NCBI GenBank assembly: GCA_020847855.1
Contig: JADLBH010000010.1
Span: forward strand, 1 to 64,000
Length of the DNA: 64,000 nucleotides
Reading direction: 5' to 3'
From: Fimbriimonadaceae bacterium
Lineage (GTDB): Bacteria > Armatimonadota > Fimbriimonadia > Fimbriimonadales > Fimbriimonadaceae
Shown here: piece after piece, positions 1 through 64,000 of the stretch
Layout: every line of letters begins with the position of its first letter
Numbering within the stretch: position 1 is the first letter of the stretch
Translations under genes and position numbers: made by a program
The notes under the pieces: generated by a model
The model's database searches: none
The model's input: the letters and a program-made list of their open reading frames with translations, nothing else
What the model was told of the DNA's origin: nothing

Positions 1-467
1 CACATGTACCAACGCACGCCTTCGTGATCTACGTAGTCGCTTGCCTTGGAGTAGGAAGGAACGGCTTCCTTACCGACGGGGCAATACAGAGCCTCCTTGG
101 AGGGAATGGTCGCGTACTTCTTCGGGTTGGCGAGGAAGGCCTTCCGGTTCTCATCGGTCTGGAACGGATAGCGAATTGATTCGAAGTCGGCGGTTGCTTT
201 CGACTTATCGACGTCGAGCCGCAACCGGCTGACGGGGTCGAAGAGGAAAACTCCAACAGTGTTTTTGGCTCCGCGCTGAGTCTTGAGAAAGGCGCCCGGC
301 GATTTGGCAAAGTTAGAGTCACAGCCTGCGCAGCAGAACTGGAATCGCGAGCCGTTGAATTCGACGACCGGCGACGATGGGGCGACGGCGCTGCCCATGA
401 CCGGGCATTTGAGTGCCGGAGTTTGGCCAAGCGCCATCGCCGTGAAGGCGATGAGAGATTGAATCAT
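1..467 (-). CDS. Cys-rich TRASH/YHS-like metal-binding protein (partial, runs off left edge)
   Basis: About 155 codons are visible from an ATG at 467; the C-terminus lies outside the window. The N-terminus is weakly hydrophobic (MIQSLIAFTAMALGQ) and could be a short signal peptide. Residues 21-25 read CPVMG and residues 44-49 read FCCAGC, the spacing of a treble-clef TRASH/YHS metal-binding module. A second copy begins at Cys129 (CPVG) and is cut by the window edge near the next expected Cys. YHS/TRASH modules bind transition metals such as copper and often accompany efflux systems. It lies 72 bp downstream of another Cys-rich secreted protein on the same strand, so the two are probably co-transcribed. 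The metal cannot be told from sequence. Confidence 0.6.
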   Translation of the reverse strand, partial: MIQSLIAFTAMALGQTPALKCPVMGSAVAPSSPVVEFNGSRFQFCCAGCDSNFAKSPGAFLKTQRGAKNTVGVFLFDPVSRLRLDVDKSKATADFESIRYPFQTDENRKAFLANPKKYATIPSKEALYCPVGKEAVPSYSKASDYVDHEGVRWYM

Positions 468-539
468 TGATTTTCCTGTGCTTTGGTGAAGGACTTACGT
501 CGACGACGAGACCCACACGACTACGTGTCGCGCAGGTTG

Positions 540-1007
540 TTACGCAAGATGCACAGGAGGTGCTCGGCCTTGGGAGGCGTAGTTGGGCCTGGAAGCTGGC
601 GGACCTGAATCCGTGCCAAAGATTCCCGGTTCTGATTCCGCTTCTGAAAAAGCGATTGTGCCCTTTCTTTCAACAGGAAGGTCGGCAATAACCTTAGAGA
701 CTTGAAAGGTAGAGGCTGCAGTTGCGGCGATGTCGGGCTGAGGAGTGTTCGGAGCTGAACTGATGCTGCATTTGCAGTCGTCTGGTTGGGACTCTTGAAT
801 CGACTGAGTTGGCTCAGATTTGTGCCCTTTCTCCGTCTCGCAGCCTTTGACGCAGACCGGATCGGCCGCCTCATGCGTCGACTTCCCGACGCAGCAATCC
901 ATTTTGCAACTGGTGTTGAACAGCGAAGCGATCGCGCTCGTGGGAACGAATCCCGCCAAGAGCACGAGCATGGCGACCATATGGATCACGCTACGTGTTC
1001 GCCGCAT
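540..1007 (-). CDS. Small Cys-rich secreted or membrane-anchored hypothetical protein
   Basis: A 155-aa protein from ATG 1007; in-frame upstream ATGs at 1040 and 1052 are possible, and 1040 has an AAGGA just before it. The N-terminus has an Arg-rich n-region and a hydrophobic core (MVAMLVLLAGFVPTSAIAS), like a signal peptide. A Cys cluster follows (C-x3-DCC, then C-x3-C, later CKC), suggesting metal binding or disulfides. The C-terminal third is polar and unremarkable. No family is recognised with confidence. The next gene downstream carries TRASH/YHS-like Cys motifs, so a joint role in metal handling is an inference from context. Confidence 0.55.
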   Translation of the reverse strand: MRRTRSVIHMVAMLVLLAGFVPTSAIASLFNTSCKMDCCVGKSTHEAADPVCVKGCETEKGHKSEPTQSIQESQPDDCKCSISSAPNTPQPDIAATAASTFQVSKVIADLPVERKGTIAFSEAESEPGIFGTDSGPPASRPNYASQGRAPPVHLA

Positions 1008-1093
1008 CACGTCAATTATAACGCCCCGACGCTCGCCCATGTTCCTTTGCAAGCTAATGATGCGCTACTCGGAGTCGCGCAGAACCCATTTTG

Positions 1094-1117
1094 TTTAGGA
1101 ACCAATTTTAGGAACCA
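1094..1117. repeat. Two tandem 11-bp direct repeats, possible operator
   Basis: TTTAGGAACCA occurs at 1094-1104 and again at 1107-1117, one copy every 13 bp, in the gap between tRNA-Ala and the Cys-rich gene. The position about 90 bp upstream of the minus-strand start would suit a regulator site for the metal-handling gene pair. No regulator is known; this is inference. Confidence 0.35.
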
Positions 1118-1135
1118 CTTAGGTTCATTTGAACT

Positions 1136-1211
1136 TGGTGGAGATGATGGGATTCGAACCCACGACCTCTGCAGTGCGATTGCAGCGCTCTCCCAGCTGA
1201 GCTACATCCCC
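1136..1211 (-). tRNA. tRNA-Ala (anticodon CGC)
   Basis: The minus strand folds as a standard cloverleaf: 7-bp acceptor GGGGATG/CATCTCC, D stem GCTC/GAGC, anticodon stem CTGCA/TGCAG around loop ATCGCAC (anticodon CGC, decoding GCG), T arm GTGGG-TTCGAAT-CCCAT, discriminator A and encoded CCA (1136-1138). The body closely resembles bacterial tRNA-Ala. Confidence 0.95.
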
Positions 1212-1250
1212 ACGTCGAAGCGCGAGTCTACCTGGCCAAGATCGGGGGTC

Positions 1251-2057
1251 TCATGGCACCGCGACGGTCGGGCCCCATTGCCAGTGAAGTTCTCCGCAGC
1301 CAATCCCAGCGACGGAGGCAAACTCGGCCAGCGCCTCCTCCTCTCGAGGGCCGATCCGGTACGAGACCGCCTCCTGGAGATAGCGGGAAGCAGACGGGCC
1401 CAGCTGTCCTTCGGCCCTCGCTAGAGTCCGGAGCCCAGCCTCGGTCGCACCTTCACCATCGCTGCCCAGCCCAGTGTGGTCACGAGCGTCCAGCAGAAGG
1501 CCAGCCAATCGCTCGTCCAGCCCGTCACCCCCCACCCAGAGCGCCCAGACGAACGGCAAGCCCTTCCATTCCGTCCACGCGGCGCCCAGGTCGAGCACGT
1601 TCAGACCGGATCCATCGGCGATCATGCCAGGATCCCCGATCAGCACGGCGGCGTCATGGCCAGCGAGCATCGAGGTCAGGTCAGGAGCGCAAGCCTCGCC
1701 GAAGGGATCGGTGCCATAGCGGCCCCGCAAGATCGCCAGGGCCAAGGCGTTGCTGGTCATGGAGCTGTGGTCGAGGGCTAGGCTGCGGACCTCTGGAAAC
1801 GGCACCTTGGAGAAGAGCCGAACGCTCCACACCTCTGCCTGAGAGCCGATGCAGACTCCACGGACTGCTTTGAGACTCGGGTTTGCCAAGAAGTACCAAC
1901 TGGAGACGAGGACAGCCGCGGCCGTCCCCTGACCCAGCATTTCCGGCAATCGCGAGGGCACGTCGTAAGCCGTTTCGACCCCAAGGCCAGGATCGTCCTC
2001 GAAAAGGGCGACGAGCGGGAGGGCGTTCACGTAAGGGACGCAGCCGAGCCTTGTCAT
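1251..2057 (-). CDS. mqnA: Chorismate dehydratase MqnA (futalosine menaquinone pathway)
   Basis: A 268-aa protein that starts TRLGCVPYVNALPL and has the solute-binding-like fold of the MqnA/MqnD family, including the SSWYFL and DHSSMTSNAL segments. MqnA dehydrates chorismate to 3-enolpyruvylbenzoate, the first step of the futalosine route to menaquinone. The open frame extends far upstream, but the ATG at 2057 overlaps the rnhA stop (ATGA) and gives the family length. It is the last gene of the operon GT2, methyltransferase, rnhA, mqnA. It implies menaquinone as respiratory quinone, which suits the nearby alternative complex III operon. Confidence 0.9.
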   Translation of the reverse strand: MTRLGCVPYVNALPLVALFEDDPGLGVETAYDVPSRLPEMLGQGTAAAVLVSSWYFLANPSLKAVRGVCIGSQAEVWSVRLFSKVPFPEVRSLALDHSSMTSNALALAILRGRYGTDPFGEACAPDLTSMLAGHDAAVLIGDPGMIADGSGLNVLDLGAAWTEWKGLPFVWALWVGGDGLDERLAGLLLDARDHTGLGSDGEGATEAGLRTLARAEGQLGPSASRYLQEAVSYRIGPREEEALAEFASVAGIGCGELHWQWGPTVAVP

Positions 2058-2548
2058 CGAGCGGACCCTGCCTCGACAAAGCCTTCGTCCACGGGCAAGT
2101 CGCTTTGGTTTGCCCACTCGACCGACTTCGAGTCGCACTGCTCGTTCTCGGGATGGCCGGAGTGGCCCCGCACCCATTCGTAAGCGACGTCGCGGGCCTC
2201 GGAGAGCTCCAGGAGCTGGGACCAGAGGTCGGAGTTCATGGCACGGTCGGTCGGCGTTCGCATCCAACCCTTCGACCTCCACTTCTTCGCCCAGCCTTGG
2301 CGCATCCCGTCCACGACGTACTTCGAGTCGCTGAAGACCGTGACCGATACCCCTTGTTTCACCTTTCTCAAGGCGGCGATGACGGCGGTGAGCTCCATTC
2401 GGTTGTTCGTGGTTCGACGGAACCCTCCCCCGACCTCTGTCCGCTTGTCCCCGAAGACGAGAAGCGCGGCATAGCCGCCCGGCCCTGGGTTGCCAAGGCA
2501 AGCCCCGTCCGTATAGATCATGACGCGGTGCGCGTCGTCGCTAGCCAC
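2054..2548 (-). CDS. rnhA: Ribonuclease HI
   Basis: RNase HI cleaves the RNA strand of RNA:DNA hybrids in the cytoplasm (R-loops, Okazaki primers). All active-site acidic residues are visible: Asp in YTDGAC, Glu in NRMEL, Asp in SDSKYV and the last Asp in NEQCD, with the His of GHSGHPEN. The GTG at 2548 has an AAGG eight bases upstream and gives 164 aa. An in-frame ATG at 2626 would overlap the upstream gene by 14 bp and add a low-complexity tail; an ATG at 2521 would give 155 aa. The stop overlaps the mqnA start by 4 bp. Confidence 0.9.
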   Translation of the reverse strand: MASDDAHRVMIYTDGACLGNPGPGGYAALLVFGDKRTEVGGGFRRTTNNRMELTAVIAALRKVKQGVSVTVFSDSKYVVDGMRQGWAKKWRSKGWMRTPTDRAMNSDLWSQLLELSEARDVAYEWVRGHSGHPENEQCDSKSVEWANQSDLPVDEGFVEAGSAR

Positions 2549-2612
2549 GTTCGCGACCTTACCCCTCGCCCCTGTCCGGGCCCGTGCTTCTCCGTTCGCA
2601 CCGCTCCGAAGC

Positions 2613-3353
2613 CTACGATCCGTCAAGGCCGCGTGATTCCGGTCGCACGGCGACTGCGATGATGCTCGAGCCCCAGGGAAGAGGTACGAGCCGCGAAAGC
2701 CTTGCCTCCATCATCATGAGGCGAATCAGTAGCCCATTGATCGGATCTCCGACGTTGGGCATCCTCACCCGTGCCGCGCCCCGGCGCAACTTGTCGGCCA
2801 TGCGCACGGCGAGGACGGCAGGAAACACGAAGAAGACGCTATAACTAAGATGGCGAACCTCGAGGCCCGCCCCCGTCAAGAGCCGCCTCACTTCCTTCGC
2901 CGTGTACCTGCGCCGATGGTGCAACGCGACGTCGTGGGGGCCCCACAGCCAGGTGAACGCGGGCACGTTGACAACGAAAACCCCGCCAGGTCGAAGGAGC
3001 CGTGCAACCTCGCTCGCCGCCGCGCGGTCGTCCGCGATGTGTTCGATGGTGTCGAGCGAGACCACGCACCCAAAAGAGGAGTCCCGGAAAGGGGCGCGGG
3101 ACCCGTCCGCGAGGACCAACCGGCTGAGCCCACGACCCCGACAGCACTCGATCGCCTCTGGGCTGAAGTCCAATCCCACGGCCCCGTGCCCGTGCTCGGC
3201 AAGGAACGCACCGGTACCGCACCCCAGGTCGAGCAAAGGGCAACCGGGAGCCCCGTTCGCGACCACCAAGGACCGGGCGAGGCCCCTGCGGGAGACATAC
3301 CACCAGTAACGGTCTTCCAAAGACCGCATCCGCGCATATTCCTCAGTCTGCAC
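2613..3353 (-). CDS. Class I SAM-dependent methyltransferase
   Basis: A 246-aa protein with the motif I glycine loop LLDLGCGTGAFL, an acidic motif II (VGLDFSPEA) and a post-motif SLDTIEHIAD typical of UbiE/Methyltransf_11 proteins. The N-terminal EDRYWWYVSRRG is common in methyltransferases paired with GT2 enzymes in surface-glycan or glycolipid clusters. The C-terminus carries a hydrophobic stretch (SVFFVFPAVLAVRMADKL) that may touch the membrane. The start is GTG at 3353, overlapping the upstream GT2 gene by 11 bp. The acceptor is unknown; a lipid-linked or glycan substrate is inferred from the neighbour. Confidence 0.8.
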   Translation of the reverse strand: MQTEEYARMRSLEDRYWWYVSRRGLARSLVVANGAPGCPLLDLGCGTGAFLAEHGHGAVGLDFSPEAIECCRGRGLSRLVLADGSRAPFRDSSFGCVVSLDTIEHIADDRAAASEVARLLRPGGVFVVNVPAFTWLWGPHDVALHHRRRYTAKEVRRLLTGAGLEVRHLSYSVFFVFPAVLAVRMADKLRRGAARVRMPNVGDPINGLLIRLMMMEARLSRLVPLPWGSSIIAVAVRPESRGLDGS

Positions 3354-4080
3354 GAAGCTCGATGCGGCGCCGTTTCCCGCACAGCCGGAGTCGGACGAGG
3401 TCGGCGAGCATCCTCGGCCCGTCGCGAGCGAGGACGACCTTGGAGCCGTCTTGGTGACTCCAGCGGACGGGCACCTCGCGGATTCGATATCCGAGGTCTC
3501 GGCAGATCATCAAAGCTTCGAAGTCGAAGCCGAACCCTTCGAGCTTGCACCTCGAGAAGACGTCGTGAGCGACCTCCTTTCGGAACAGCTTGAACCCGCA
3601 CTGGGTGTCTTGGATGCCAGGGACGGCCATTAGTTGTACGGCGAGGTTGAAGGCTCGGCCCAGCATCTCGCGGTGCCAGGGTTGACGAATCTCGAGGCGG
3701 CTCTCCTTGAGCGGCCGACTGCCGATCGCGACCTCGGCGTCCTCGATCGCTGCAAAGAGCTTGTCCACCTCCTCGATGGGCGAGGCCAGGTCGGCATCCG
3801 AGAGGAGGAGGAAGTCGGCTTGAGTCTCCAGCATCCCCTTTCTCACGGCATAGCCCTTTCCATGGTTGGGGGCGTAGCTCAGAAGACGGATGCCAGGCGC
3901 CGTGGCGGCGAACTCGCGGACGATTTCTGCCGTTTCGTCGGTGCTGCCGTCGTCCACCACGGTGACCGTCCATCCGCCCTCCCTAGTCGAAAGGTACTCG
4001 CCGATTCGAGCCAGGCTGGGCCCGATACGGGCCGCTTCGTTGTACGCAGGGATCACGACCCCGAGGTGCGGACTCGGCAC
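3343..4080 (-). CDS. GT2 glycosyltransferase (dolichyl/polyprenyl-phosphate hexose synthase type)
   Basis: A 245-aa GT-A enzyme. Features in order: VVIPAYNEAARI at the N-terminus, VVDDGSTDET for nucleotide binding, the DAD metal site in LLLSDADLASP, and GIQDTQCGFKLF followed by GFGFDFE, as in ALG5-like polyprenyl-phosphate beta-glucosyltransferases. It would move a hexose from an NDP-sugar to a lipid phosphate at the membrane face. The start is GTG at 4080. It is the first gene of the minus-strand operon running to mqnA and diverges from the respiratory operon across a 284-bp gap. Confidence 0.85.
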   Translation of the reverse strand: MPSPHLGVVIPAYNEAARIGPSLARIGEYLSTREGGWTVTVVDDGSTDETAEIVREFAATAPGIRLLSYAPNHGKGYAVRKGMLETQADFLLLSDADLASPIEEVDKLFAAIEDAEVAIGSRPLKESRLEIRQPWHREMLGRAFNLAVQLMAVPGIQDTQCGFKLFRKEVAHDVFSRCKLEGFGFDFEALMICRDLGYRIREVPVRWSHQDGSKVVLARDGPRMLADLVRLRLCGKRRRIELRAD

Positions 4081-4364
4081 GGAGCCATCAGTCTACCAGG
4101 GAGGGCACGGCAGGAAGCACCTCGGTAGAGCCACTCTCGAACAACGATGGCAGTTGTCTAGCGCTATTGTGTAAGGTCGCGCCATGGGTCGAGCCATGTC
4201 CATGCCGCCAAGCCCGAGCCATCCCTTCCGGGGATCAAAACTGTACAAAAAGATAAGGATTTACCCGTCGGGTCGTTCTGCCTAGGCGTCACAAAGGAAA
4301 CAGCCCTGGTGTTCTCCTGCGCCTTGACATCGGTGCGCTCAAAAGGGCAGGATGGTGAGGAGAG
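4081..4364. other. Divergent intergenic region
   Basis: These 284 bp separate the GT2 operon from the respiratory operon and must hold promoters for both directions. No convincing ORF was seen. An AT-richer stretch lies near 4230-4260, and a sigma70-like element precedes ctaA. Confidence 0.6.
4324..4353 (+). promoter_or_regulatory. Candidate promoter of the ctaAB-act-cox operon
   Basis: A perfect -35 hexamer TTGACA (4324-4329) is followed, 18 bp on, by a weak -10 (CAGGAT, 4348-4353). A GAGGAG ribosome-binding sequence lies right before the ATG at 4365, so the leader would be very short. The poor -10 makes this tentative. Confidence 0.3.
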
Positions 4365-6203
4365 ATGGCGGCGCGCACCTCGAACCTGCAACCCCAGGGC
4401 TCGGCGTGCGTCGGCCTCGGGCGTTGGACCGTCGCCCTGCTCATCTACTGCGTCGCGGTTATCGTCTTCGGCGGATTCGTCAGTTCCTCGCTCTCGGGTG
4501 ACGGTTGCGGGATGCATTGGCCGAGCTGCCACGGATCGTTGCTTCCGGACGGTACCCTGAAGTCGGCGATCGAGATCTCGCACCGCTATTCCAGTGCCTT
4601 GTTGCTCTTCTTCGTGCTGGGAGTTCTTTACGCGGCCAGAACCGTCCTGCCGAAGGGCCATGCTGCACGAAAGTGGCTGGCCTGGGCCGTGGCCTTCTGT
4701 ATCACGGAGGCGCTCGTGGGAGCGGTGCTGGTCAAGACGGGCTGGGTCGCCAAGGACACCTCTTCGGGGCGGGTGGGGCTCTCCATGTTCCACCTGCTCA
4801 ACACGTTCTGCCTGATCGGTTTCCTGGCCTTGGCCGTGGACGCGGTACGGGATCCGAGGCCCGTCGCCCGCGGTTCCTCCCCGACGAGGTGGGCGTTGAT
4901 CGCTGGCGCTCTGGCGCTGCTCGCGCTCGGGGCGACGGGGGCAGTCGCTTCGCTCGGGGATCAAATCTTCCCGGCGTCCTCCCTTGCCGCCGGGTTGCGC
5001 GACGATCTCAATCCCGCGTCCCATTTCTTGGTCCGGCTTCGAGGGATCCATCCCTTCGTAGCGGTCTCCGGAGCGCTCTACGTCCTGGCGATGGTCGGGC
5101 TCGTAGGTAAGTGGTGCCCTGAACCGGTGACGAGGCGACGCGGCCTGTGGCTGCTGGGCCTTGTCGGATTGCAGATCGTGCTCGGTGTGGTGAACCTAGC
5201 CCTCCTGGCTCCCTTGCCGCTCCAGTCGGCCCACCTCTTGCTGACGGACGCGATCTGGATCGCATTCGTGCTCTTCGCGGCCTCGGCCTATCGTGCAGAG
5301 GTGCCCGTGCCCGGTGAGGCCGAGCCCTCAGGACATCCGGCCACGGTTCGCGACTATGTCGCTCTCACCAAGCCGAGGGTAATCTCGCTCCTCCTCTTCA
5401 CGACGTTTGCGGCCATGTTCGTCGGCAAGCAAGGGTCGCCATCCTGGGGACTCATCGTTGCCGTGATGATCGGGGGGTACCTCATGGCGGGCGCGGCGAA
5501 CACGATCAATATGATCTTGGAGCGCGACCTGGACGACGCGATGGGGCGCACGAGTACGCGGCCTACCGTCACCGGGCGCGTCTCCCCACGGTCGGCGGCT
5601 TGGTTCGCGACGTACTCGGTCGCGGTCTCTCTCGGCTTGCTCGGCTTCGGGGCGAACTGGTTGACTGCGGGGCTCGCCTTTGCCGGGCTGCTCTGCTACG
5701 TGCTGGTCTACACGATCTGGCTCAAGCGCCGGTCTTGGTCGAACATCGTGATCGGTGGCGCTGCCGGGGCTTTCCCGCCTCTTGTAGGATATGCCGCGGT
5801 GACCGGGCAACTCTCGCCGCTCGCCTGGTATCTTTTCTCCGTCATCTTCCTATGGACCCCTGTGCACTTCTGGGCGCTCGCCTTGCTCCTCCGCGACGAC
5901 TACGCCCGAGCCGGGGTGCCCATGCTCCCTGTCGTCAAAGGCGAGCACGCGACCGTGGTGCAGATCGCTTTTTATTGCGTCCTGACTTCGGTGGTCTCCA
6001 TCCTGCCATTCCTCCAGCGGGAGGTTGGCTGGTTCTACCTGGCGACGACGGCCGTCCTCAACCTGTGGCTACTTGCCGGGTGCGTTCGCTTGCTCCTCAA
6101 GCCCGAGAAGCCCCAGGCGCGATTCGTGTTCAAGGCCTCGATGGTCTACCTCGCCCTCTTCTTCATCGCCGTCGCGGTGGATCGTACCGCCTGGCCCTTG
6201 TGA
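4365..6203 (+). CDS. ctaAB: Heme A synthase (CtaA/COX15) fused to protoheme IX farnesyltransferase (CtaB)
   Basis: A 612-aa polytopic protein. Residues 1 to about 310 form a COX15/CtaA domain with the first-loop Cys pair (GDGCGMHWPSCHG) and the conserved helix His residues (EISHRYSS, MFHLLN, GIHPF, SAHLLLTD). Residues about 330-612 form a UbiA-type CtaB domain with the prenyl-diphosphate Asp motif in NMILERDLDDAMGRTSTRP. CtaB makes heme O from heme B and CtaA oxidises heme O to heme A, so the fusion joins two consecutive steps. It is the first gene of the ACIII/oxidase operon and supplies heme A for CoxA. Both halves look intact. Confidence 0.92.
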   Translation: MAARTSNLQPQGSACVGLGRWTVALLIYCVAVIVFGGFVSSSLSGDGCGMHWPSCHGSLLPDGTLKSAIEISHRYSSALLLFFVLGVLYAARTVLPKGHAARKWLAWAVAFCITEALVGAVLVKTGWVAKDTSSGRVGLSMFHLLNTFCLIGFLALAVDAVRDPRPVARGSSPTRWALIAGALALLALGATGAVASLGDQIFPASSLAAGLRDDLNPASHFLVRLRGIHPFVAVSGALYVLAMVGLVGKWCPEPVTRRRGLWLLGLVGLQIVLGVVNLALLAPLPLQSAHLLLTDAIWIAFVLFAASAYRAEVPVPGEAEPSGHPATVRDYVALTKPRVISLLLFTTFAAMFVGKQGSPSWGLIVAVMIGGYLMAGAANTINMILERDLDDAMGRTSTRPTVTGRVSPRSAAWFATYSVAVSLGLLGFGANWLTAGLAFAGLLCYVLVYTIWLKRRSWSNIVIGGAAGAFPPLVGYAAVTGQLSPLAWYLFSVIFLWTPVHFWALALLLRDDYARAGVPMLPVVKGEHATVVQIAFYCVLTSVVSILPFLQREVGWFYLATTAVLNLWLLAGCVRLLLKPEKPQARFVFKASMVYLALFFIAVAVDRTAWPL

Positions 6204-6218
6204 CCCTCGCCTAACCCT

Positions 6219-6971
6219 ATGCCGCAGACCTTCAAGCCCGCAGCCAACACGATCGCAACGGTGAGCCTTTTCGCTGGGGCGGCGGTTCCGTTCATCGCGT
6301 TCCTCACCGGGAGCACGATGACGAACTCTCCCTACAACACGAAGCAGTTCGTCCCGATAGACCAGCCGGCACCGTTCAGCCACAAGCACCACGCCTACGA
6401 GCTCGGGATCGATTGCCGGTTCTGCCATGCCACCGTGGAGGAAGGCGCGGTCGCAGGTGTGCCGGCCACCGAGGTTTGCATGACTTGCCACTCGCAGATC
6501 TGGACGAACAGCCCGAACCTTGAAGCGGTTCGCAAGAGTTGTGAGACCGGCACTTCGCTCCAGTGGAACAAGGTGAACCACGTCCCTGACTTTGTCTATT
6601 TCAACCATTCGATCCACGTGAACCGCGGCATCAGCTGCAACAACTGTCATGGTGCCGTGAACAAGATGGAGCTGACCTGGAAGGGCCAGTCCTTCAAGAT
6701 GTCGTGGTGCCTTCAGTGCCACGAGGATCCGTCTAAGTACCTTTTCGAGACCGAGGCGGTCAAGTCCGGCACGATCTCGCCCAGGGAGCAGGTCTTCGAC
6801 CTCTATCGAAAGCTCAGTTCGGGCAAAAAGCTGACCGAAGTCGAGTACCAGCTCGCGGAGGGCCTGCCCCAGGTCGTGCCTTCCGACGACGTTCATGCCG
6901 GCGTCGCTGCGATGAAGGAGCGCGGCATCAATGTCACGCAGCTCAAGGACTGCTACGTTTGCCACCACTAA
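6219..6971 (+). CDS. actA: Alternative complex III subunit ActA, pentaheme cytochrome c
   Basis: A 250-aa protein with an N-terminal hydrophobic anchor (residues about 9-28) and five CxxCH heme c motifs in order: CRFCH, CMTCH, CNNCH, CLQCH and CYVCH, the last at the extreme C-terminus. This is the ActA pattern in alternative complex III, which oxidises quinol and passes electrons to cytochrome c or directly to an oxidase. Additional His residues (FSHKHH, FNHSIH) are candidate distal ligands. It sits 15 bp after ctaAB and 4 bp before actB. Confidence 0.93.
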   Translation: MPQTFKPAANTIATVSLFAGAAVPFIAFLTGSTMTNSPYNTKQFVPIDQPAPFSHKHHAYELGIDCRFCHATVEEGAVAGVPATEVCMTCHSQIWTNSPNLEAVRKSCETGTSLQWNKVNHVPDFVYFNHSIHVNRGISCNNCHGAVNKMELTWKGQSFKMSWCLQCHEDPSKYLFETEAVKSGTISPREQVFDLYRKLSSGKKLTEVEYQLAEGLPQVVPSDDVHAGVAAMKERGINVTQLKDCYVCHH

Positions 6972-6975
6972 GACC

Positions 6976-9969
6976 ATGAGCCGGAAGAAGCAAGGAAACG
7001 CCTACTACCGAGGCTGGGAGCAGTTCGAGAACCCCGAGGCGTTCGACCGTGTACGAGCCGACGAGTTCCCAGCGCGCGAGACCTTGCCGGGCATTGACCG
7101 TCGAAGCCTGCTCAAGCTAGCAGGAGGTGCGGCCGCCCTCGCGACGCTCGGCTCGGGATGCAGGTTCCAGCCCCAAAGGAAGATCGTCCCCTTCGTACAC
7201 GCGCCGGACTCGTACGTGCCGGGCAAGGACAAGTACTTCGCATCGGCGGCCACGCTCGACGGCTACGCGACCGGAATCCTCGTGCGCTCCTATGAAGGGC
7301 GACCCGTAAAGATCGAAGGCAACCCCCACCACCCTTCCAGTCTAGGAGCGTGCAACCACAGGACGATGGCGGAGACCGCCGTCATGTACGATCCCGAGCG
7401 GCTTCAGGCGCCCTCGCTTCAGGGCAGCTTTGGCACGTGGGGGCAGTTCTTCACCGAGGCCCTCGCGGGCGGGAAGCTTGCCCTACTCACCGGGAACGTG
7501 TCCTCACCGGCCTTGCACGGTCAGATCCAGGCCTTTCTCCAGCGCTTTCCAGGCTCGCGCTGGTTTCAATACGACGCCGCGAACCGCGACTCCGCCCGAG
7601 AGGGCGCCGTACTCGCCTTCGGGAGGACGGTTGAGACGATCTACGACTTCGAACGGGCCGACGTCGTGCTCGGGTTGGACGCGGACCTGTTCATCGAGGG
7701 GCCGGGCACGGTGGCCTATGGCCGGGCAATCGTTGGGAGGCGCGACCCCGAAGGGGAGATGAACCGCCTCTATGCAGTCGAGAGCGCTCCCACGACCTTT
7801 GGGGCCACGGCAGACCACCGATACCCTGCAAAGCCCTCCGAGGTGCTTTCGACGGCCAAGGCCATCGCAGCCGCATTGGGCGTGCCCGGCAGCGTTGGTG
7901 CCAAGGGCCCTGACTCCGTGCCCGTCATGGAGATCGTGGCCGACCTCAAGGCTGCCGGATCCAGAGCCGTGGTCGTGCCAGGGGAGTTTGCAAGCGCGGC
8001 GGTTCACGCGTGCTGCCACGCGATCAACCATGCGCTCGGGGCGGTCGGCACGACCGTGCGCTACACCGAGCCCGTCCTTGCAGACTGGCAGAACAACAGC
8101 AACCAGCTCAGGCAACTCGCCTCGATGCTCGAAGCGGGCGAGGTGCAGTCCGTCCTGATCTTCGGAGGGAACCCGGTCTACGCCGCGCCCGGAGACGTGA
8201 AGTTCGCGGAGGCGCTCGCTAAGGCGCCGTTCTCCGCACATCTCACACTCGCCGACAATGAGACCTCGGCGGTGTGTCGCTGGGCGTTGCCTGCGTCCCA
8301 CTTCCTCGAAGCATGGGGCGATGGCAAGGGGCATGACGGCTCGCTCGCGGTGGTCCAGCCGCTCATCGAGCCCATGTACGACTCGAAATCGGAGATCGAG
8401 GTGCTGGAGACTTTGCTCGAAGGGTCTCGATCTGGCGAGCGGATCGTCGCCCAAGGATGGGGGCTGAGCCCAAAGGGCTGGAAGGAGATGCTCGCTCGCG
8501 GGGTCTCGGCCCCGAAAGGTGCTCCGAGCCCAAACGTCTCGCCCATTCCGAACCTGCTCGCCGGGCTACCGGACGGTGGGTCGGGCACCGAGGTCCGCTT
8601 CCTTCCCGATCCCAACGTTCACGACGGCCGGTACAGCAACGTCGCCTGGCTCCAAGAACTTCCAAAACCCGTCACGAACCTGACCTGGGACAACTCGATC
8701 CAGGTGAGCCCGGCGACGGCGAAGAAGCTCGGCGCGGGCCAACAGACCAAGATCATGGGGGTCATCCCATTCTATGGGGCTCACGACATCGTCCGGCTCA
8801 CCGTGGGCGAGTCGAGTGTGGAGGGCCCGATCTTCGTGAACCCAGGGATGGCGGACGACACCGTTGTCGTCCACATGGGCTATGGCAGGACGAGGGGAGG
8901 CGCGTTTGGCACCGTAGGCAACCCCGAGACCCACGGCGGTGGCTTCGATGTCATGAAACTGCGGGGCACGGACTCGCCGTGGCTGGCCTCGGGCACTTTG
9001 ATCAAGGCCAAGGGCTCCTACCCGCTCGCGAACACCCAGTTCCACAACACGCTCGACGTCCATCCGGAGGACTCGGGGCGCGACATCATTCGTGAGGTCA
9101 CGCTCGCCGCCTACCGCGAGCACCCTGACGCCCTCGCCCACCCGAGCGGCGAGGAGGGAGGCGCGCACCACGAGGATCCGCACTTGCCCAAGCTCCTCTA
9201 CAACAACGAGAAGGAGTTCTTCGACCCGACGACGAACTACCAGTGGGCGATGACGGTGGACCTCAACCTCTGCACGGGGTGCAACGCTTGCGTCACCGCC
9301 TGCCAGGCCGAGAACAACATCCCGACGGTCCAAAAGGAGCAAGTCATGAACGGCCGGGAGATGCACTGGATCCGCGTTGACCGCTACTATCGCGCCAACG
9401 GCGAAGAGTTCGACGAGGCGAACCCCAGGATCACGTTCCAACCGGTCGCCTGCCAGCAGTGCGACGCCGCTCCGTGCGAGCCCGTGTGCCCCGTCGCGGC
9501 AACCGTCCACAGTCACGAGGGACTGAACCAGATGGTCTACAACCGCTGTGTCGGCACGCGATATTGCAGCAACAACTGCCCATACAAGGTCCGCAGGTTC
9601 AACTTCCTGCACTTCACGAAGCGGTTCGAAGACGTCTCAGTACTTCACCTAATGCAGAACCCCGACGTCTCCGTCCGCGGAAGAGGGGTCATGGAGAAGT
9701 GTACGTACTGCGTCCACCGGATCAACCACGCGCGCATCGAGGCGAAGAAGGAGGAACGGGAGATCCGTGACGGCGAAGTGGTCACCGCGTGCCAGCAAGC
9801 CTGCCCCACCGGGGCAATCGTCTTTGGAGACATGCGACGGGAGTCCAACGCGGTGGCAAAGACCAGGGCTAGCCGACGAAACTACATGTTGCTGGAGGAG
9901 ACGAATTCTCGTCCGCGCACGACCTATCTGGGCAAGGTGAGGAACCCGAACCCCGCCTTGGAGGCTTGA
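6976..9969 (+). CDS. actB: Alternative complex III subunit ActB, molybdopterin-enzyme-like and Fe-S protein
   Basis: A 997-aa protein. Residues about 40-60 have a twin-arginine-like signal (DRRSLLKLAGGAAALATLG) ending at a Cys. The first about 740 residues resemble the molybdopterin oxidoreductase fold (ActB1), which in known ACIII carries no molybdenum. From residue 766 an NrfC/PsrB-like part (ActB2) has four Cys clusters: CTGCNACVTAC, CQQCDAAPCEPVCP, the CVGTRYCSNNCP group and CTYC/CQQACP. These should hold three 4Fe-4S clusters and one 3Fe-4S cluster. The ATG at 6976 is chosen because an earlier frame opening overlaps actA. Confidence 0.93.
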   Translation: MSRKKQGNAYYRGWEQFENPEAFDRVRADEFPARETLPGIDRRSLLKLAGGAAALATLGSGCRFQPQRKIVPFVHAPDSYVPGKDKYFASAATLDGYATGILVRSYEGRPVKIEGNPHHPSSLGACNHRTMAETAVMYDPERLQAPSLQGSFGTWGQFFTEALAGGKLALLTGNVSSPALHGQIQAFLQRFPGSRWFQYDAANRDSAREGAVLAFGRTVETIYDFERADVVLGLDADLFIEGPGTVAYGRAIVGRRDPEGEMNRLYAVESAPTTFGATADHRYPAKPSEVLSTAKAIAAALGVPGSVGAKGPDSVPVMEIVADLKAAGSRAVVVPGEFASAAVHACCHAINHALGAVGTTVRYTEPVLADWQNNSNQLRQLASMLEAGEVQSVLIFGGNPVYAAPGDVKFAEALAKAPFSAHLTLADNETSAVCRWALPASHFLEAWGDGKGHDGSLAVVQPLIEPMYDSKSEIEVLETLLEGSRSGERIVAQGWGLSPKGWKEMLARGVSAPKGAPSPNVSPIPNLLAGLPDGGSGTEVRFLPDPNVHDGRYSNVAWLQELPKPVTNLTWDNSIQVSPATAKKLGAGQQTKIMGVIPFYGAHDIVRLTVGESSVEGPIFVNPGMADDTVVVHMGYGRTRGGAFGTVGNPETHGGGFDVMKLRGTDSPWLASGTLIKAKGSYPLANTQFHNTLDVHPEDSGRDIIREVTLAAYREHPDALAHPSGEEGGAHHEDPHLPKLLYNNEKEFFDPTTNYQWAMTVDLNLCTGCNACVTACQAENNIPTVQKEQVMNGREMHWIRVDRYYRANGEEFDEANPRITFQPVACQQCDAAPCEPVCPVAATVHSHEGLNQMVYNRCVGTRYCSNNCPYKVRRFNFLHFTKRFEDVSVLHLMQNPDVSVRGRGVMEKCTYCVHRINHARIEAKKEEREIRDGEVVTACQQACPTGAIVFGDMRRESNAVAKTRASRRNYMLLEETNSRPRTTYLGKVRNPNPALEA

Positions 9970-9971
9970 CA

Positions 9972-11426
<1,455 letters not shown>

Positions 11427-11428
11427 CC

Positions 11429-11992
11429 ATGTCCCACGGTAGAGACACCGCCCCCAAGCCGTTTGGCGTCGTAGCCGAGTTCCTGGACGCGGAGTCGTTG
11501 CTCGAAGCGACGAGAAAGACCCGTGAGGCGGGCTACCGGGCCATTGACGCCTTCAGCCCCGTGCCGGTCCATGGCCTCACCGACGCCATTGGGTTCGACG
11601 ACAGCCGACTCTCTTGGCAGGTCTTCGGGGCAGGGCTCACGGGGGCGCTCGCCGGACTCGGGCTCCAAGTCTGGACCTCGACTGCCGTCTACCGGCACCT
11701 CGTCGGCGGCAAGCCCTTCATCAGCCTTCCCATGTTCTTCCCGGTGCTCTATGAATGCACGATCCTTTTCTCGGCCGGAGCTGCGACGGTGCTGATGTTC
11801 AAGCTCAATGGCCTGCCCAAGCCGCACCACCCCGTTTTCAATGCCAAAGCCATGGATCGGGCCAGTAGCGATCGGTACATCCTTTGCGTCGAGGCCGAAG
11901 ACCCCAACTATGACGAGGAGGCCCTCACCAGCTTCTTCCACGGAATGGGTGCTGAGTCCGTCGAGAGCGTACGGACCTCGGAGGGGTACTAA
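11429..11992 (+). CDS. actD: Alternative complex III subunit ActD (DUF3341)
   Basis: A 187-aa protein of the ActD/DUF3341 type. A ferredoxin-like N-terminal part (FGVVAEFLDAESLLEATRKTREAGYRAIDAFSPVPVHGL) is followed by two transmembrane helices (about 70-90 and 105-130) and a short C-terminal domain. ActD is a structural membrane subunit without cofactors. The gene starts 2 bp after actC and is followed within 1 bp by actE. Confidence 0.92.
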   Translation: MSHGRDTAPKPFGVVAEFLDAESLLEATRKTREAGYRAIDAFSPVPVHGLTDAIGFDDSRLSWQVFGAGLTGALAGLGLQVWTSTAVYRHLVGGKPFISLPMFFPVLYECTILFSAGAATVLMFKLNGLPKPHHPVFNAKAMDRASSDRYILCVEAEDPNYDEEALTSFFHGMGAESVESVRTSEGY

Positions 11993-11993
11993 G

Positions 11994-12656
11994 GTGAGAA
12001 GCAGGGCACTTTGGCTCGCGAGCCTGGCCGCACTCTTTGCCGGCCTGGGCTGTCACCAGGACATGTGGCTCCAGCCCAAGGCCCTGAGCCAGACGAAGAC
12101 TCCCGTTTTCGCCAATGCAGCCGCGTCCCGAGCCTCGGTGCGCGGCACTGTGGAGTTTGGCAAGCCGATGACCGACGAGGCGTACTACACGGGAAGGGTG
12201 AACGGGGTGCCCGTTTCCGAGTTCCCGATCCCAGTCACGGAGGAGCTTCTACGCCGCGGAAAGGAGCGCTTCATGGTGAACTGTAGCCACTGCCACGGTG
12301 CCATCGGCAACGGCAAGGGCATGATCGCCCAGCGGGGCTTCACGCTCGCAAGGCCCGTCGGGAACTATCACAGCGAACGGCTACGCAATATGCCCATCGG
12401 GCACTTCTTCGAGGTCATTACGAACGGCTATGGCACGATGTATCCGATGAAGTCCAGGATCAAACCGGCAGACCGCTGGGCGATCGCCGCCTATATTCGG
12501 GTTTTGCAAAGGAGCCAGTACACTCCGATCCAACAGATCCCCCAAGAGGAGGCGGCTCGCCTGGAGGCGCTTCCCCGCGAGCCTGGGCAGGATGCTCCGC
12601 CCGAGCCCAAGATCATGCAACCCAAGCCGGCGATGCCAGCGGGAGCGAACCTATGA
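11994..12656 (+). CDS. actE: Alternative complex III subunit ActE, monoheme cytochrome c lipoprotein
   Basis: A 220-aa protein from GTG 11994; the open frame extends upstream inside actD, but this start gives a clear lipoprotein signal (ALWLASLAALFAGLGC, lipobox Cys near residue 20). One heme c motif, CSHCH, sits mid-protein with GAIGNGKGM after it. The likely Met ligand is in MYPMKSRI, before the usual C-terminal helix (ADRWAIAAYIRVLQ). ActE is the electron exit of ACIII towards the oxidase. Its end overlaps actF by 4 bp. Confidence 0.92.
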   Translation: MRSRALWLASLAALFAGLGCHQDMWLQPKALSQTKTPVFANAAASRASVRGTVEFGKPMTDEAYYTGRVNGVPVSEFPIPVTEELLRRGKERFMVNCSHCHGAIGNGKGMIAQRGFTLARPVGNYHSERLRNMPIGHFFEVITNGYGTMYPMKSRIKPADRWAIAAYIRVLQRSQYTPIQQIPQEEAARLEALPREPGQDAPPEPKIMQPKPAMPAGANL

Positions 12657-13843
12657 ACGAGACGACCCCGAGCAGGATTGACCGAGTGATGATGATCGCT
12701 GGCGCGATCGCGGTCTGCGCGGGATTTGTCCTGAGTCTGATCGGGATCCCCATGGCGGGCGGAGCGAAAGGGCTCGCCCAGTCCTACTTTTTCGCGTTCG
12801 CCTCGGTCGCGACCTTGACGATCGGCTTCTTCGGACTCACTCTGCTCCACCACACGACGCGGGCACGTTGGGGCTTTCCGGTCCTGCGAATCGTGGAGGC
12901 AGGGGGAGGGTGGCGCCAAATCCTCTTCGTGGCCCTGGCCTGGATCCCGGTCGCCTTCGTCTGGAGAGAGGCGCTCTACCCTTGGTCCAACCCTGAGGTC
13001 GTGGCGAGCGACCCGATCCTCCAGTTCAAGGCGCCGTACTTGAACGACGCGCGCTGGATCGGCTTCTCACTCTTCGCTTTCGCGTTCATGGCGTGGATGA
13101 GCTACCGAAACTCGCTCTGGCAAAGAAAGGAGGACGAAACTGGCGACAAGAAGTGGCGCGACCTCCGCACGAACTGGAGCTCGCCGGGCCTGGTCGCCTT
13201 CTTCCTGATCGGGAACTTCCTCTACACAGACTGGGTGATGAGTCAGGATCCGCACTGGTCCTCGACCATGTACGGGATCCTCTTCGTCGTGGGCGGCATG
13301 CTCGCCGCGCTTGCCCTCACCACCCTGGTCTTCTGCAGCCAGACCAAGAAGGCTCCGTTCGCCCGCGTCACGGAACCTTGGCTCACAAACGACCTGGGCA
13401 ACATGTTGCTCACCGGCACGATGATCTGGGCTTACTTTGCGTTCAGCCAATACCTGATCATTTGGAGCGGTCATTTGCCGGAGTACATCCCCTATTGGCT
13501 GCGGCGCTCCAACAACGGCTGGCACTGGCTCGGCAACACGCTGATCGTGACCCAATTCTTCATCCCGTTCCTGCTCCTGCTCATCCCGAAGGTCAAGCGG
13601 GTGCCTGCCCTGCTGGGGACGGTCGCGGGATGGATCCTGCTCATGCGCTTCCTCGACTTTCAATACATCGTGGTGCCTACCTACCGTGAGCAGATGGCCT
13701 TCCAGCCGCTCGACCTGGGGCTGCTTATGCTGCTCCTTGGCTTATGGGCGATCAACTTTGGCAATTCGCTCGGACAGAGCGCACTGATTGTGGACCGGCT
13801 CCCCAAGGGCCATGTCCAGGAGCCTGTGACCGACCATGCATGA
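12653..13843 (+). CDS. actF: Alternative complex III subunit ActF
   Basis: A 396-aa polytopic membrane protein with about ten hydrophobic segments, of the NrfD-related ActF type. In known ACIII structures ActF mirrors ActC, may form a proton path and has no redox cofactor. It overlaps actE (ATGA) and the next gene by 8 bp. ActA to ActF are in the usual order and all look intact. Confidence 0.9.
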   Translation: MNETTPSRIDRVMMIAGAIAVCAGFVLSLIGIPMAGGAKGLAQSYFFAFASVATLTIGFFGLTLLHHTTRARWGFPVLRIVEAGGGWRQILFVALAWIPVAFVWREALYPWSNPEVVASDPILQFKAPYLNDARWIGFSLFAFAFMAWMSYRNSLWQRKEDETGDKKWRDLRTNWSSPGLVAFFLIGNFLYTDWVMSQDPHWSSTMYGILFVVGGMLAALALTTLVFCSQTKKAPFARVTEPWLTNDLGNMLLTGTMIWAYFAFSQYLIIWSGHLPEYIPYWLRRSNNGWHWLGNTLIVTQFFIPFLLLLIPKVKRVPALLGTVAGWILLMRFLDFQYIVVPTYREQMAFQPLDLGLLMLLLGLWAINFGNSLGQSALIVDRLPKGHVQEPVTDHA

Positions 13844-14267
13844 CAACGGCAACCAGCACGAGGACAAGAACCTCTTGGAGGAGCTTGGCTATGAGCCAAG
13901 AGACGTACAGAACGTCGCGTTCCCCAAGAACTCTGCGATTTTCGCCATCTGGTTCTCCGCCACATGCGTCATCGCCTGGCTCTTCACCACCTTGATCGCG
14001 CCCGACATGGTCAAGCCTCGCACCGAAGAAGCCTTGGCACGACGTGCCGCGCCGCCGGAGGGCGTCCCGCTCCTGCAGAGCGACGAGACCGCGGCCCAGG
14101 ACATCAAGGACCTTCGAGCCGAGGAAGAACTGCACTCGACAACGTACGGCTGGATTGATCGCAAGTCCGGGCACGTCAGGGTTCCCATTGATCGTGCCAT
14201 GGTCGAGATCGAGAAGGAGGGGCTGCCCTCTCGGCCTGGGGCGAGGTATCCGGAGGGGGAAGAGTGA
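13836..14267 (+). CDS. Small single-span membrane protein of the ACIII/oxidase operon
   Basis: A 143-aa protein with one transmembrane helix (IFAIWFSATCVIAWLFTTLIA, about residues 35-55) and a C-terminal segment YGWIDRKSGHVRVPIDRAM. As far as I recall, similar YGWxDR...IPIDRAM ends occur in small proteins encoded between ACIII genes and SCO in other phyla. Function is unknown; a part in oxidase assembly or the ACIII-oxidase supercomplex is inferred from its place between actF and sco, with overlaps at both ends. Confidence 0.75.
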   Translation: MHDNGNQHEDKNLLEELGYEPRDVQNVAFPKNSAIFAIWFSATCVIAWLFTTLIAPDMVKPRTEEALARRAAPPEGVPLLQSDETAAQDIKDLRAEEELHSTTYGWIDRKSGHVRVPIDRAMVEIEKEGLPSRPGARYPEGEE

Positions 14268-15130
14268 GGCTCGTCCCCGCCATCGCCCTTCTGGTGCTCG
14301 CGATCCCTGCTTGCGCCCAGCTCTACAAGCCGCCCACCGGGGCCGTGCCGGGCGAGTCGCGGGTCGCCACCTCGGCCGCAGGCAAGGACGTCCGCGTTGA
14401 CCAGCGCCTCGGCGAGTACGTTCCGCTCGATGCGAAGTTCACCGACGACTCGGGTCAGGAGATCCGCCTTGGCGACGTCTTCCGAGACAAGCCCGTGGTC
14501 GTGCTCCCCGTCTTCTACCGTTGTCCCGGCATCTGCGCACGTGAGTTCGCCGCGATTTCCGCCAGCTTTGCCGGCTTCAAAAAGGCGCACCTAGGCGGGG
14601 ACTTCGACTTTGTCGTCGTCGGGATTGATCCTAAGGAGACCCACGACATGGCCGCCACGAAGAAGGACGAGGTGATCTCCCAAGCCTTGGGCGGCAAGGC
14701 GACCCACGATCTGCGGATCCAGGCCGAACGAGGCACTCATTTCCTCACCGGTGACATCGGCGAGATCCGAAGGGTGACCGATGCCCTCGGATTCAAGTTC
14801 ACCTACGACGAGGCGAGCGGAAACGTGGTCCACCCGCAGGGCCTCATGGTGCTCACCCCCTCGGGCAAGATATCCCAATACTTCCTGGGCGACGACTACC
14901 CGCAGAAGGTGCTCCTGGACTCGATCAAAAAGGCGGGCGCGAACGGGATCGGTTACCGGGACGACCGCCCCTTCTTCTTGGCGTGCGTCCAGCTCGACCC
15001 GTTGACAGGTCAACGGACGATCAATATCCTGAACACCGTCCGAACGCTGGGCGTCGCGACGGTGCTCTGCATTCTCATCGCTGTGATCTACTCTGCACGC
15101 AAATACAAAACACCCGGAGGGAAGGGTTGA
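14264..15130 (+). CDS. SCO1/SenC-family copper chaperone for cytochrome oxidase
   Basis: A 288-aa protein with an N-terminal signal (LVPAIALLVLAIPACAQ), a thioredoxin-fold SCO domain with the Cu-binding C-x3-C motif in YRCPGICAREF, and a C-terminal helix (LGVATVLCILIAVIYSA) that should anchor it. SCO proteins deliver copper to or reduce the CuA site of oxidase subunit II, here encoded by the next gene. The expected third ligand His lies in the region around GNVVHPQGLMVL. The GTG start overlaps the previous stop (GTGA). Confidence 0.9.
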   Translation: MRLVPAIALLVLAIPACAQLYKPPTGAVPGESRVATSAAGKDVRVDQRLGEYVPLDAKFTDDSGQEIRLGDVFRDKPVVVLPVFYRCPGICAREFAAISASFAGFKKAHLGGDFDFVVVGIDPKETHDMAATKKDEVISQALGGKATHDLRIQAERGTHFLTGDIGEIRRVTDALGFKFTYDEASGNVVHPQGLMVLTPSGKISQYFLGDDYPQKVLLDSIKKAGANGIGYRDDRPFFLACVQLDPLTGQRTINILNTVRTLGVATVLCILIAVIYSARKYKTPGGKG

Positions 15131-16221
15131 ACCTCTTCCGCGGCCTGCCGATCTACCCCGAGCCAGCGAGCGAGAACGCCCTGCGCTACGATCTCCTCTT
15201 TTGGACGATCACGCTCCTATCGTTCTTCTTCTTCGTCTTGGTCGGCGGCCTTGCCCTCTACTTCGTCGCGAAGTACCGAAGCGGCAGCAACGTAGTTCGC
15301 TCGAACCCGATGGATCACCACACGGGCCTCGAGATCCTTTGGAGCGGAATCCCGATCCTGCTGGCGCTCGCCGTCTTCGCCTGGTCAACGAACAACTTCG
15401 TGAACCACCAGCGGCGTATGCCCAAGGACGCCCTCGAAGTGTTCGTTATCGGCAAGCGCTGGATGTGGCACCTTCAGCACATGAACGGGATCCGAGAGAA
15501 CAACGAGCTCCATGTTCCCGTGGGCACCCCGGTGAAAATGACGATGATCTCTCAAGACGTCATCCATGCGATGTACCTGCCCGACTTTCGAGCGCAGTTC
15601 CATGTCGTGCCTGGTCGATACACCGAGCTCCACTTTACGCCTACCAAGGTGGGCCGGTTCAAAATGCTCTGCGCCATGCACTGCGGCACCAAGCACAGCG
15701 AAATGGTCGGCTTCGTCCATGTGATGGAAAAGGCCGAGTTCGCCAGATGGCTCGAGAACGGAGGGAACCGAAACATCCCCGTGGCACTCGACATGAAGGA
15801 GCGTGGCGCGCAAGTTTGGGCCGAGAAGAACTGCGGCAACTGCCACGGGGATTCGGACAACGTTCGGGGCCCCAGTCTCGCAGGACTCATGGGCTCGAAG
15901 CGACAAATGACCGACGGCACGACGGTCCTAGCCGACCGAACCTACGTCCGCGACAGCATTACCGCGCCCTGGCGACAGATCACCCAAGGCTATCGGGCGG
16001 AAATGCCGGAGTACAGCAATCTGACCGAGCCCGATATCCTCGCGCTCACTGCGTTCATCGAGTCGTTGACGAAACCGAGCGGCGAGGCCCCGGCCGATGC
16101 CCTTTCCCCACGTGACAAGACGCGACCGCTCACCTCCGCCGACGACAACGTGACGGACATCGCGAACAAATACGGGAAGCCAGTGGTCGGGCAGCAACAA
16201 TTGGGAGGTTCGAGGAAATGA
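15127..16221 (+). CDS. coxB: Cytochrome c oxidase subunit II with fused cytochrome c domain (caa3 type)
   Basis: A 364-aa protein starting at TTG 15127, overlapping the SCO stop (TTGA). Two N-terminal helices are followed by a cupredoxin domain: the Trp-rich [10 protein letters not shown], the first CuA His in [11 protein letters not shown] and the cluster [12 protein letters not shown]. In most homologues the residue in the Met position of CAMHC is Glu; its main-chain carbonyl binds copper, so the site can still form. A C-terminal heme c domain has CGNCH, with a likely Met ligand in [11 protein letters not shown]. This makes the enzyme a caa3 oxidase that can take electrons straight from ACIII. 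Confidence 0.93.
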
Positions 16222-17927
16222 GCACTACGCTACAGGAACAAATCGCCTCGCCAGAACGAGGCGTCAAGAAGAACTATCTGAACGCGGATCACACGATCGC
16301 GTCGTGGTTGCTCACGACGGATCACAAACGCATCGCCGTGCTGTACCTGGTCTCGATCTCGATCATGTTCTTTATCGGGAGCATCGCGGCAGCGTTCGTC
16401 CGGTTCGAACTCACCTCGCCCTACGGCCAGTGGCTCACGAGCGAGCAGTACAACAAGATGTTCACCGCGCACGGCGTGGTGATGATCTTCTTCTTCCTCA
16501 TCCCGTCCGTTCCTGCCGTACTCGGCAACTTCGTGCTCCCGATGGCGATCGGGGCACGCGATCTCGCCTTCCCGCGCTTGAACCTATTGAGTTGGTATTT
16601 CTTCGTCATCGCGGCTGTGCTCATGCTGGCCACGCTGGCGATGGGAGGGATTGACACAGGTTGGACCTTCTATACGCCCCTGAGCAGCCTTTACTCGGAC
16701 ACCCAGGTGACCATGGCCCTGGTGGCCGCGTTCATCGCAGGCTTCAGCTCGATCTTCACCGGTCTGAACTTCGTCGCGACCGTACACAAGATGAGGGCAC
16801 CAGGCATGACGTGGTTCCGAATGCCGCTCTTCGTCTGGGGATCCTACGCCACCAGCCTCGTGATCCTGCTCGGTACTCCCGTGGTGGCGATCACCCTGCT
16901 GCTCGTGCTCTTCGAGCGCGTGTTCAAGATCGGCATCTTCAGCCCTGAACTCGGAGGCGACCCGGTGCTCTTCCAGCACATGTTCTGGTTCTACTCCCAC
17001 CCTGCGGTGTACATCATGATCCTGCCCGCGATGGGCGTGGTCAGCGAGCTCTTCGCGTGCTTCTCGCGCCGGCGGGTCTTCGGGTACGAGTTCGTTGCGT
17101 TCTCCTCGTTGGGTATCGCCTCCCTCGGCTTCCTCGTTTGGGGCCACCACATGTTCCTGTCGAGCCAGTCGGTCTTCCAGGGCGTGGTCTTCTCCCTGTT
17201 GTCGTTCATGGTCGCGATCCCTTCCGCAGTGAAGGCGTTCAACTGGACGGTGACGCTCTACAAGGGCTCGGTCCATTTGACGACACCGATGATCTATGCC
17301 CTCGCCTTTCTCGGTCTCTTCTTGATCGGCGGGCTCACCGGGCTCTACCTGGCTTCGATGGACACGGACGTTCACCTGACCGGCACGTACTTTATCGTCG
17401 CCCACTTCCACTACGTCATGGTGGGGGGTGGGATCCTCGGGTTCCTGGGTGGGCTCCACTTTTGGTGGCCGAAGATGTTCGGACGGATGTACAGCGAGTT
17501 CTGGGGTCGGCTCAGTGCCCTGATCGTGTTCGTCGGGTTCAACTTCACGTTCTTCCCGCAGTTCATGCTGGGCTACCTGGGCATGCCGCGCCGCTACCAC
17601 CTGTACGCCTTTGCCCCCGAGTGGCAGTTCTATAACGTCCTCTCCACCGCGGGCGCGACCGTGCTCGGCGTCGGTTTCCTCCTGCCAGCCTTCTATCTCA
17701 CGGCCTCGCTCGTCAAGGGCAAGAAGGCGGGGCCGAACCCCTGGGGCGCCAAGGGCCTCGAATGGGAGAACGCCGACTCGCCCCCGATCACAGAGAACTT
17801 CGAGCGCATTCCGATCGTCACCGGTCAGGTCTACGACTATGACGCTGAGGAGGACAGCCGCCTGATCCGTGCGGAGCTGGACGACCACGAAAGGCGGGAC
17901 AAGGCGCACCTTCCGGGAGAGCACTAA
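16218..17927 (+). CDS. coxA: Cytochrome c oxidase subunit I, A2-type
   Basis: A 569-aa protein with twelve-helix architecture. Heme and CuB ligands are visible: [22 protein letters not shown] (CuB His and cross-linked Tyr), [11 protein letters not shown] and [11 protein letters not shown]. The D-channel Glu of A1 enzymes (GHPEV) is replaced by the Tyr-Ser arrangement YSHPAV, the mark of A2-type heme-copper oxidases such as that of Rhodothermus marinus. The K-channel Lys is present in [11 protein letters not shown]. It reduces oxygen to water with proton pumping. It overlaps coxB by 4 bp and coxC by 1 bp. Confidence 0.95.
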
Positions 17928-18598
17928 TGGCCGCGCACGCACACGCAGAATCCATCGAGGACTCGGTCTACTTCCAGTACGAGACGCTAGAACAGCAACA
18001 GGAGACCTACATCCTCGGGATGTGGGCGTTCCTGCTCACCGAGATCATGATGTTCGGGGCCCTGTTCCTGGCCTATACCGTGTATCGGTTCCAGTACCAG
18101 CGCGACTTCTTCATCTTTCACGAACAGCTGGACTGGAAGCTCGGTGGCCTCAACACGGTCGTGCTCCTCTCCAGCTCCTTCTCGATGGCGCTGGCGGTGC
18201 ACTACCACCAGATCAAGAAAAAGGCAGCGACGCTCTGGTGCCTAGCCTTTACCAACCTATGCGCCTTCGGGTTCCTTGCGATCAAGTCCATCGAGTATGG
18301 CGAGAAGTTCAAGCACCACCTCTTCCCGAACGACTCGTTCGTCTGGGACGCGGCGTTGCACGGCGGGAACCCAGAGCACGCCCGGATCTTCTTCAGCCTT
18401 TACTTCGTGATGACCGGACTGCACGGCATCCACGTGCTGATCGGGATCCTTGTCATCACGACCCTCATGGTCTTGATCGCGAAGAACCATCGTCTCATCA
18501 CGGACTACATCCCGACAGAAATGGTCGGCCTGTACTGGCACTTCGTTGACCTCGTCTGGATCTTCCTTTATCCCCTTTACTACCTTATCCCCAAGTAG
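17927..18598 (+). CDS. coxC: Cytochrome c oxidase subunit III
   Basis: A 223-aa five-helix subunit III. It has the typical LGMWAFLLTEIMMFGALFLAY, a GLHGIHVLIG helix and an end VGLYWHFVDLVWIFLYPLYYLI. Subunit III stabilises subunit I and its proton uptake. The ATG shares one base with the coxA stop. Confidence 0.95.
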   Translation: MAAHAHAESIEDSVYFQYETLEQQQETYILGMWAFLLTEIMMFGALFLAYTVYRFQYQRDFFIFHEQLDWKLGGLNTVVLLSSSFSMALAVHYHQIKKKAATLWCLAFTNLCAFGFLAIKSIEYGEKFKHHLFPNDSFVWDAALHGGNPEHARIFFSLYFVMTGLHGIHVLIGILVITTLMVLIAKNHRLITDYIPTEMVGLYWHFVDLVWIFLYPLYYLIPK

Positions 18599-18601
18599 GC
18601 C

Positions 18602-19108
18602 ATGTCAACGAACACCGACACACAAGACCACGGGGCGCACGCCCACCACGTAACGCCAATCGGAAAGCTCGCGGCGACCTTTGGGTTCCTGCTCTTCATG
18701 ATGGCCCTCACCGTTGTGGCGGCCAGGCTGCCCTTGGATATGCCGGACACGTTCGGTTGGCTCTCGCCCTACTTCTTTGTCACGAACGCGATCGCTTTGG
18801 GCATTGCAATCGCCAAGGCCGTTGCCGTGGTTCGCATCTTCATGGGGGCGAAGTACGCGAGCAAGCTCATCAAGCTCTATGCGATTGGTGGGTTCATTTG
18901 GTTCACCCAGCTGTTCATCATGTTCTTTGATTACGGCACCCGCAACTGGGAAGAGGTCCGAGGCTGGGAGAAGGTGCCGAGCTCGAGCCTGCCACGGAAC
19001 CGTGACAGCGACGCCGGTATCCCTTATCCGGTCTATCCGGGGTCTCACGCAGGGTCGGAGATGAGCGGTACCAGCGAAGCGTCGGGCGAAGCGGGATCGG
19101 GGCACTAG
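18602..19108 (+). CDS. coxD: Cytochrome c oxidase subunit IV-like protein
   Basis: A 168-aa protein with a His-rich N-terminus, three hydrophobic segments (about 22-40, 57-78, 92-110) with AVVRIFMGAKY between the last two, as in prokaryotic subunit IV (COX4_pro). A Ser/Gly-rich soluble tail follows. It is the last gene of the plus-strand respiratory operon and ends convergently with plsC, the stop codons overlapping by 4 bp. Confidence 0.85.
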   Translation: MSTNTDTQDHGAHAHHVTPIGKLAATFGFLLFMMALTVVAARLPLDMPDTFGWLSPYFFVTNAIALGIAIAKAVAVVRIFMGAKYASKLIKLYAIGGFIWFTQLFIMFFDYGTRNWEEVRGWEKVPSSSLPRNRDSDAGIPYPVYPGSHAGSEMSGTSEASGEAGSGH

Positions 19109-19722
19109 GAGCTCAAGCGCCGAAGCTCGCGCGCCACCCAATCCAGGACTGCCTCCGGGGGCGTGCCCTTCTCAAAGGTCCTCGGTTCGCCCCAGTACGC
19201 CACGATGCGGCGGGCGGCATAGCGCGGCCTTTCCGAGGGATAGGGCATGAGGGCGGTCGAGCCACGCAGACCAACGCACACCACCGGGGAGCCGCTCCGC
19301 AAGGCGAGCATGGCCGATCCGGGCAAAAGCTCGACGAGCTCGCCGGTCGGGCTCAGCCTGCCTTCGGGGAAGACGCAGACCGCCTGACCCTCGGATAGAA
19401 GCCGCATCGCGGTCTTGAGCGCACCCACGTCCGCCGTGGCCTGAGAGACCGGGAACGCCCCCCACCATGTCATGAACTTGCCCATCCAACCCATACCGAA
19501 CAGCTCCTTGCGGGCCATGAACCGCAAGTGCCGCCGTGAAGCGAGCTGGAGCACGATCGGATCGGAGTTGGAGACATGGTTTGCGAGAACGAGATACGGT
19601 CCACGACGCATTGACCTGGATTGATTCCTCCCGAAAACGGGCGCACCGAAGAGGATGGTGAACACCGACCAGACCAAGGGTCGGAGCACGGGGAGCCATG
19701 CCTGACCGCCTGGACGGCTCAC
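19105..19722 (-). CDS. plsC: 1-acyl-sn-glycerol-3-phosphate acyltransferase (PlsC family)
   Basis: A 205-aa protein with the acyltransferase HX4D motif (NHVSNSDP) and the substrate motif FPEGRLSPTGEL. It would acylate lysophosphatidic acid to phosphatidic acid at the inner membrane. An N-terminal hydrophobic stretch (LRPLVWSVFTILFGAPVF) suits membrane association. The GTG start overlaps the purN stop. Acyl and acceptor specificity cannot be told from sequence. Confidence 0.85.
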   Translation of the reverse strand: MSRPGGQAWLPVLRPLVWSVFTILFGAPVFGRNQSRSMRRGPYLVLANHVSNSDPIVLQLASRRHLRFMARKELFGMGWMGKFMTWWGAFPVSQATADVGALKTAMRLLSEGQAVCVFPEGRLSPTGELVELLPGSAMLALRSGSPVVCVGLRGSTALMPYPSERPRYAARRIVAYWGEPRTFEKGTPPEAVLDWVARELRRLSS

Positions 19723-20306
19723 AGGCCCAAGACCACCATGCGGAGAGCTTCCGGGTACGCCTCGTGCTCCAGTTCGAGCACCCGGTCCGCAAGCGAGTCG
19801 GGTGTGTCACCCGCGAGCACCGGGCAACTGCGGGTGAGGATCGCCTCGCCCTCGTCATACTCGTTCGTGACAAAGTGGACCGTGCAACCGGTCTCGGTAA
19901 CACCGGCTGCGAGAACCGCCTCGTGAACGCGGATCCCATACATCCCCTTCCCTCCGAACCGGGGTAGCAGAGCCGGATGGATGTTGAGGATACGTCCTTC
20001 GTATTCGCCGACGATCTCGCTTGGAAAGAGGCTCATGAAGCCGGCGAGGCACACCCAATCAATCCGTTCCTCCCGGAACAAGTCCAACAAGCGGGCCGAA
20101 TAGCCTGAGGATCGAGGATCGAGTACCTCCACGCGTGCGCCCAGAGCGCGGGCCCGGATCGCCGCCGGATTCCCGGACACGGGAGCGACCACGAGCCTGC
20201 CCTCCGCTGGGACATAGCCGGATGCACAGGCAGTAAGGAGGCGGGCCATGTTCGTGCCCCTTCCTTTCCGGCCGACCAGGATGGCGACACGCGGTAGTTC
20301 AGGCAT
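19719..20306 (-). CDS. purN: Phosphoribosylglycinamide formyltransferase (GART)
   Basis: A 195-aa formyltransferase with the catalytic segment NIHPALLPRFGGKGMYG (the Asn-His pair), the Asp partner in EYDEG and the phosphate-binding N-terminus (ILVGRKGRGTNM). It transfers a formyl group from 10-formyl-THF to GAR in purine synthesis. It overlaps the ALDH gene by 8 bp and plsC by 4 bp. Confidence 0.9.
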   Translation of the reverse strand: MPELPRVAILVGRKGRGTNMARLLTACASGYVPAEGRLVVAPVSGNPAAIRARALGARVEVLDPRSSGYSARLLDLFREERIDWVCLAGFMSLFPSEIVGEYEGRILNIHPALLPRFGGKGMYGIRVHEAVLAAGVTETGCTVHFVTNEYDEGEAILTRSCPVLAGDTPDSLADRVLELEHEAYPEALRMVVLGL

Positions 20307-21807
20307 CGAACCGGACGCCCTGGGCGAGTGCGGGCCGCTCGATTCCGTAGTACGTCGTGCTCGTCACCCGCCGCATGTAGGCCTTCCACGAGTCCGAGCC
20401 CGACTCCCGGCCCCCGCCCGTCTCCTTCTCACCGCCGAACGCCCCCCCGATCTCGGCCCCGCTCGTGCCGATATTTACGTTCACGATCCCACAGTCGGAA
20501 CGGTTCCGGAAGTACTCTGCCTCGCGCAGGTCCGTGGTCATGATCGCGGAGCTGAGACCCTGCGGCACCGCATTGTGCTCCTCAATGACCTCCTCCAAGG
20601 AGTCGTAAGGGATGACGTAGGTGAGCGGGGCGAAGGTCTCCTCGAACACCTCGGCAGATTGCCGTTCGAGGCGCACCAAGGCGGGCCGCACATAGTAGCC
20701 GCCAGGGAACCGGTCTTCCAGGGTTCGCCCCCCCCCGACGATCTGGGTCGCCCGAGGGCGGATTGCCTCGATCGCCCGCTCCATGTTCTCGAAGGCATCC
20801 TTGTCAATCAAGGGTCCGACCAGGGTTCCGGTCTCCAGCGGGTCGCCGATCCTCTGGGAGCCGATCTCTTCGAAGGCACGGGAGAGCCTTCCAAAGACAT
20901 CGTCTGCGATGCTGCTATGAACGAAGACCCTCCGAGTGCTCGTACAGCGCTGCCCGGCGGTGCCGACCGAGCCGAAGAGGATGCTGGGGATCGCAACCCC
21001 TAGGTCGGCGCTCTGGGTCACGACGATCGCATTGTTGCCCCCCAGCTCGAGAAGGGACCGCCCGAACCGGGCCGCGACCTTGGGCCCGACAATTCGACCC
21101 ATTCGGCATGAGCCGGTCGCGCTGACAAGTGGGATACGGGTGTCCTCGACCAGAGCGTTCCCCACCTCGGCCCTCCCGATGACAACCTGGCTCAAGCCCT
21201 CGGGCGCCTCAGCAAAGCCTGCGGCAACCTCATCGAAGATGCGCTGGCAGGCCAAAGCGGTGAGGGGGGTCTTCTCGCTCGGCTTCCAGAGGACAGGGTC
21301 GCCGCAGACGAGTGCCAGGGCCGCGTTCCAAGCCCAGACTGCAACGGGGAAGTTGAACGCGCTGATCACGGCGACCGGGCCCAAGGGCAGCCACAGCTCC
21401 TGCATCGAGTGGCGGGGGCGCTCACTGTGAATCGTGAGGCCATAGAGTTGGCGGCTGAGTCCGACGGCAAAGTCGCAGACGTCAATCATCTCTTGGACCT
21501 CGCCTCGGCCCTCTTCGAGGATCTTCCCGCACTCCAGCGTGACCAGGTGCGCAAGAGCCTCCTTCTCGGCTCGGAGCCTTTCGCCGAATCGCCGGACGAG
21601 CTCGCCGCGCACGGGCGCAGGGACGTCGCGCCAAGTACGGAAGGCGCGCACCGACCGTGCGACGCACTCCTGGACTTCCTCCACAGAATGGCTCCGGAGG
21701 CGGGCAAGTTCCGCTCCGTTGATCGGGGAGGTCACGGTCAAGTCCGCGTCAGTGCGGGCATCGAGGCCGGGCAGGAGGCTTTCGACGGGGGCGAGCATGG
21801 ATGGCAT
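20299..21807 (-). CDS. Aldehyde dehydrogenase, ALDH7 (alpha-aminoadipic semialdehyde dehydrogenase) type
   Basis: A 502-aa NAD-dependent dehydrogenase. Catalytic Cys is in GTAGQRCTSTRR and the general-base Glu in LELGGNNAIV. The NAD site includes SAFNFPVAVWAWN, and the C-terminal end (GIVNVNIGTSGAEIGGAFGGEKETGGGRESGS) is typical of ALDH7A1 (antiquitin), which oxidises alpha-aminoadipate semialdehyde/P6C in lysine breakdown. The frame is open for about 97 codons upstream through tRNA-Sec, so I start at ATG 21807; ATG 21798 is possible. Confidence 0.88.
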   Translation of the reverse strand: MPSMLAPVESLLPGLDARTDADLTVTSPINGAELARLRSHSVEEVQECVARSVRAFRTWRDVPAPVRGELVRRFGERLRAEKEALAHLVTLECGKILEEGRGEVQEMIDVCDFAVGLSRQLYGLTIHSERPRHSMQELWLPLGPVAVISAFNFPVAVWAWNAALALVCGDPVLWKPSEKTPLTALACQRIFDEVAAGFAEAPEGLSQVVIGRAEVGNALVEDTRIPLVSATGSCRMGRIVGPKVAARFGRSLLELGGNNAIVVTQSADLGVAIPSILFGSVGTAGQRCTSTRRVFVHSSIADDVFGRLSRAFEEIGSQRIGDPLETGTLVGPLIDKDAFENMERAIEAIRPRATQIVGGGRTLEDRFPGGYYVRPALVRLERQSAEVFEETFAPLTYVIPYDSLEEVIEEHNAVPQGLSSAIMTTDLREAEYFRNRSDCGIVNVNIGTSGAEIGGAFGGEKETGGGRESGSDSWKAYMRRVTSTTYYGIERPALAQGVRFDA

Positions 21808-21846
21808 ACCCGGAATTGTATCCGCCGAACCTGGCCCTCCTCGGGA

Positions 21847-21941
21847 TGGCGGGAGCGTGTAGGAATCGAACCCACCCAACGCCTTGTGGACGTCACAACG
21901 GTTTTGAAGACCGCGGGGCACACCAGCACCCATTCGCCCCC
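21847..21941 (-). tRNA. selC: tRNA-Sec (selenocysteine, anticodon UCA)
   Basis: A 95-nt minus-strand gene with all tRNA-Sec hallmarks: long acceptor (GGGGGCGA against ACGCTCCC, last pair A.A), a 6-bp D stem GGGTGC/GTGCCC with 4-nt loop, anticodon stem GCGGT/ACCGT around CTTCAAA (anticodon TCA), a long variable arm (TGACGTC/GGCGTTG around CACAA), T arm GTGGG-TTCGATT-CCTAC, discriminator G and encoded CCA. The length equals that of E. coli selC. It lies 40 bp upstream of the ALDH gene. It shows the genome decodes UGA as selenocysteine, in agreement with the UGA in selD. Confidence 0.95.
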
Positions 21942-22027
21942 ATCCGTCCGACTTTGTACCCTGGCAGTGACCCGGTGGACCCGGCCCCCAGGCACGTTCC
22001 CCTGTCATCCCTCGTCCGCAAGGATGG

Positions 22028-22456
22028 ATGGAACTCACGCTCCGATGGCAGGAACCGATGACCTTCACCGGGAAGACCCCGACCGGGGCAACGATCACGT
22101 TGGACTCTCATCCGGAATCGGGAGGCACGGGGAACGGCCCGACCCCGGTCGAGGCGATGGTGGCGGCGGCCGCGGCGTGCTCGGGGATGGACGTAGTCGC
22201 CGTACTCAAGAAGAAGCGCCAGCCCGTGGACGGTTACGAGGTGACGGCCATCGAGGAACGCGGGCCTGCGGGGGAGTACCCCAGGCCGCTGCTTCGCCTC
22301 AAGGTTCTGCACAGGATTTGGGGAGAGGGCCTCGATCCGGCCGCCGTCGCCCGAGCCGTGGAGCTGAGCGACCAGAAGTACTGCACCGTGCTCGCCACGC
22401 TCCGCCAGACCGTCGAAGTGGAAAGCGACTGGGAGGTCGCCGACACTACGGCCTGA
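22028..22456 (+). CDS. OsmC/Ohr-family peroxide-reducing or hydroperoxide-sensing protein
   Basis: A 142-aa OsmC-like protein. The two conserved Cys are in AAACSGMDVVAVL (helix start) and QKYCTVLATL, with GPTPVEAMVAAAAACS upstream as usual. OsmC proteins reduce organic peroxides with these Cys. It stands alone on the plus strand, diverges from the tRNA-Sec gene and converges with the Wza-like gene (11-bp overlap of ends). The ATG at 22028 gives the normal length. Confidence 0.85.
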   Translation: MELTLRWQEPMTFTGKTPTGATITLDSHPESGGTGNGPTPVEAMVAAAAACSGMDVVAVLKKKRQPVDGYEVTAIEERGPAGEYPRPLLRLKVLHRIWGEGLDPAAVARAVELSDQKYCTVLATLRQTVEVESDWEVADTTA

Positions 22457-23408
22457 ACAGCGGGATTCCGAAGCGCTCGAGGATGAAGATCAGGTTCGCG
22501 GCTGCGTTCAAGAGCTCAAGGTTCGGTCGGCCAGTGCCAGGAACGTACACGTGGTCGCCTGCCATGAGAACCAAGTTTTGGTTCTCGTCCCCCTCTCGGA
22601 TGAACTTCACGATGTTGCAGCGGATTCGCTGATACTTTCCAGGCTGGCCCTTCTTGGGGCGAATGACCATCACCTCGGAGAACTTGGACTCGTTCGGGAT
22701 CTCCCAGTTCGCGGCAGTGAGTGCGTCCATCACGGTCATATCGTCCTGATAGAGCACCGGGCCCGGAGAGCGGACCTTTCCGTCCACCCGTACGGTGTTC
22801 TCCTTCTTGGGCGGGATCACGAGGGTGTCGCCGTCCTCGATCCGGAAGTCTTGTGAAAGATCCCCCCTCTCGATCATGGCTTTGAGGTCAATGGGTATGC
22901 CCTCCCGGCTGTTTTTGCGGAAGAGGATCGCCCGGCTCAAATCGGCGATGGGATTGGCCCCGCCTCCGAGCCCAAAAAGCGTGCGCACGGTGTCGCCGGG
23001 CCGAATATCGTAGGCATTGGCGCGGCTCACCTCGCCTGAAATGCTGGCTCGGATCGCCCGAATCCGGGATACATTGACCGACACCTTAGGGTCGCGGAGC
23101 CTGAGCACGCGGATGTACTCGTCCTTGAGCTCGGCCTCCAACTCGGTCGTGGTCTTCCCCTGAGCCCTCACCCTTCCCAGGAAAGGCGGGCTGATGAACC
23201 CGTCGGGCCCAACCAGGAGTTCCGCTTGTAGCTGCTGCTCGTCCCAGACGAACATCCTGAGCACGTCCTCTTCCTGAATCCGGTACGGCTCGGTCTGGGA
23301 GGTTTGTGGAACCTGAGCAAGAACCGCGCACGCCGCGATGAGAGCCGCGACAAGCGCAACGATACGGTGCAGGGTGATCGGCCTAAGGGCGCACATCTTA
23401 GCTTCCAT
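22446..23408 (-). CDS. Wza-type polysaccharide export protein (SLBB domain)
   Basis: About 320 aa. A signal peptide (HRIVALVAALIAACAVLAQ) is followed by a Poly_export domain (about 40-110; EPYRIQEEDVLRMFVWDE) and one or two SLBB domains (ASISGEVSRANAYDIRPGDT; VRVDGKVRSPGPVLYQDDM). Such proteins form the outer-membrane or periplasmic channel for capsule or exopolysaccharide. No Wzc or Wzx gene is nearby. Starts at 23426, 23408 or 23396 are all in frame; I take 23408. It follows rsmI closely. Confidence 0.85.
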   Translation of the reverse strand: MEAKMCALRPITLHRIVALVAALIAACAVLAQVPQTSQTEPYRIQEEDVLRMFVWDEQQLQAELLVGPDGFISPPFLGRVRAQGKTTTELEAELKDEYIRVLRLRDPKVSVNVSRIRAIRASISGEVSRANAYDIRPGDTVRTLFGLGGGANPIADLSRAILFRKNSREGIPIDLKAMIERGDLSQDFRIEDGDTLVIPPKKENTVRVDGKVRSPGPVLYQDDMTVMDALTAANWEIPNESKFSEVMVIRPKKGQPGKYQRIRCNIVKFIREGDENQNLVLMAGDHVYVPGTGRPNLELLNAAANLIFILERFGIPLFRP

Positions 23409-23429
23409 GCAATGTGACTGCAACAACGA

Positions 23430-24125
23430 CTATACCTCTTTGTCGCGGCTTGCGACCCGTTTGCCCTCGATCACGACCGTCAATTCGCCCTTTCTCGGGA
23501 CCTCTTGCTCCGTGGGAGGGGTTCCGAGGAGGCCCAGCCACACCTGTTCGTGCATCTTCGTCAATTCTCGGCATACGGCGACCCGCCTAGACCCCAAAAC
23601 TTGAAATAGTAGGTCGAGCAGACGCTCCATCCTCGGAGCCGACTCGAATAGCACGAGGGTTAGCGATGACGCCGCGTACGGGGCGAGCACCTCGCGGCCA
23701 GGCCCCGGCTTGCGCGGGAGGTACCCGAGGAAGGCGAACCGCTGCCCAAAAAAGCCCGACACGCTCAGCGCGGTCAAGACCGCACTCGGCCCCGGCACCG
23801 CGGTGATCTCCACACCTGCCGCTCGGCAGACGTCCACCAGGGCCGCGCCTGGATCGCTCACCACGGGAGTGCCAGCGTCCGAGACCAGGGCCCATTGGGC
23901 ACCCTTGGCTAGCTCTGCCGCATACTCGGCGAGTTTCGCCGGGCCTGTGTGGTCGTTCAAGACTCGCATCGGTGGGCTCGCCCCGACCACGGATCGCAAC
24001 CGGCCACTGACCCGCGTGTCCTCCACCAGCCAAGCCTCAGCCCCGGCGAGCTCCGCCCGAGCCCTGGGCGAGAGGTCGCCCAGGTTGCCGATCGGGGTTG
24101 CGACCAGCACAAGGCGGCCGGGCAC
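23430..24125 (-). CDS. rsmI: 16S rRNA (cytidine1402-2'-O)-methyltransferase RsmI
   Basis: A 231-aa tetrapyrrole-methylase-fold protein. It has the N-terminal LVLVATPIGNLGDLSPRA, the central ALVSDAGTPVVSDPGA and AVPGPSAVLTALSVSG, all diagnostic of RsmI. It methylates C1402 of 16S rRNA in the decoding centre. At 231 aa it is shorter than E. coli RsmI (about 286 aa); the C-terminal extension seems reduced. It lies between the SurA-like gene (4 bp) and the Wza-like gene. Confidence 0.9.
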   Translation of the reverse strand: MPGRLVLVATPIGNLGDLSPRARAELAGAEAWLVEDTRVSGRLRSVVGASPPMRVLNDHTGPAKLAEYAAELAKGAQWALVSDAGTPVVSDPGAALVDVCRAAGVEITAVPGPSAVLTALSVSGFFGQRFAFLGYLPRKPGPGREVLAPYAASSLTLVLFESAPRMERLLDLLFQVLGSRRVAVCRELTKMHEQVWLGLLGTPPTEQEVPRKGELTVVIEGKRVASRDKEV

Positions 24126-24129
24126 GCCG

Positions 24130-25875
24130 TTATCCGCCCCCGGCCTTCTTCTCGGCGGCAGCCGCCTTTTTGTCGGCTTCGAGCTTGGCTTGCTCCTCGG
24201 CCTCGCGCTTCGCGTCCTCTTCCATGAACTTTTTCTGCTCCTCGTCGAGCTGGCGCTGCTCGGCTTCGGCCTTGGCGCGCTCGGTTTCCCAGCGCTGGAT
24301 TTCGTCGCGAACGCCCTGAAGCCACTCTTTTTGCATCTTGGGGTTCTTTGCCGCAGAATCGAGCCTTGCCTTGACCTCGCCTAGCATGGCGAGGTCGTTG
24401 GCCTCGTAGCCGTAGATCGAGGCCATCGCGCCCTTGAGCGTGACGGCGGCCTCCTCGAAGTTGCCTTCCTGGAGCTCAGCATCGTACAACTGAAGCCGGA
24501 GGCCAGTGTCCTCCGTGTCTTCCAGGGCCCGGTTGAGAACGTCAATCCACTCCCCGCGCTTTTCAGCCTTCTCGTCCTCCGAGAGCGTTCCATAGTACAA
24601 GCTGAACGCGGCAAACTTGGTGAGACCGACGAGCGACTCGCCGATGGGGGTCTTTGCGGTGACGGTCTCGCCCTTCTGCACAAGTGCCGAGAGGGTCTTG
24701 GCCCTCTCCGCCGGGCTGGTGCCTTGCGACGTGAGCGCCTCGTTCACCTCATAGAGGTACTCCAGGGCCGGATCGCCCCACTGGATGTTCTTGGCCGACT
24801 TGAGCTTGGTGATCTCGTCGCTGAGCCTGCGGTCCGCCATGGTCTGGCGGAAGCTCTGAAGGATCTGGTCCTTGTTCTTCTCGAAGTTGGCTGGCAGCCC
24901 AGGGTTGATGGATTGGAGCAGGAAGATCGTCGGCGTCCCGAACTGGTTCACGACCTGGGAGTGCTGACCCGGCTTGAGGTCGAGGATCGGCTTGAGCGAC
25001 TCTTGCGAGGAGACCAGCTCGCGAGCAAGCTTCATGGGCTCTTTGGAGGCCTTCGCGTTGTACTTGGCCATGACGGCGGCGAACTTCGCCCCGGCATCCA
25101 ACTCGGCAATGGCCTTGTCCGCCGACGCGGTGCGATCCTGCTCCGATTTCGCCGCATCGTCGAAGGGAAGCCGCAGGAGCACGAACTCTTCATAGGACTT
25201 CTTGAGGTCATCCAGGGAGTCGTTGGCCTCCTTTCGGTACTTGTCCCGGAGCGCAGCGATGAGTACGCTCCGAATCGCGGCCTCGTGCCTGGCCGGATCC
25301 TTCAGGCTGTTCTCGAAATCCGTCTGCGCGGCTTGGGAGGCCTCGGTGAGGGTTACTCCTTGCATCTTTTTGAACGCAGCGTCCACTGCCTTCATGTCCG
25401 CGTCGGGCTTGACGACGCCTTGGCTGATCATTTGGGACCGGACCATCTCCACCTGGGCTTGGTTCTCAGTCTTGAAGAGCTCGGTTGCTTGGCTGTCCGT
25501 GAGTTTGACGTTGTGGCTCTTGGCGAGGTTGGCTGTCACCGCGGACGTGACAAGGGAGTCCAGGGCCTGCACCGCGGTTTGGAACTGGGTGCTTGGATCC
25601 GATCCGGGCCGGCTTTTCCGCACTTGCTCCAAAGCTTCCGTGAGCTCTTTGTACTTGAGGGGTTGGCCCGCCACGGTCGCCACGACCTGATCTTCAAGCG
25701 TGGTACCTGCTTGGTTGTTGCCAAAAAACCCGCACGATCCCGAGTTCAACATCCCAATCGCGAGGAGCAGGCCAATGACGCCAAGCAGAACCTGGCACCC
25801 TTTCTTGTCAAATAGCTGGCGGAGTTGGACGATGGACAATTTGGAAGCTCCGGGCCCCCGAGGAAGAGGCGGCAC
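24130..25875 (-). CDS. Membrane-anchored SurA/PpiD-like peptidyl-prolyl isomerase-type chaperone
   Basis: A 581-aa protein. Residues about 27-45 form a helix (CQVLLGVIGLLLAIGMLNSG), placing the rest outside the cytoplasm. A SurA_N-like helical region follows (about 65-230), then a parvulin-like stretch (about 230-345: EEFVLLRLPF, GAKFAAVMAKYNAKAS, LKPGQHSQVVNQFGTPTIFLLQSI). The C-terminal part is helical with TPR-like EGNFEEAAVTLKGAM and ends in a charged Glu/Lys/Ala coiled coil. Parvulin catalytic residues are not clear, so it may be a chaperone without activity. Confidence 0.7.
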   Translation of the reverse strand: MPPLPRGPGASKLSIVQLRQLFDKKGCQVLLGVIGLLLAIGMLNSGSCGFFGNNQAGTTLEDQVVATVAGQPLKYKELTEALEQVRKSRPGSDPSTQFQTAVQALDSLVTSAVTANLAKSHNVKLTDSQATELFKTENQAQVEMVRSQMISQGVVKPDADMKAVDAAFKKMQGVTLTEASQAAQTDFENSLKDPARHEAAIRSVLIAALRDKYRKEANDSLDDLKKSYEEFVLLRLPFDDAAKSEQDRTASADKAIAELDAGAKFAAVMAKYNAKASKEPMKLARELVSSQESLKPILDLKPGQHSQVVNQFGTPTIFLLQSINPGLPANFEKNKDQILQSFRQTMADRRLSDEITKLKSAKNIQWGDPALEYLYEVNEALTSQGTSPAERAKTLSALVQKGETVTAKTPIGESLVGLTKFAAFSLYYGTLSEDEKAEKRGEWIDVLNRALEDTEDTGLRLQLYDAELQEGNFEEAAVTLKGAMASIYGYEANDLAMLGEVKARLDSAAKNPKMQKEWLQGVRDEIQRWETERAKAEAEQRQLDEEQKKFMEEDAKREAEEQAKLEADKKAAAAEKKAGGG

Positions 25876-25918
25876 CGGAGTGTATCACGGTGCAAAACGG
25901 GTGCCCGGCCCACTAGAC

Positions 25919-25951
25919 TTGACAAGTAGACATAGTTTCGCTATACTTGTC
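25919..25951 (+). promoter_or_regulatory. lexA promoter with overlapping inverted repeat (candidate LexA box)
   Basis: A near-consensus sigma70 promoter: TTGACA (25919-25924), 17-bp spacer, TATACT (25942-25947). The same stretch carries a perfect 8-bp inverted repeat, GACAAGTA (25921-25928) and TACTTGTC (25944-25951), plus an inner ATAG/CTAT pair. The repeat covers both promoter hexamers, as expected for autorepression by LexA. The box is unlike the E. coli CTG-N10-CAG site. Confidence 0.7.
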
Positions 25952-25990
25952 GTGTACCGGTAGAAGAAGAGATCGGTGCGAGGGACCAAG

Positions 25991-26620
25991 ATGGCAAAGG
26001 GCTTGACTCAAAGGCAAGAGCAGATCCTCCGCTTTATGCAGGAGTACGTCAAGGATGAAGGGTATCCACCGTCCATCCGGGAGATTGGCGACCGGTTGTC
26101 CATCAGCTCGCTACGCGGCGTGACGGTGCACCTGGACGCGCTCCAGCGCAAGGGCTATATCGAACGGAGCAACACGCCGCGCTCGATCAAGATCCTGCAC
26201 CCTGAATTCCAGGCCGGGGCGAAAGTGAAGCTCTTGCCCTTGCTTGGAAGCATCGCCGCCGGTGCCCCCGCCTTGGCCGAGTCCCACGTGGAAGCTCTGG
26301 TCGCGGTGCCGAGCGAGATGGTGAGGACGATCGAGAACGCCTTTCTCTTGCGGGTTCGCGGCGACTCCATGTCCGGCGAGGGGATCAACCCGCGCGACCT
26401 GGTCGTTGTCCGGCCCCAAGAGACCGCGAACCATGGCGACCTGGTCGCGGTGCTCGTGGACGACGAGGCGACGGTCAAGCGCATCCACTTCGTTGGCGAC
26501 ACGATCCGGCTCGTGCCGAGCAACCCGGCCTATGAGCCGTTCGAGGTAGACCCGGAGCAGACGCGGATCATCGGCAGGATCGTCGGCTTGATGCGGGACT
26601 ATGAGGGGATGGCGTTCTAA
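25991..26620 (+). CDS. lexA: LexA repressor (SOS response)
   Basis: A 209-aa repressor. An N-terminal winged helix (residues 1-70: LTQRQEQILRFMQEYVKDEG, YPPSIREIGDRL) is followed by an S24 domain. The Ala-Gly cleavage site is in SIAAGAPALAE, the catalytic Ser in GDSMSGEGI and the Lys in EATVKRIHF. The recognition helix has SSLRGVTVHLDAL. The ATG at 25991 has GAGGGA seven bases upstream; a GTG at 25976 is less likely. The promoter palindrome suggests self-regulation. Confidence 0.95.
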   Translation: MAKGLTQRQEQILRFMQEYVKDEGYPPSIREIGDRLSISSLRGVTVHLDALQRKGYIERSNTPRSIKILHPEFQAGAKVKLLPLLGSIAAGAPALAESHVEALVAVPSEMVRTIENAFLLRVRGDSMSGEGINPRDLVVVRPQETANHGDLVAVLVDDEATVKRIHFVGDTIRLVPSNPAYEPFEVDPEQTRIIGRIVGLMRDYEGMAF

Positions 26621-27165
26621 GGGGAGCCAAGGTACGTAAGGCGGTAGTCGAGCACGTCGTCCGTGCGCTGGGACTGGCTGACGAGCCCCACCCGGTCGGC
26701 GAAGACCGACTCGACCACGCAAACGTGGCCTCGCAGGCGCAGGGTGCTCACCACTTGGAGGGTGCGAACGCCGAGAACGGGGTGGCGCTCCTCGCTCTGC
26801 TCGCCTTTCACCACCGCTGATCCTTCCTCGACACGCCCGGCAGTGGCGACGGTCCCATGCCACCTTGCCTCGCCTTCCACGAGCACAGGGAGCGGGGGCA
26901 CGAACCTTGTACCCGCCAGTTGGGAGGCGACGAGCCGGTCGCCTTGCCAGGCGAGGACGCTATCGCCAACCGGGGAAGCGACCACATATCCGAGTTCCGA
27001 ACCCACTGCGGCTCGGCCCGTGACCTTCCATGGCGCGACGAGCGTCGTGGCGCCTCGTTCGAGCGAGTACGACTGCGACATGGACGCCCGCAAGGGCCAC
27101 CACGAGGTGGGGCCCTTGCCACAACCCATGGTAGCTATGGCCAAGGCAACGAGAAAAGGTCTCAC
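26617..27165 (-). CDS. Predicted lipoprotein, function unknown
   Basis: A 182-aa protein from GTG 27165, which overlaps the pcrA stop (GTGA). The N-terminus RPFLVALAIATMGCGKG is a lipoprotein signal with lipobox Cys at about residue 14. The mature part is beta-rich, with repeated short strands (LGYVVASPVGDSVLAWQG) and no known motif. It converges with lexA, sharing 4 bp at the stop codons. Context with pcrA probably reflects only transcription. Confidence 0.65.
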   Translation of the reverse strand: MRPFLVALAIATMGCGKGPTSWWPLRASMSQSYSLERGATTLVAPWKVTGRAAVGSELGYVVASPVGDSVLAWQGDRLVASQLAGTRFVPPLPVLVEGEARWHGTVATAGRVEEGSAVVKGEQSEERHPVLGVRTLQVVSTLRLRGHVCVVESVFADRVGLVSQSQRTDDVLDYRLTYLGSP

Positions 27166-29363
27166 ACGGGCTCCAGTCGCGCAAGGCTCTGCACGAGCTT
27201 CTTGACCCCCGTCGCGCCAGGGAAGGCGACGGTCACCTCGGCGTCGTTCTTGAGCGGGCCGCACGCGACCACGACCCCGATCCCAAACTTCGAGTGCTGC
27301 ACCCGCTGGCCAACGGTGAAGGGCGGGGCCCAGGCTCGCTTGACGGCAGGCGCGGGGGGCTCGATCACCGCGTAGTTGCCCGTGCGGTCGGAGCGCAACG
27401 TCCTCAAGGGCGCGACGACCTCCTTCTCGCCAAAGAGAGTCTCAACCGACCCGGGATCCAAGTCGTCCAAGAAGCGTGAGCGGGGGTTGAAGGAGGGCTG
27501 CCCGAAAAGTGCCCGCCTGTGGGCCCTCGCCAAGTGCAGTTCCTCGCGAGCCCGGGTCATTCCGACGTAACAAAGTCGCCGCTCCTCTTCGAGGCCCGAG
27601 TCCGTGCCGAGCGAGCGGGCGTGAGGAAAGACCCCTTCCTCCATTCCGACGATGAACACGACGGGGAACTCGAGGCCCTTGGAGGAGTGCAGGGTCATGA
27701 GCGAGACCTTTGATTCCGACTCTTGAAAGCCGTCAACGTCGCTCACAAGGGCGACGGACTCCAAGAACGCGCCCAAGGTCGGCTCCGGCGTGGAAGCGTC
27801 GAACTCGGTCGTAACGTTCACGAGCTCCTGGAGGTTCTCGAGGCGCCCTTGAGCCTCCTCGGTTCGCATGGCCCGCAAGGTCTCGATGTAACCCGTATGG
27901 TCGAACAGGTACTTCAAGACAGGGGTTACGGGCCCGGCTTGAGCGAGCACCCTGGCGGCCTCGACGCTGGCGGCCAGGGCGCCCAGGGCCGCAAGGGGCT
28001 TCTTGCCGAGCCGCCCGGCGGCTTCCTGCCCCCGCACCGCATCGAGCAGGGACACGCCGTCGGCGGCGGCAGCCTCGCTCAAGTATTGAAGGGAGGTCGC
28101 GCCGACGCCACGGGCCGGGACGTTCACGATTCGGCGGAACGCAGAATCGTCCAACGGGTTCAGGACGAGCCGGAGGTAGGCGACCATGTCCCGGATCTCC
28201 CGGCGCTCATAGAACCGCTGACCCCCGACCAGGACATGAGGGACCCGCATGACAAGAAACGCGTCTTCCAGCACCCGCGATTGAGCGTTGGCTCGGTATA
28301 GGACGGCAAAGTCCCCATAGCTTCGACGGCCCGCCCGCACCTCTCGGAGGATCGCGTCCACGACCGCCATCGCCTCGTCTTGGTCGGTACCCGCCATGCT
28401 GGAGGTGACAGCGACGCCGGCACCGTTCTCGGTCCAAAGCTCCTTCTCCATCCGAGCGGGGTTGCGGGCGATGACCGCGTTGGCTGCGTCCAGAATGCGT
28501 TGGGTGCTCCGGTAGTTCCTGGTGAGGCGAACGATTTTGGCATCGGAATAGTCGCTCCCGAACCTCCGCATGAGCGAGACGTCCGCACCACGCCAAGCAT
28601 AGATGCTCTGGTCGTCGTCCCCGACCACAGTCAGGTTGTTGTGGCGGCTCGAGAGGAGTTGAGTGAGACGATATTGGGCGAAGTTCACGTCCTGATACTC
28701 GTCCACCATCACATGGAGAAACCGCTCCTGGTACTTCTCCCGCACCGGAGCGGACTCTTCGAGGAGCCTCACGCACTGCCCGAGCAGGTCGTCGAAGTCG
28801 AGGGCTCCCGCCCGCCGGAGAGCCTCGGCATAGTGCTTGTAGACCCCCGAGACCGTCCTTTCGAAGAAACCGGACGCCTCGGCCTCGTAGCGACCAGGCC
28901 CCACGAGCCGCTCTTTCGCCCGCGAGATCTCGGAGAGGACGCCCCTGGGCTGGAAGGACTTGTCGTCAATCCCGAGACGGTTCAACCCGTCCTTGACGAG
29001 GTCGAGCTGCTCGCCGTCATCGTAGATCACGAAGTTGCGATCTATGCCGATCGCTTGCCCGTCAATCCGCAAGAGCTTGGCCGAGACCGAGTGAAACGTC
29101 CCCATCCACAGGTCGCGGGGTTGGATGCCCGTCGCAGCCTGGATCCGCTCGGTCATCTCCTTTGCCGCTTTGTTCGTGAAGGTGACGGCGAGGATGCGGT
29201 ACGGCGGGACGCCTTCGGAGATGAGCTTCGCGATGCGGCTCGTGATCACCCTGGTCTTGCCGGACCCCGCCCCCGCCACGATCATGAGCGGACCGCCTTC
29301 GTGCCGGACGGCCTCTGCCTGCTCGGGATTGAGCTGATCGAGGAGCGAGGGAGCACCGGACAT
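27162..29363 (-). CDS. pcrA: UvrD/PcrA-type superfamily 1 DNA helicase
   Basis: A 733-aa SF1A helicase: Walker A (IVAGAGSGKTRVI), motif Ia (AVTFTNKAAKEM), Walker B (VDEYQDVNFAQYRL), motif III (GDDDQSIYAWRGAD), motif IV (LTRNYRS) and motif VI (CYVGMTRAREEL). The C-terminus has a Tudor-like domain (VGQRVQHSKFGIGVVVACG) as in PcrA. It unwinds DNA 3' to 5' in repair and removes stalled RNA polymerase. It diverges from the gene at 29488. Confidence 0.93.
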   Translation of the reverse strand: MSGAPSLLDQLNPEQAEAVRHEGGPLMIVAGAGSGKTRVITSRIAKLISEGVPPYRILAVTFTNKAAKEMTERIQAATGIQPRDLWMGTFHSVSAKLLRIDGQAIGIDRNFVIYDDGEQLDLVKDGLNRLGIDDKSFQPRGVLSEISRAKERLVGPGRYEAEASGFFERTVSGVYKHYAEALRRAGALDFDDLLGQCVRLLEESAPVREKYQERFLHVMVDEYQDVNFAQYRLTQLLSSRHNNLTVVGDDDQSIYAWRGADVSLMRRFGSDYSDAKIVRLTRNYRSTQRILDAANAVIARNPARMEKELWTENGAGVAVTSSMAGTDQDEAMAVVDAILREVRAGRRSYGDFAVLYRANAQSRVLEDAFLVMRVPHVLVGGQRFYERREIRDMVAYLRLVLNPLDDSAFRRIVNVPARGVGATSLQYLSEAAAADGVSLLDAVRGQEAAGRLGKKPLAALGALAASVEAARVLAQAGPVTPVLKYLFDHTGYIETLRAMRTEEAQGRLENLQELVNVTTEFDASTPEPTLGAFLESVALVSDVDGFQESESKVSLMTLHSSKGLEFPVVFIVGMEEGVFPHARSLGTDSGLEEERRLCYVGMTRAREELHLARAHRRALFGQPSFNPRSRFLDDLDPGSVETLFGEKEVVAPLRTLRSDRTGNYAVIEPPAPAVKRAWAPPFTVGQRVQHSKFGIGVVVACGPLKNDAEVTVAFPGATGVKKLVQSLARLEPV

Positions 29364-29487
29364 CTTCCGACAATATATCCGTATGGGGGATGGGGTCGGT
29401 AGACCGACATTGTAACGTCACACTGTCCCGCTGCGTCACAACGTATACTAGTCGCTGGCTCACGGGCCGGTTTACTGGAGCAATCGA

Positions 29488-31056
29488 ATGCGAAGGATCC
29501 TTATAATCGCACTCGCCGCGTCCTTCGCGGCGACGACTTGGGCCCAAGCGGCCTTCACCATCCGACGCCCTGTGGACGGCTCGACGGTTCGAGAGTCGGT
29601 CGGTTTTCGCGTGCCAAAGAACAGCATGCCCGACAGCAGCTATCTCGGGGTGAAGGTCAATGGCAGGTTCGTGGAAGCCGTGATCCCAACCTTGGACGGA
29701 AACGACTTTGTCTATTGGTTGGACTCTCAGGCCCACAAGCTCGCCGACGGCCCGATGGCGGTCGAACTTTCTCTCTACCAGGACGTCAACGGCTCGCCCA
29801 AGCTCATGGGCCGCACCTCCGTGAACCTCACCCTGGACAATTCCACGAGCATTAAGGTGCCTGCGAGCGGCTATCGGCTTCGATACCGGTACAACGCCGG
29901 CACCGAGCATGTGTACAAGTACATGATCAGCCAGGAAGTCCAGACCGTCAGCCAGGCCCAGGCGCGGCTCGGAGGCCGAGGCGTGACCACGAAGGCGGAG
30001 GAGCAGGACGTTCGCGTCCTCCACGCCATTGACAATGCCTACTCGGTGAGCGGTCAACGACAAGGGCTCCTCAGGATGCAGATCATCCCGGACAAGGGCA
30101 AGGGCTTCGCGACGATCATTCCGCCAGGCAGCTCCTCCTCGAAGCAGATCGGGCCCGAGGAAATGGATCCGATCTACATGCGGCTGGACGACGTGGGCCG
30201 AGAGGTCTTCACTGCACTGCCCCTCTACTTCGGGCTCGAAGGCACGAACGGTTCCCCGCCCAAGGTGGCTTACTTCCCGGTCGTCCCCATGTACGTGCTC
30301 CCGACTGGCGCGGTGAAGCCGGGCCAGATCTGGCAGTCCTCGCAGATGATGTCGAACCTTGAGACGGACGACCTTGTCGAAATGCTGGAGAAGGACAAGC
30401 ACATGCGGGCCCTTCCGGCACGAGGACAGTTCGAAGGCGTGACTTGGTACAAGAACTTCCCGTGCGCCAAGCTGACTTCGACGGTCGCGCTCGGCAAGGA
30501 CGTTCTGGCGAACGTCCGCGACCTGAACCAGGTCGAAGGCGAGGCCCAGCGGGTGGAGCTCAAAGAGGCCCTCTGGCTCGCGCTCGATCGCGGGATCATC
30601 ATCCGGCGCGAGATCGCGATCATCCAAGAGTCCTTGATTGACCAGGCCCCGGCCCAAACCCAAAGCGGCGGCGGCTCCGGCGGCCCCACCGCGGCAGGCA
30701 CCTCGGGCGGCCCCACCGCAGCCGGTGCGGCAGGCGGTGGAGGCTCGGCGGGGTCGGCGAACTCGATCACCGATGTACCGCCCCCGTTCGGCCCTGGCGA
30801 CTTCGAGTTCCGACCCGGGTTCGGGGCGGACGGCCAGTTCTCCTTCTTCCAGCAGACTCGTGGAGGTCGTGGCGGACGGGGCGGCGGCGGCATGATGGGC
30901 CCAGGCGGCGGTGGTGACGAACTCACCCCGAACCAAGGCGGACAGGCAGGCGGCGCAGGCCAGGGTGGCGGCTTCGGCCAGCGTGCTGGCGGCGGCGGTG
31001 GCACCAAGGTCGTGGTTCGCGTCAGCATGCGCGTCAACGTTGAGCTCGAGAAGTAG
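29488..31056 (+). CDS. Secreted protein with a Gly-rich C-terminal region, function unknown
   Basis: A 522-aa protein with a signal peptide (RRILIIALAASFAATTWAQA) and a GGAG ribosome-binding site seven bases upstream. Residues about 22-115 look like an Ig-like beta domain (RRPVDGSTVRESVGFRVP). The middle (120-390) is a mixed domain with VRLRYRYNAGTEHVYKY-like strands. Residues about 392-510 are rich in Gly, Ala, Pro and Gln with short repeats (SGGPTAAG twice, GGRGGRGGGG). The last 15 residues are again ordered (TKVVVRVSMRVNVELEK). It lies 8 bp before tatC. Function is unknown. Confidence 0.75.
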   Translation: MRRILIIALAASFAATTWAQAAFTIRRPVDGSTVRESVGFRVPKNSMPDSSYLGVKVNGRFVEAVIPTLDGNDFVYWLDSQAHKLADGPMAVELSLYQDVNGSPKLMGRTSVNLTLDNSTSIKVPASGYRLRYRYNAGTEHVYKYMISQEVQTVSQAQARLGGRGVTTKAEEQDVRVLHAIDNAYSVSGQRQGLLRMQIIPDKGKGFATIIPPGSSSSKQIGPEEMDPIYMRLDDVGREVFTALPLYFGLEGTNGSPPKVAYFPVVPMYVLPTGAVKPGQIWQSSQMMSNLETDDLVEMLEKDKHMRALPARGQFEGVTWYKNFPCAKLTSTVALGKDVLANVRDLNQVEGEAQRVELKEALWLALDRGIIIRREIAIIQESLIDQAPAQTQSGGGSGGPTAAGTSGGPTAAGAAGGGGSAGSANSITDVPPPFGPGDFEFRPGFGADGQFSFFQQTRGGRGGRGGGGMMGPGGGGDELTPNQGGQAGGAGQGGGFGQRAGGGGGTKVVVRVSMRVNVELEK

Positions 31057-31064
31057 GTAGCTCC

Positions 31065-31874
31065 ATGGCCCTAGTCAAACCGGGGCCCAAGCGGAACTCG
31101 TCCGGGGAGAACCCGGACGAGTTCCGCGCCACTTTGGGGGAGCACCTAGAAGAGCTTCGTGGCCGCGTGCTCCGCGCACTCGGTGCCCTGGTGCTCACTT
31201 GCGTCGTCGGGTGGTTTCTCGCCATGCCGGTGTACGCCGCGCTCTCCGAAGTCGTCCGAGCCAACGTGCCCAAGGGCGTCAACTTCCAAGAGCCCTTCAC
31301 GAGCATTACGCAGCCGTTCATGCTGCAGCTCAAACTCGCGTTCTACATCGGGCTGACCGTCTCGTTCCCCTATCTTGTGTGGGAGCTCTGGGGCTTCATC
31401 GCGCCAGGCCTGAAAAGAAGCGAGAAGCGACCCATCAAGATCCTTGCACCCATCAGCGTGCTCCTCTTCTTGATCGGTTGTGGCGTGGGTTGGATCACGC
31501 TCCCCGCGGCGTTCCAATGGTTCGCTGGGTTCTTCGCTAGCTTCCCGAACACGTCCCTCTACCAGGAACCGGGAACCATGGTCTTCCTCATCGTGAAGCT
31601 CGTGCTCGCGTTTGGGATCGGGTTCCAACTCCCTGTGGTCACCTTCTTCCTTACAAAGGTCGGAATCATCAGTCCCGCGATGCTCGCGCAATATTGGCGC
31701 CAGGCAGTGGTCGCGGTCTTCGCCCTCTCGGCAATCCTGACCCCCTCGGGCGACCCGTTCACGATGATGGCCATGGCGATCCCGCTCACGCTGCTCTTCT
31801 TTGCCTCGATCATGGCGGTCAAGCTCACGGGCAAGCGCGGCGGGCGAGATCCCGTGCTCGACGACCTGGACTGA
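31065..31874 (+). CDS. tatC: Sec-independent protein translocase TatC
   Basis: A 269-aa six-helix TatC: N-terminal LGEHLEELRGRVLRAL, the periplasmic EPFTSITQPFMLQLKLAFYIGL, then SFPYLVWELWGFIAPGLKRSEKR. It is the receptor for twin-arginine signals, here possibly used by ActB, whose N-terminus is twin-arginine-like. TatA/TatB are not in the window. It lies between the Gly-rich protein and a helicase with small gaps. Confidence 0.93.
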   Translation: MALVKPGPKRNSSGENPDEFRATLGEHLEELRGRVLRALGALVLTCVVGWFLAMPVYAALSEVVRANVPKGVNFQEPFTSITQPFMLQLKLAFYIGLTVSFPYLVWELWGFIAPGLKRSEKRPIKILAPISVLLFLIGCGVGWITLPAAFQWFAGFFASFPNTSLYQEPGTMVFLIVKLVLAFGIGFQLPVVTFFLTKVGIISPAMLAQYWRQAVVAVFALSAILTPSGDPFTMMAMAIPLTLLFFASIMAVKLTGKRGGRDPVLDDLD

Positions 31875-31876
31875 GC

Positions 31877-34078
31877 GTGGACGCGCTCTCGGTCGTCTTG
31901 GACTCGCTGGACGGCCTTCGACACCGTTCGCTCGCACTCCCAGGTCATGGCGCCACGCTGTGTCCATTGCCCGACCACCTGCACCCGGGGACCCTTGACC
32001 GGCTCCGCTCTGCGGGGTTGGGCTCCCTCTATTCGCACCAGGCCACTGCGGTGGAGTTGCACGCCAAGGGGAAGAACGTCGTGGTCGCGACGGGCACCGG
32101 CAGCGGCAAGTCGCTTTGTTACCTGATCCCCATCCTGGAGAACCTGCGCCGCGAGCCGGCGGCGCGAGCGATGATCGTCTATCCCACCAAGGCGCTCGCC
32201 CAAGACCAAGCTCAGAAGATCGAGATCCTTTTCTCTGGGGACTTTCGCTGCGCCGTTTATGACGGAGACACCCCCAAAGGTCACCGGGCAGCGGCTCGGA
32301 AATCGGCGCAGGTCATCCTCACGAACCCGGACATGCTCCACGTCGGGATCCTCCCTTACCCCGAGGTGTGGCTCCCCTTCTGGCGGGCGGTGAAAGTGGT
32401 CGCCCTGGACGAGGCCCACGCCTATCGAGGGATCTTCGGGGCGCACGTAGGGCTCGTCGTGAGGCGGTTGCGCCGAATGTGCGAGTGGTCCCGATCCGAG
32501 CCCCGCTTCATCCTGACGAGCGGCACGCTCGCGGAGCCGCTCGTGACCGCCACCGATCTCACTGGGCTGACGTTCGACGCCGTCGTGCAGGACGGTGGGC
32601 CCCAGGGGGACCAGACGCTCATCACCGTACCGAACGAACTGGACGGCCCGAGCCCGAACGCCCTGAGCGCGCGCTTGCTGGCCCGGCTGTGCTCCCAAAG
32701 CGTCAGAACCCTCGCGTTCGGCCGGTCGAGACCGTCGGTGGAGCTGATGGCTCGTTCGGCGAGGAAAGCGCTGAAGGACGCTCGCCTCGATCCTAACAAG
32801 ATCGAGGCATACCGTGCGGGCTACACCCCGAAGGAACGGCGCGAGATCGAGAGGCTGCTCTTTGAAGGCGACCTGACGGGCATGGTAGCTACAAGCGCGA
32901 TGGAACTTGGGATTGATGTAGGCGAGCTCGAGTGTGTGATCGTGAACGGCTACCCCGGCGCGGTGTCACGCTTCTGGCAGCAAGCGGGGCGGGCGGGCCG
33001 GGCGGGCAAGGACTCGACCGTTGTCCTGATCGCCCACGCCGACGCTCTGGAAAACCTGCTGGCCGAGGAGCCCGAGCGCCTCGTCGCGAGCGCATACGAG
33101 CATGGTTCGTTGAAGCTGGACAACCCCTACGTCGCCCTGGCCCAGCTTCGCTGCGCTGCGTACGAGCGTCCCGTGAGCGCGTCAGAGCTCGATACTTTGG
33201 GCCCCGCCGCGGCGGAGATGGCAGGCTCGCTCGTCGAGTCGGGGCAAGCCTCCATGGCCCATGGGATGCTCGTCGTGCCAGACCATCTCTCGCCCGCCAG
33301 GAACGTCGGTCTCCGGGCGGCCTCCTCAGAGTCAGTATCGCTCAGCCTCGGCGGAACCGTGCTGGGGGAGATGGAGCGATGGAGGGCGATGCAGGAGGTG
33401 CATCCGGGCGCCGTCTATCTACATCGGGCACAACCGTATCTCGTGCGCGACCTTGACCTGGCGCACGGCACGGCCCACATCGAACCGACGGACGCACCCT
33501 ACTTCACCAGGCCCACGGTGCAGACCCTCGTGATTCCTACGGTCGAGATCGAGGAGGCAGGACGTTGGAGGCTGATGGGAGTGCAGGTCACGACCTCGGT
33601 GTTAGGTTACAGGCGGCTCAGCCTCGAGGGTGCGGAACTGATCTCCGAAGAACCGCTCCAATTGCCCGCCTGCGAACTGGACACTTTGGGTGCAAGGCTC
33701 GATCTCGGACAATTGGGACCATCCGCGGGACCCGAGGCTGTTCACGCGGTCGAGCACTGCCTAGCCGCCGTCACACCCCTCATCGCGGGGTGCGACCGCA
33801 ACGATGTCTCCACGTCTTGGGCCGTCGCCGCGCCCGACACGTTGGAGCCAGTGGTCTACGTCGTGGACAAGCTTCCGGGCGGCACCGGGATCGCCGAGGA
33901 GGCGTTTGGCCGAAGGAATGCGCTCCTCCAAGCTGCACTCGCGCTCCTGGAAGCCTGCCCTTGTGCGGAGGGTTGCCCGAAGTGCCTGCTCTTGCCGAAC
34001 TGCGAATCTGGCAACGTCCTTCTCGACAAGCCCGGCGCGACAACCCTTCTTAGGCTCCTCCGAGGGACGATTTCATGA
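31877..34078 (+). CDS. MrfA/YprA-Hrq1-type superfamily 2 helicase with DUF1998 Zn-binding C-terminus
   Basis: A 733-aa helicase from GTG 31877 (3 bp after tatC). Motifs: Q-motif region GLGSLYSHQATAVELH, Walker A VVATGTGSGKSL, DEAH box LDEAHAYRG, motif III ILTSGTLAEP, and motif VI FWQQAGRAGRAGKDS. The C-terminal DUF1998 region has four Cys (CPCAEGCPKCLLLPNC) that bind zinc. MrfA of Bacillus subtilis repairs mitomycin-induced crosslinks; the same role is plausible. The open frame extends upstream, but earlier starts lie inside tatC. Confidence 0.88.
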   Translation: MDALSVVLDSLDGLRHRSLALPGHGATLCPLPDHLHPGTLDRLRSAGLGSLYSHQATAVELHAKGKNVVVATGTGSGKSLCYLIPILENLRREPAARAMIVYPTKALAQDQAQKIEILFSGDFRCAVYDGDTPKGHRAAARKSAQVILTNPDMLHVGILPYPEVWLPFWRAVKVVALDEAHAYRGIFGAHVGLVVRRLRRMCEWSRSEPRFILTSGTLAEPLVTATDLTGLTFDAVVQDGGPQGDQTLITVPNELDGPSPNALSARLLARLCSQSVRTLAFGRSRPSVELMARSARKALKDARLDPNKIEAYRAGYTPKERREIERLLFEGDLTGMVATSAMELGIDVGELECVIVNGYPGAVSRFWQQAGRAGRAGKDSTVVLIAHADALENLLAEEPERLVASAYEHGSLKLDNPYVALAQLRCAAYERPVSASELDTLGPAAAEMAGSLVESGQASMAHGMLVVPDHLSPARNVGLRAASSESVSLSLGGTVLGEMERWRAMQEVHPGAVYLHRAQPYLVRDLDLAHGTAHIEPTDAPYFTRPTVQTLVIPTVEIEEAGRWRLMGVQVTTSVLGYRRLSLEGAELISEEPLQLPACELDTLGARLDLGQLGPSAGPEAVHAVEHCLAAVTPLIAGCDRNDVSTSWAVAAPDTLEPVVYVVDKLPGGTGIAEEAFGRRNALLQAALALLEACPCAEGCPKCLLLPNCESGNVLLDKPGATTLLRLLRGTIS

Positions 34079-34895
34079 ATCCCGTCGCCTTGGCGAAGGC
34101 ATCCTTAGCGTCCTCGCTGTTGTAGGCCGTGGAACTCGGGTTGCTGAAAGCATGGTCTGCGTCATAGGCCTCGACCCGAAGCGACTTGCCCGCCTTCTCC
34201 ATCGCAGAACGGAACCCGTCCACCATGGCCTTGTTGATCCACTTGTCCTGGGTGGGCCAGACCATGAGCACCGGGGCTTTGAGCTTGGCGAGCTCGGCTG
34301 GGTCGGTCTCCGGTTGACCGTAGAAGATCACGCACGCCTTGACCGAATCGCCCCCAAGGATCGCGGCCCGGTGCGACCAGCCACCGCCAAAGCAGAAGCC
34401 CACGGTCGCGAGCTTGGCACCGCTTGCGAGCTTGCCGTTCTCCAAGGCGGAGATCGCACCTTGGAGCACCTTGGTCGCCCTGGCAGTGTCCACGGCCCTC
34501 ATGTACTCGCCTGCCTGCGCGGCATCGGTCGCGACCTTTCCTTCATAGAGGTCCACAGCCAGTGCTGCACCTCCGACGGCGGCTGCGTACTCGTCCGCGA
34601 CTTTGCGAACGTAGTCGTTGAGGCCCCACCACTCGTGGATCACGATCACGACCTTGTCCGGGTCTTCCTCAGTCGCGACCCAATAGCCCTTGCCTCCCTT
34701 GGGGTCCCCGTTCACTTCGAACTGGACGTCCTCACCCTTGAGCCCGGTCACCGGTTCGTTGCTCAGCGTGTGGGCCGCGTGGAAGTCGGCATCGTTGGAG
34801 TGCGCGGTCAGCGCGTCCTTGCCTGGGCCGCAGCCGCACGAGGCCAGGCCCAGGGTGAGAACGAGAGCAAAAGTCAGGTGGGTCGCGAGATCCAT
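34050..34895 (-). CDS. Dienelactone hydrolase-family lipoprotein
   Basis: A 281-aa alpha/beta hydrolase. The N-terminus (LTFALVLTLGLASCGCG) is a lipoprotein signal. The DLH catalytic triad is visible: nucleophile Cys in GFCFGGGW, Asp in PTQDKWIN and His in YDADHAFSNP. Family enzymes hydrolyse dienelactones or other esters, and the true substrate is often unknown. It converges with the helicase (29-bp overlap) and diverges from aroF with only 21 bp between the starts, so at least one promoter must lie in coding sequence. Confidence 0.85.
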   Translation of the reverse strand: MDLATHLTFALVLTLGLASCGCGPGKDALTAHSNDADFHAAHTLSNEPVTGLKGEDVQFEVNGDPKGGKGYWVATEEDPDKVVIVIHEWWGLNDYVRKVADEYAAAVGGAALAVDLYEGKVATDAAQAGEYMRAVDTARATKVLQGAISALENGKLASGAKLATVGFCFGGGWSHRAAILGGDSVKACVIFYGQPETDPAELAKLKAPVLMVWPTQDKWINKAMVDGFRSAMEKAGKSLRVEAYDADHAFSNPSSTAYNSEDAKDAFAKATGFMKSSLGGA

Positions 34896-34916
34896 ATCGG
34901 TATTCTACGTGCTCCG

Positions 34917-35945
34917 ATGATCGTTGTCATGCAGCTCGGTGCCACGCAAGCGCAGATTGATGCCGTGTGCAAGGTCATCCGCGACCATGGGCACGAGCCT
35001 CTCGTCCTGCCAGGCGAGGATCGTCTGGCCGTGGGGGTGCCGGACTCGCTGGGCACCGACGAGCGTTCCTCGATCGAGGGGCAAATCGCTCGGCTCGAGG
35101 GCGTGAGTAAGGTCACTCAGACTTCGAGTCCATATAAGTTAGCCAGTCGAGAGTTCCACAGAATCGGCACGAAAGTCACGGTCGGCCCGGCCACGTTCGG
35201 TGGGGAAAAGTTCGTCGTTATCGCGGGTCCCTGCTCGGTCGAGTCCTACGACCAGTTCCGAACCTCGGCCGAGATCGTGAAGCAGAACGGTGCCAAGGTG
35301 CTCCGTGGCGGCGCCTTCAAGCCTCGAACTTCCCCTTATTCGTTCCAAGGGCTCCAGTTGGAGGGGTTGAAGATTATCCAACAAGTGGGTGGAGAGACCG
35401 GGTTGACCACGATCAGCGAGGTCATGGCCGCGGACATGGTGGAAACCGTCGCCGAGCACGTGGACATCCTGCAGATCGGGGCCCGCAGCATGCAGAACTT
35501 TCCCTTGCTCATCCAGGCTGGGCAGAGCCGAAAGCCGGTGTTCCTCAAGCGCGGTCCCAGCGCGACGATTGACGAGTTCCTCCTTGCGGCCGAATATCTG
35601 CTGAACCAAGGGAACGACCAAGTGATCCTGTGCGAGCGCGGAATCATGCCGCTCGACCGCGCCTATACGCGCAACACCCTCGATCTTGCCGCCGTGCCTG
35701 TGCTCAAGGAGCACACCCATCTCCCCGTGGTCGTGGATCCCTCGCACGGCACCGGAGTGGCGCGCTATGTCGAGCCGATGGCGAAGGCAGCTTTGGTGGC
35801 CGGTGCCGACGGCATCATGGTGGAGACCCATCCCGAGCCCCTCACTGCGCTCAGTGACGCTGGTCAAGCCCTCGACCCGGCTCAGTTCGGCGGTCTGATG
35901 GACGCCTTGCGGGCCCTGGCCCCTGCGTGTGGCACGTCCCTCTAG
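34917..35945 (+). CDS. aroF: 3-deoxy-7-phosphoheptulonate synthase (DAHP synthase, type I-beta)
   Basis: A 342-aa enzyme with an N-terminal ferredoxin-like regulatory domain (about residues 1-70) and a TIM barrel. Conserved pieces are AGPCSVES, LRGGAFKPRTSPYSFQG, DILQIGARSMQN, FLKRGPSATIDEF and VVVDPSHGTGV. It condenses PEP and erythrose-4-phosphate in the shikimate pathway, the source of chorismate for MqnA. The N-terminal domain suggests feedback control by aromatic amino acids as in Thermotoga. The ATG at 34917 is chosen since the frame upstream lies in the divergent gene. Confidence 0.93.
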   Translation: MIVVMQLGATQAQIDAVCKVIRDHGHEPLVLPGEDRLAVGVPDSLGTDERSSIEGQIARLEGVSKVTQTSSPYKLASREFHRIGTKVTVGPATFGGEKFVVIAGPCSVESYDQFRTSAEIVKQNGAKVLRGGAFKPRTSPYSFQGLQLEGLKIIQQVGGETGLTTISEVMAADMVETVAEHVDILQIGARSMQNFPLLIQAGQSRKPVFLKRGPSATIDEFLLAAEYLLNQGNDQVILCERGIMPLDRAYTRNTLDLAAVPVLKEHTHLPVVVDPSHGTGVARYVEPMAKAALVAGADGIMVETHPEPLTALSDAGQALDPAQFGGLMDALRALAPACGTSL

Positions 35946-37252
35946 GCCGGGTTCGGCACGATCTTCGCATGGCCGTCGGCAAAGACGACGGCACGGCCGC
36001 CGGGGACCGGGATATAGCCGACCTCCGCCTGGGACGGGTTGTCAACATTGTTGAGGTTGTTACCTTTGAACGTGTACACAAACCCTTCGAACATGTCGGA
36101 GTTCTTGAGGTAGGGCTCCAGTGCATCCCGGACTGAACCGACAGGAGGAACTCCGTCGTCATGGTCTGCCGCGTAAATCTGCAAGGCAGTGCCGATCTGT
36201 TTCACCCTGGAGAGAGCCTTGGTTCGCTCGATCGCCTCGCGCTGCTCGAGGATGAAGTCCCTCTCGACCCCTTGCATATTGCGCACGTAGAGCCCCCCAC
36301 GTGCCGAGTAGGCGACCCACGTCCAATTGTCAGCGACTCGGTACGACTCGGCTTCCGGCGCCACCAGTGCGTCCACCTTATCTTCGGCGGTGATCCACAG
36401 CGAACTCATGTCGGCCTTTGCACCGGAAACCCCGATCGGCGTGTAGACCTGCGTCATCGCCATGCCCTTGGGGGCCCGGCTCTCCAAGAGCGCAACCTGG
36501 TCCGCAGGCGCCTCGGTCACCTTCTTGGTGACAGGGTCGAGGGTGTAGCTTTTCGAGGTTCCGGGAGGGAAGCAGACGAAGTAGCCGCGCTTGTCCCGCC
36601 TCCATTCTCCGTAGACGTCGTGACTGGGAGCCGTCCACGGTATCCAACTGAGGCCCGAAGCGGGCGAAGGTACGGCGAGCCAAATCGGTCCCTTGTACTT
36701 ACCGGGGTTCGTCGCGATGATGGGGAACCCGCCGTTCTCGCGATAGCTCGCACCGCTGAAGGAGACACCCTCATCTGTGGCGAGCGCGTTCGGCACCGTG
36801 ACCGGCTCGGAAGACCTCCGAACAAGGTCGTGCGCATATACTTGATGAGACACGTTTCGATTGGGCGTACTCTCGGTCGTCGTGAATACGAAGAGGGTCC
36901 GACCGTTCGTTGCCCAACTCAGCGCAGAAATGGCCTGGCCAGCAAAGTTGAGCTTCCATGATTGACCGTTCCGAAGGTCAACGACCTCGTACCAGGGCAT
37001 CTGGAGGTCGGTGTCCGTCTCGGGGACAACGTTCCCAGGGCGGTCTTCGACCACCGGAGACGTGACGTAGGCCGCGTAGGGGGAATACGGGCTGACGAAA
37101 AAGTCGCGATCGCCGATGACGTCGCCGGGGACGACCTGTCGAACCCCGCCCAGCACGAGTCCAGACTCTGGGCCGAGCGCCATCGTGACGTTGTCCCAAG
37201 GTATGGATCGCTGCCCGACGGCGAGGACGGAGAAGAGGAATACAGGGTGCAT
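35942..37252 (-). CDS. Secreted protein with a pilin-like H-X9-DG-type C-terminus
   Basis: A 436-aa protein. The N-terminus HPVFLFSVLAVGQ looks like a short signal peptide. Residues about 20-330 contain repeated beta segments with Trp motifs (ISALSWATNGRTLFVFTT, WTWVAYSARGGLYVRN), like a propeller. From about residue 345 the sequence changes to TKALSRVKQIGTALQIYAADHDDG, then a short insert and YIPVPGGRAVVFADGHAKIVP, which resembles the mature part of type II secretion-like pseudopilins (DUF1559/H-X9-DG), but without the N-terminal pilin helix. It follows coaBC by 9 bp. Function unknown. Confidence 0.7.
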   Translation of the reverse strand: MHPVFLFSVLAVGQRSIPWDNVTMALGPESGLVLGGVRQVVPGDVIGDRDFFVSPYSPYAAYVTSPVVEDRPGNVVPETDTDLQMPWYEVVDLRNGQSWKLNFAGQAISALSWATNGRTLFVFTTTESTPNRNVSHQVYAHDLVRRSSEPVTVPNALATDEGVSFSGASYRENGGFPIIATNPGKYKGPIWLAVPSPASGLSWIPWTAPSHDVYGEWRRDKRGYFVCFPPGTSKSYTLDPVTKKVTEAPADQVALLESRAPKGMAMTQVYTPIGVSGAKADMSSLWITAEDKVDALVAPEAESYRVADNWTWVAYSARGGLYVRNMQGVERDFILEQREAIERTKALSRVKQIGTALQIYAADHDDGVPPVGSVRDALEPYLKNSDMFEGFVYTFKGNNLNNVDNPSQAEVGYIPVPGGRAVVFADGHAKIVPNPA

Positions 37253-37261
37253 AAGGTGATT

Positions 37262-38446
37262 CTAACCGGTGTTTCGGATGTTGAACGCTTTTTCCAACAG
37301 CCATAGTGCACAGGCGAGCTTCGACATCGGGCCCGACCCTTCTTCCGAACCGTCAGTGACCCAAGTGAGAGCGTTCCTGTCCGCGTCCATCCCCTGGCCT
37401 ATAGCTGCCACGTAGTTCAGCGCGACGGCGTCCACGCCCTTCGATTCGAGCTTCCGCCTAGCTTCCTTCGTGCCTTCCCCGACTTCCGCCGCGAATGCGA
37501 CGGTGAGCGCTTGTGGCTCCGCGGCGGCGAGCGCTGCGATCACGTCGGGGTTCTCCTCCAGTTCTAACGAATAGGCTCCGTCCCGCTTGCGCTTGCCATC
37601 GAAGACCACGGCGGGACGGTGGTCCGCGACGGCAGCGACCCCGATGATGAGGTGAGAGCCAGGCGCCTCCGCGAGTGCCGCATCGAGCATCTGTTGCGCG
37701 GTCTCGACCCGAACCTCCTTCACGCCGAGCGGCAACGGCTCGCTCTGCGGGCCCGCTACCACCGTTACGTACGCGCCCATCAGCAAGCCCGCCCGCGCTA
37801 CTGCCGAGCCCATCTTCCCGCTGGAGCGGTTGCTCAGGTACCGGACGGAGTCCAACGGTTCGCGGGTCGGGCCTGACGTCACGAGCACCTTGCAACCCTC
37901 CCATAACCGACATCGCACGAGCACGCTCTCGACGGTCTCGGCGATCGCCCCGATGGAAGCGAGCTTGCCTTGGCCGTTCTCGCCGCAGGCCACGTCGCCT
38001 TCCGTGGGCTCGACGATGGCCGCGGCCCTCGCCCGTAGCTTGCTCATTGCCTCGCGAACCGCGTCGGAGGCGTACATCTGCGGGTTCATCGCGGGCGCAA
38101 CCACCCAAGGAGCCGTGGAGGCGAGCAGCGACGATCCCAGCATGTCCTCCGCCCGGCCCTGCGCAAGCCTGACGATCGAGTCGGCGGTCGCGGGGGCCAG
38201 CACCGCCACGTCCGCCCATCGAGCCCAATCAATGTGCGCCATCCGGCCCGGCTCGGGCTCTTCAAAGGTGTCCACCAGGCACGGCTGTCCCGTTAGGGCC
38301 TCGAAGAGCGACGGTGTGACGAATTGTGCGGCGGATCGGGTGAGCAGGACCCTCACGGCGTGGCCCTCGCGCATGAGATCGCGCGCGAGATCGGCGGCAC
38401 GGTACGCGGCCACGCTGCCCGTGACCCCTAGGAGCACGTTAGCCAC
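37262..38446 (-). CDS. coaBC: Bifunctional phosphopantothenoylcysteine decarboxylase / phosphopantothenate-cysteine ligase
   Basis: A 394-aa fusion. The CoaC flavoprotein half (1-180) has GVTGSVAAYRAADL, the catalytic His in MAHIDWARWAD and the PAMNPQMY loop. The CoaB half has VTSGPTREPLDSVRYLSNRSSGKMG and the Lys pair in GKRKRDG. It makes 4'-phosphopantetheine for coenzyme A. It overlaps gmk by 8 bp. Confidence 0.95.
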   Translation of the reverse strand: MANVLLGVTGSVAAYRAADLARDLMREGHAVRVLLTRSAAQFVTPSLFEALTGQPCLVDTFEEPEPGRMAHIDWARWADVAVLAPATADSIVRLAQGRAEDMLGSSLLASTAPWVVAPAMNPQMYASDAVREAMSKLRARAAAIVEPTEGDVACGENGQGKLASIGAIAETVESVLVRCRLWEGCKVLVTSGPTREPLDSVRYLSNRSSGKMGSAVARAGLLMGAYVTVVAGPQSEPLPLGVKEVRVETAQQMLDAALAEAPGSHLIIGVAAVADHRPAVVFDGKRKRDGAYSLELEENPDVIAALAAAEPQALTVAFAAEVGEGTKEARRKLESKGVDAVALNYVAAIGQGMDADRNALTWVTDGSEEGSGPMSKLACALWLLEKAFNIRNTG

Positions 38447-38987
38447 TAGTCAGCCTCATGATCTCCTCGACCGCGCGGTCCACCTTGTCGTTCACCACGA
38501 CCGCGTCATATTCGTGCGACATCTCCATCTCGCGGGCCGCGTTCCGGAGCCTTCGCTCGATGTCGGCCTCCGTGTTCGTGGCGCGCTTGCGGAGCCGTTG
38601 CTCGAGCTCCTCCATGGAGGGCGGGGCAAGAAAGACGAGAAGGGCGTTCGGATAAATCTCTCGAACCGCCAAGCCCCCTTGGACGTCAATCTTTAGCACC
38701 GTGACCTTGCCTTGGGCAAGGAGGCACTCGACGTCTGCCTTCGGCGTGGCGTACTGCTCACCGTGGACGTTCTTGGCCTCCAGGAACGCGCCCGTCCTGC
38801 GCCGTCGCTCGAACTCGCCCTTGCTCAAGAACCAGTAGTCCTCGCCCTCCTGCTCGCCCTCCCTCGGTGCTCTTGTGGTGGCCGAGACGACTCGCACCAC
38901 CCGCGGGTCCTGGGAGGCCCAAGCGTCGAAGACGGTGTCCTTTCCCACGCCGCTCGGGCCGCTGAGCACGACGAGCTTGCCGTTCAT
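38439..38987 (-). CDS. gmk: Guanylate kinase
   Basis: A 182-aa kinase with the P-loop LSGPSGVGKDTVF, the GMP-binding SATTRAPREGEQEGEDYWFLS and DVQGGLAVREIYPNALLVFLAPPS. It phosphorylates GMP to GDP. It overlaps yvcK by 4 bp and coaBC by 8 bp; the order yvcK-gmk-coaBC forms an operon. RpoZ, often between gmk and coaBC, is absent here. Confidence 0.95.
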   Translation of the reverse strand: MNGKLVVLSGPSGVGKDTVFDAWASQDPRVVRVVSATTRAPREGEQEGEDYWFLSKGEFERRRRTGAFLEAKNVHGEQYATPKADVECLLAQGKVTVLKIDVQGGLAVREIYPNALLVFLAPPSMEELEQRLRKRATNTEADIERRLRNAAREMEMSHEYDAVVVNDKVDRAVEEIMRLTSG

Positions 38988-40306
38988 GGGCGCACCAGCT
39001 CGATGATCTTTGCGGCCACGTGCATCGCGTCGTGGCGGACATAGTCGGACTCGTTCATAAAGTCGCCCGTGATCACTCGGTAGCCCATGGAGCGTAGACG
39101 GTCCACGTCGGGCACCACAATGTCCTGCCCGGACCCCTTGTACCGGTCCAGGGTCTCCGCGCTGGGGGTCGCGGTGTTCACGATCACATAGTCGCAGACG
39201 CGGCCCTGCACGTTAGCCTGAACGGCGACCAGGTGCTCGGCGGCGGTGAACGACTCGCTCTCGCCCACCTGGGTCATGACGTTACAGACATAGACCCTGG
39301 GGGCGGGGCACTCCTCCAGCGCCTCGGCGATGCCACCCACCAAAAGGTTAGGAATGATGCTCGTGTAGACGCTGCCGGGCCCGATGCACACGACATCGGC
39401 CTCCTGGATCGCCCGCAGGGCCTCCGGGTGCGCAGTCGGGCTCGAGGGTTCGATGTAGACCCTGCGGACCCGCTGGCCAGAATCCACGATCGCGGTCTCC
39501 CCACAGATCTCCCGACCGTTCTCCATGAGCGCCTTGAGGTGAACCCTGTCCTTGGTCGAGGGCACGACCCGCCCGCGGATGGAGAGCACCTCGCCCACCA
39601 TCTCAATCGCCTCGTCGAAGTCCCCTCCGGCACGCTCAAGGAAGCCTGTGAGGAGCAAGTTGCCGACCGAGTGCCCGCTCAGAGAGCCGCTCGCGGCCGA
39701 GAACCGGTGTTGGAAAAGGTCCGTCATGAGCCGCTCGGCATCGGCTAACGCGACGAGGCAGTTCCGGATGTCGCCAGGGGGCAGGATCCCCATCTCTCGG
39801 CTGAGCCTGCCGCTGCTCCCCCCGTCGTCTGTCACGGTGACTACCGCCGTAATGTTCCTCGTGTACTGCTTGAGGCCCCGGAGAAGGGTGCTGAGCCCCG
39901 TTCCTCCCCCGATTGCAACGATGTTGGGCCCGTTTGCGAGGAGCTGCTTGTGGCGGTAGCTGTCAAAGGCCCCCGAGATCAAGGTCGGGTCGGTGTTCCG
40001 GAGCAGTCGCTCCCGAGCGTCGGACCAAGCCTTGACAGCGAGCAGGATGCCGAGGAACAGGAGGAGGCCCCCCAGGATGTGGTTCGTGTCCTCGATGCTG
40101 GCCGAGGGCATGAACTGTGAGAGGAAACGGTTCCACGAACCCGCCACACGGTCGGCGAAGGGCTTGAGGAAGACCTGAAAGCTCAGGACTGTCCCGACCA
40201 GGAACAGGATCACCCCGGCAAGGCCCAGGAAGAAGTAGCGCCGTAGGCCCCTCACGGGGGCGACGAGACGCTGGAGCCTTCCCTGAATCGGCCTTCGCCT
40301 AGTCAT
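38984..40306 (-). CDS. YvcK/CofD-family protein with N-terminal membrane helices
   Basis: A 440-aa protein. Residues about 24-48 and 76-90 are two transmembrane helices before a CofD/YvcK domain with AIGGGTGLSTLLRGLK, TVTDDGGSSGRLS and CIGPGSVYTSIIPNLLV. YvcK (GlmR) proteins bind UDP-GlcNAc and link carbon supply to cell-wall synthesis. The N-terminal anchor is an addition to the classical soluble form. It is between the holin-like gene and gmk. Confidence 0.88.
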   Translation of the reverse strand: MTRRRPIQGRLQRLVAPVRGLRRYFFLGLAGVILFLVGTVLSFQVFLKPFADRVAGSWNRFLSQFMPSASIEDTNHILGGLLLFLGILLAVKAWSDARERLLRNTDPTLISGAFDSYRHKQLLANGPNIVAIGGGTGLSTLLRGLKQYTRNITAVVTVTDDGGSSGRLSREMGILPPGDIRNCLVALADAERLMTDLFQHRFSAASGSLSGHSVGNLLLTGFLERAGGDFDEAIEMVGEVLSIRGRVVPSTKDRVHLKALMENGREICGETAIVDSGQRVRRVYIEPSSPTAHPEALRAIQEADVVCIGPGSVYTSIIPNLLVGGIAEALEECPAPRVYVCNVMTQVGESESFTAAEHLVAVQANVQGRVCDYVIVNTATPSAETLDRYKGSGQDIVVPDVDRLRSMGYRVITGDFMNESDYVRHDAMHVAAKIIELVRP

Positions 40307-40682
40307 CCTTCTTGTCTTTGACGAACGCCCCCAGGGCCGCTGAAACCGCCGAGATCAAGATGCTCCCAAGAAACGCGGGAACGAACCCCTTCACCGTAAG
40401 CCCGAGCCCAAGGGACCCGACCACCATGAGCATCGCCGCATTGATCACCAAGGAGAACAGCCCCAAGGTGAGGCAGTTCAAGGGGATGGCAATGAGCTTG
40501 AGCAACTTACCGAGCGTGGCGTTGAGCATCGCGAGAAGGCCTGTGGCCACGAAGAGCGAGACCACGTCCCCGAAGCCCTTCAGTTCCACCGCGAACCCGC
40601 CAGGGATCACCATCGAAGTGAGGAGCGCGGCGGCGACCACGGAGACCGCCAGGACCACCCAGTTCAGCACGAATCGCTTCAT
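40299..40682 (-). CDS. Phage-holin-like four-helix membrane protein (PF04020 type)
   Basis: A 127-aa protein with four hydrophobic segments and short polar loops, starting KRFVLNWVVLAVSVVAAALL and ending in a charged KDKKDD tail. This is the Mycobacterium/cyanobacterial phage-holin family 4 superfamily IV pattern; in chromosomes these are small housekeeping membrane proteins rather than lysis genes. The ATG at 40682 fits the family; the open frame is longer upstream, but that would overlap the mutS start region. Confidence 0.75.
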   Translation of the reverse strand: MKRFVLNWVVLAVSVVAAALLTSMVIPGGFAVELKGFGDVVSLFVATGLLAMLNATLGKLLKLIAIPLNCLTLGLFSLVINAAMLMVVGSLGLGLTVKGFVPAFLGSILISAVSAALGAFVKDKKDD

Positions 40683-40737
40683 CGAGTCACATTCTGACAG
40701 GACGCGCACGAGGGTAGGAGCCATACTCGTAGTGCGC

Positions 40738-43296
40738 ATGCGTCCACAGACGCCGATGATGAGACAGTACTGGGAGGCGAAAGAGGCCCACCCGGACGCC
40801 CTCATCGCGATGCGGGTCGGCGATTTCTACGAGTTCTACGGAACCGATGCCGAGACCGCCGCCGGTGTCCTCGAGATCACGCTCACCGGTAGGGAGGACG
40901 GGAAGAACGGGAGGATCCCGATGTCCGGGGTGCCCTACCATTCCATCGAGCGGTACTTGGCCAGGCTCGTGCGGGCGGGCCACAAGGTCGCGCTCTGCGA
41001 GCAGCTCGAGGATCCCAAGCTCGCCAAGGGGCTCGTCAAGCGAGGGGTGAGCCGCGTGCTCAGCGCAGGGACCCTCGTCGAGGAGGGGCTCCTCGAATCG
41101 GGGGCCAACAACTTCCTCGCCGCCGTCGCGCTAGTGGACGGCAAAGCCGGGCTGGCCGTGCTCGACCTTTCGACCGGCGAGTTCATGGCGACCGAGGACT
41201 ATGGCGAGAAGGGTTGGGAGCGGGTGCTGGGGGAGCTTTCGCGGCTTCGGCCCGCGGAGGTGTTGGTCCCGGAGCAGGGTTGTGAGGTCCCGATGGGCGA
41301 GGCGGTGCAAACGCCATCCAGCCCGCTCCCACCGGGGAGGGCAGTGGCCCAGCTCACCCGCCAGTTCGGAGTGGCCTCGCTGCGGGGATTTGGACTCGAG
41401 GACCGGGACGCCGCGGTGACCGCTGCCTCCATGCTCGTGAGCTACGCCGGGGCGAGCGGGCTCTCCCTCGGCCACGTCTCCGGAATCGCGCACTACTCGA
41501 TCGAGGGATTCATGCAGCTCGATTCTTCCACCCGGCGGGCGCTGGAGCTCACGCAAAACTCGTCGGACGGGAGCCGTAGGCTCACCTTGCTCGCCACGCT
41601 GGATCGGTGCTCGACCCCGATGGGCTCCCGTCTCCTGCGGAGGTGGGTCGAGCAACCGTTGCTCGATCCGGTGGAGATCGAGCGTCGGCTCGACGCGGTG
41701 GCCCGATTCGTGGAGCACGGGGGGACGCGGGCCGACGCGCGCAACGCTTTGTCAACGCTCGGCGATATGGAACGGCTCGTCGCTCGTGCGGTCTCAGGCG
41801 TCGCCGGTCCGCGTGATCTCCTGCGCCTCCGGTCCGCGCTTGCCGCGATTCCCCGGCTCGACGACACCCTGCGGAAGGTGGGCGTCGGGTTGGTCCACGA
41901 CCTCCGCGAGCAACTCGGCAACCATGCCGAGATGGATCTCAAGCTCCGCACGGCCCTCTCCGAGGACGCCCCGCACCATGCTCGGGAGGGTGGCTGCTTC
42001 CGCGAGGGGTTCGATGCAGAGCTCGACAAGCTGCGCGAGATCGAGCGCGACGGGAAGACCTTCATCGCCAGGCTCGAACAGCAGGAGCGGGAGTCGAGCG
42101 GGATTGACAAACTGAAGGTGGGATACAATTCCGTCTTCGGTTACTACCTCGAGGTGCCCCGAAGCCAGGCGGACAAGGTGCCCGCCCACTATGTCCGCAA
42201 GCAGACGACGGCCGCCGCCGAGCGGTTTATCACGGCGGAGGTCAAAGAGCACGAGAGCGCCGTCCTCGGGGCGCAAGAGAAAGCGGCCCAACTGGAGACC
42301 GAGCTTTTCGACCGACTGAGGGCGGAGGTGGCCGCCGAGGCGCCCGCGATCGTCGCCAGTGCCAGGGCCGTGGCCTCGCTCGACGTCTTAGCCGCCCTCG
42401 CAGAGGCCGCAGTGAGGAACCGGTACGTCCGCCCCGAGATCGCGGAGTTGGATGGGTTGGAGATCGTTCAGGGCCGTCACCCGGTGGTCGAGGCCCAAGG
42501 AGGCTTCGTGCCCAACGACACAACGCTCGATGGAGAGACCCGTTGCGTCGTGCTCACCGGGCCGAACATGAGCGGGAAGAGCACTTACCTCCGACAGACC
42601 GCGCTCATCGTCCTCATGGCCCAGATCGGCTCGTTCGTCCCTGCGTCCGGGTGCCGGCTCAGTCCCTGCGACCGGATCTTTACTCGGGTCGGGGCGAGGG
42701 ACGAGCTCGCCTTGGGACAGTCCACGTTCATGGTGGAGATGACGGAGAGCGCGAACATCCTCAACCATGCGACCGAGCGGTCCCTCGTGGTCCTGGACGA
42801 AGTCGGGCGCGGTACTTCCACCTTTGACGGGATGGCGATCGCCTGGGCGATGTGCGAGCATCTCTCGCAGGTCGGCTGCAAGACCCTCTTCGCGACCCAC
42901 TACCACCAGTTGAACGCGCTCGCGGGCCAAGTCTCCGGTATAGCGAACTGTCGGGTCGCCGTCGAGGAGCACGAGGGTGGGATCGTATGGTCGCACCGGG
43001 TGCTTCCTGGCGGGACCGACCGATCCTATGGCATTCACGTAGCCAAGATGGCTGGGGTTCCCGCCAGTGTGCTCCGCCGTGCCGAGGGCGTGCTCGCGGA
43101 GCTTGAGGGCACGGAACGGCCGGTCACGGCCTCCGCCCCGCAGGAGAGCCGGTTGCAAATGTCCCTCTTCGTGCCGGACGATTCCCTCGCGCGGGAGATC
43201 GAAGCCACCGACGTCTCCAGCATGACCCCGATCGAGGCCCTCGTGCAAATTGACCAGTGGAAGAAGCGGATCACTGAAGCAGCTTCGAAGGGCTAG
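40738..43296 (+). CDS. mutS: DNA mismatch repair protein MutS
   Basis: An 852-aa protein. The mismatch-sensing Phe-x-Glu is in VGDFYEFYGTD near the N-terminus. The ATPase has Walker A TGPNMSGKSTYLRQ, Walker B VVLDEVGRGTSTFDG and the ATHYHQL switch. A C-terminal helix-turn-helix (VAKMAGVPASVLRRAEGVL) follows. The start is ATG 40738, upstream of which the frame is open but overlaps the divergent holin-like gene. MutL is not in the window. It ends convergently with selD, the stops overlapping by 4 bp. Confidence 0.95.
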   Translation: MRPQTPMMRQYWEAKEAHPDALIAMRVGDFYEFYGTDAETAAGVLEITLTGREDGKNGRIPMSGVPYHSIERYLARLVRAGHKVALCEQLEDPKLAKGLVKRGVSRVLSAGTLVEEGLLESGANNFLAAVALVDGKAGLAVLDLSTGEFMATEDYGEKGWERVLGELSRLRPAEVLVPEQGCEVPMGEAVQTPSSPLPPGRAVAQLTRQFGVASLRGFGLEDRDAAVTAASMLVSYAGASGLSLGHVSGIAHYSIEGFMQLDSSTRRALELTQNSSDGSRRLTLLATLDRCSTPMGSRLLRRWVEQPLLDPVEIERRLDAVARFVEHGGTRADARNALSTLGDMERLVARAVSGVAGPRDLLRLRSALAAIPRLDDTLRKVGVGLVHDLREQLGNHAEMDLKLRTALSEDAPHHAREGGCFREGFDAELDKLREIERDGKTFIARLEQQERESSGIDKLKVGYNSVFGYYLEVPRSQADKVPAHYVRKQTTAAAERFITAEVKEHESAVLGAQEKAAQLETELFDRLRAEVAAEAPAIVASARAVASLDVLAALAEAAVRNRYVRPEIAELDGLEIVQGRHPVVEAQGGFVPNDTTLDGETRCVVLTGPNMSGKSTYLRQTALIVLMAQIGSFVPASGCRLSPCDRIFTRVGARDELALGQSTFMVEMTESANILNHATERSLVVLDEVGRGTSTFDGMAIAWAMCEHLSQVGCKTLFATHYHQLNALAGQVSGIANCRVAVEEHEGGIVWSHRVLPGGTDRSYGIHVAKMAGVPASVLRRAEGVLAELEGTERPVTASAPQESRLQMSLFVPDDSLAREIEATDVSSMTPIEALVQIDQWKKRITEAASKG

Positions 43297-44282
43297 ACCA
43301 CCCGAAGAGATGGTCCTCCCTCCACGATCCGGCCGATCTCGACGAACCCTTCCACGTTGCCCGCGCATGCGACCGCGAGGCCCCCGCTGGTCTGAGGGTC
43401 GAGGACGACCTCCCGCCGCCAATCGGGGACCGAAGGGTCGAACTCGATCGAGTCCGCCCAATGGGCGAGGTTTCGGCGCGCGCCTCCAGTGCTGTGGCCC
43501 TCGGCCAGGAGCCTCTCGACCCCTGGCAAGACCGGAAAGGCTACTGCCCTCACCTCAATCGTCACCTTGCTGGCTTTTGCGATGTGGGAGAGGTGCCCTG
43601 CCAGTCCGAAGCCGGTGACGTCGGTGGCACAGCGTGCCCCGGCCGCGAGCGCCGCCCGCGAAGCGTCCCGGTTCAGCCTCTTCATGGCCTCAACTGCCGC
43701 CGCAAGCTCCTCCGGCGTCGCTCCGTCGTTCTTCGCGGCGGTCGCGACGATCCCCGTGCCCAGCGGCTTGCTGAGCCAGAGACGGTCTCCAGGCTGCGCG
43801 AGGTCGTTCTGGAGGGTTCTCTCTGGGGTGACGATGCCCGTGACGGCCATGCCGAACTTCGGCTCGGGGTCGTTCACGGTGTGCCCGCCCAAAAGCACCG
43901 CGCCCGCCTCGATGGTCTTGTCGTGCATCCCTTGGAGCACGGCGGCCCACACTTCCGCAGGTGCCTGGTCAGGGTCGAAGCAAGCAACGTTCAGCGCGGT
44001 GAGGGGGGTCCCGCCCATCGCATACACGTCGCTCAAGGCGTTCGCCGCGGCAATTTGCCCGTAGTCGAAAGGATCGTCCACGATGGGGGGGAAGAAGTCC
44101 AAGGTCTGGACGATCGCACTGCCGTCGGGCATGACGAAGACCCCCGCGTCGTCCGAGGTCGAAAAACCGACCAACAGCCGCGGGTCGTCACGTTGAGGAA
44201 GGCGACCGAGCACGTCGGCCAACTGGGCAGGGCCCAGCTTGCCCGCTCAACCAGCGCAAGAGGCGAGTTGCGTCAACCGCAC
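43293..44282 (-). CDS. selD: Selenide, water dikinase SelD, itself a selenoprotein (in-frame UGA/Sec12)
   Basis: A 329-aa enzyme (with Sec) that makes selenophosphate from selenide and ATP. A conventional call starts at an internal TTG (44222) and misses the active site. Reading through the TGA at 44247-44249, the GTG at 44282 gives MRLTQLASCAG-U-AGKLGP, matching the SelD motif C/U-x2-K (E. coli Cys17/Lys20) with Sec at residue 12 and Lys15. An in-frame TAG 12 bases upstream of the GTG limits the start. Later motifs agree: TLDFFPPIVDDPFDYG, NALSDVYAMGG, TDVTGFGLAGHL and QTSGGLAVA. It follows the DprE2-like gene by 13 bp. The Sec replaces the catalytic Cys. Confidence 0.93.
44217..44243 (-). 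promoter_or_regulatory. SECIS-like hairpin directly after the selD UGA
   Basis: Three bases after the UGA the mRNA can form a 12-position stem (GGCAAGCUGGGC against GCCCAGUUGGCC) with a CCU loop, eleven of the twelve positions pairing (two as part of wobble or near a single A.G mismatch). Bacterial SECIS elements that recruit SelB lie at this place. The stem is inside codons 14-22 and must serve both roles. Confidence 0.7.
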
Positions 44283-44295
44283 GGTGCGATGCTAC

Positions 44296-45039
44296 CTAGA
44301 GCTTGAGGCGTTTGAAGAGGCGCTCGGGAACGAGCCGAAAGACGGCCATGACCCAACGCCACGGTGCCGGGACATAGACCACGTCCCTGCGACGTTGGAT
44401 CGCCTCCACAATTCTCGACGCCACCTCCTCGGGCTGTGCGAGGAGCGGGAGCTTTCCCATGCCGAACGTCATCGAAGTGTCCACGGGGCCGGGCTTGACC
44501 GTGATCACGGCCACACCCGAGTGGACGAGTCGGGCACGGAGTCCCTGGAGGAACGTGGTCAATCCCGCTTTCGCCGAGCCATAGAGGTAGTTCGAGTGCC
44601 GGCCGCGGTCGCCCGCCACGGAGGAGAGGGCACAAATCCAACCGCCCCCTCGGGACTCGAGGACGGTCGCCACATCGAGCAGCGCTCGGGCAGGGGCCGT
44701 GTAGTTGGACTCCATGACCTTGGCGGCCTCGTCCGGGTCGTGCTCGGCCTCCTCTTGCGAGCCCAGGTAACCCACGGCCATGACAACCCCTTCGAGCGGC
44801 CCGGTCTCTCGCTCCGTGGCCTCCATCGCGAGCCGCCCCGCCCCCTCCAAGGTCGCGTCGAAGAACTGTACGAGGCACGCGCGACCGGTCCTGATCGTGA
44901 CGTCGCTCGCACTCGCGGCAAGATCCTCTGTGTCCCGGCCTGCCAGCACCACCACGTGGCCCTTTTGAGCGAGCTCGAGACCGATGTGCCGGGCGATCGT
45001 GCTTCCCGCACCCAGGATCAAGACCGGGCCACGGGTCAT
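44296..45039 (-). CDS. SDR oxidoreductase, DprE2-like (decaprenylphosphoryl keto-ribose reductase type)
   Basis: A 247-aa short-chain dehydrogenase with GAGSTIARHIGLELAQKG, the catalytic Ser in LSSVAGDRG and YGSAK (Tyr-x3-Lys), and the NAD(P) pocket VKPGPVDTSMTFGM. DprE2 reduces the keto sugar made by DprE1 to give decaprenylphosphoryl-arabinose; the adjacent gene is DprE1-like. The ATG at 45039 overlaps the DprE1 stop (ATGA). The substrate in this organism is unknown. Confidence 0.83.
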   Translation of the reverse strand: MTRGPVLILGAGSTIARHIGLELAQKGHVVVLAGRDTEDLAASASDVTIRTGRACLVQFFDATLEGAGRLAMEATERETGPLEGVVMAVGYLGSQEEAEHDPDEAAKVMESNYTAPARALLDVATVLESRGGGWICALSSVAGDRGRHSNYLYGSAKAGLTTFLQGLRARLVHSGVAVITVKPGPVDTSMTFGMGKLPLLAQPEEVASRIVEAIQRRRDVVYVPAPWRWVMAVFRLVPERLFKRLKL

Positions 45040-46397
45040 GCCAGGCCGAGTCTCCTTGCGAGGTCGCTCCCCAGCCTCGACGACGGGTCGCACGCCTCGC
45101 GGACCTGGCGGAACTCTTCAAGCCGGGGGTACATCCGCTCGAACGCAGCGCGAGCCAAACGGGCGTCCTTCGCGAGATAGACCCGTCCGCCCGCGTCCGC
45201 GACGACCGCGTCCATCCGGTCGAGGACGGCTTCGATCCCGTGCCGCATCGGGACATCGAGGGCCAGAGTGAGCCCCGGCATCGGGAAGGAGAGCAACCCC
45301 TCCCCTTGGGGCCCGAACTTTTTGAGGACTCCCAGGAAGGAGCCGTAGCCTCCGTCCGCCAAGGACTGGACCACGGTCCTCACCGTTGCCCTCGCGGTTT
45401 CTGGAGGGGCGACGAACTGGTACTGCAAGAAGCCGCGCTTGCCGTACATCCGGTTCCAGTGCTGGATCGAGTCCAAGGGATAGAAGAAGGGTTCGATCGG
45501 GCAAACGAACCGCCCTCGGCGCCCCTGGGCCCAATGGTAGACCGAGTTTCCCAACCTGACCGCCAAGGGATGGAGCGCCCAGCTCGGCAAGGAGAATGGG
45601 AGGGACTTGGTCCGCTCGGGGGACCAATCAAGGGCAGCGCGCCCGGAAGGGACCTGGTCGGGCGCGGCGTGCTCGCCGCTCATGAGGACGCCTCGACCGA
45701 GGCTCGATCCCGAGGCCATGCCGTCTATCCAGGCTACAGAGTACTCAGCGTCGTGAACGGGGTCGTCCAGCAGGTCGAAGAGCTCGTCAAGGGATCGGGC
45801 CGGCGAGTGGGTGACGGACATCCACGACGTCTCGACCTTCTTCATGCGCAGTGTGAGCGTCGAGACCATTCCGGTCAGGCCCATGCCGCCTGCGGTCGCC
45901 CAGAAGAGCCCCGGATCCTCTTGAGGGGTCACCCAAGCGGTGCCTCCATCGGCACGGACAAGCTCGAACGATCGCACATGGGCGCTGAAGCTTCCTGCCA
46001 CATGGTGGTTCTTCCCGTGGACGTCGGCGGCCAGGCAACCTCCCAACGAGCAGAACCGGGTTCCGGGCGTGACGGGGAGGAACCATCCGAGGGGCAGTAG
46101 GGCCTCGATGAGGTCCTCGAGGGTTGCGCCCGCCTCGGCGGTTAGGTCGCCCGTCTTGGGATCGAAGCCGAGCAGTCGGTCGAGCCGCTCGGTGAGTACG
46201 AGCGTGCCCAAGGAGTTGAGCGCGGCGTCGCCGTAGGATCGGCCCTGACCTCGGGCAAGGCTCGACGCCCCCACGGGCCGCAGGCCCTTCCTCCGCTCGG
46301 GCCTCTGAAGCTTTGCGGGGACCACCGGGTGGTTGCCCCAACCCGAGAACCTCTCGACCTCGGCGGTCTTCGCACGCGCGGGTTCGATTGGGCTCAT
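45036..46397 (-). CDS. FAD-dependent oxidase, DprE1-like
   Basis: A 453-aa FAD_binding_4 protein. The FAD-binding region has GRSYGDAALN, TPGTRFCSLGGCLAADVHGK and the following NHHVAGSFSAHV, as in DprE1. The C-terminal ALO-like part ends with a KDAR segment (LAKDARLARAAFERMYP). DprE1 with DprE2 epimerises decaprenylphosphoryl-ribose for arabinan precursors in mycobacteria; here it probably makes a furanose lipid sugar for surface glycans. It is the second gene after serS (3-bp gap). Confidence 0.83.
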   Translation of the reverse strand: MSPIEPARAKTAEVERFSGWGNHPVVPAKLQRPERRKGLRPVGASSLARGQGRSYGDAALNSLGTLVLTERLDRLLGFDPKTGDLTAEAGATLEDLIEALLPLGWFLPVTPGTRFCSLGGCLAADVHGKNHHVAGSFSAHVRSFELVRADGGTAWVTPQEDPGLFWATAGGMGLTGMVSTLTLRMKKVETSWMSVTHSPARSLDELFDLLDDPVHDAEYSVAWIDGMASGSSLGRGVLMSGEHAAPDQVPSGRAALDWSPERTKSLPFSLPSWALHPLAVRLGNSVYHWAQGRRGRFVCPIEPFFYPLDSIQHWNRMYGKRGFLQYQFVAPPETARATVRTVVQSLADGGYGSFLGVLKKFGPQGEGLLSFPMPGLTLALDVPMRHGIEAVLDRMDAVVADAGGRVYLAKDARLARAAFERMYPRLEEFRQVREACDPSSRLGSDLARRLGLA

Positions 46398-46400
46398 GGG

Positions 46401-47639
46401 TCAGGCATCGAGATCGGCGGGGACTCTCACTTCGGCACCGTCCCAATAGGTCTCCACGAGCGCTGCGTAGAGGCGGGGAACCGCGAGTCCAGAGCCGTTC
46501 AAAGTGTGCACGAACTCGGGCTTGCCCCCAGGCTCGGCCCGGAACCGGATATTGGCCCGGCGGGCTTGGAACGCCTCGAAGTTGGTGCAGCTCGAGACTT
46601 CGAGGTAGCGGCCCTCCCCGGGCGCCCAGACCTCGATGTCGTACTGCTTGCAGCCCTTGTCCCCCATGTCGCCCGCGCAAATGAGGACGACGCGGTAGTG
46701 GAGTCCCAGTCGCTGCAAGACGACCTCGGCGTCCTCGACCAGGCCCTCCAGCTCCGCGTAGCTTTCCTCGGGTCGCGTGAACTTTACGAGCTCGACCTTC
46801 TCGAACTGGTGGGTGCGAAGAACCCCTCGCGTGTCGCGCCCCGCCGCACCGGCTTCGCGTCGGAAGCAAGGGGTGAACGCCGCGAGCCGAGTTGGCATCT
46901 GCCAGGGCTCGAGGATCTCGTCGCGAAAGAGATTGGTCACGGGGACTTCGGCGGTTGGGATCAAGTAAAGATCATCCCGAACCTTATACAAATCGTCCTC
47001 GAACTTGGGAAGGTTCCCCGTCCCGACCAGGGTCTCGGGAAGTACAAGCGCAGGCGGATAGACCTCATCATATCCTCGCTCGATCGTTTGAAGGTCGAGC
47101 ATGAAGCGGATGAGTTCGCGGTGCAGGCGGGCCCCTCTCCCGCGATAGACCACGAACCCGCTGCCGCTCAACTTCGCCGCCCGCTCGAAGTCGGCCCAGC
47201 CCAACTTCTCGCAGATCTCGTGGTGGGAGGGGCGGTCGCCCTCGACCCTCTCGCCCCACTGCCGAACGACTACGTTGTCGGCTTCGGTCGCGCCATCGGG
47301 CACGCTCTCGTGAGGCAGATTGGGGAATCGAAGCTCAATCTCGGATAGACGGGCCTCGAGATCCCGTTCCTGGTCGCCCCAATCCTTGATGCGTGCCTTG
47401 ATCTCTGCGGTCCTAGCCTTGGCCTGCTCGGCCTCCTCGGCCCTTCCTGCGCCGATCAAGGCACCGATGGACTTGCTTGCCTCGTTCATTTCGGCGTTGG
47501 CCGTGTCCAATTCAAGCCGGAGTGCGCGCCAGGAGGCGTCCGTGTCTTGAAACTCGTCGAGCGGAGCCTCGATCCCCTTCCGGGCCGCGCCCGCGCGAAC
47601 GGCCTCGGGATCCTTTCTCAAGAGCTGGCGATCCAGCAT
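46401..47639 (-). CDS. serS: Seryl-tRNA synthetase
   Basis: A 412-aa class II synthetase: an N-terminal coiled-coil arm (about 30-100), motif 2 ([19 protein letters not shown]) and motif 3 ([21 protein letters not shown]), with [18 protein letters not shown] between. It charges tRNA-Ser and, in Sec-decoding bacteria, also tRNA-Sec with serine. The ATG at 47639 gives the usual N-terminus ([17 protein letters not shown]); an earlier in-frame start at 47687 is unlikely. Confidence 0.95.
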
Positions 47640-47713
47640 GGTAAGGAATGTACCTGCGGTGCCTTGCCCAGCATCAGGATGCCGCACGGCCCAACGGTCG
47701 GCAAGCGGCTCCT

Positions 47714-47731
47714 CCTATCCGATAGAATAGG
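47714..47731. promoter_or_regulatory. Short inverted repeat in the serS/deacetylase gap
   Basis: CCTAT (47714-47718) and ATAGG (47727-47731) form a short palindrome in the 91-bp divergent gap. It includes TAGAAT, a -10-like hexamer on the plus strand, only three bases before the GTG at 47731. This suggests that the deacetylase start lies further on, or that the repeat is an operator. Tentative. Confidence 0.3.
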
Positions 47732-48678
47732 TGGTACTTCCTACTTCTTGGTGCAAATTGCCGGTTATCTTGTTCAGGAGTTCCGCAGTAGTTTTGTCGT
47801 GCGCAGTCTTCACGGCACTGTCGGGCCCTGCCTCGCCCAGGGTGGATGTGGCGTTGCCGGTTGCCGCGCCGCCCCCCGCCAACGTGCCGTCGCGCCCGGC
47901 GAACGAGGACGGGCTCGTCCCGATCTTGATGTACCACCGCACGGGCCCGGTGGAGAAGTACATGGTTCGGTCCGAGGCGAACTTCAAGGAGGATCTTGCC
48001 CGATTGTACGCCTCCGGGTTTCGACCGGTGACGCTCGCCGAATACGTATCGCGGAAGATGCCGCTCAAGCCGGGGGAGTCGCCGGTCGTGCTCACGTTCG
48101 ACGATTCGGCAGTGTCGCAGTTCCGGCTCCTCAAGGATGGAACCGTTGATCCCAAGTGCTTCGTGGGCTTGTGGCTTGCGTTCGCCCGAAAGCGGCCCGA
48201 CTTTCCCGTCCGCGCCACGTTCTTCGTCAACCCGAACGGCCCTTTCGAGCAGCACGGCCTGGGGGCGAAGAAAGTGCGGATGCTGTTGGGTTGGGGCTCG
48301 GAGATCGCTTGGCACTCTCGAACCCACGTGGACCTCTCCAAGGTCAGCGACTCCCGCGTGAAGTCAGAGCTGGCCTACGGCTTTGAGTACCTGGCAGATT
48401 TCGGCGTCAAGCCCAAGACCTTCGCGCTCCCCTATGGCGCCCTTCCCAAGAACAGGGCCCTCTTGCGCGGTTTCGACTGGGGAGGGAGGCGCATCCAGTT
48501 CGAAGCGATCGCTCTGGCGGGCTCTGCCCCCATGCCTTCACCGCTTCGGCACCCTCGGCTCGGCGCGGTGCAGCGGATTCAGGCCTATTCCGGACCTTAC
48601 GGCGTGGACTACTGGCTGAACCGCTTCGCGCACGGGAAGAGGGCGCAGTACGTCCAGGGGCCCACCGATCGTGGCTGA
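47731..48678 (+). CDS. Polysaccharide deacetylase-family (CE4/NodB) protein, secreted
   Basis: A 315-aa protein (if started at GTG 47731) with a signal-like helix (RSSAVVLSCAVFTALSG), then a NodB domain from about residue 70: PILMYHRTG, the Asp-Asp of LTFDDSAVSQ, and the metal His pair in HSRTHVDLS. It would de-N-acetylate or modify a surface polysaccharide. In-frame TTG codons at 47758 and 47770 are possible starts. It overlaps the next gene by 8 bp. Confidence 0.8.
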   Translation: MVLPTSWCKLPVILFRSSAVVLSCAVFTALSGPASPRVDVALPVAAPPPANVPSRPANEDGLVPILMYHRTGPVEKYMVRSEANFKEDLARLYASGFRPVTLAEYVSRKMPLKPGESPVVLTFDDSAVSQFRLLKDGTVDPKCFVGLWLAFARKRPDFPVRATFFVNPNGPFEQHGLGAKKVRMLLGWGSEIAWHSRTHVDLSKVSDSRVKSELAYGFEYLADFGVKPKTFALPYGALPKNRALLRGFDWGGRRIQFEAIALAGSAPMPSPLRHPRLGAVQRIQAYSGPYGVDYWLNRFAHGKRAQYVQGPTDRG

Positions 48679-49357
48679 GGCCGCTCGGGCCGCTCGCCAG
48701 GTGACCCTCAACGAAGTGCGGGCGAACCGGGAAGTCCGGGCCTATATTGACGGTGCGAACGAGGTCATGCGCGCGATGGGCTATACGGAGCACGGTCACC
48801 GCCACGTGGGCATCGTCTCCGGGATCACGCGCTACATCATGGAGGAGCTGGAGAGCGAGCCGCGCGACGTGGAGCTTGGCACGATCGCCGCCTACCTCCA
48901 TGACATCGGGAACGTCATCAACCGGATCAACCACCCGATGACCGGGGCGAACATCGCCCGCGACCTCCTTGCGAGGATGGGAATGGGAGCGGAGGAGATC
49001 GCGCCCATCCTCGGCGCGATCGGGAACCATGAGGAGCTCGCTGGCGTACCGACCAGCCTCATGGGAGCGGCCGTGATCATCGCCGACAAGGGGGACGTAC
49101 ACCGTTCCAGGGTGCAAAACCCGATCCTTGAGAGCTTCGACATCCACGACCGCGTGAACTACGCGGTGGAAAAGAGCAAGGTCGAGATGGACAAGACGGC
49201 CAAAGTCGTGACCCTCATGCTCGACGTGGACACCAGCTTCGCCACCGTGATGGAGTACTTCGAGATTTTCCTTTCGAGGATGGTGATGTGCCGCCGCGCC
49301 GCAAAAATGTTCGGCTACAGTTTTTCCCTCAACATCAACGGCACATCCCTGGAATAG
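48671..49357 (+). CDS. HD-domain phosphohydrolase
   Basis: A 228-aa protein with the HD pair in AAYLHDIGNVINR, preceding His residues (EHGHRHVGIV) and a following NHPMTGANIARDLL with a further GNHEELAG, all matching an HD-type metal phosphohydrolase. It probably cleaves a nucleotide or signalling nucleotide; the substrate is unknown. The start at 48671 overlaps the deacetylase. Confidence 0.8.
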   Translation: MAEAARAARQVTLNEVRANREVRAYIDGANEVMRAMGYTEHGHRHVGIVSGITRYIMEELESEPRDVELGTIAAYLHDIGNVINRINHPMTGANIARDLLARMGMGAEEIAPILGAIGNHEELAGVPTSLMGAAVIIADKGDVHRSRVQNPILESFDIHDRVNYAVEKSKVEMDKTAKVVTLMLDVDTSFATVMEYFEIFLSRMVMCRRAAKMFGYSFSLNINGTSLE

Positions 49358-50164
49358 CTACTTCGAGCGGATCGTGATCGTCGTCCTCCCGTCGTTGTAG
49401 CTGAGTTCAATCTGACCCTTGCCCTCGGCCACTCTTCCCAGCATCTTCCGCTGTTCGGGCGTGAGGTCCTCCAGCGCGAGATAGCCTTTCGCTTTGTGAA
49501 TCTCGAGTTGTGCCGGGGTCAGGCTCTTCACGAGCTTGGCCAGATCGAGCGGGGCCGCGCTCTGCCTTTCGAGGTCTTCCAGGACCTTTCCGGGAACGGC
49601 GGTCTCCTCACCGCCTTGGAGCTTTTCCAGGATCTTGGGCAATGCCTTGAGCGCGTCCTTGTCCTTAAAGTCGAAGCGGAACGACTCGCCGGGGACCGCG
49701 AGCTTTTCCTTCCATTGTTCGAGCAGCTTCTCGGACTCAGCGTCAGGATGCGCCCCCCACGGGGCGGCGGTCCATGCGAGCGTATGCGCGGGCGCGAGGA
49801 TCAAGATCTCGCCCTCCTTGGTAGCCGTCATGCCAAGGGCCTTCGCCACCGCCTTCACCGCAGACTCGGGATCTTGGGCGACCAGGTTGAGCGAGAGCTT
49901 CTTCTCGGCGGGGACGGCCTCGGCGTCAACCACGAAGTTTGCGCCCGCTTTCCGAAGCTGGTCGAAGACTTCTCTTGCGGTGACCTCGTTGCCGGAGACC
50001 GTTACCTTTCCAGGAGGGCGGCCCTCGGCTTGAGCCTGGCTTCGAGCGGAGTCGGGGTTGATCCCGAGGAGCGGTAGGGCAAAGGGCCATTGCGCGAACA
50101 CCGTAGCAGCGGCGATCGCGGCAAGCGCAACGCCGAAGGATCGGATCTTCCAATCGTTCTGCAT
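49358..50164 (-). CDS. Secreted protein with STN/secretin-like short domain
   Basis: A 268-aa protein from ATG 50164 with an N-terminal hydrophobic segment (FGVALAAIAAATVFAQWPFALP). Residues about 50-120 (VTVSGNEVTAREVFDQLRKAGANFVVDAEA) look like an STN/secretin short domain, found in secretins and FecA-like receptors. The rest is Lys/Glu/Leu-rich and helical, ending in a short beta tail (IELSYNDGRTTITIRSK). Function unknown. It diverges from rpsF. Confidence 0.6.
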   Translation of the reverse strand: MQNDWKIRSFGVALAAIAAATVFAQWPFALPLLGINPDSARSQAQAEGRPPGKVTVSGNEVTAREVFDQLRKAGANFVVDAEAVPAEKKLSLNLVAQDPESAVKAVAKALGMTATKEGEILILAPAHTLAWTAAPWGAHPDAESEKLLEQWKEKLAVPGESFRFDFKDKDALKALPKILEKLQGGEETAVPGKVLEDLERQSAAPLDLAKLVKSLTPAQLEIHKAKGYLALEDLTPEQRKMLGRVAEGKGQIELSYNDGRTTITIRSK

Positions 50165-50280
50165 GGTAGGACTTCCTCCTGAGCTTAGGTACGGTGCTGG
50201 GAGCAGCTCCGGTTCCGGACAAGGCCCGATGGATGCTCGTACCGACTGGTAAGATCGCCCCGGTGCAGACCTTGCATCCA

Positions 50281-50335
50281 GGCTCATGCCGAGGTGCCGG
50301 ACGACCACGAGGTTCACCTTGCGAAAGTACGAAGC
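50281..50335 (+). promoter_or_regulatory. Possible rpsF leader hairpin around the start
   Basis: AGGTG (50292-50296) can pair with CACCT (50315-50319), which runs into the TTG start of rpsF. A CCG lies in the loop side, as in the S6:S18-binding leader motif. The stem is only 5 bp, so the call is weak. Confidence 0.25.
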
Positions 50336-50612
50336 TATCTATATCGTTCCCGCCTCCCTCTCGGACTCCGAAGTCCAGACCGTCGCTGACGAGTACAAGT
50401 CGGTCGTAGAGAAGCTAGGCGGGAAAGTGGAAAAGGCCGGGCTCTGGGAGAAGCGAAAGCTCGCGTATGAGATCGAGGGCCACAAGGACGGCAACTATAT
50501 CCTCATGAATTTTGAGGCCGCGCCGGACATCCCCACCGAACTCAGCAGACTTATGGGTATCAATGACACCGTGGTCCGGCATCGGATCTACGTGATGGAA
50601 CCAGAGCAATGA
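50319..50612 (+). CDS. rpsF: Ribosomal protein bS6
   Basis: A 97-aa protein, started at TTG 50319 because family members begin RKYE; the ATG at 50286 would add a non-conserved tail. It has RKYEAIYIVPASLSD, GGKVEKAGLWEKRKLAYEI and INDTVVRHRIYVME. It binds 16S rRNA with bS18 in the small subunit. It overlaps ssb (ATGA). The usual rpsR (bS18) and rplI (bL9) do not follow ssb here. Confidence 0.93.
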   Translation: MRKYEAIYIVPASLSDSEVQTVADEYKSVVEKLGGKVEKAGLWEKRKLAYEIEGHKDGNYILMNFEAAPDIPTELSRLMGINDTVVRHRIYVMEPEQ

Positions 50613-51025
50613 GCAGCTTGAACCGCGTGATCATGATCGGGCGCCTGACCCGTGACCCAGAGCTTCGCACGACCACGACCGGAAAGCAGGTGGTGGGATT
50701 TGGCATCGCGGTGGATCGCATGTTCAAGTCCGAGGGCGGGCAGGACGTGGACTTCTTCAACGTCACCGCCTGGGGGAAGACTGCGGAGTTCGTGGCCAAC
50801 TATCTCGCGAAGGGCCGTCTCGTAGCTGTGGACGGCCGTCTCCAAACTCGAAAGTATCAGAACAAGGAAGGCGAGAACCGAGAGGTGTTCGAAATCGTGG
50901 CCGAGAACGTTCAAGGGCTCGACAGGCCCCGAGACGACTCCGGGGGAGGCGCCTCGCCCGCGAGGATGCCGGCACCCAGCACCGCACCGAGCGACGACGA
51001 GTTCGACCCCTTCGCCGACGAGTAG
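50609..51025 (+). CDS. ssb: Single-stranded DNA-binding protein
   Basis: A 138-aa SSB with an OB fold (LNRVIMIGRLTRDPELRTT, FFNVTAWGKTAEFVANYLAKG, VDGRLQTRKYQNKEGE) and a disordered linker ending in the acidic tip DDEFDPFADE, which recruits repair proteins. It protects ssDNA during replication. It is directly followed by the SIS isomerase (3-bp gap). Confidence 0.95.
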   Translation: MSSLNRVIMIGRLTRDPELRTTTTGKQVVGFGIAVDRMFKSEGGQDVDFFNVTAWGKTAEFVANYLAKGRLVAVDGRLQTRKYQNKEGENREVFEIVAENVQGLDRPRDDSGGGASPARMPAPSTAPSDDEFDPFADE

Positions 51026-51028
51026 CGG

Positions 51029-52087
51029 ATGGGCCCGACTCTCGACGATCGTAGCTTCGTCACCCGCCTCGATCCCAGCGGGATGTACGATCTGACGGTC
51101 GCATTTCCCCAACAGTGCCTGGAGGCGTTGGAAGCTACGGACCAGGCGCCGCTCGAGATCATGGCCCCGAGCAACGTCGTGCTCACGGGCCTTGGAGGCT
51201 CTGCCGCAGGCGGCGACCTCACGCGGTGCCTCTTCGAGCACGAAGGGCGGGTGCCGTTCATGGTCAATCGCGACTACTCTCTGCCCAAGTTCGTGGGCCG
51301 GGAGACGCTGGTCTTCGCCGTGAGCTACTCCGGCAACACAGAGGAGACGCTTGCGGCCGCCGAGGACGCGAAGGAGCGGGGGGCCCAGGTGGTAGCGGTC
51401 ACGAGCGGCGGGGCGCTCGCCAAGAAGGCTACCGAGAACCTCTGGCCGATGGTCAAGATTCCCGGAGGGCAACCGCCTCGGACCGCGCTCGGATATCTCT
51501 TCCTCCCCGTGGTCAAGCTGTGCGAGATGGTCGGGCTCCTTCCGGTTCACGACTTTGGGGCCCTGCTCGATCTGCTCCGAACTTGCGCAGAGAAATGGGG
51601 CGTGGAAGCCCCGACGGACTCCAATCCGGCCAAGGCACTCGCGCTCGATCTGTACGGTTGTCTCCCGGTGATCTATGGTCTGGGGGGGTGGCAAGCGGCG
51701 GTCGCGTACCGCTGGAAGGGCCAGATCAACGAGAACGCCAAGGCGATGGCGACGAGCAACGGGTTCCCCGAGCTCTGCCACAACGAGATCCTCGGTTGGG
51801 TCGGCGCTTCCAAGCAGGGCGAGATCGCATGGCGAACGGTCGTGCTCCAGGACGGTACGGAAAGCGCAAAGATGAACGAGCGTGCCCAGGTCACCGCGCG
51901 CCTCACCTCGGGCACGACCAAGACGCACTTCGTGCAAGCGCCCGGCGAGTCCCTGCTGGAAAGGGTGCTCGCTTTGACCTACATGGGCGACTTTGTCTCC
52001 CTGTACCTTGCGGCACTGAACGGCGTGGACGCGGAGAACATTGACTCGATCAACGTCTTGAAGCGCGCGTTGGCGCAGGTCTCGTGA
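51029..52087 (+). CDS. Bifunctional phosphoglucose/phosphomannose isomerase
   Basis: A 352-aa two-SIS-domain protein: GLGGSAAGGDLTR and VSYSGNTEETLAAA at the sugar-phosphate site, and HNEILGW with the catalytic Glu near the C-terminus. Enzymes of this type interconvert glucose-6-P or mannose-6-P with fructose-6-P. It has 3 bp to ssb and overlaps the GNAT gene by 4 bp. Confidence 0.88.
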   Translation: MGPTLDDRSFVTRLDPSGMYDLTVAFPQQCLEALEATDQAPLEIMAPSNVVLTGLGGSAAGGDLTRCLFEHEGRVPFMVNRDYSLPKFVGRETLVFAVSYSGNTEETLAAAEDAKERGAQVVAVTSGGALAKKATENLWPMVKIPGGQPPRTALGYLFLPVVKLCEMVGLLPVHDFGALLDLLRTCAEKWGVEAPTDSNPAKALALDLYGCLPVIYGLGGWQAAVAYRWKGQINENAKAMATSNGFPELCHNEILGWVGASKQGEIAWRTVVLQDGTESAKMNERAQVTARLTSGTTKTHFVQAPGESLLERVLALTYMGDFVSLYLAALNGVDAENIDSINVLKRALAQVS

Positions 52088-52650
52088 CCGCGAGCGTGAT
52101 CGGCTGGAAAGGAGAACTCGTCCGACTTGTCCCTCTGGACGAGGGGCGGCACCTAGAAAACTTCGTCCTCTGGTTGAACGACCCGGAAGTGACCGAGTGG
52201 CTCTTGATCGGCGACCTTCCTTTGACCCGCCTCGCGGAAGAAGAGTACTTCCGTACCGCGTCCGGGAAGAACGAGGGCGAAATCATCTTTGCGATCGAGA
52301 CCCTGGACGGCCACCATATTGGAGGAACGGGGCTGCACTCCGTCAGCTACCGAAATCGTTGCGCTTCCTCCGGCAGCTTCCTAGGCGAGACCTCGTCCTG
52401 GGGAATGGGGTTCGGGACCGACGCATGCCGTGTTCGCTCCCGGTATGCCTTCGACGTACTTGGGTTGGAGAGGCTTTTTAGTAGCCACCTGAGCGGGAAC
52501 GAGAGATCACGGAGGATGCTGCTTCGTTGCGGGTACCGGGAGTGCGGCGTGCTTCCGAAGCGGCATTGGAAGCGAGGGGCACTTCGGGACGAGCACCTGT
52601 TCGTCCTCGAACGCGAAGATTGGCTAGTGCAGGGCAAGCAGGGCCGCTAG
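52084..52650 (+). CDS. GNAT-family N-acetyltransferase (RimJ/RimL type)
   Basis: A 188-aa protein with the RimJ/L fold: LVRLVPLDEGRHLENFVLWLNDPEV at the start, an acetyl-CoA motif region (GMGFGTDACRVRSRYAF) and SSHLSGNERSRRMLLRCGY. The GTG start overlaps the isomerase stop. The substrate may be a protein N-terminus or an amino-sugar. It ends convergently with the HAD gene (27-bp overlap). Confidence 0.8.
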   Translation: MTASVIGWKGELVRLVPLDEGRHLENFVLWLNDPEVTEWLLIGDLPLTRLAEEEYFRTASGKNEGEIIFAIETLDGHHIGGTGLHSVSYRNRCASSGSFLGETSSWGMGFGTDACRVRSRYAFDVLGLERLFSSHLSGNERSRRMLLRCGYRECGVLPKRHWKRGALRDEHLFVLEREDWLVQGKQGR

Positions 52651-53268
52651 CCCCGGATCGCTCAAGGAATCCACGACGAGATCGGCGGCGGTCAGGTCGA
52701 ACGGAGCCGTGACTGGATTAGGGAACGCCACCACCCGCATCCCGGCCGCCTTTGCCGCTTCGACACCCTTGGGAGAGTCCTCGATGGCGACGCATTCTCG
52801 TACTGGCGTCCCCAGTCGCTCCGCCGCGAGGAGGAACAGATCGGGCGCAGGTTTGACGTGGTGAACGTGATCTCGGGTGACTACCTCCTGAAAACACGGA
52901 GCAAGCCCGAACTGTGCGAGATGACTGTTCACCCAGACGCTCGTGGAGGAAGACGCCACCGCCAGCCGGGTTCCTTGGTTCACCAGCGCTTGGACAAGGT
53001 CGCGGATACCAGGGCGGGGGGCGAGGTCGCTCGCATCCCTTTCGTACCGGGCATGGCGCGAGGCGAGGACCTGGGGCCGGTCTTGGGGCCCAGTAAGGGC
53101 GACGAGGTGATCGTAAACGTCCCAATCCCCCCCACCGACACACTGGATCCAATCCGCTAGTCCGAGGCAGACACCGCGCGAGGCAAACTCAGCCGACCAG
53201 GTGGCGAACTCCAGGCTCTCGGTGTCGGCGATCGTGCCGTCAAAGTCGAAAACGACGGCACCGAGCAC
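52624..53268 (-). CDS. HAD-family phosphatase (beta-phosphoglucomutase-like)
   Basis: A 214-aa HAD enzyme with motif I FDFDGTIADTE, motif II Ser in AVASSSTS, motif III Lys in VKPAPDLF and motif IV EDSPKGVEAAKAAGM. Length and motifs match the PGMB/YcjU-like group. The substrate is unknown. It lies 2 bp after the histidine kinase. Confidence 0.85.
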   Translation of the reverse strand: MLGAVVFDFDGTIADTESLEFATWSAEFASRGVCLGLADWIQCVGGGDWDVYDHLVALTGPQDRPQVLASRHARYERDASDLAPRPGIRDLVQALVNQGTRLAVASSSTSVWVNSHLAQFGLAPCFQEVVTRDHVHHVKPAPDLFLLAAERLGTPVRECVAIEDSPKGVEAAKAAGMRVVAFPNPVTAPFDLTAADLVVDSLSDPGLAALLALH

Positions 53269-53270
53269 GG

Positions 53271-54980
53271 TCAGTCGTTGAGGGCCTTCGCCTTCTCGAC
53301 GTCGAGGTGGACAGGGATCCTGAACTTGAACGTGGAGCCTTTGCCCACAACGGACTCCGCCCAGACCTTGCCCAAGTGGACGTCCTCAACGAGGTGCTTG
53401 ACCAAATAGAGGCCGAGCCCAGTGCCATAGATCTTCCGGTTGTCCTCGTTGTTCACTCGGTGGAACCGGTCGAAGACCTTGTCGAGGTGGTCGGTCGGGA
53501 TACCGATTCCCTGGTCCTCGATCCCGATCACGATGTCATCGCCAACAACCTCGGCGTGAACGGTGACGTCCCCCCCCTCCGGCGAATACTTGATCGCGTT
53601 GTTCAGCAGGTTCGTCAAGATCTGGTCCACCTTGTCCTCGTCTCCCACGATCTGCGTGGGCAATTCGCCGACGAGAGCCTTGTGAACCCGGTGCTTGGGC
53701 GATGCCTGGTTCTGAACAACGATCACCTTGTCCACAAGCTCGCCGATGTTGAAGTTCGAATAGTTTGGCTTGAGGCTTTGGCCAGCCTCGATCCTTGCGG
53801 TGTTGAGCAGGTCGTCAATGAGCCGTCTGAGGCGATCACATTCGTGGACCACGATACCGAGGAACTCCTTTTGCTCGTCTACCGAGAACATCTGGGAGTC
53901 AATCCCATCGAGCAGGGTTGTACTGAAGCCTTTGATTGCAGTGAGAGGCGTCCTCAGTTCGTGGCTCGCCATGGCCACGAAGCTACTCTTCATCTTGTCA
54001 ATGTTCTTCTGTTCCGTGATGTCGTTCAAGATCGTTACGAACCCAAGTGTCCGGCCCTCCTCGTTTCGGACGGTCGTGCCTTGGACGCTCAGGATCCGCT
54101 CGGCGTTCCCAACGGCGGTGTCCACCTCGATGGCACCTACGTCGTCCCCTTCGAGGGCGGCTTGGAAGAAATCTTGGATCTCTTCGTTCGTAAAGACCTG
54201 CCTGTAGGGTTTACCGATCGTGTCCTGCCCGAGACCGAAGAGCGCCCGCGCGGTAGCGTTCACCTGGCTCAGCTTGCCTTCTGGGTTCAATAGGATCAGC
54301 CCGCTCGTGATGGATTCGAGGGTTTGGAGCAACTCTTCGCGCTCTTCCACGACCTCGCGATAGAGCTGGAGGTTCGCGATGATGGAGCCGACGTTGCGAG
54401 CCATCCGTTCCAGCAGTCGTACGTCCTCATCGTTGAAGTCCTCGTTGGCCCGCTTGTTGAACGCATGGAGGACGCCGATTGCGTTTCGCTCGATGACTCG
54501 GTTTTCGTCATCCCGCTTCTCGATGATGAGAGGGACGGTGATCCCGTTGTGGACGTGGAGGAGGCTCACCATGTCCTTCGAGGTTCGAGCATCGCTCGTC
54601 GCATCGTGGAAGACGGCCGGCTCCCCGGTTCGGAAGACCTCGCCCGAGATCCCTTGCGTCGCTCTCACCCGAAACAGGCCCAGGCGCTCCTCGTCCATCC
54701 CATAGGCGGGAGGGATCGCGATCAACTCGCCTGAGTCGCGGTCATGGAACATGATCACGATCGTCTCAGCCTGGAGGATCATCGCAACCCTTTGAACGAG
54801 CCGCCTCAGCGTGATGTCGCCTTCTTGGATGGGTGCGACGTCGTGCTCGACGGGGACTGACCGGACTCCGGCCGTCGCATCGGCAGTCCCGCCTTGGCGC
54901 AGGCGTGCGACCTCGGCCTCAAGCTCCGAGATTCTACGAAGGAGGGAGTCAGGTTCGGGAGAACCAGGTGCTAAGCTCAT
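53271..54980 (-). CDS. Soluble GAF-PAS sensor histidine kinase
   Basis: A 569-aa kinase with no transmembrane segment. An N-terminal coiled coil (SLLRRISELEAEVARLRQ) is followed by a GAF domain (about 60-200), a PAS domain (about 215-325; GLILLNPEGKLSQVNATARALFG), a HisKA with the phospho-His in ASHELRTPLTAIKG, and an ATPase domain (LNNAIKYSPEGG, EDQGIGI, GTGLGLYLVKHL). It probably senses an intracellular or small-molecule signal. No response regulator is adjacent. The start is ATG 54980; the frame is open upstream. Confidence 0.9.
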   Translation of the reverse strand: MSLAPGSPEPDSLLRRISELEAEVARLRQGGTADATAGVRSVPVEHDVAPIQEGDITLRRLVQRVAMILQAETIVIMFHDRDSGELIAIPPAYGMDEERLGLFRVRATQGISGEVFRTGEPAVFHDATSDARTSKDMVSLLHVHNGITVPLIIEKRDDENRVIERNAIGVLHAFNKRANEDFNDEDVRLLERMARNVGSIIANLQLYREVVEEREELLQTLESITSGLILLNPEGKLSQVNATARALFGLGQDTIGKPYRQVFTNEEIQDFFQAALEGDDVGAIEVDTAVGNAERILSVQGTTVRNEEGRTLGFVTILNDITEQKNIDKMKSSFVAMASHELRTPLTAIKGFSTTLLDGIDSQMFSVDEQKEFLGIVVHECDRLRRLIDDLLNTARIEAGQSLKPNYSNFNIGELVDKVIVVQNQASPKHRVHKALVGELPTQIVGDEDKVDQILTNLLNNAIKYSPEGGDVTVHAEVVGDDIVIGIEDQGIGIPTDHLDKVFDRFHRVNNEDNRKIYGTGLGLYLVKHLVEDVHLGKVWAESVVGKGSTFKFRIPVHLDVEKAKALND

Positions 54981-55088
54981 CCTGCAAGAGTCCGAGGGGG
55001 TGAGCCCGCGGAAGTTGCGAGAATACCCATCGGCAAGACGGGGGACGGGACGCCTCCCGATTCCGTTCGATCCATCCATAATGGGGGA

Positions 55089-55760
55089 ATGGCCGAACAC
55101 TGGGAGAAACTGCCGCTTTTCCCCATGGGCCTGGTGCTGTTCCCCTATGCTTCGCTCCAGATTCACGTTGTCGAAGCCAAGTACAAGTCCTTGATCCGAC
55201 ATTGCGTCTCGATGGACCAACCCTTCGGGATCGTGCTCTTGAAGCCTGGCTCGAGCGCGGTGGGTCTGGAGGAAACTTATCTCGTCGGCACCGTCGCCCG
55301 AGTCATGAGCGTTCAGAGCTTCGATGACGGAAACTTGCAGGTCAGCGCGAAGGGCGAGCGCAGGTTCCGGGTGCGCAAGTTGGACGAAAGCGGCGACTTC
55401 CCCATCGGGTTGGTGGAGGCAGTGGTCGAGCTCGAGGTCGAGAACTCTCCGAGAGCCCACGCGCTCTCGGTGAAGACGCGAGAGTTCACCGAGGCGTATA
55501 TCGCCAGTCAGTTCTCTCTCGCTGCCTACAAGGTCTCCATGGTGCGGCTTCCCCAGGACATGGTCGCCCTCTCGTTCCTCGTGGCGAACCTCCTGCGCTT
55601 CGAGAACATCGAGAAGCAGCGGTTACTGGAAACGACGGACACGCTCGATCGCTTGGCCGAGCTGATCCCCATTTTGGAGCGCCAGCTCCTAGAGACGACC
55701 TCGACTCGGTGCGCGAGCCTCGACCCCGCGGCCCTCGCCCATTGGTTGCACCCGAACTGA
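55089..55760 (+). CDS. LON-domain (substrate-binding) protein without protease
   Basis: A 223-aa protein. Residues about 7-200 form a LON N-terminal domain (LPLFPMGLVLFPYASLQIHVVEAKYKSLI, FGIVLLKPGS, VGTVARVMSVQSFDDG). No AAA or protease part follows. Stand-alone LON domain proteins are widespread but poorly characterised; they may bind unfolded proteins. It diverges from the histidine kinase and converges with the DnaJ/WD40 gene. Confidence 0.85.
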   Translation: MAEHWEKLPLFPMGLVLFPYASLQIHVVEAKYKSLIRHCVSMDQPFGIVLLKPGSSAVGLEETYLVGTVARVMSVQSFDDGNLQVSAKGERRFRVRKLDESGDFPIGLVEAVVELEVENSPRAHALSVKTREFTEAYIASQFSLAAYKVSMVRLPQDMVALSFLVANLLRFENIEKQRLLETTDTLDRLAELIPILERQLLETTSTRCASLDPAALAHWLHPN

Positions 55761-55763
55761 ACT

Positions 55764-56933
55764 CTACTTCGGGACGCTCAGCGCCCATGTCCGAAGCGTC
55801 TTGTCGAGCCCTCCGCTCACGAGCGCGTTGCCCCGCGGGTGGAAGTCCAAGCAAGACACGGCTTGGTGGGAAGCGTCCAATTGTCCGTGCCCGATGCCGG
55901 CAAGGACATTCCAGAGACCGATGGTGCCGTCCCGGCTCGCGCTGGCGAGGAGCCAGCTTCGAGGGTGGAACCGAAGGGCCTCGATGGGGCGGTCGTGGCC
56001 GTGAAACGTCTTCTTCAGCTTGCCGTCCGGGACGCTGAATGCCCGAATGGAAAGATCCACCGCCGCCACCGCGAGCCACCGACCGTCGGGGCTGAAAGCG
56101 AGGGCGGTCACCGCGGAGCGGACCTGCTCCAGCGAAGTCATGCAGCGCCCGGTATGGGAATCGTAGAGACGAACGACCGCATCGCCGCCACCCGTGGCAA
56201 GGTAGCGACCGTCGTGCGACCACGCGAGCGAGGTCACACCCTCCTCGTGGCCGGTGTCCTCCCACTGGGGCTTGGCGGACTGCGTGTCGAAGACTCGAAT
56301 TCGTCCCTCGACCGAGCCCGTGGCCACATGGGTGCCGTCCTCGCTCAGGGCGATCGCGACCGACCACTCGTTGGGCACCCGGCGCCAAGACTTCACCTGG
56401 TCGCCTTCGACCCTCCAGCAGGAGAGCACATGATCGGTCGTACCCGCGGCCACGACCCGTTCGTCGTCTAGGACGGCGATCGCGCTCACCACACCGCTCT
56501 CCAAGCGCATCTTTCGTTCTACACGGTCCCCTTCCACCGACCAGAAGAACACTTCGTTGTCAAAGGCCGCGGTCACCCGGCGCCCGCTGGCCGGGGCGTG
56601 CCCGATGCAGTAGACCGGCGTTTTGTGCTCGCGCTGCCGTCGGACCACGGTGGCGACCACGGTGAGGGGGCCCGACCCTCGCGTTCCCTCCTCCGGTTCC
56701 CGAAAGGCGCCGACCCCGATGGACGCATCGTACTGGGCTCGGCGGATCGGGTCGCTCAAGATCTCGAAAGCGGCGTTCAGCTTTGCCATGTGGACGTTGG
56801 CCACCGGGTCATCGTTGAGATCCGGGTGAAACTCTCTGGCTAGCTTCCGATACGCGCTCCTAACTTCGTCCGGTGGAGCTTTGGGGGCTACCCTCAGTAT
56901 CTCGTAGTGCGTGGGCACAGGCTGTGAAGCCAT
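55764..56933 (-). CDS. J-domain protein with WD40 propeller
   Basis: A 389-aa fusion. Residues 8-70 form a J domain (HYEILRVAPKAPPDEVRSAY, HPD in REFHPDLNDD, FEILSDPIRRAQYD), which would stimulate a DnaK ATPase. From about residue 95 there are seven or so WD40-type repeats, for example VTSLAWSHDGRYLATGGGDA and SAVTALAFSPDGRWLAVAA, forming a beta-propeller. It may target DnaK to a propeller-bound partner. The start at ATG 56933 gives the J domain at the N-terminus. Confidence 0.85.
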   Translation of the reverse strand: MASQPVPTHYEILRVAPKAPPDEVRSAYRKLAREFHPDLNDDPVANVHMAKLNAAFEILSDPIRRAQYDASIGVGAFREPEEGTRGSGPLTVVATVVRRQREHKTPVYCIGHAPASGRRVTAAFDNEVFFWSVEGDRVERKMRLESGVVSAIAVLDDERVVAAGTTDHVLSCWRVEGDQVKSWRRVPNEWSVAIALSEDGTHVATGSVEGRIRVFDTQSAKPQWEDTGHEEGVTSLAWSHDGRYLATGGGDAVVRLYDSHTGRCMTSLEQVRSAVTALAFSPDGRWLAVAAVDLSIRAFSVPDGKLKKTFHGHDRPIEALRFHPRSWLLASASRDGTIGLWNVLAGIGHGQLDASHQAVSCLDFHPRGNALVSGGLDKTLRTWALSVPK

Positions 56934-56966
56934 TATGAGACCGTTCGACCTCGGGGCCCAGGAAAC

Positions 56967-58043
56967 GTGCGAGAATGCACCGTGATCGGAGTCGGCATCG
57001 TGGGCTGTGGGAACATAAGCTCCATTTATGCGAAGAACCTTGCCGCGAGCGTGGTGGGTTGTGCCGATCTCGATCCATCCAGGGCCGAGATCCTCGCAGG
57101 CCAATTCGGCTTTCGCTCCTTCTCCGGGGTCGAGGAGCTGCTCGCCTCGCCGGAGGTGGGCCTGGTGCTCAATCTGACCACCCCCCTTCACCACTTTGGG
57201 GTCAGTGCCGCAGCTCTGAAGGCGGGCAAGCACGTCTACAGCGAGAAGCCCCTCGCGACCACCGTGGCCGATGCGGGATCGCTGCTCGAACTCGCACGAA
57301 CGGGCGGGAGGATCGTCGGGTGTGCGCCGGACACCGTCCTCGGTGCCGGGGTTCAGACGTGCAGAAGGCTCCTGGACGGCGGTGCAATCGGGGAGGTTGC
57401 GACTGGCTTTGCCTCGATGCTGTGTCCTGGTCACGAGAGCTGGCACCCCGACCCCGCGTTCTACTATCAGGCCGGCGGGGGCCCTCTGTGGGACATGGGG
57501 CCGTACTACTTGACGGCCCTCGTCTGGCTCTTGGGACCGATCGCGGCGGTGACGGCCTCTGCGGCCACCCCTCGGGCCGAGAGGACGGTGGCCTCAGGGC
57601 CCTTGGCTGGGGAGAAAATCGCGGTAGAGACTCCCAGCACGCTCGCGCTCACCCTCGAATTCGATTGCGGCGCACTCGTGCCGTTCCTTTGCTCCTTTGA
57701 CGTGCCGGAGCACGAACTGCCGCACGTCGAGTTGCACGGCCAGACCGGGGCCCTCCGCGTGCCTGATCCGAACGGGTTCGGCGGAACCCCGCGGCTTCGT
57801 AGCGCCGCACAGTGGCGGGACGTTCCCCTCGACCCAGGGCCCGCCGAGAACGCCCGCGGGATCGGGGTCAAGGAGATGATTCGAGCGATTCAAGCAGGAG
57901 TAGCGCCAAGATGCTCGGGCGAGGTCGCCTTGCACGTTGTCGAGGCGATGGAGTGTGCCCTCAATTCGGCGCGAGACGGGTATCGAGTCCGGCTCCAGTC
58001 CCGCCCCGAGCGTCCCAGCGCGGCACCAGGTGGCCGATGGTAG
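56967..58043 (+). CDS. Gfo/Idh/MocA-family NAD(P)-dependent oxidoreductase
   Basis: A 358-aa protein with the Rossmann start VGIVGCGNISSIYAKNLA and the EKP motif in VYSEKPLATT. The C-terminal domain has GGGPLWDMGPYYL. It oxidises or reduces sugars or polyols; the substrate is unknown. Starts at GTG 56967 or GTG 56982 are possible. It overlaps the next gene by 7 bp. Confidence 0.85.
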   Translation: MRECTVIGVGIVGCGNISSIYAKNLAASVVGCADLDPSRAEILAGQFGFRSFSGVEELLASPEVGLVLNLTTPLHHFGVSAAALKAGKHVYSEKPLATTVADAGSLLELARTGGRIVGCAPDTVLGAGVQTCRRLLDGGAIGEVATGFASMLCPGHESWHPDPAFYYQAGGGPLWDMGPYYLTALVWLLGPIAAVTASAATPRAERTVASGPLAGEKIAVETPSTLALTLEFDCGALVPFLCSFDVPEHELPHVELHGQTGALRVPDPNGFGGTPRLRSAAQWRDVPLDPGPAENARGIGVKEMIRAIQAGVAPRCSGEVALHVVEAMECALNSARDGYRVRLQSRPERPSAAPGGRW

Positions 58044-58564
58044 GCCGTAAGGCGACGTGGCCGGAGTTCTTTCTCGCTCTGGCCTCGGCGGTGATGATCG
58101 GGCACAACCTGAGCTTGTCCCGCATGGCGGGCCAGGCGCAGTCCGCCATGTTCTTCTACGCGCGGAACCCCTGGGTCGGACCCATGAACCTCGGCTCTAC
58201 CGTGCTCTGCGCGATGGTCTGCCTTTTTGTGGGAGCTTGGCTCGTCCAGCCGGGGCGATCTCGGCTTTGGGGCCCGTGCTTGCTCGTGCTCTGCTGCTTG
58301 GGGGCGGCGGCCGGGTGGTCCGAGGCGGTGCTCGCGGCCCGGTTCGTGTCCGGTTCGCGCTTCGTTCTCGAAGGGCTTCCCGTCCTGCCCTTGAGCGGCT
58401 ATGGGCTCCTCGGCTCGCAAGCGTTCCTGACCTATATGCTTGCCTCGGTGGTCCGCCGAGGAGGTGCCAAGCCCCCCTTCGGACTCGTCCTGATGTGGGC
58501 GGTCGGGCTGCTCTTTGCCCAGTGGCTTGCGTGGGACAGCGTCCTGCGCTCAACCCATCGCTAG
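58037..58564 (+). CDS. Hypothetical membrane protein
   Basis: A 175-aa protein with about four transmembrane helices (for example WPEFFLALASAVMIGHNL, LGSTVLCAMVCLFVGAWLV, GPCLLVLCCLGAAAGW, FGLVLMWAVGLLFAQWLAW). No family is recognised. It overlaps the upstream oxidoreductase and is followed 19 bp later by another small membrane protein. Confidence 0.6.
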   Translation: MVGRKATWPEFFLALASAVMIGHNLSLSRMAGQAQSAMFFYARNPWVGPMNLGSTVLCAMVCLFVGAWLVQPGRSRLWGPCLLVLCCLGAAAGWSEAVLAARFVSGSRFVLEGLPVLPLSGYGLLGSQAFLTYMLASVVRRGGAKPPFGLVLMWAVGLLFAQWLAWDSVLRSTHR

Positions 58565-58583
58565 GGGCTATCCTCTCCCCTTG

Positions 58584-59030
58584 GTGGCTCGTAAGCTCGC
58601 CTTCTTCGGCATTGCAGTGTTTCTCCTCGCGTTTCCCGCGTTGGGTCTGCTGTGGATCTGGAACGACGGTCACACCAAGGTTCGCCTCTCGGCGATCGCT
58701 GCGTCGAACCGGATGTTGCCGGAAATCGTCGGAGCCTCGCGCGCCGAGGACCTCGATTCATTTGGGACGCTGGAGTTTCGGGAGTCGGGCGGCGCAGGGA
58801 AGTTCCTCTCCGAGCGCAAACCCTGGGGCAAGGCTCTGAGCGTCGGCGCTGCCCGTGCGGTCGAGTCGGGTTCGGGATCGAGAAGCGACCATGTCTGGCA
58901 CTTTGTCACGCTGGTCTCCGACATACAGTTCGAGCAGGGCACGGCGAGGGTCCGGTTCAAACTAGCTAGGGAGACGATGGCTCCAGACTGGCGACTAGAA
59001 TCCGTCGCAATCTCCAAAAATCCGAGCTAG
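58584..59030 (+). CDS. Hypothetical membrane-anchored protein
   Basis: A 148-aa protein with one N-terminal helix (KLAFFGIAVFLLAFPALGLLW) and a soluble rest with beta-rich segments (FGTLEFRESGGAGKFLSE). Starts at TTG 58581 and GTG 58584 are adjacent. No family is recognised. It lies 9 bp before the D-aminopeptidase gene. Confidence 0.55.
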   Translation: MARKLAFFGIAVFLLAFPALGLLWIWNDGHTKVRLSAIAASNRMLPEIVGASRAEDLDSFGTLEFRESGGAGKFLSERKPWGKALSVGAARAVESGSGSRSDHVWHFVTLVSDIQFEQGTARVRFKLARETMAPDWRLESVAISKNPS

Positions 59031-59039
59031 TATAGGTTC

Positions 59040-59876
59040 ATGCGAGTACTCATCTCGGCCGACATGGAAGGATGTACGGGTGTGGCTACCTGGGGCCAGT
59101 GCGGGGGTCCTGCGATCGCCAAGCACGACTGGGAGTTCGCTCGCCGGATGATGACCCACGATGTGAACTCTGCCATCCGGGGGGCCCACACGGCGGGGGC
59201 GGCCCACGTCGTGGTGAAGGACAGTCATGGCTCGGGCAAGAACCTCCTCGTGGACGAGTTGGAGCCAGGAACGGAACTGATCTCTGGAAATTGTTGGATG
59301 GAGGACGGCATGGTGCAGGGTGTCGCCGAGGATCATGCCGCCGCGGTGCTCGTGGGCTATCACGCACGGGCCGGAACCCCGCACGCGGTGATGGAGCACA
59401 CGATGGTAGACGGTGTCCACCGCCTTTGGGTGAACGGCACCGAGGCCGGTGAGATTTACCTCGCCATCGCGACCTGTGCCTCGCGGGGAGTTCCGGTCGT
59501 TGCGATCGTGAGCGACGCGGCGGGTTGTCACGAGGCCAAGGAGCTCGTGCCGAGCATCCATGCGGCCGTCACCAAACACGGCATGGGCCGGTATCTCGCC
59601 CGGCTCCTGCACCCGGATTCGACTGGCAGGTTGATCCGAGACCAGGTGCGCGACGGGGTGCTCGCTGCGACTAGGCCCTCGTTCGAAGTCGGGGCCAAGC
59701 AGGAGATCAAGCTGGAGACCAAGAGCACGGAGCAAGCGGACGCGATCGCGGAGATCGAGGGCTGGAAGCGCTCGGACGGGTACACCCTCACGTCCGAATG
59801 GCCGGATTGGAGCGTCGCCCACTCCCAATTGCTCGTGACGTTTCAGGTGTTGGCTTCCTCATGGACGCGAGGCTGA
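59040..59876 (+). CDS. M55-family D-aminopeptidase (DppA-like)
   Basis: A 278-aa zinc peptidase. Metal and active-site residues are visible: Asp-x-Glu in SADMEG, His in KDSHGSGKN, His in VGYHARAG and Glu in NGTEAGEI. DppA cleaves D-amino acids from D-Ala-D-Ala peptides, likely wall turnover products. It is the last plus-strand housekeeping gene before the accessory region. Confidence 0.88.
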   Translation: MRVLISADMEGCTGVATWGQCGGPAIAKHDWEFARRMMTHDVNSAIRGAHTAGAAHVVVKDSHGSGKNLLVDELEPGTELISGNCWMEDGMVQGVAEDHAAAVLVGYHARAGTPHAVMEHTMVDGVHRLWVNGTEAGEIYLAIATCASRGVPVVAIVSDAAGCHEAKELVPSIHAAVTKHGMGRYLARLLHPDSTGRLIRDQVRDGVLAATRPSFEVGAKQEIKLETKSTEQADAIAEIEGWKRSDGYTLTSEWPDWSVAHSQLLVTFQVLASSWTRG

Positions 59877-60037
59877 GATCGGGAGAGCTTCCATGGCGCG
59901 CTGGAAAGGACTCGAACCTCCGGCCGGCGGCTTAGAAGATCAGATGCCACAACTGGCGAACCTGCACGATCCCGCCGCACAGACCCGCCGAAAACCACGG
60001 AGCTCCAAGTAAGGTGTTCCAGCAAGGTGTTCCGGTT
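59877..60037. other. Degenerate tRNA-like 3' half at the border of the accessory region
   Basis: On the minus strand, bases from about 59934 down to 59890 read like the 3' half of a tRNA: a CTTCTAA anticodon-loop string (TCT), a T arm GGAGG-TTCGAGT-CCTTT, an acceptor CCAGCGC, discriminator G and CCA. The 5' half does not pair with it (no GCGCTGG partner, broken anticodon stem). It may be a tRNA-Arg(TCT) remnant or an attachment-site trace. No coding gene was seen here. Confidence 0.4.
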
Positions 60038-60170
60038 ACTAGGCCAACGGAACCGCTCTGCAGACATCACCAGAACGCTCAGCCGCTCGGGATCGTGAAC
60101 GCCGCAACGTCCGTAGGAACCGCCGTCTCATTGCAGACAATCGGCTACTCCTGCAGCTGAAGCGCCCTGA

Positions 60171-60296
60171 GCGCAGCGTCGCCTGGCGGTCGGTCGCGTA
60201 GACGTCGTAGTACCCGCTCACCGTCTCCTCGGTGATGTTCACCCCGAGCGTGACCCCCTCGCGCTTACTAACCCGCATCCCGTCCGCACGATAGCA
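60171..60296 (-). pseudogene. RHS-derived remnant
   Basis: Within a 116-codon frame (60039-60389) the stretch YRADGMRVSKREG to ATDRQATLR resembles an RHS repeat (DGMRVSK is a typical RHS phrase). Its flanks do not; the C-terminal part is Arg-rich and shadow-like. It looks like the leftover of a further RHS element beyond the RHS tip. Confidence 0.45.
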
Positions 60297-60337
60297 CGAA
60301 TCGGCAGACGTATCCAAAGACGTCTTCTCATGGTTCT

Positions 60338-60625
60338 CTACGAGTTCTCGTGCTTGTTGCGACTCCCTAAGCTGGTAACTACGAGCCAACCGGCAAATGC
60401 GGCCACGAGTACGCTGCAGACAATAGTCAGAGGGTCAAATCGCCTTGCAAGCAAGCCCCGAATCGCCGTACAGGCTAGAAGGAGTGAAAGTCCGCTGGCG
60501 ACAGGCATCCATCGTTGCCAGGGTTGTCGAAACGTCTGAAGAAAGAACCGCGGCGACGCCAAAATCAATGCGGTTGTCAAGGCCATGGCAGCCACTGCCG
60601 CAGCGGTAGCTAACTCGAAGCTCAC
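60338..60625 (-). CDS. Small membrane protein, candidate immunity protein
   Basis: A 95-aa protein from GTG 60625, overlapping the RHS stop (GTGA); a TTG at 60634 is possible. It has three transmembrane helices (ATAAAVAAMALTTALILA, VASGLSLLLACTAIRG, IVCSVLVAAFAGWLVVTSL). Genes directly after an RHS tip commonly encode immunity proteins, and membrane-type tips tend to have membrane-type immunity. Function is inferred from context only. Confidence 0.5.
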   Translation of the reverse strand: MSFELATAAAVAAMALTTALILASPRFFLQTFRQPWQRWMPVASGLSLLLACTAIRGLLARRFDPLTIVCSVLVAAFAGWLVVTSLGSRNKHENS

Positions 60626-61494
60626 TGAAGCCAAGGATCCTGGAGGTTAATGGCCACGATATAGCCAATCAGAATCAGTGAGTACGCATAAGCAACGGTC
60701 ACGGCGTTTCGGGCAAGAGTCTGGTTGCCCGTCGCTGCGTTCGTTCCCATCAGAGCAATCTCGGTCATAAACTGATTGGCGACACTGCTAAGTACGCTTG
60801 ACACGATCGCACCACCGATCGCAAGCAATCCAGAGTTCCAGTCGTCCAAGCCGCCCGTAAAGGCGAGACCAATCGAGATGAAGGTAACCGCGAGCATTGC
60901 AAACTGCGTTTGCGCGGCTAGGTAGGTTAGGTGAGGTGGCAGTTGGGAGAGAGCAAGTGCCATGCCAAGGAATTGTAGGCCGACTAATGAAAGTCCTGCT
61001 CCGAGGAGACGGCTCCACCTCGCTTGAGTGCCCGCTGAATCAATCTTGTTGAGCGGATCGCTGGCACAGTACGCATACCAGTTCGCACCATCCTTCGCGG
61101 GGTCTTCGGTGATGAAGCGGCCGGTGGTGGGCTCGTAGTAGCGGGCGCGCATGTAGATGAGGCTTGATTCCCCGTCTTGCCGGTGGCCTAGGTTCGCGCA
61201 GTAGCCTTGCTGGGGCGGGGAGCCGGATGTCGAGACCACCTCGCCCCAGGGCGAGTACGTCCGCTCGTGGGCTACGCTCCCGTCTAGCGCGAGCATGGCG
61301 ACGTTGTTGCCGTGGGTGTCGTAGACCGGGAAGCCCAAGGCGGTCTGCGCGAGAGCCCCGCTTACCGAGCCCGAGTACACCCGATGCGACTCGATGCCCC
61401 TCGGCCCTAGCCCGTACCGCGCCACGTCCACCGTGTCCGTGCCGCTCACCTTCCGAGTATAGTCCTCCTCGTACCCGCTCTGACCTGTTCGGGC
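60622..61494 (-). pseudogene. RHS C-terminal fragment with hydrophobic toxin-like tip
   Basis: The frame runs from the hicA stop (61495) to 60622; the first start codon is GTG 61449 (275 aa). It holds the RHS core: TVDVARYGLGPRG, YSPWGEVV, GYCANLGHRQDGESSLIYMRARYYEPTTGRF and ASDPLNKIDSAGTQ. After the core, about 130 residues form four or more hydrophobic segments (LAAQTQFAMLAVTFISIGLA, LLAIGGAIVSSVLSSVANQF), a candidate pore-forming or membrane-acting tip. It is cut from its 5' half by hicBA. Confidence 0.75.
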
Positions 61495-61743
61495 CTAACC
61501 GCTGTCGAAGAGCGACCGCACCAACTCTTCCCTCGAAATCTGGTGGTGAGAAGCGACCTCGGCGACAATCGCGGCAAGCGTCCCAACGCGCAAGGCACTA
61601 TGGTCCGGTATCGTAATGTTGTGCCGCCCGCCTCGCTCTGTCGTAAGCCTCATATGGCTCCCAGTCTGCCGCGTGACCGCATACCCGAGCCGGGCTAATG
61701 CCCTAGTAAGGCTCCGTCCGGAGACGTCGCGAGGGAGCCTCAA
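61495..61743 (-). CDS. hicA: HicA-type mRNA interferase toxin
   Basis: An 82-aa HicA/YcfA-like protein: SGRSLTRALARLGYAVTRQ, catalytic His in TGSHMRLT and a C-terminal helix (REELVRSLF). HicA cleaves mRNA when not bound by HicB. The ATG overlaps the hicB stop (ATGA). The antitoxin gene comes first, the less common hicBA order. Its stop is in frame with the RHS C-terminal fragment. Confidence 0.85.
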   Translation of the reverse strand: MRLPRDVSGRSLTRALARLGYAVTRQTGSHMRLTTERGGRHNITIPDHSALRVGTLAAIVAEVASHHQISREELVRSLFDSG

Positions 61744-61943
61744 GCGGCAATGATCTCTTCGCGCACGATCAGCAGCCGCAAAAACTTGGGCTCGTCGCCG
61801 GGTTCGAAATGGCAGCTGACTGCGGCCCGGATCGCTGCCTTGAGGCTCTCGAGGTCGTCCGCTTCCGTGAAGATCGCCGCACCGAGGCCGCGCGCCGAAA
61901 AGCCTCCTTCCGGGTCTTCTCGGACTTCGATCAAGAGTTCCAT
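61740..61943 (-). CDS. hicB: HicB-type antitoxin
   Basis: A 67-aa HicB-like protein (IEVREDPEGGFSARGLGAAIF, LESLKAAIRAAVSCHF), of the short kind without a DNA-binding C-terminus. It is translated in the same frame as the RHS 5' fragment, so it could also be produced as a fusion. The ATG at 61943 gives the family start. Confidence 0.75.
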   Translation of the reverse strand: MELLIEVREDPEGGFSARGLGAAIFTEADDLESLKAAIRAAVSCHFEPGDEPKFLRLLIVREEIIAA

Positions 61944-63344
61944 ACGGTTCTCAGTATACCGGAATGCGGGAGGACTCTGCGCAGCGGCCTCCACCGGCTG
62001 CCCGGTCGCCACCCTCGCGACCCCGTAGGCGTTCTTGAGCACGTACTTGCGGGGGTTGAAGAACGACCCGTCCGCCCGCACCTGCTCCACGTCCATCACC
62101 GCGCCGGAGAACTCGTAGGTCGTCTTGAAGCGCCGCCCGTTCGCGTCGGTCGTGTCCGAGGCCTTCCCGCTCCAGTGGAAGGCGTGGGTCTGCGTCGTGC
62201 GCTGCTCGGCGAGCCCTTGGGCCTCGGTCACCGAAGTGGCGTTGAAGTAGGCCTGCGCGCCGTCGCCGCCGTAGGTCGAGGCCGTGCGCACATAGGCCAC
62301 CGCCGCTCCCGCCTTGCGCCGGTCCACCGTAATCGGCCGCCCCCTCGAATCGTAGTCGAAGGTGGCGTTCGGGACTGCCGCCGAATTGAGCGTGGCTTGG
62401 TCACGGAAGTGGTTCGGGTCGCCCACGTTCTCGACGTGGGGCGTCGCGTGCCGGGCGTCGTAGACGGCCGAGGCCTGCCCGCGCCTGCCCAGCGCGGCCG
62501 AGGAGTCGAAGTAGTCGCTCCAGGTGTAGCGCCAAGGCGTCCCCGCGCCAGCGTCCTTGCTCCGTGCGAACTTCTGCTGGAAGTACTTCGAGCGCCCCCA
62601 GTACGCGTGCTCGGTCTCGAAGGTCCGGGTCGTCCCGCCCGCGGTGGTCGTGCGCTGCTCGACGACGGTCTCGGAGAGCGGCGCGCCCAGGAAGTTGCTC
62701 GAGGTCGTCTTGGTGACGGTGCAAAGGCTGTCCGGCATCCCGCCCGCGACCGCCTGCGCGGCGCTGCCGCGGAAGCTCGAGACGGACTCCAGCTGCATCA
62801 ACGACTCCGCGTCGAACTTCGACTTCTGCCAGACCGAGTCGGCGGCAGGAAGCACCGGCCCGTCGTGCACGGTGACGTAGCCCGGGGCGTTCTGGGTCGG
62901 CGCGGTATAGGTCCGGGAGAACTCCTTGTCCGGGACGAGGATCAAGCCGCCCGCCGCCTCGACCCGGTACAGCGGAGTGTCCGAGGCGCCATACCCGCTA
63001 GGCGCGCCCGAGGGGATGCCCCGCGGCTTGCCGAGGTTGGTCGTGTCGCCGATGATGTAGCTGCCGTTCGGCCCCCCGAAGTACGTGGTGACCCCGTTCG
63101 GCTCGACGATCTTCCACGCGCTGACGATGTGGGTCCGTAGCGCCGGGATCGGTTCGGTGTCGTAACTGTAGTGGATGCTCGTCACCAGCCCGCGCGGGTC
63201 GGTGACGGTGCTCAGGAACGGGACCCCTTCGCCAGCGATGGGGGTCACGTTCCCGCCCGCGGAGTTCTGCGGCGAGGCGTAGCCGTAGCTAGTGGTCGTG
63301 AACCAAGTCCCAGCGTCGGTAGGCGTCGCCACGCTCTCCGTCAA
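61944..63344 (-). pseudogene. RHS repeat protein, 5'-truncated and cut by hicBA
   Basis: About 467 codons of RHS-type sequence (PRGLVTSIHYSYDTEP, FDYDSRGRPITVDRR, RTTQTHAFHWSGKASDTTDANG, RKYVLKNAYGVARVATGQPVEA). No N-terminal signal or RHS domain start is present: it begins at a TTG at 63344, overlapping the stop of the preceding small gene, with a TGA just upstream in frame. At the 3' end it runs in frame into hicB. It is a displaced or broken RHS module. Confidence 0.75.
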
Positions 63345-63652
63345 CTGTGCTCACGTCGCGGCCCACTCCGGCCAAAGTCAACCGTAGCGATGACAAGCGC
63401 GAATAGTCCCATTACCGCGACGAAGTCTCGGAGAACAAAGTATACAACCAGGATCGCAGTAGCGCTCAATAGTGTGAATACTTTTGTAAACTGCGAAGCA
63501 GGAGCACTCCTACGGGCAGTGACGCAGATTGCCACTGCGAGCGCACTAGCTCCAAGGCCCACTACACGCTCGCTAGAGGGATCAAGCGCGACCGCGACGG
63601 CACAAGCCGTGACAATCGTGAACGGAAGCCAGACTGAAGCCTCAGTCTTCAA
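63341..63652 (-). CDS. Small membrane protein in the RHS region
   Basis: A 103-aa protein with three hydrophobic segments (WLPFTIVTACAVAVALD, VVGLGASALAVAICVTA, FTLLSATAILVVYFVLRDFVAVMGLFALVIATVDF), from a TTG start that overlaps the preceding gene. No family is recognised. Its position in an RHS array suggests immunity. Confidence 0.45.
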   Translation of the reverse strand: MKTEASVWLPFTIVTACAVAVALDPSSERVVGLGASALAVAICVTARRSAPASQFTKVFTLLSATAILVVYFVLRDFVAVMGLFALVIATVDFGRSGPRREHS

Positions 63653-63998
63653 AGTCGCTCTCCTGGATCCGTAGTATCAAACCAAGGACCGTAAGCGAAT
63701 AGGCTACGGTCACGAAGATCAGCGTTGCTGTGATTCCTCGGGCAACTCGTGGAAGCTTTGCAACTTGAGCGACTACTGCCAAGAATGCTGCAGACGCCAT
63801 GATGTGCGTGAAGAAGCGCAGAAACCGTTCGTCGCTGTGTCTGGTCTCGGAGATTGCTTCCGAGAGGTAGAATGCAGCGAGGCCAAAGCTAGCCGCAGCG
63901 ATCAGGCTCTGTGATGGAGTCCTTGGTACCGATACGAAGGGGCCTCCCATAGATGCGAACCAGCCAAAGCAAAGGAACAGGACTCCTAGTGCAGTCAT
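63642..63998 (-). CDS. Small membrane protein at the right edge
   Basis: A 118-aa protein from ATG 63998 (the frame could extend beyond the window) with three to four hydrophobic segments (LGVLFLCFGWFASMGGPF, IAAASFGLAAFYLSEAI, IMASAAFLAVVAQVA, LIFVTVAYSLTVLGLIL). It overlaps the next gene. No family is recognised. It may follow an RHS tip beyond the edge. Confidence 0.45.
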   Translation of the reverse strand: MTALGVLFLCFGWFASMGGPFVSVPRTPSQSLIAAASFGLAAFYLSEAISETRHSDERFLRFFTHIMASAAFLAVVAQVAKLPRVARGITATLIFVTVAYSLTVLGLILRIQESDFED

Positions 63999-64000
63999 GT

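Follow-up and report, generated by a model that had tools for sequence, protein, structure and literature searches.

Does the 95-nt gene at 21847–21941, in which the last layer of the acceptor stem places an A opposite an A, encode a genuine selenocysteine tRNA, and is this mismatch a peculiarity of one gene? The window, i.e., the whole stretch of 64,000 nt analysed here, is contig 10 of the genome (2.5 Mb, 97% complete) of a Fimbriimonadaceae bacterium. The initial annotation of this DNA had suggested an Armatimonadota-type genome, and rightly so, as the genome belongs to the Fimbriimonadaceae family. Judging from its sequence, the gene is almost certainly the selenocysteine tRNA (selC) of this bacterium, serving the insertion of selenocysteine (Sec) at UGA. 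It thereby documents, in a little-studied member of the Armatimonadota, the use of selenocysteine in Fimbriimonadaceae, for which no papers on the subject were found in the literature searched.

The tRNA-Sec gene

The following features define the gene:

21847..21941, minus strand: tRNA-Sec gene (selC), 95 nt, with encoded CCA (ARAGORN; Rfam RF01852; the best tRNA-Sec match of the genome)
21905..21907, minus strand: anticodon UCA, reading UGA (ARAGORN; sequence)
21934, minus strand: A (position 7a/8), the 5′ member of the eighth acceptor layer (sequence, alignment)
21858, minus strand: A66, its partner in the A.A mismatch (sequence, alignment)

The initial annotation had named a tRNA-Sec here, leaving the strand unstated, and had staked this name on a covariance score above the threshold. 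ARAGORN reports a tRNA-SeC with anticodon tca exactly at 21847–21941 on the minus strand, and the same stretch scores 69.5 bits (E 3.9e-12) with the Rfam tRNA-Sec model RF01852, above its curated gathering score of 47, so that the identification is confirmed by both methods. Moreover, it is the best RF01852 match in the whole genome by a wide margin. The runners-up, with 48.2 and 47.1 bits, are just above the Rfam cut-off, and ARAGORN classifies both as tRNA-Ser; overall, the matches that follow the tRNA-Sec gene (48 bits and below) correspond to serine, arginine, glycine, and leucine tRNAs. The sole other tRNA in the window is tRNA-Ala with anticodon CGC (1136–1211, minus strand).

The UCA anticodon, 6-bp D stem, long variable arm, and encoded CCA, all listed in the initial annotation, can be read directly on the minus strand. 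The acceptor strands GGGGGCG and CGCUCCC form seven pairs, including one G.U, and are followed by the eighth layer, where A 21934 faces A 21858, the mismatch that the initial annotation had placed at the last acceptor pair; the linker AU comes next. The D arm, GGGUGC-UGGU-GUGCCC, has a 6-bp stem and a 4-nt loop, the anticodon arm is GCGGU-CUUCAAA-ACCGU, the variable arm has a 6-bp stem (GACGUC/GGCGUU), and the T arm, GUGGG-UUCGAUU-CCUAC, has a 5-bp stem with no bulge. The 3′ end consists of G73 and the encoded CCA. The acceptor and T arms together have 13 layers (8+5), of which 12 are standard pairs and one is A.A. Thus, the score, anticodon, D stem and loop, variable arm, G73 and CCA, the 13 layers, and the presence of selA, selB, and selD are all those of RF01852 members, and by its sequence the gene is a genuine, ordinary tRNA-Sec with the usual features of its family. 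The basis of the identification is the score with the covariance model, the ARAGORN call, and conservation; the folding energy does not exceed chance (z –0.75) and is uninformative. A scan for promoters of the sigma-70-like type found none near the gene.

Selenocysteine machinery and UGA-containing genes

The genome contains selB (316.9 bits, curated cut-off 242) and selA (434.6 bits, curated cut-off 268), and selD is found in the window (TIGR00476, 368 bits, with 361.8 bits in a separate search; cut-off 125). The sel genes are scattered, with selD located 21 kb from the tRNA-Sec gene in the same contig, and selA and selB in other contigs. Of 61 relatives, 34 have all three of tRNA-Sec, selA, and selD, and 26 have none of them. 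The sole exception, G035 (contig C405, L042; 74% complete), has a tRNA-Sec and no selA or selD match, probably due to missing sequence.

Two side observations concern these genes. In one relative, G038, the tRNA-Sec follows immediately after selD in the same orientation (contig C4, 80606–80695 and 80799–81722; L024/L232), unlike the genome studied here. The SelA protein of the latter (L018:1489–2784, minus strand) matches the family profile only from position 65–69 onward, its N-terminal part having diverged, as also seen in a few relatives (G005, G002, G031, G029); in other bacteria, the N-terminal region of SelA binds the D arm of the tRNA.

The selD gene itself is interrupted by a single in-frame UGA, followed by two predicted hairpins:

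43293..44282, minus strand: selD (selenide, water dikinase) with in-frame UGA and a likely GTG start (TIGR00476; read-through translation)
44247..44249, minus strand: UGA at the catalytic Cys/Sec position, CAG-U-AGK (translation; UGA in relatives, Cys in two)
44221..44239, minus strand: first of the two hairpins, past the UGA and ahead of the SECIS-type hairpin (alifold and covariation)
44204..44220, minus strand: predicted SECIS-type hairpin with apical loop CGUGC (alifold and covariation, 27 selD sequences)

At this position, nearly all relatives have UGA, and two (G040, G001) have Cys. An in-frame UGA is seen in 30 of the 34 selD matches of the relatives; two further matches, G005 and G010, the latter matched in part only, have no stop in the matched stretch. 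Jointly, the two hairpins show covariation of 0.223 compared to the shuffled mean of 0.102, with none of 500 shuffles reaching this value, and slid versions of the hairpins, used as a control, yield at most 0.083. The published model of the bacterial SECIS calls for a G within the first two positions of the loop, with G or U next to it, a distance of 16–37 nt from the UGA, and a minimum free energy of –7.5 kcal/mol or lower (PMC13188914). The loop CGUGC, whose GU is invariant and which starts 32 nt past the UGA, agrees with this model in both sequence and spacing, whereas the 17-nt hairpin alone, at –6.6 kcal/mol, is slightly weaker than the limit; the 48-nt stretch folds at –24.3. SelD is thus itself a predicted selenoprotein.

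One more candidate is encoded elsewhere in the same genome:

L278:1495–1728 of contig C19, plus strand: SelW-like selenoprotein gene, Rdx family, CQAU (CxxU motif and hairpin)

Here, a SECIS-type hairpin with a GGU loop is located 22 nt past the UGA, and a normal gene caller would miss or truncate the gene. In the window, five TGA-interrupted ORF candidates besides selD were considered and none was convincing, in a scan that is insensitive to short upstream parts, as selD itself was not listed by it; the two best candidates look like ordinary gene junctions. No in-frame UGA was observed in the matched stretches of the AhpD-like, AhpC/TSA, and molybdopterin oxidoreductase genes of the genome, three families in which Sec is frequent. 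The number of predicted selenoprotein genes is hence at least two, selD and the SelW-like gene, this list being incomplete.

The initial annotation held that the tRNA proves a UGA-decoding capacity. This overstates what a lone tRNA gene can show, but the capacity is well supported when selA, selB, the UGA-containing selD, and the SelW-like gene are considered. Since the sel genes, their co-occurrence, the UGA and hairpins of selD, and the SelW-like gene all point the same way, it is very probable that UGA stands for selenocysteine in this genome; the diverged N-terminal part of SelA, the negative result for a sigma-70-like promoter, and the slightly weak selD hairpin speak against this picture. 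By homology, seryl-tRNA synthetase would charge the tRNA with serine through recognition of G73 and its long variable arm; serine would then be converted to selenocysteine by SelA using selenophosphate from SelD, and SelB would deliver the product to UGA codons followed by a SECIS hairpin, including those of selD and the SelW-like gene.

The eighth acceptor layer and alternative readings of the locus

The initial annotation had singled out the A.A layer as a peculiarity; the mismatch is real, but a non-Watson–Crick eighth layer recurs across the phylum and in Clostridia. It is observed in 51 of 53 tRNA-Sec from genomes of the order. In other Armatimonadota families, the count is 50 of 62, a somewhat generous value, as this set comprises tRNA-Sec with an encoded GCCA end from families outside the order, and at least three of the six phylum sequences excluded for lacking this end have a standard G-C. 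Beyond the phylum, 72 of 78 tRNA-Sec, mostly from Clostridia, selected by the D-arm and anticodon-arm pattern and including many close relatives, also have a non-Watson–Crick eighth layer. Pseudomonadota are represented in this survey by Escherichia coli only, with C-G. Within the order, this layer is most often G.A, A.A, or C.A; G.A is the most frequent variant among the other Armatimonadota, while G.A and G.G prevail in Clostridia. The other seven acceptor layers are never broken in the Armatimonadota sets. The A.A layer is therefore no defect, a non-standard eighth layer being the rule in the phylum and in many Clostridia.

Mapped on a rough tree of the order built from SelD, the eighth layer has at least ten changes of its 5′ base and at least four of base 66, and yet just one sampled genome reaches a standard pair. 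Moreover, U opposite A66 occurs in none of 48 cases in the order, the window included. This pattern looks like avoidance of standard pairs rather than neglect, for a set of related sequences and a rough tree.

In E. coli, C7-G66 (the eighth layer), G49.U65, and C50-G64 are reported to favour SelB and repel EF-Tu (PMC9976931); the counterparts here are A.A, G-C, and U-A. The Sec elongation factor of animals depends on a non-standard pair, 5a:67b, in the acceptor stem of their tRNA-Sec (PMC7609411), and by analogy the A.A mismatch may have a similar role. The acceptor and T arms would retain 13 stacked layers with A.A at the junction between them, and the mismatch could be either tolerated or kept, if 13 layers are what SelB needs and EF-Tu has to be excluded, with the eighth pair free or selected to be non-standard. 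We tentatively suggest, as a possibility that we consider somewhat less probable than its opposite, that in Armatimonadota and many Clostridia selection keeps this layer non-Watson–Crick. The resulting distortion of the backbone would be recognized by SelB or lead to rejection by EF-Tu, so that the layer would correspond, in bacteria, to the animal pair.

Published departures from the 8/5 geometry are the 7/5 and 8/4 types as well as bulged forms (PMC5330540, PMC7609411). The open papers searched do not mention an eighth layer that is recurrently non-standard, and a description may still exist elsewhere. The gene itself is a known kind of tRNA, and it is this recurrence that is little noticed. 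The structural point is small, but can be tested: what textbooks describe as the “8-bp acceptor stem” of tRNA-Sec in bacteria consists, in at least two phyla, of seven pairs and a non-standard layer, and this layer is one of the three E. coli pairs reported for SelB acceptance and EF-Tu rejection.

The same mismatch could be taken as the first sign of decay in a tRNA-Sec on its way to a pseudogene, the more so as its 69.5 bits in Rfam rank toward the low end for the order, where scores reach 81 bits. Yet, 50 of the 52 other members of the order have a mismatch in the same layer, with all of their other seven acceptor pairs intact, and selA, selB, and the UGA-containing selD are intact in the same genome, which makes decay highly improbable. 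Equally improbable is a tRNA-Sec-like molecule of another kind, that is, an allo-tRNA inserting serine or a selC* tRNA-Cys reading UGA. These molecules have a long variable arm and a similar acceptor stem, and some of them read UGA (PMC7609411), but the single-copy gene studied here combines the UCA anticodon with a full set of sel genes and strictly co-occurs with selA and selD. Its geometry differs as well: allo-tRNAs require a 12-bp acceptor domain of the 8/4 or 9/3 type, while here the layers are 8+5, and selC* tRNA-Cys requires U73, the 8/4 geometry, and a bulged A51a, while here G73 and a 5-bp unbulged T stem are observed. The 7/5 form of tRNA-Sec was also considered and rejected, as it requires seven residues between the T stem and G73, and here there are eight, ACGCUCCC.

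The initial annotation also drew attention to an ALDH7 gene next to the tRNA. The genes flanking the tRNA-Sec are:

20299..21807, minus strand: ALDH7-type gene, L-piperidine-6-carboxylate dehydrogenase, downstream (NF050084, 739.1 bits, cut-off 730)
22028..22456, plus strand: OsmC-like gene, divergent, upstream (ORF; PF02566, E 1e-15)

The neighbour is real: it starts (21807) 39 nt from the tRNA gene on the same strand, and no terminator-like site was found between them. Among the loci of relatives that were examined, an ALDH7 gene follows the tRNA-Sec in just two further genomes, both from the nearest genus; at the other loci of the order, none was found within 1.5 kb on either side. As the ALDH7 gene moreover has no UGA, a functional unit of the two genes seems quite unlikely, if slightly less so than the readings above, and the adjacency is probably incidental, with no functional link.

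Comparison with known tRNA-Sec types

As a selenocysteine tRNA, the gene resembles bacterial selC (RF01852) of the 8/5 type known from E. coli, with which it has in common the UCA anticodon, the D arm (6-bp stem, 4-nt loop), the long variable arm, G73, the encoded CCA, and the 8+5 layers. It differs in the eighth layer, A.A instead of C-G, and in the next T-stem pairs, G-C and U-A instead of G.U and C-G (PMC9976931).

The tRNA-Sec of Clostridia (Mogibacterium and relatives) has an identical 31-base pattern of the D arm and anticodon arm (29 fixed bases) and an eighth layer that is, in Clostridia usually, non-Watson–Crick as well. However, in Clostridia this layer is mostly G.A or G.G, and the strands of layers 5–8 differ in sequence. 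Several Clostridial genomes (Mogibacterium and others) have two matches to the pattern each (L175/L177, L182/L152, L179/L180, L210/L218, L159/L219, L160/L211), and so probably two tRNA-Sec genes.

With the 7/5 tRNA-Sec (Cloacimonetes type and others; PMC5330540) the gene has in common only seven standard acceptor pairs, but here each acceptor strand has eight bases, giving 13 layers, while in the 7/5 type seven residues separate the T stem from G73. Finally, like the tRNA-Sec of vertebrates and flies with the 5a:67b pair (PMC7609411), its acceptor arm contains a non-standard pair that is conserved; in those animals, the pair has been shown to matter for the Sec elongation factor, and by analogy it may do so here. 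In the animal molecules, this pair occupies another position, within the 9/4 geometry and the eukaryotic machinery.
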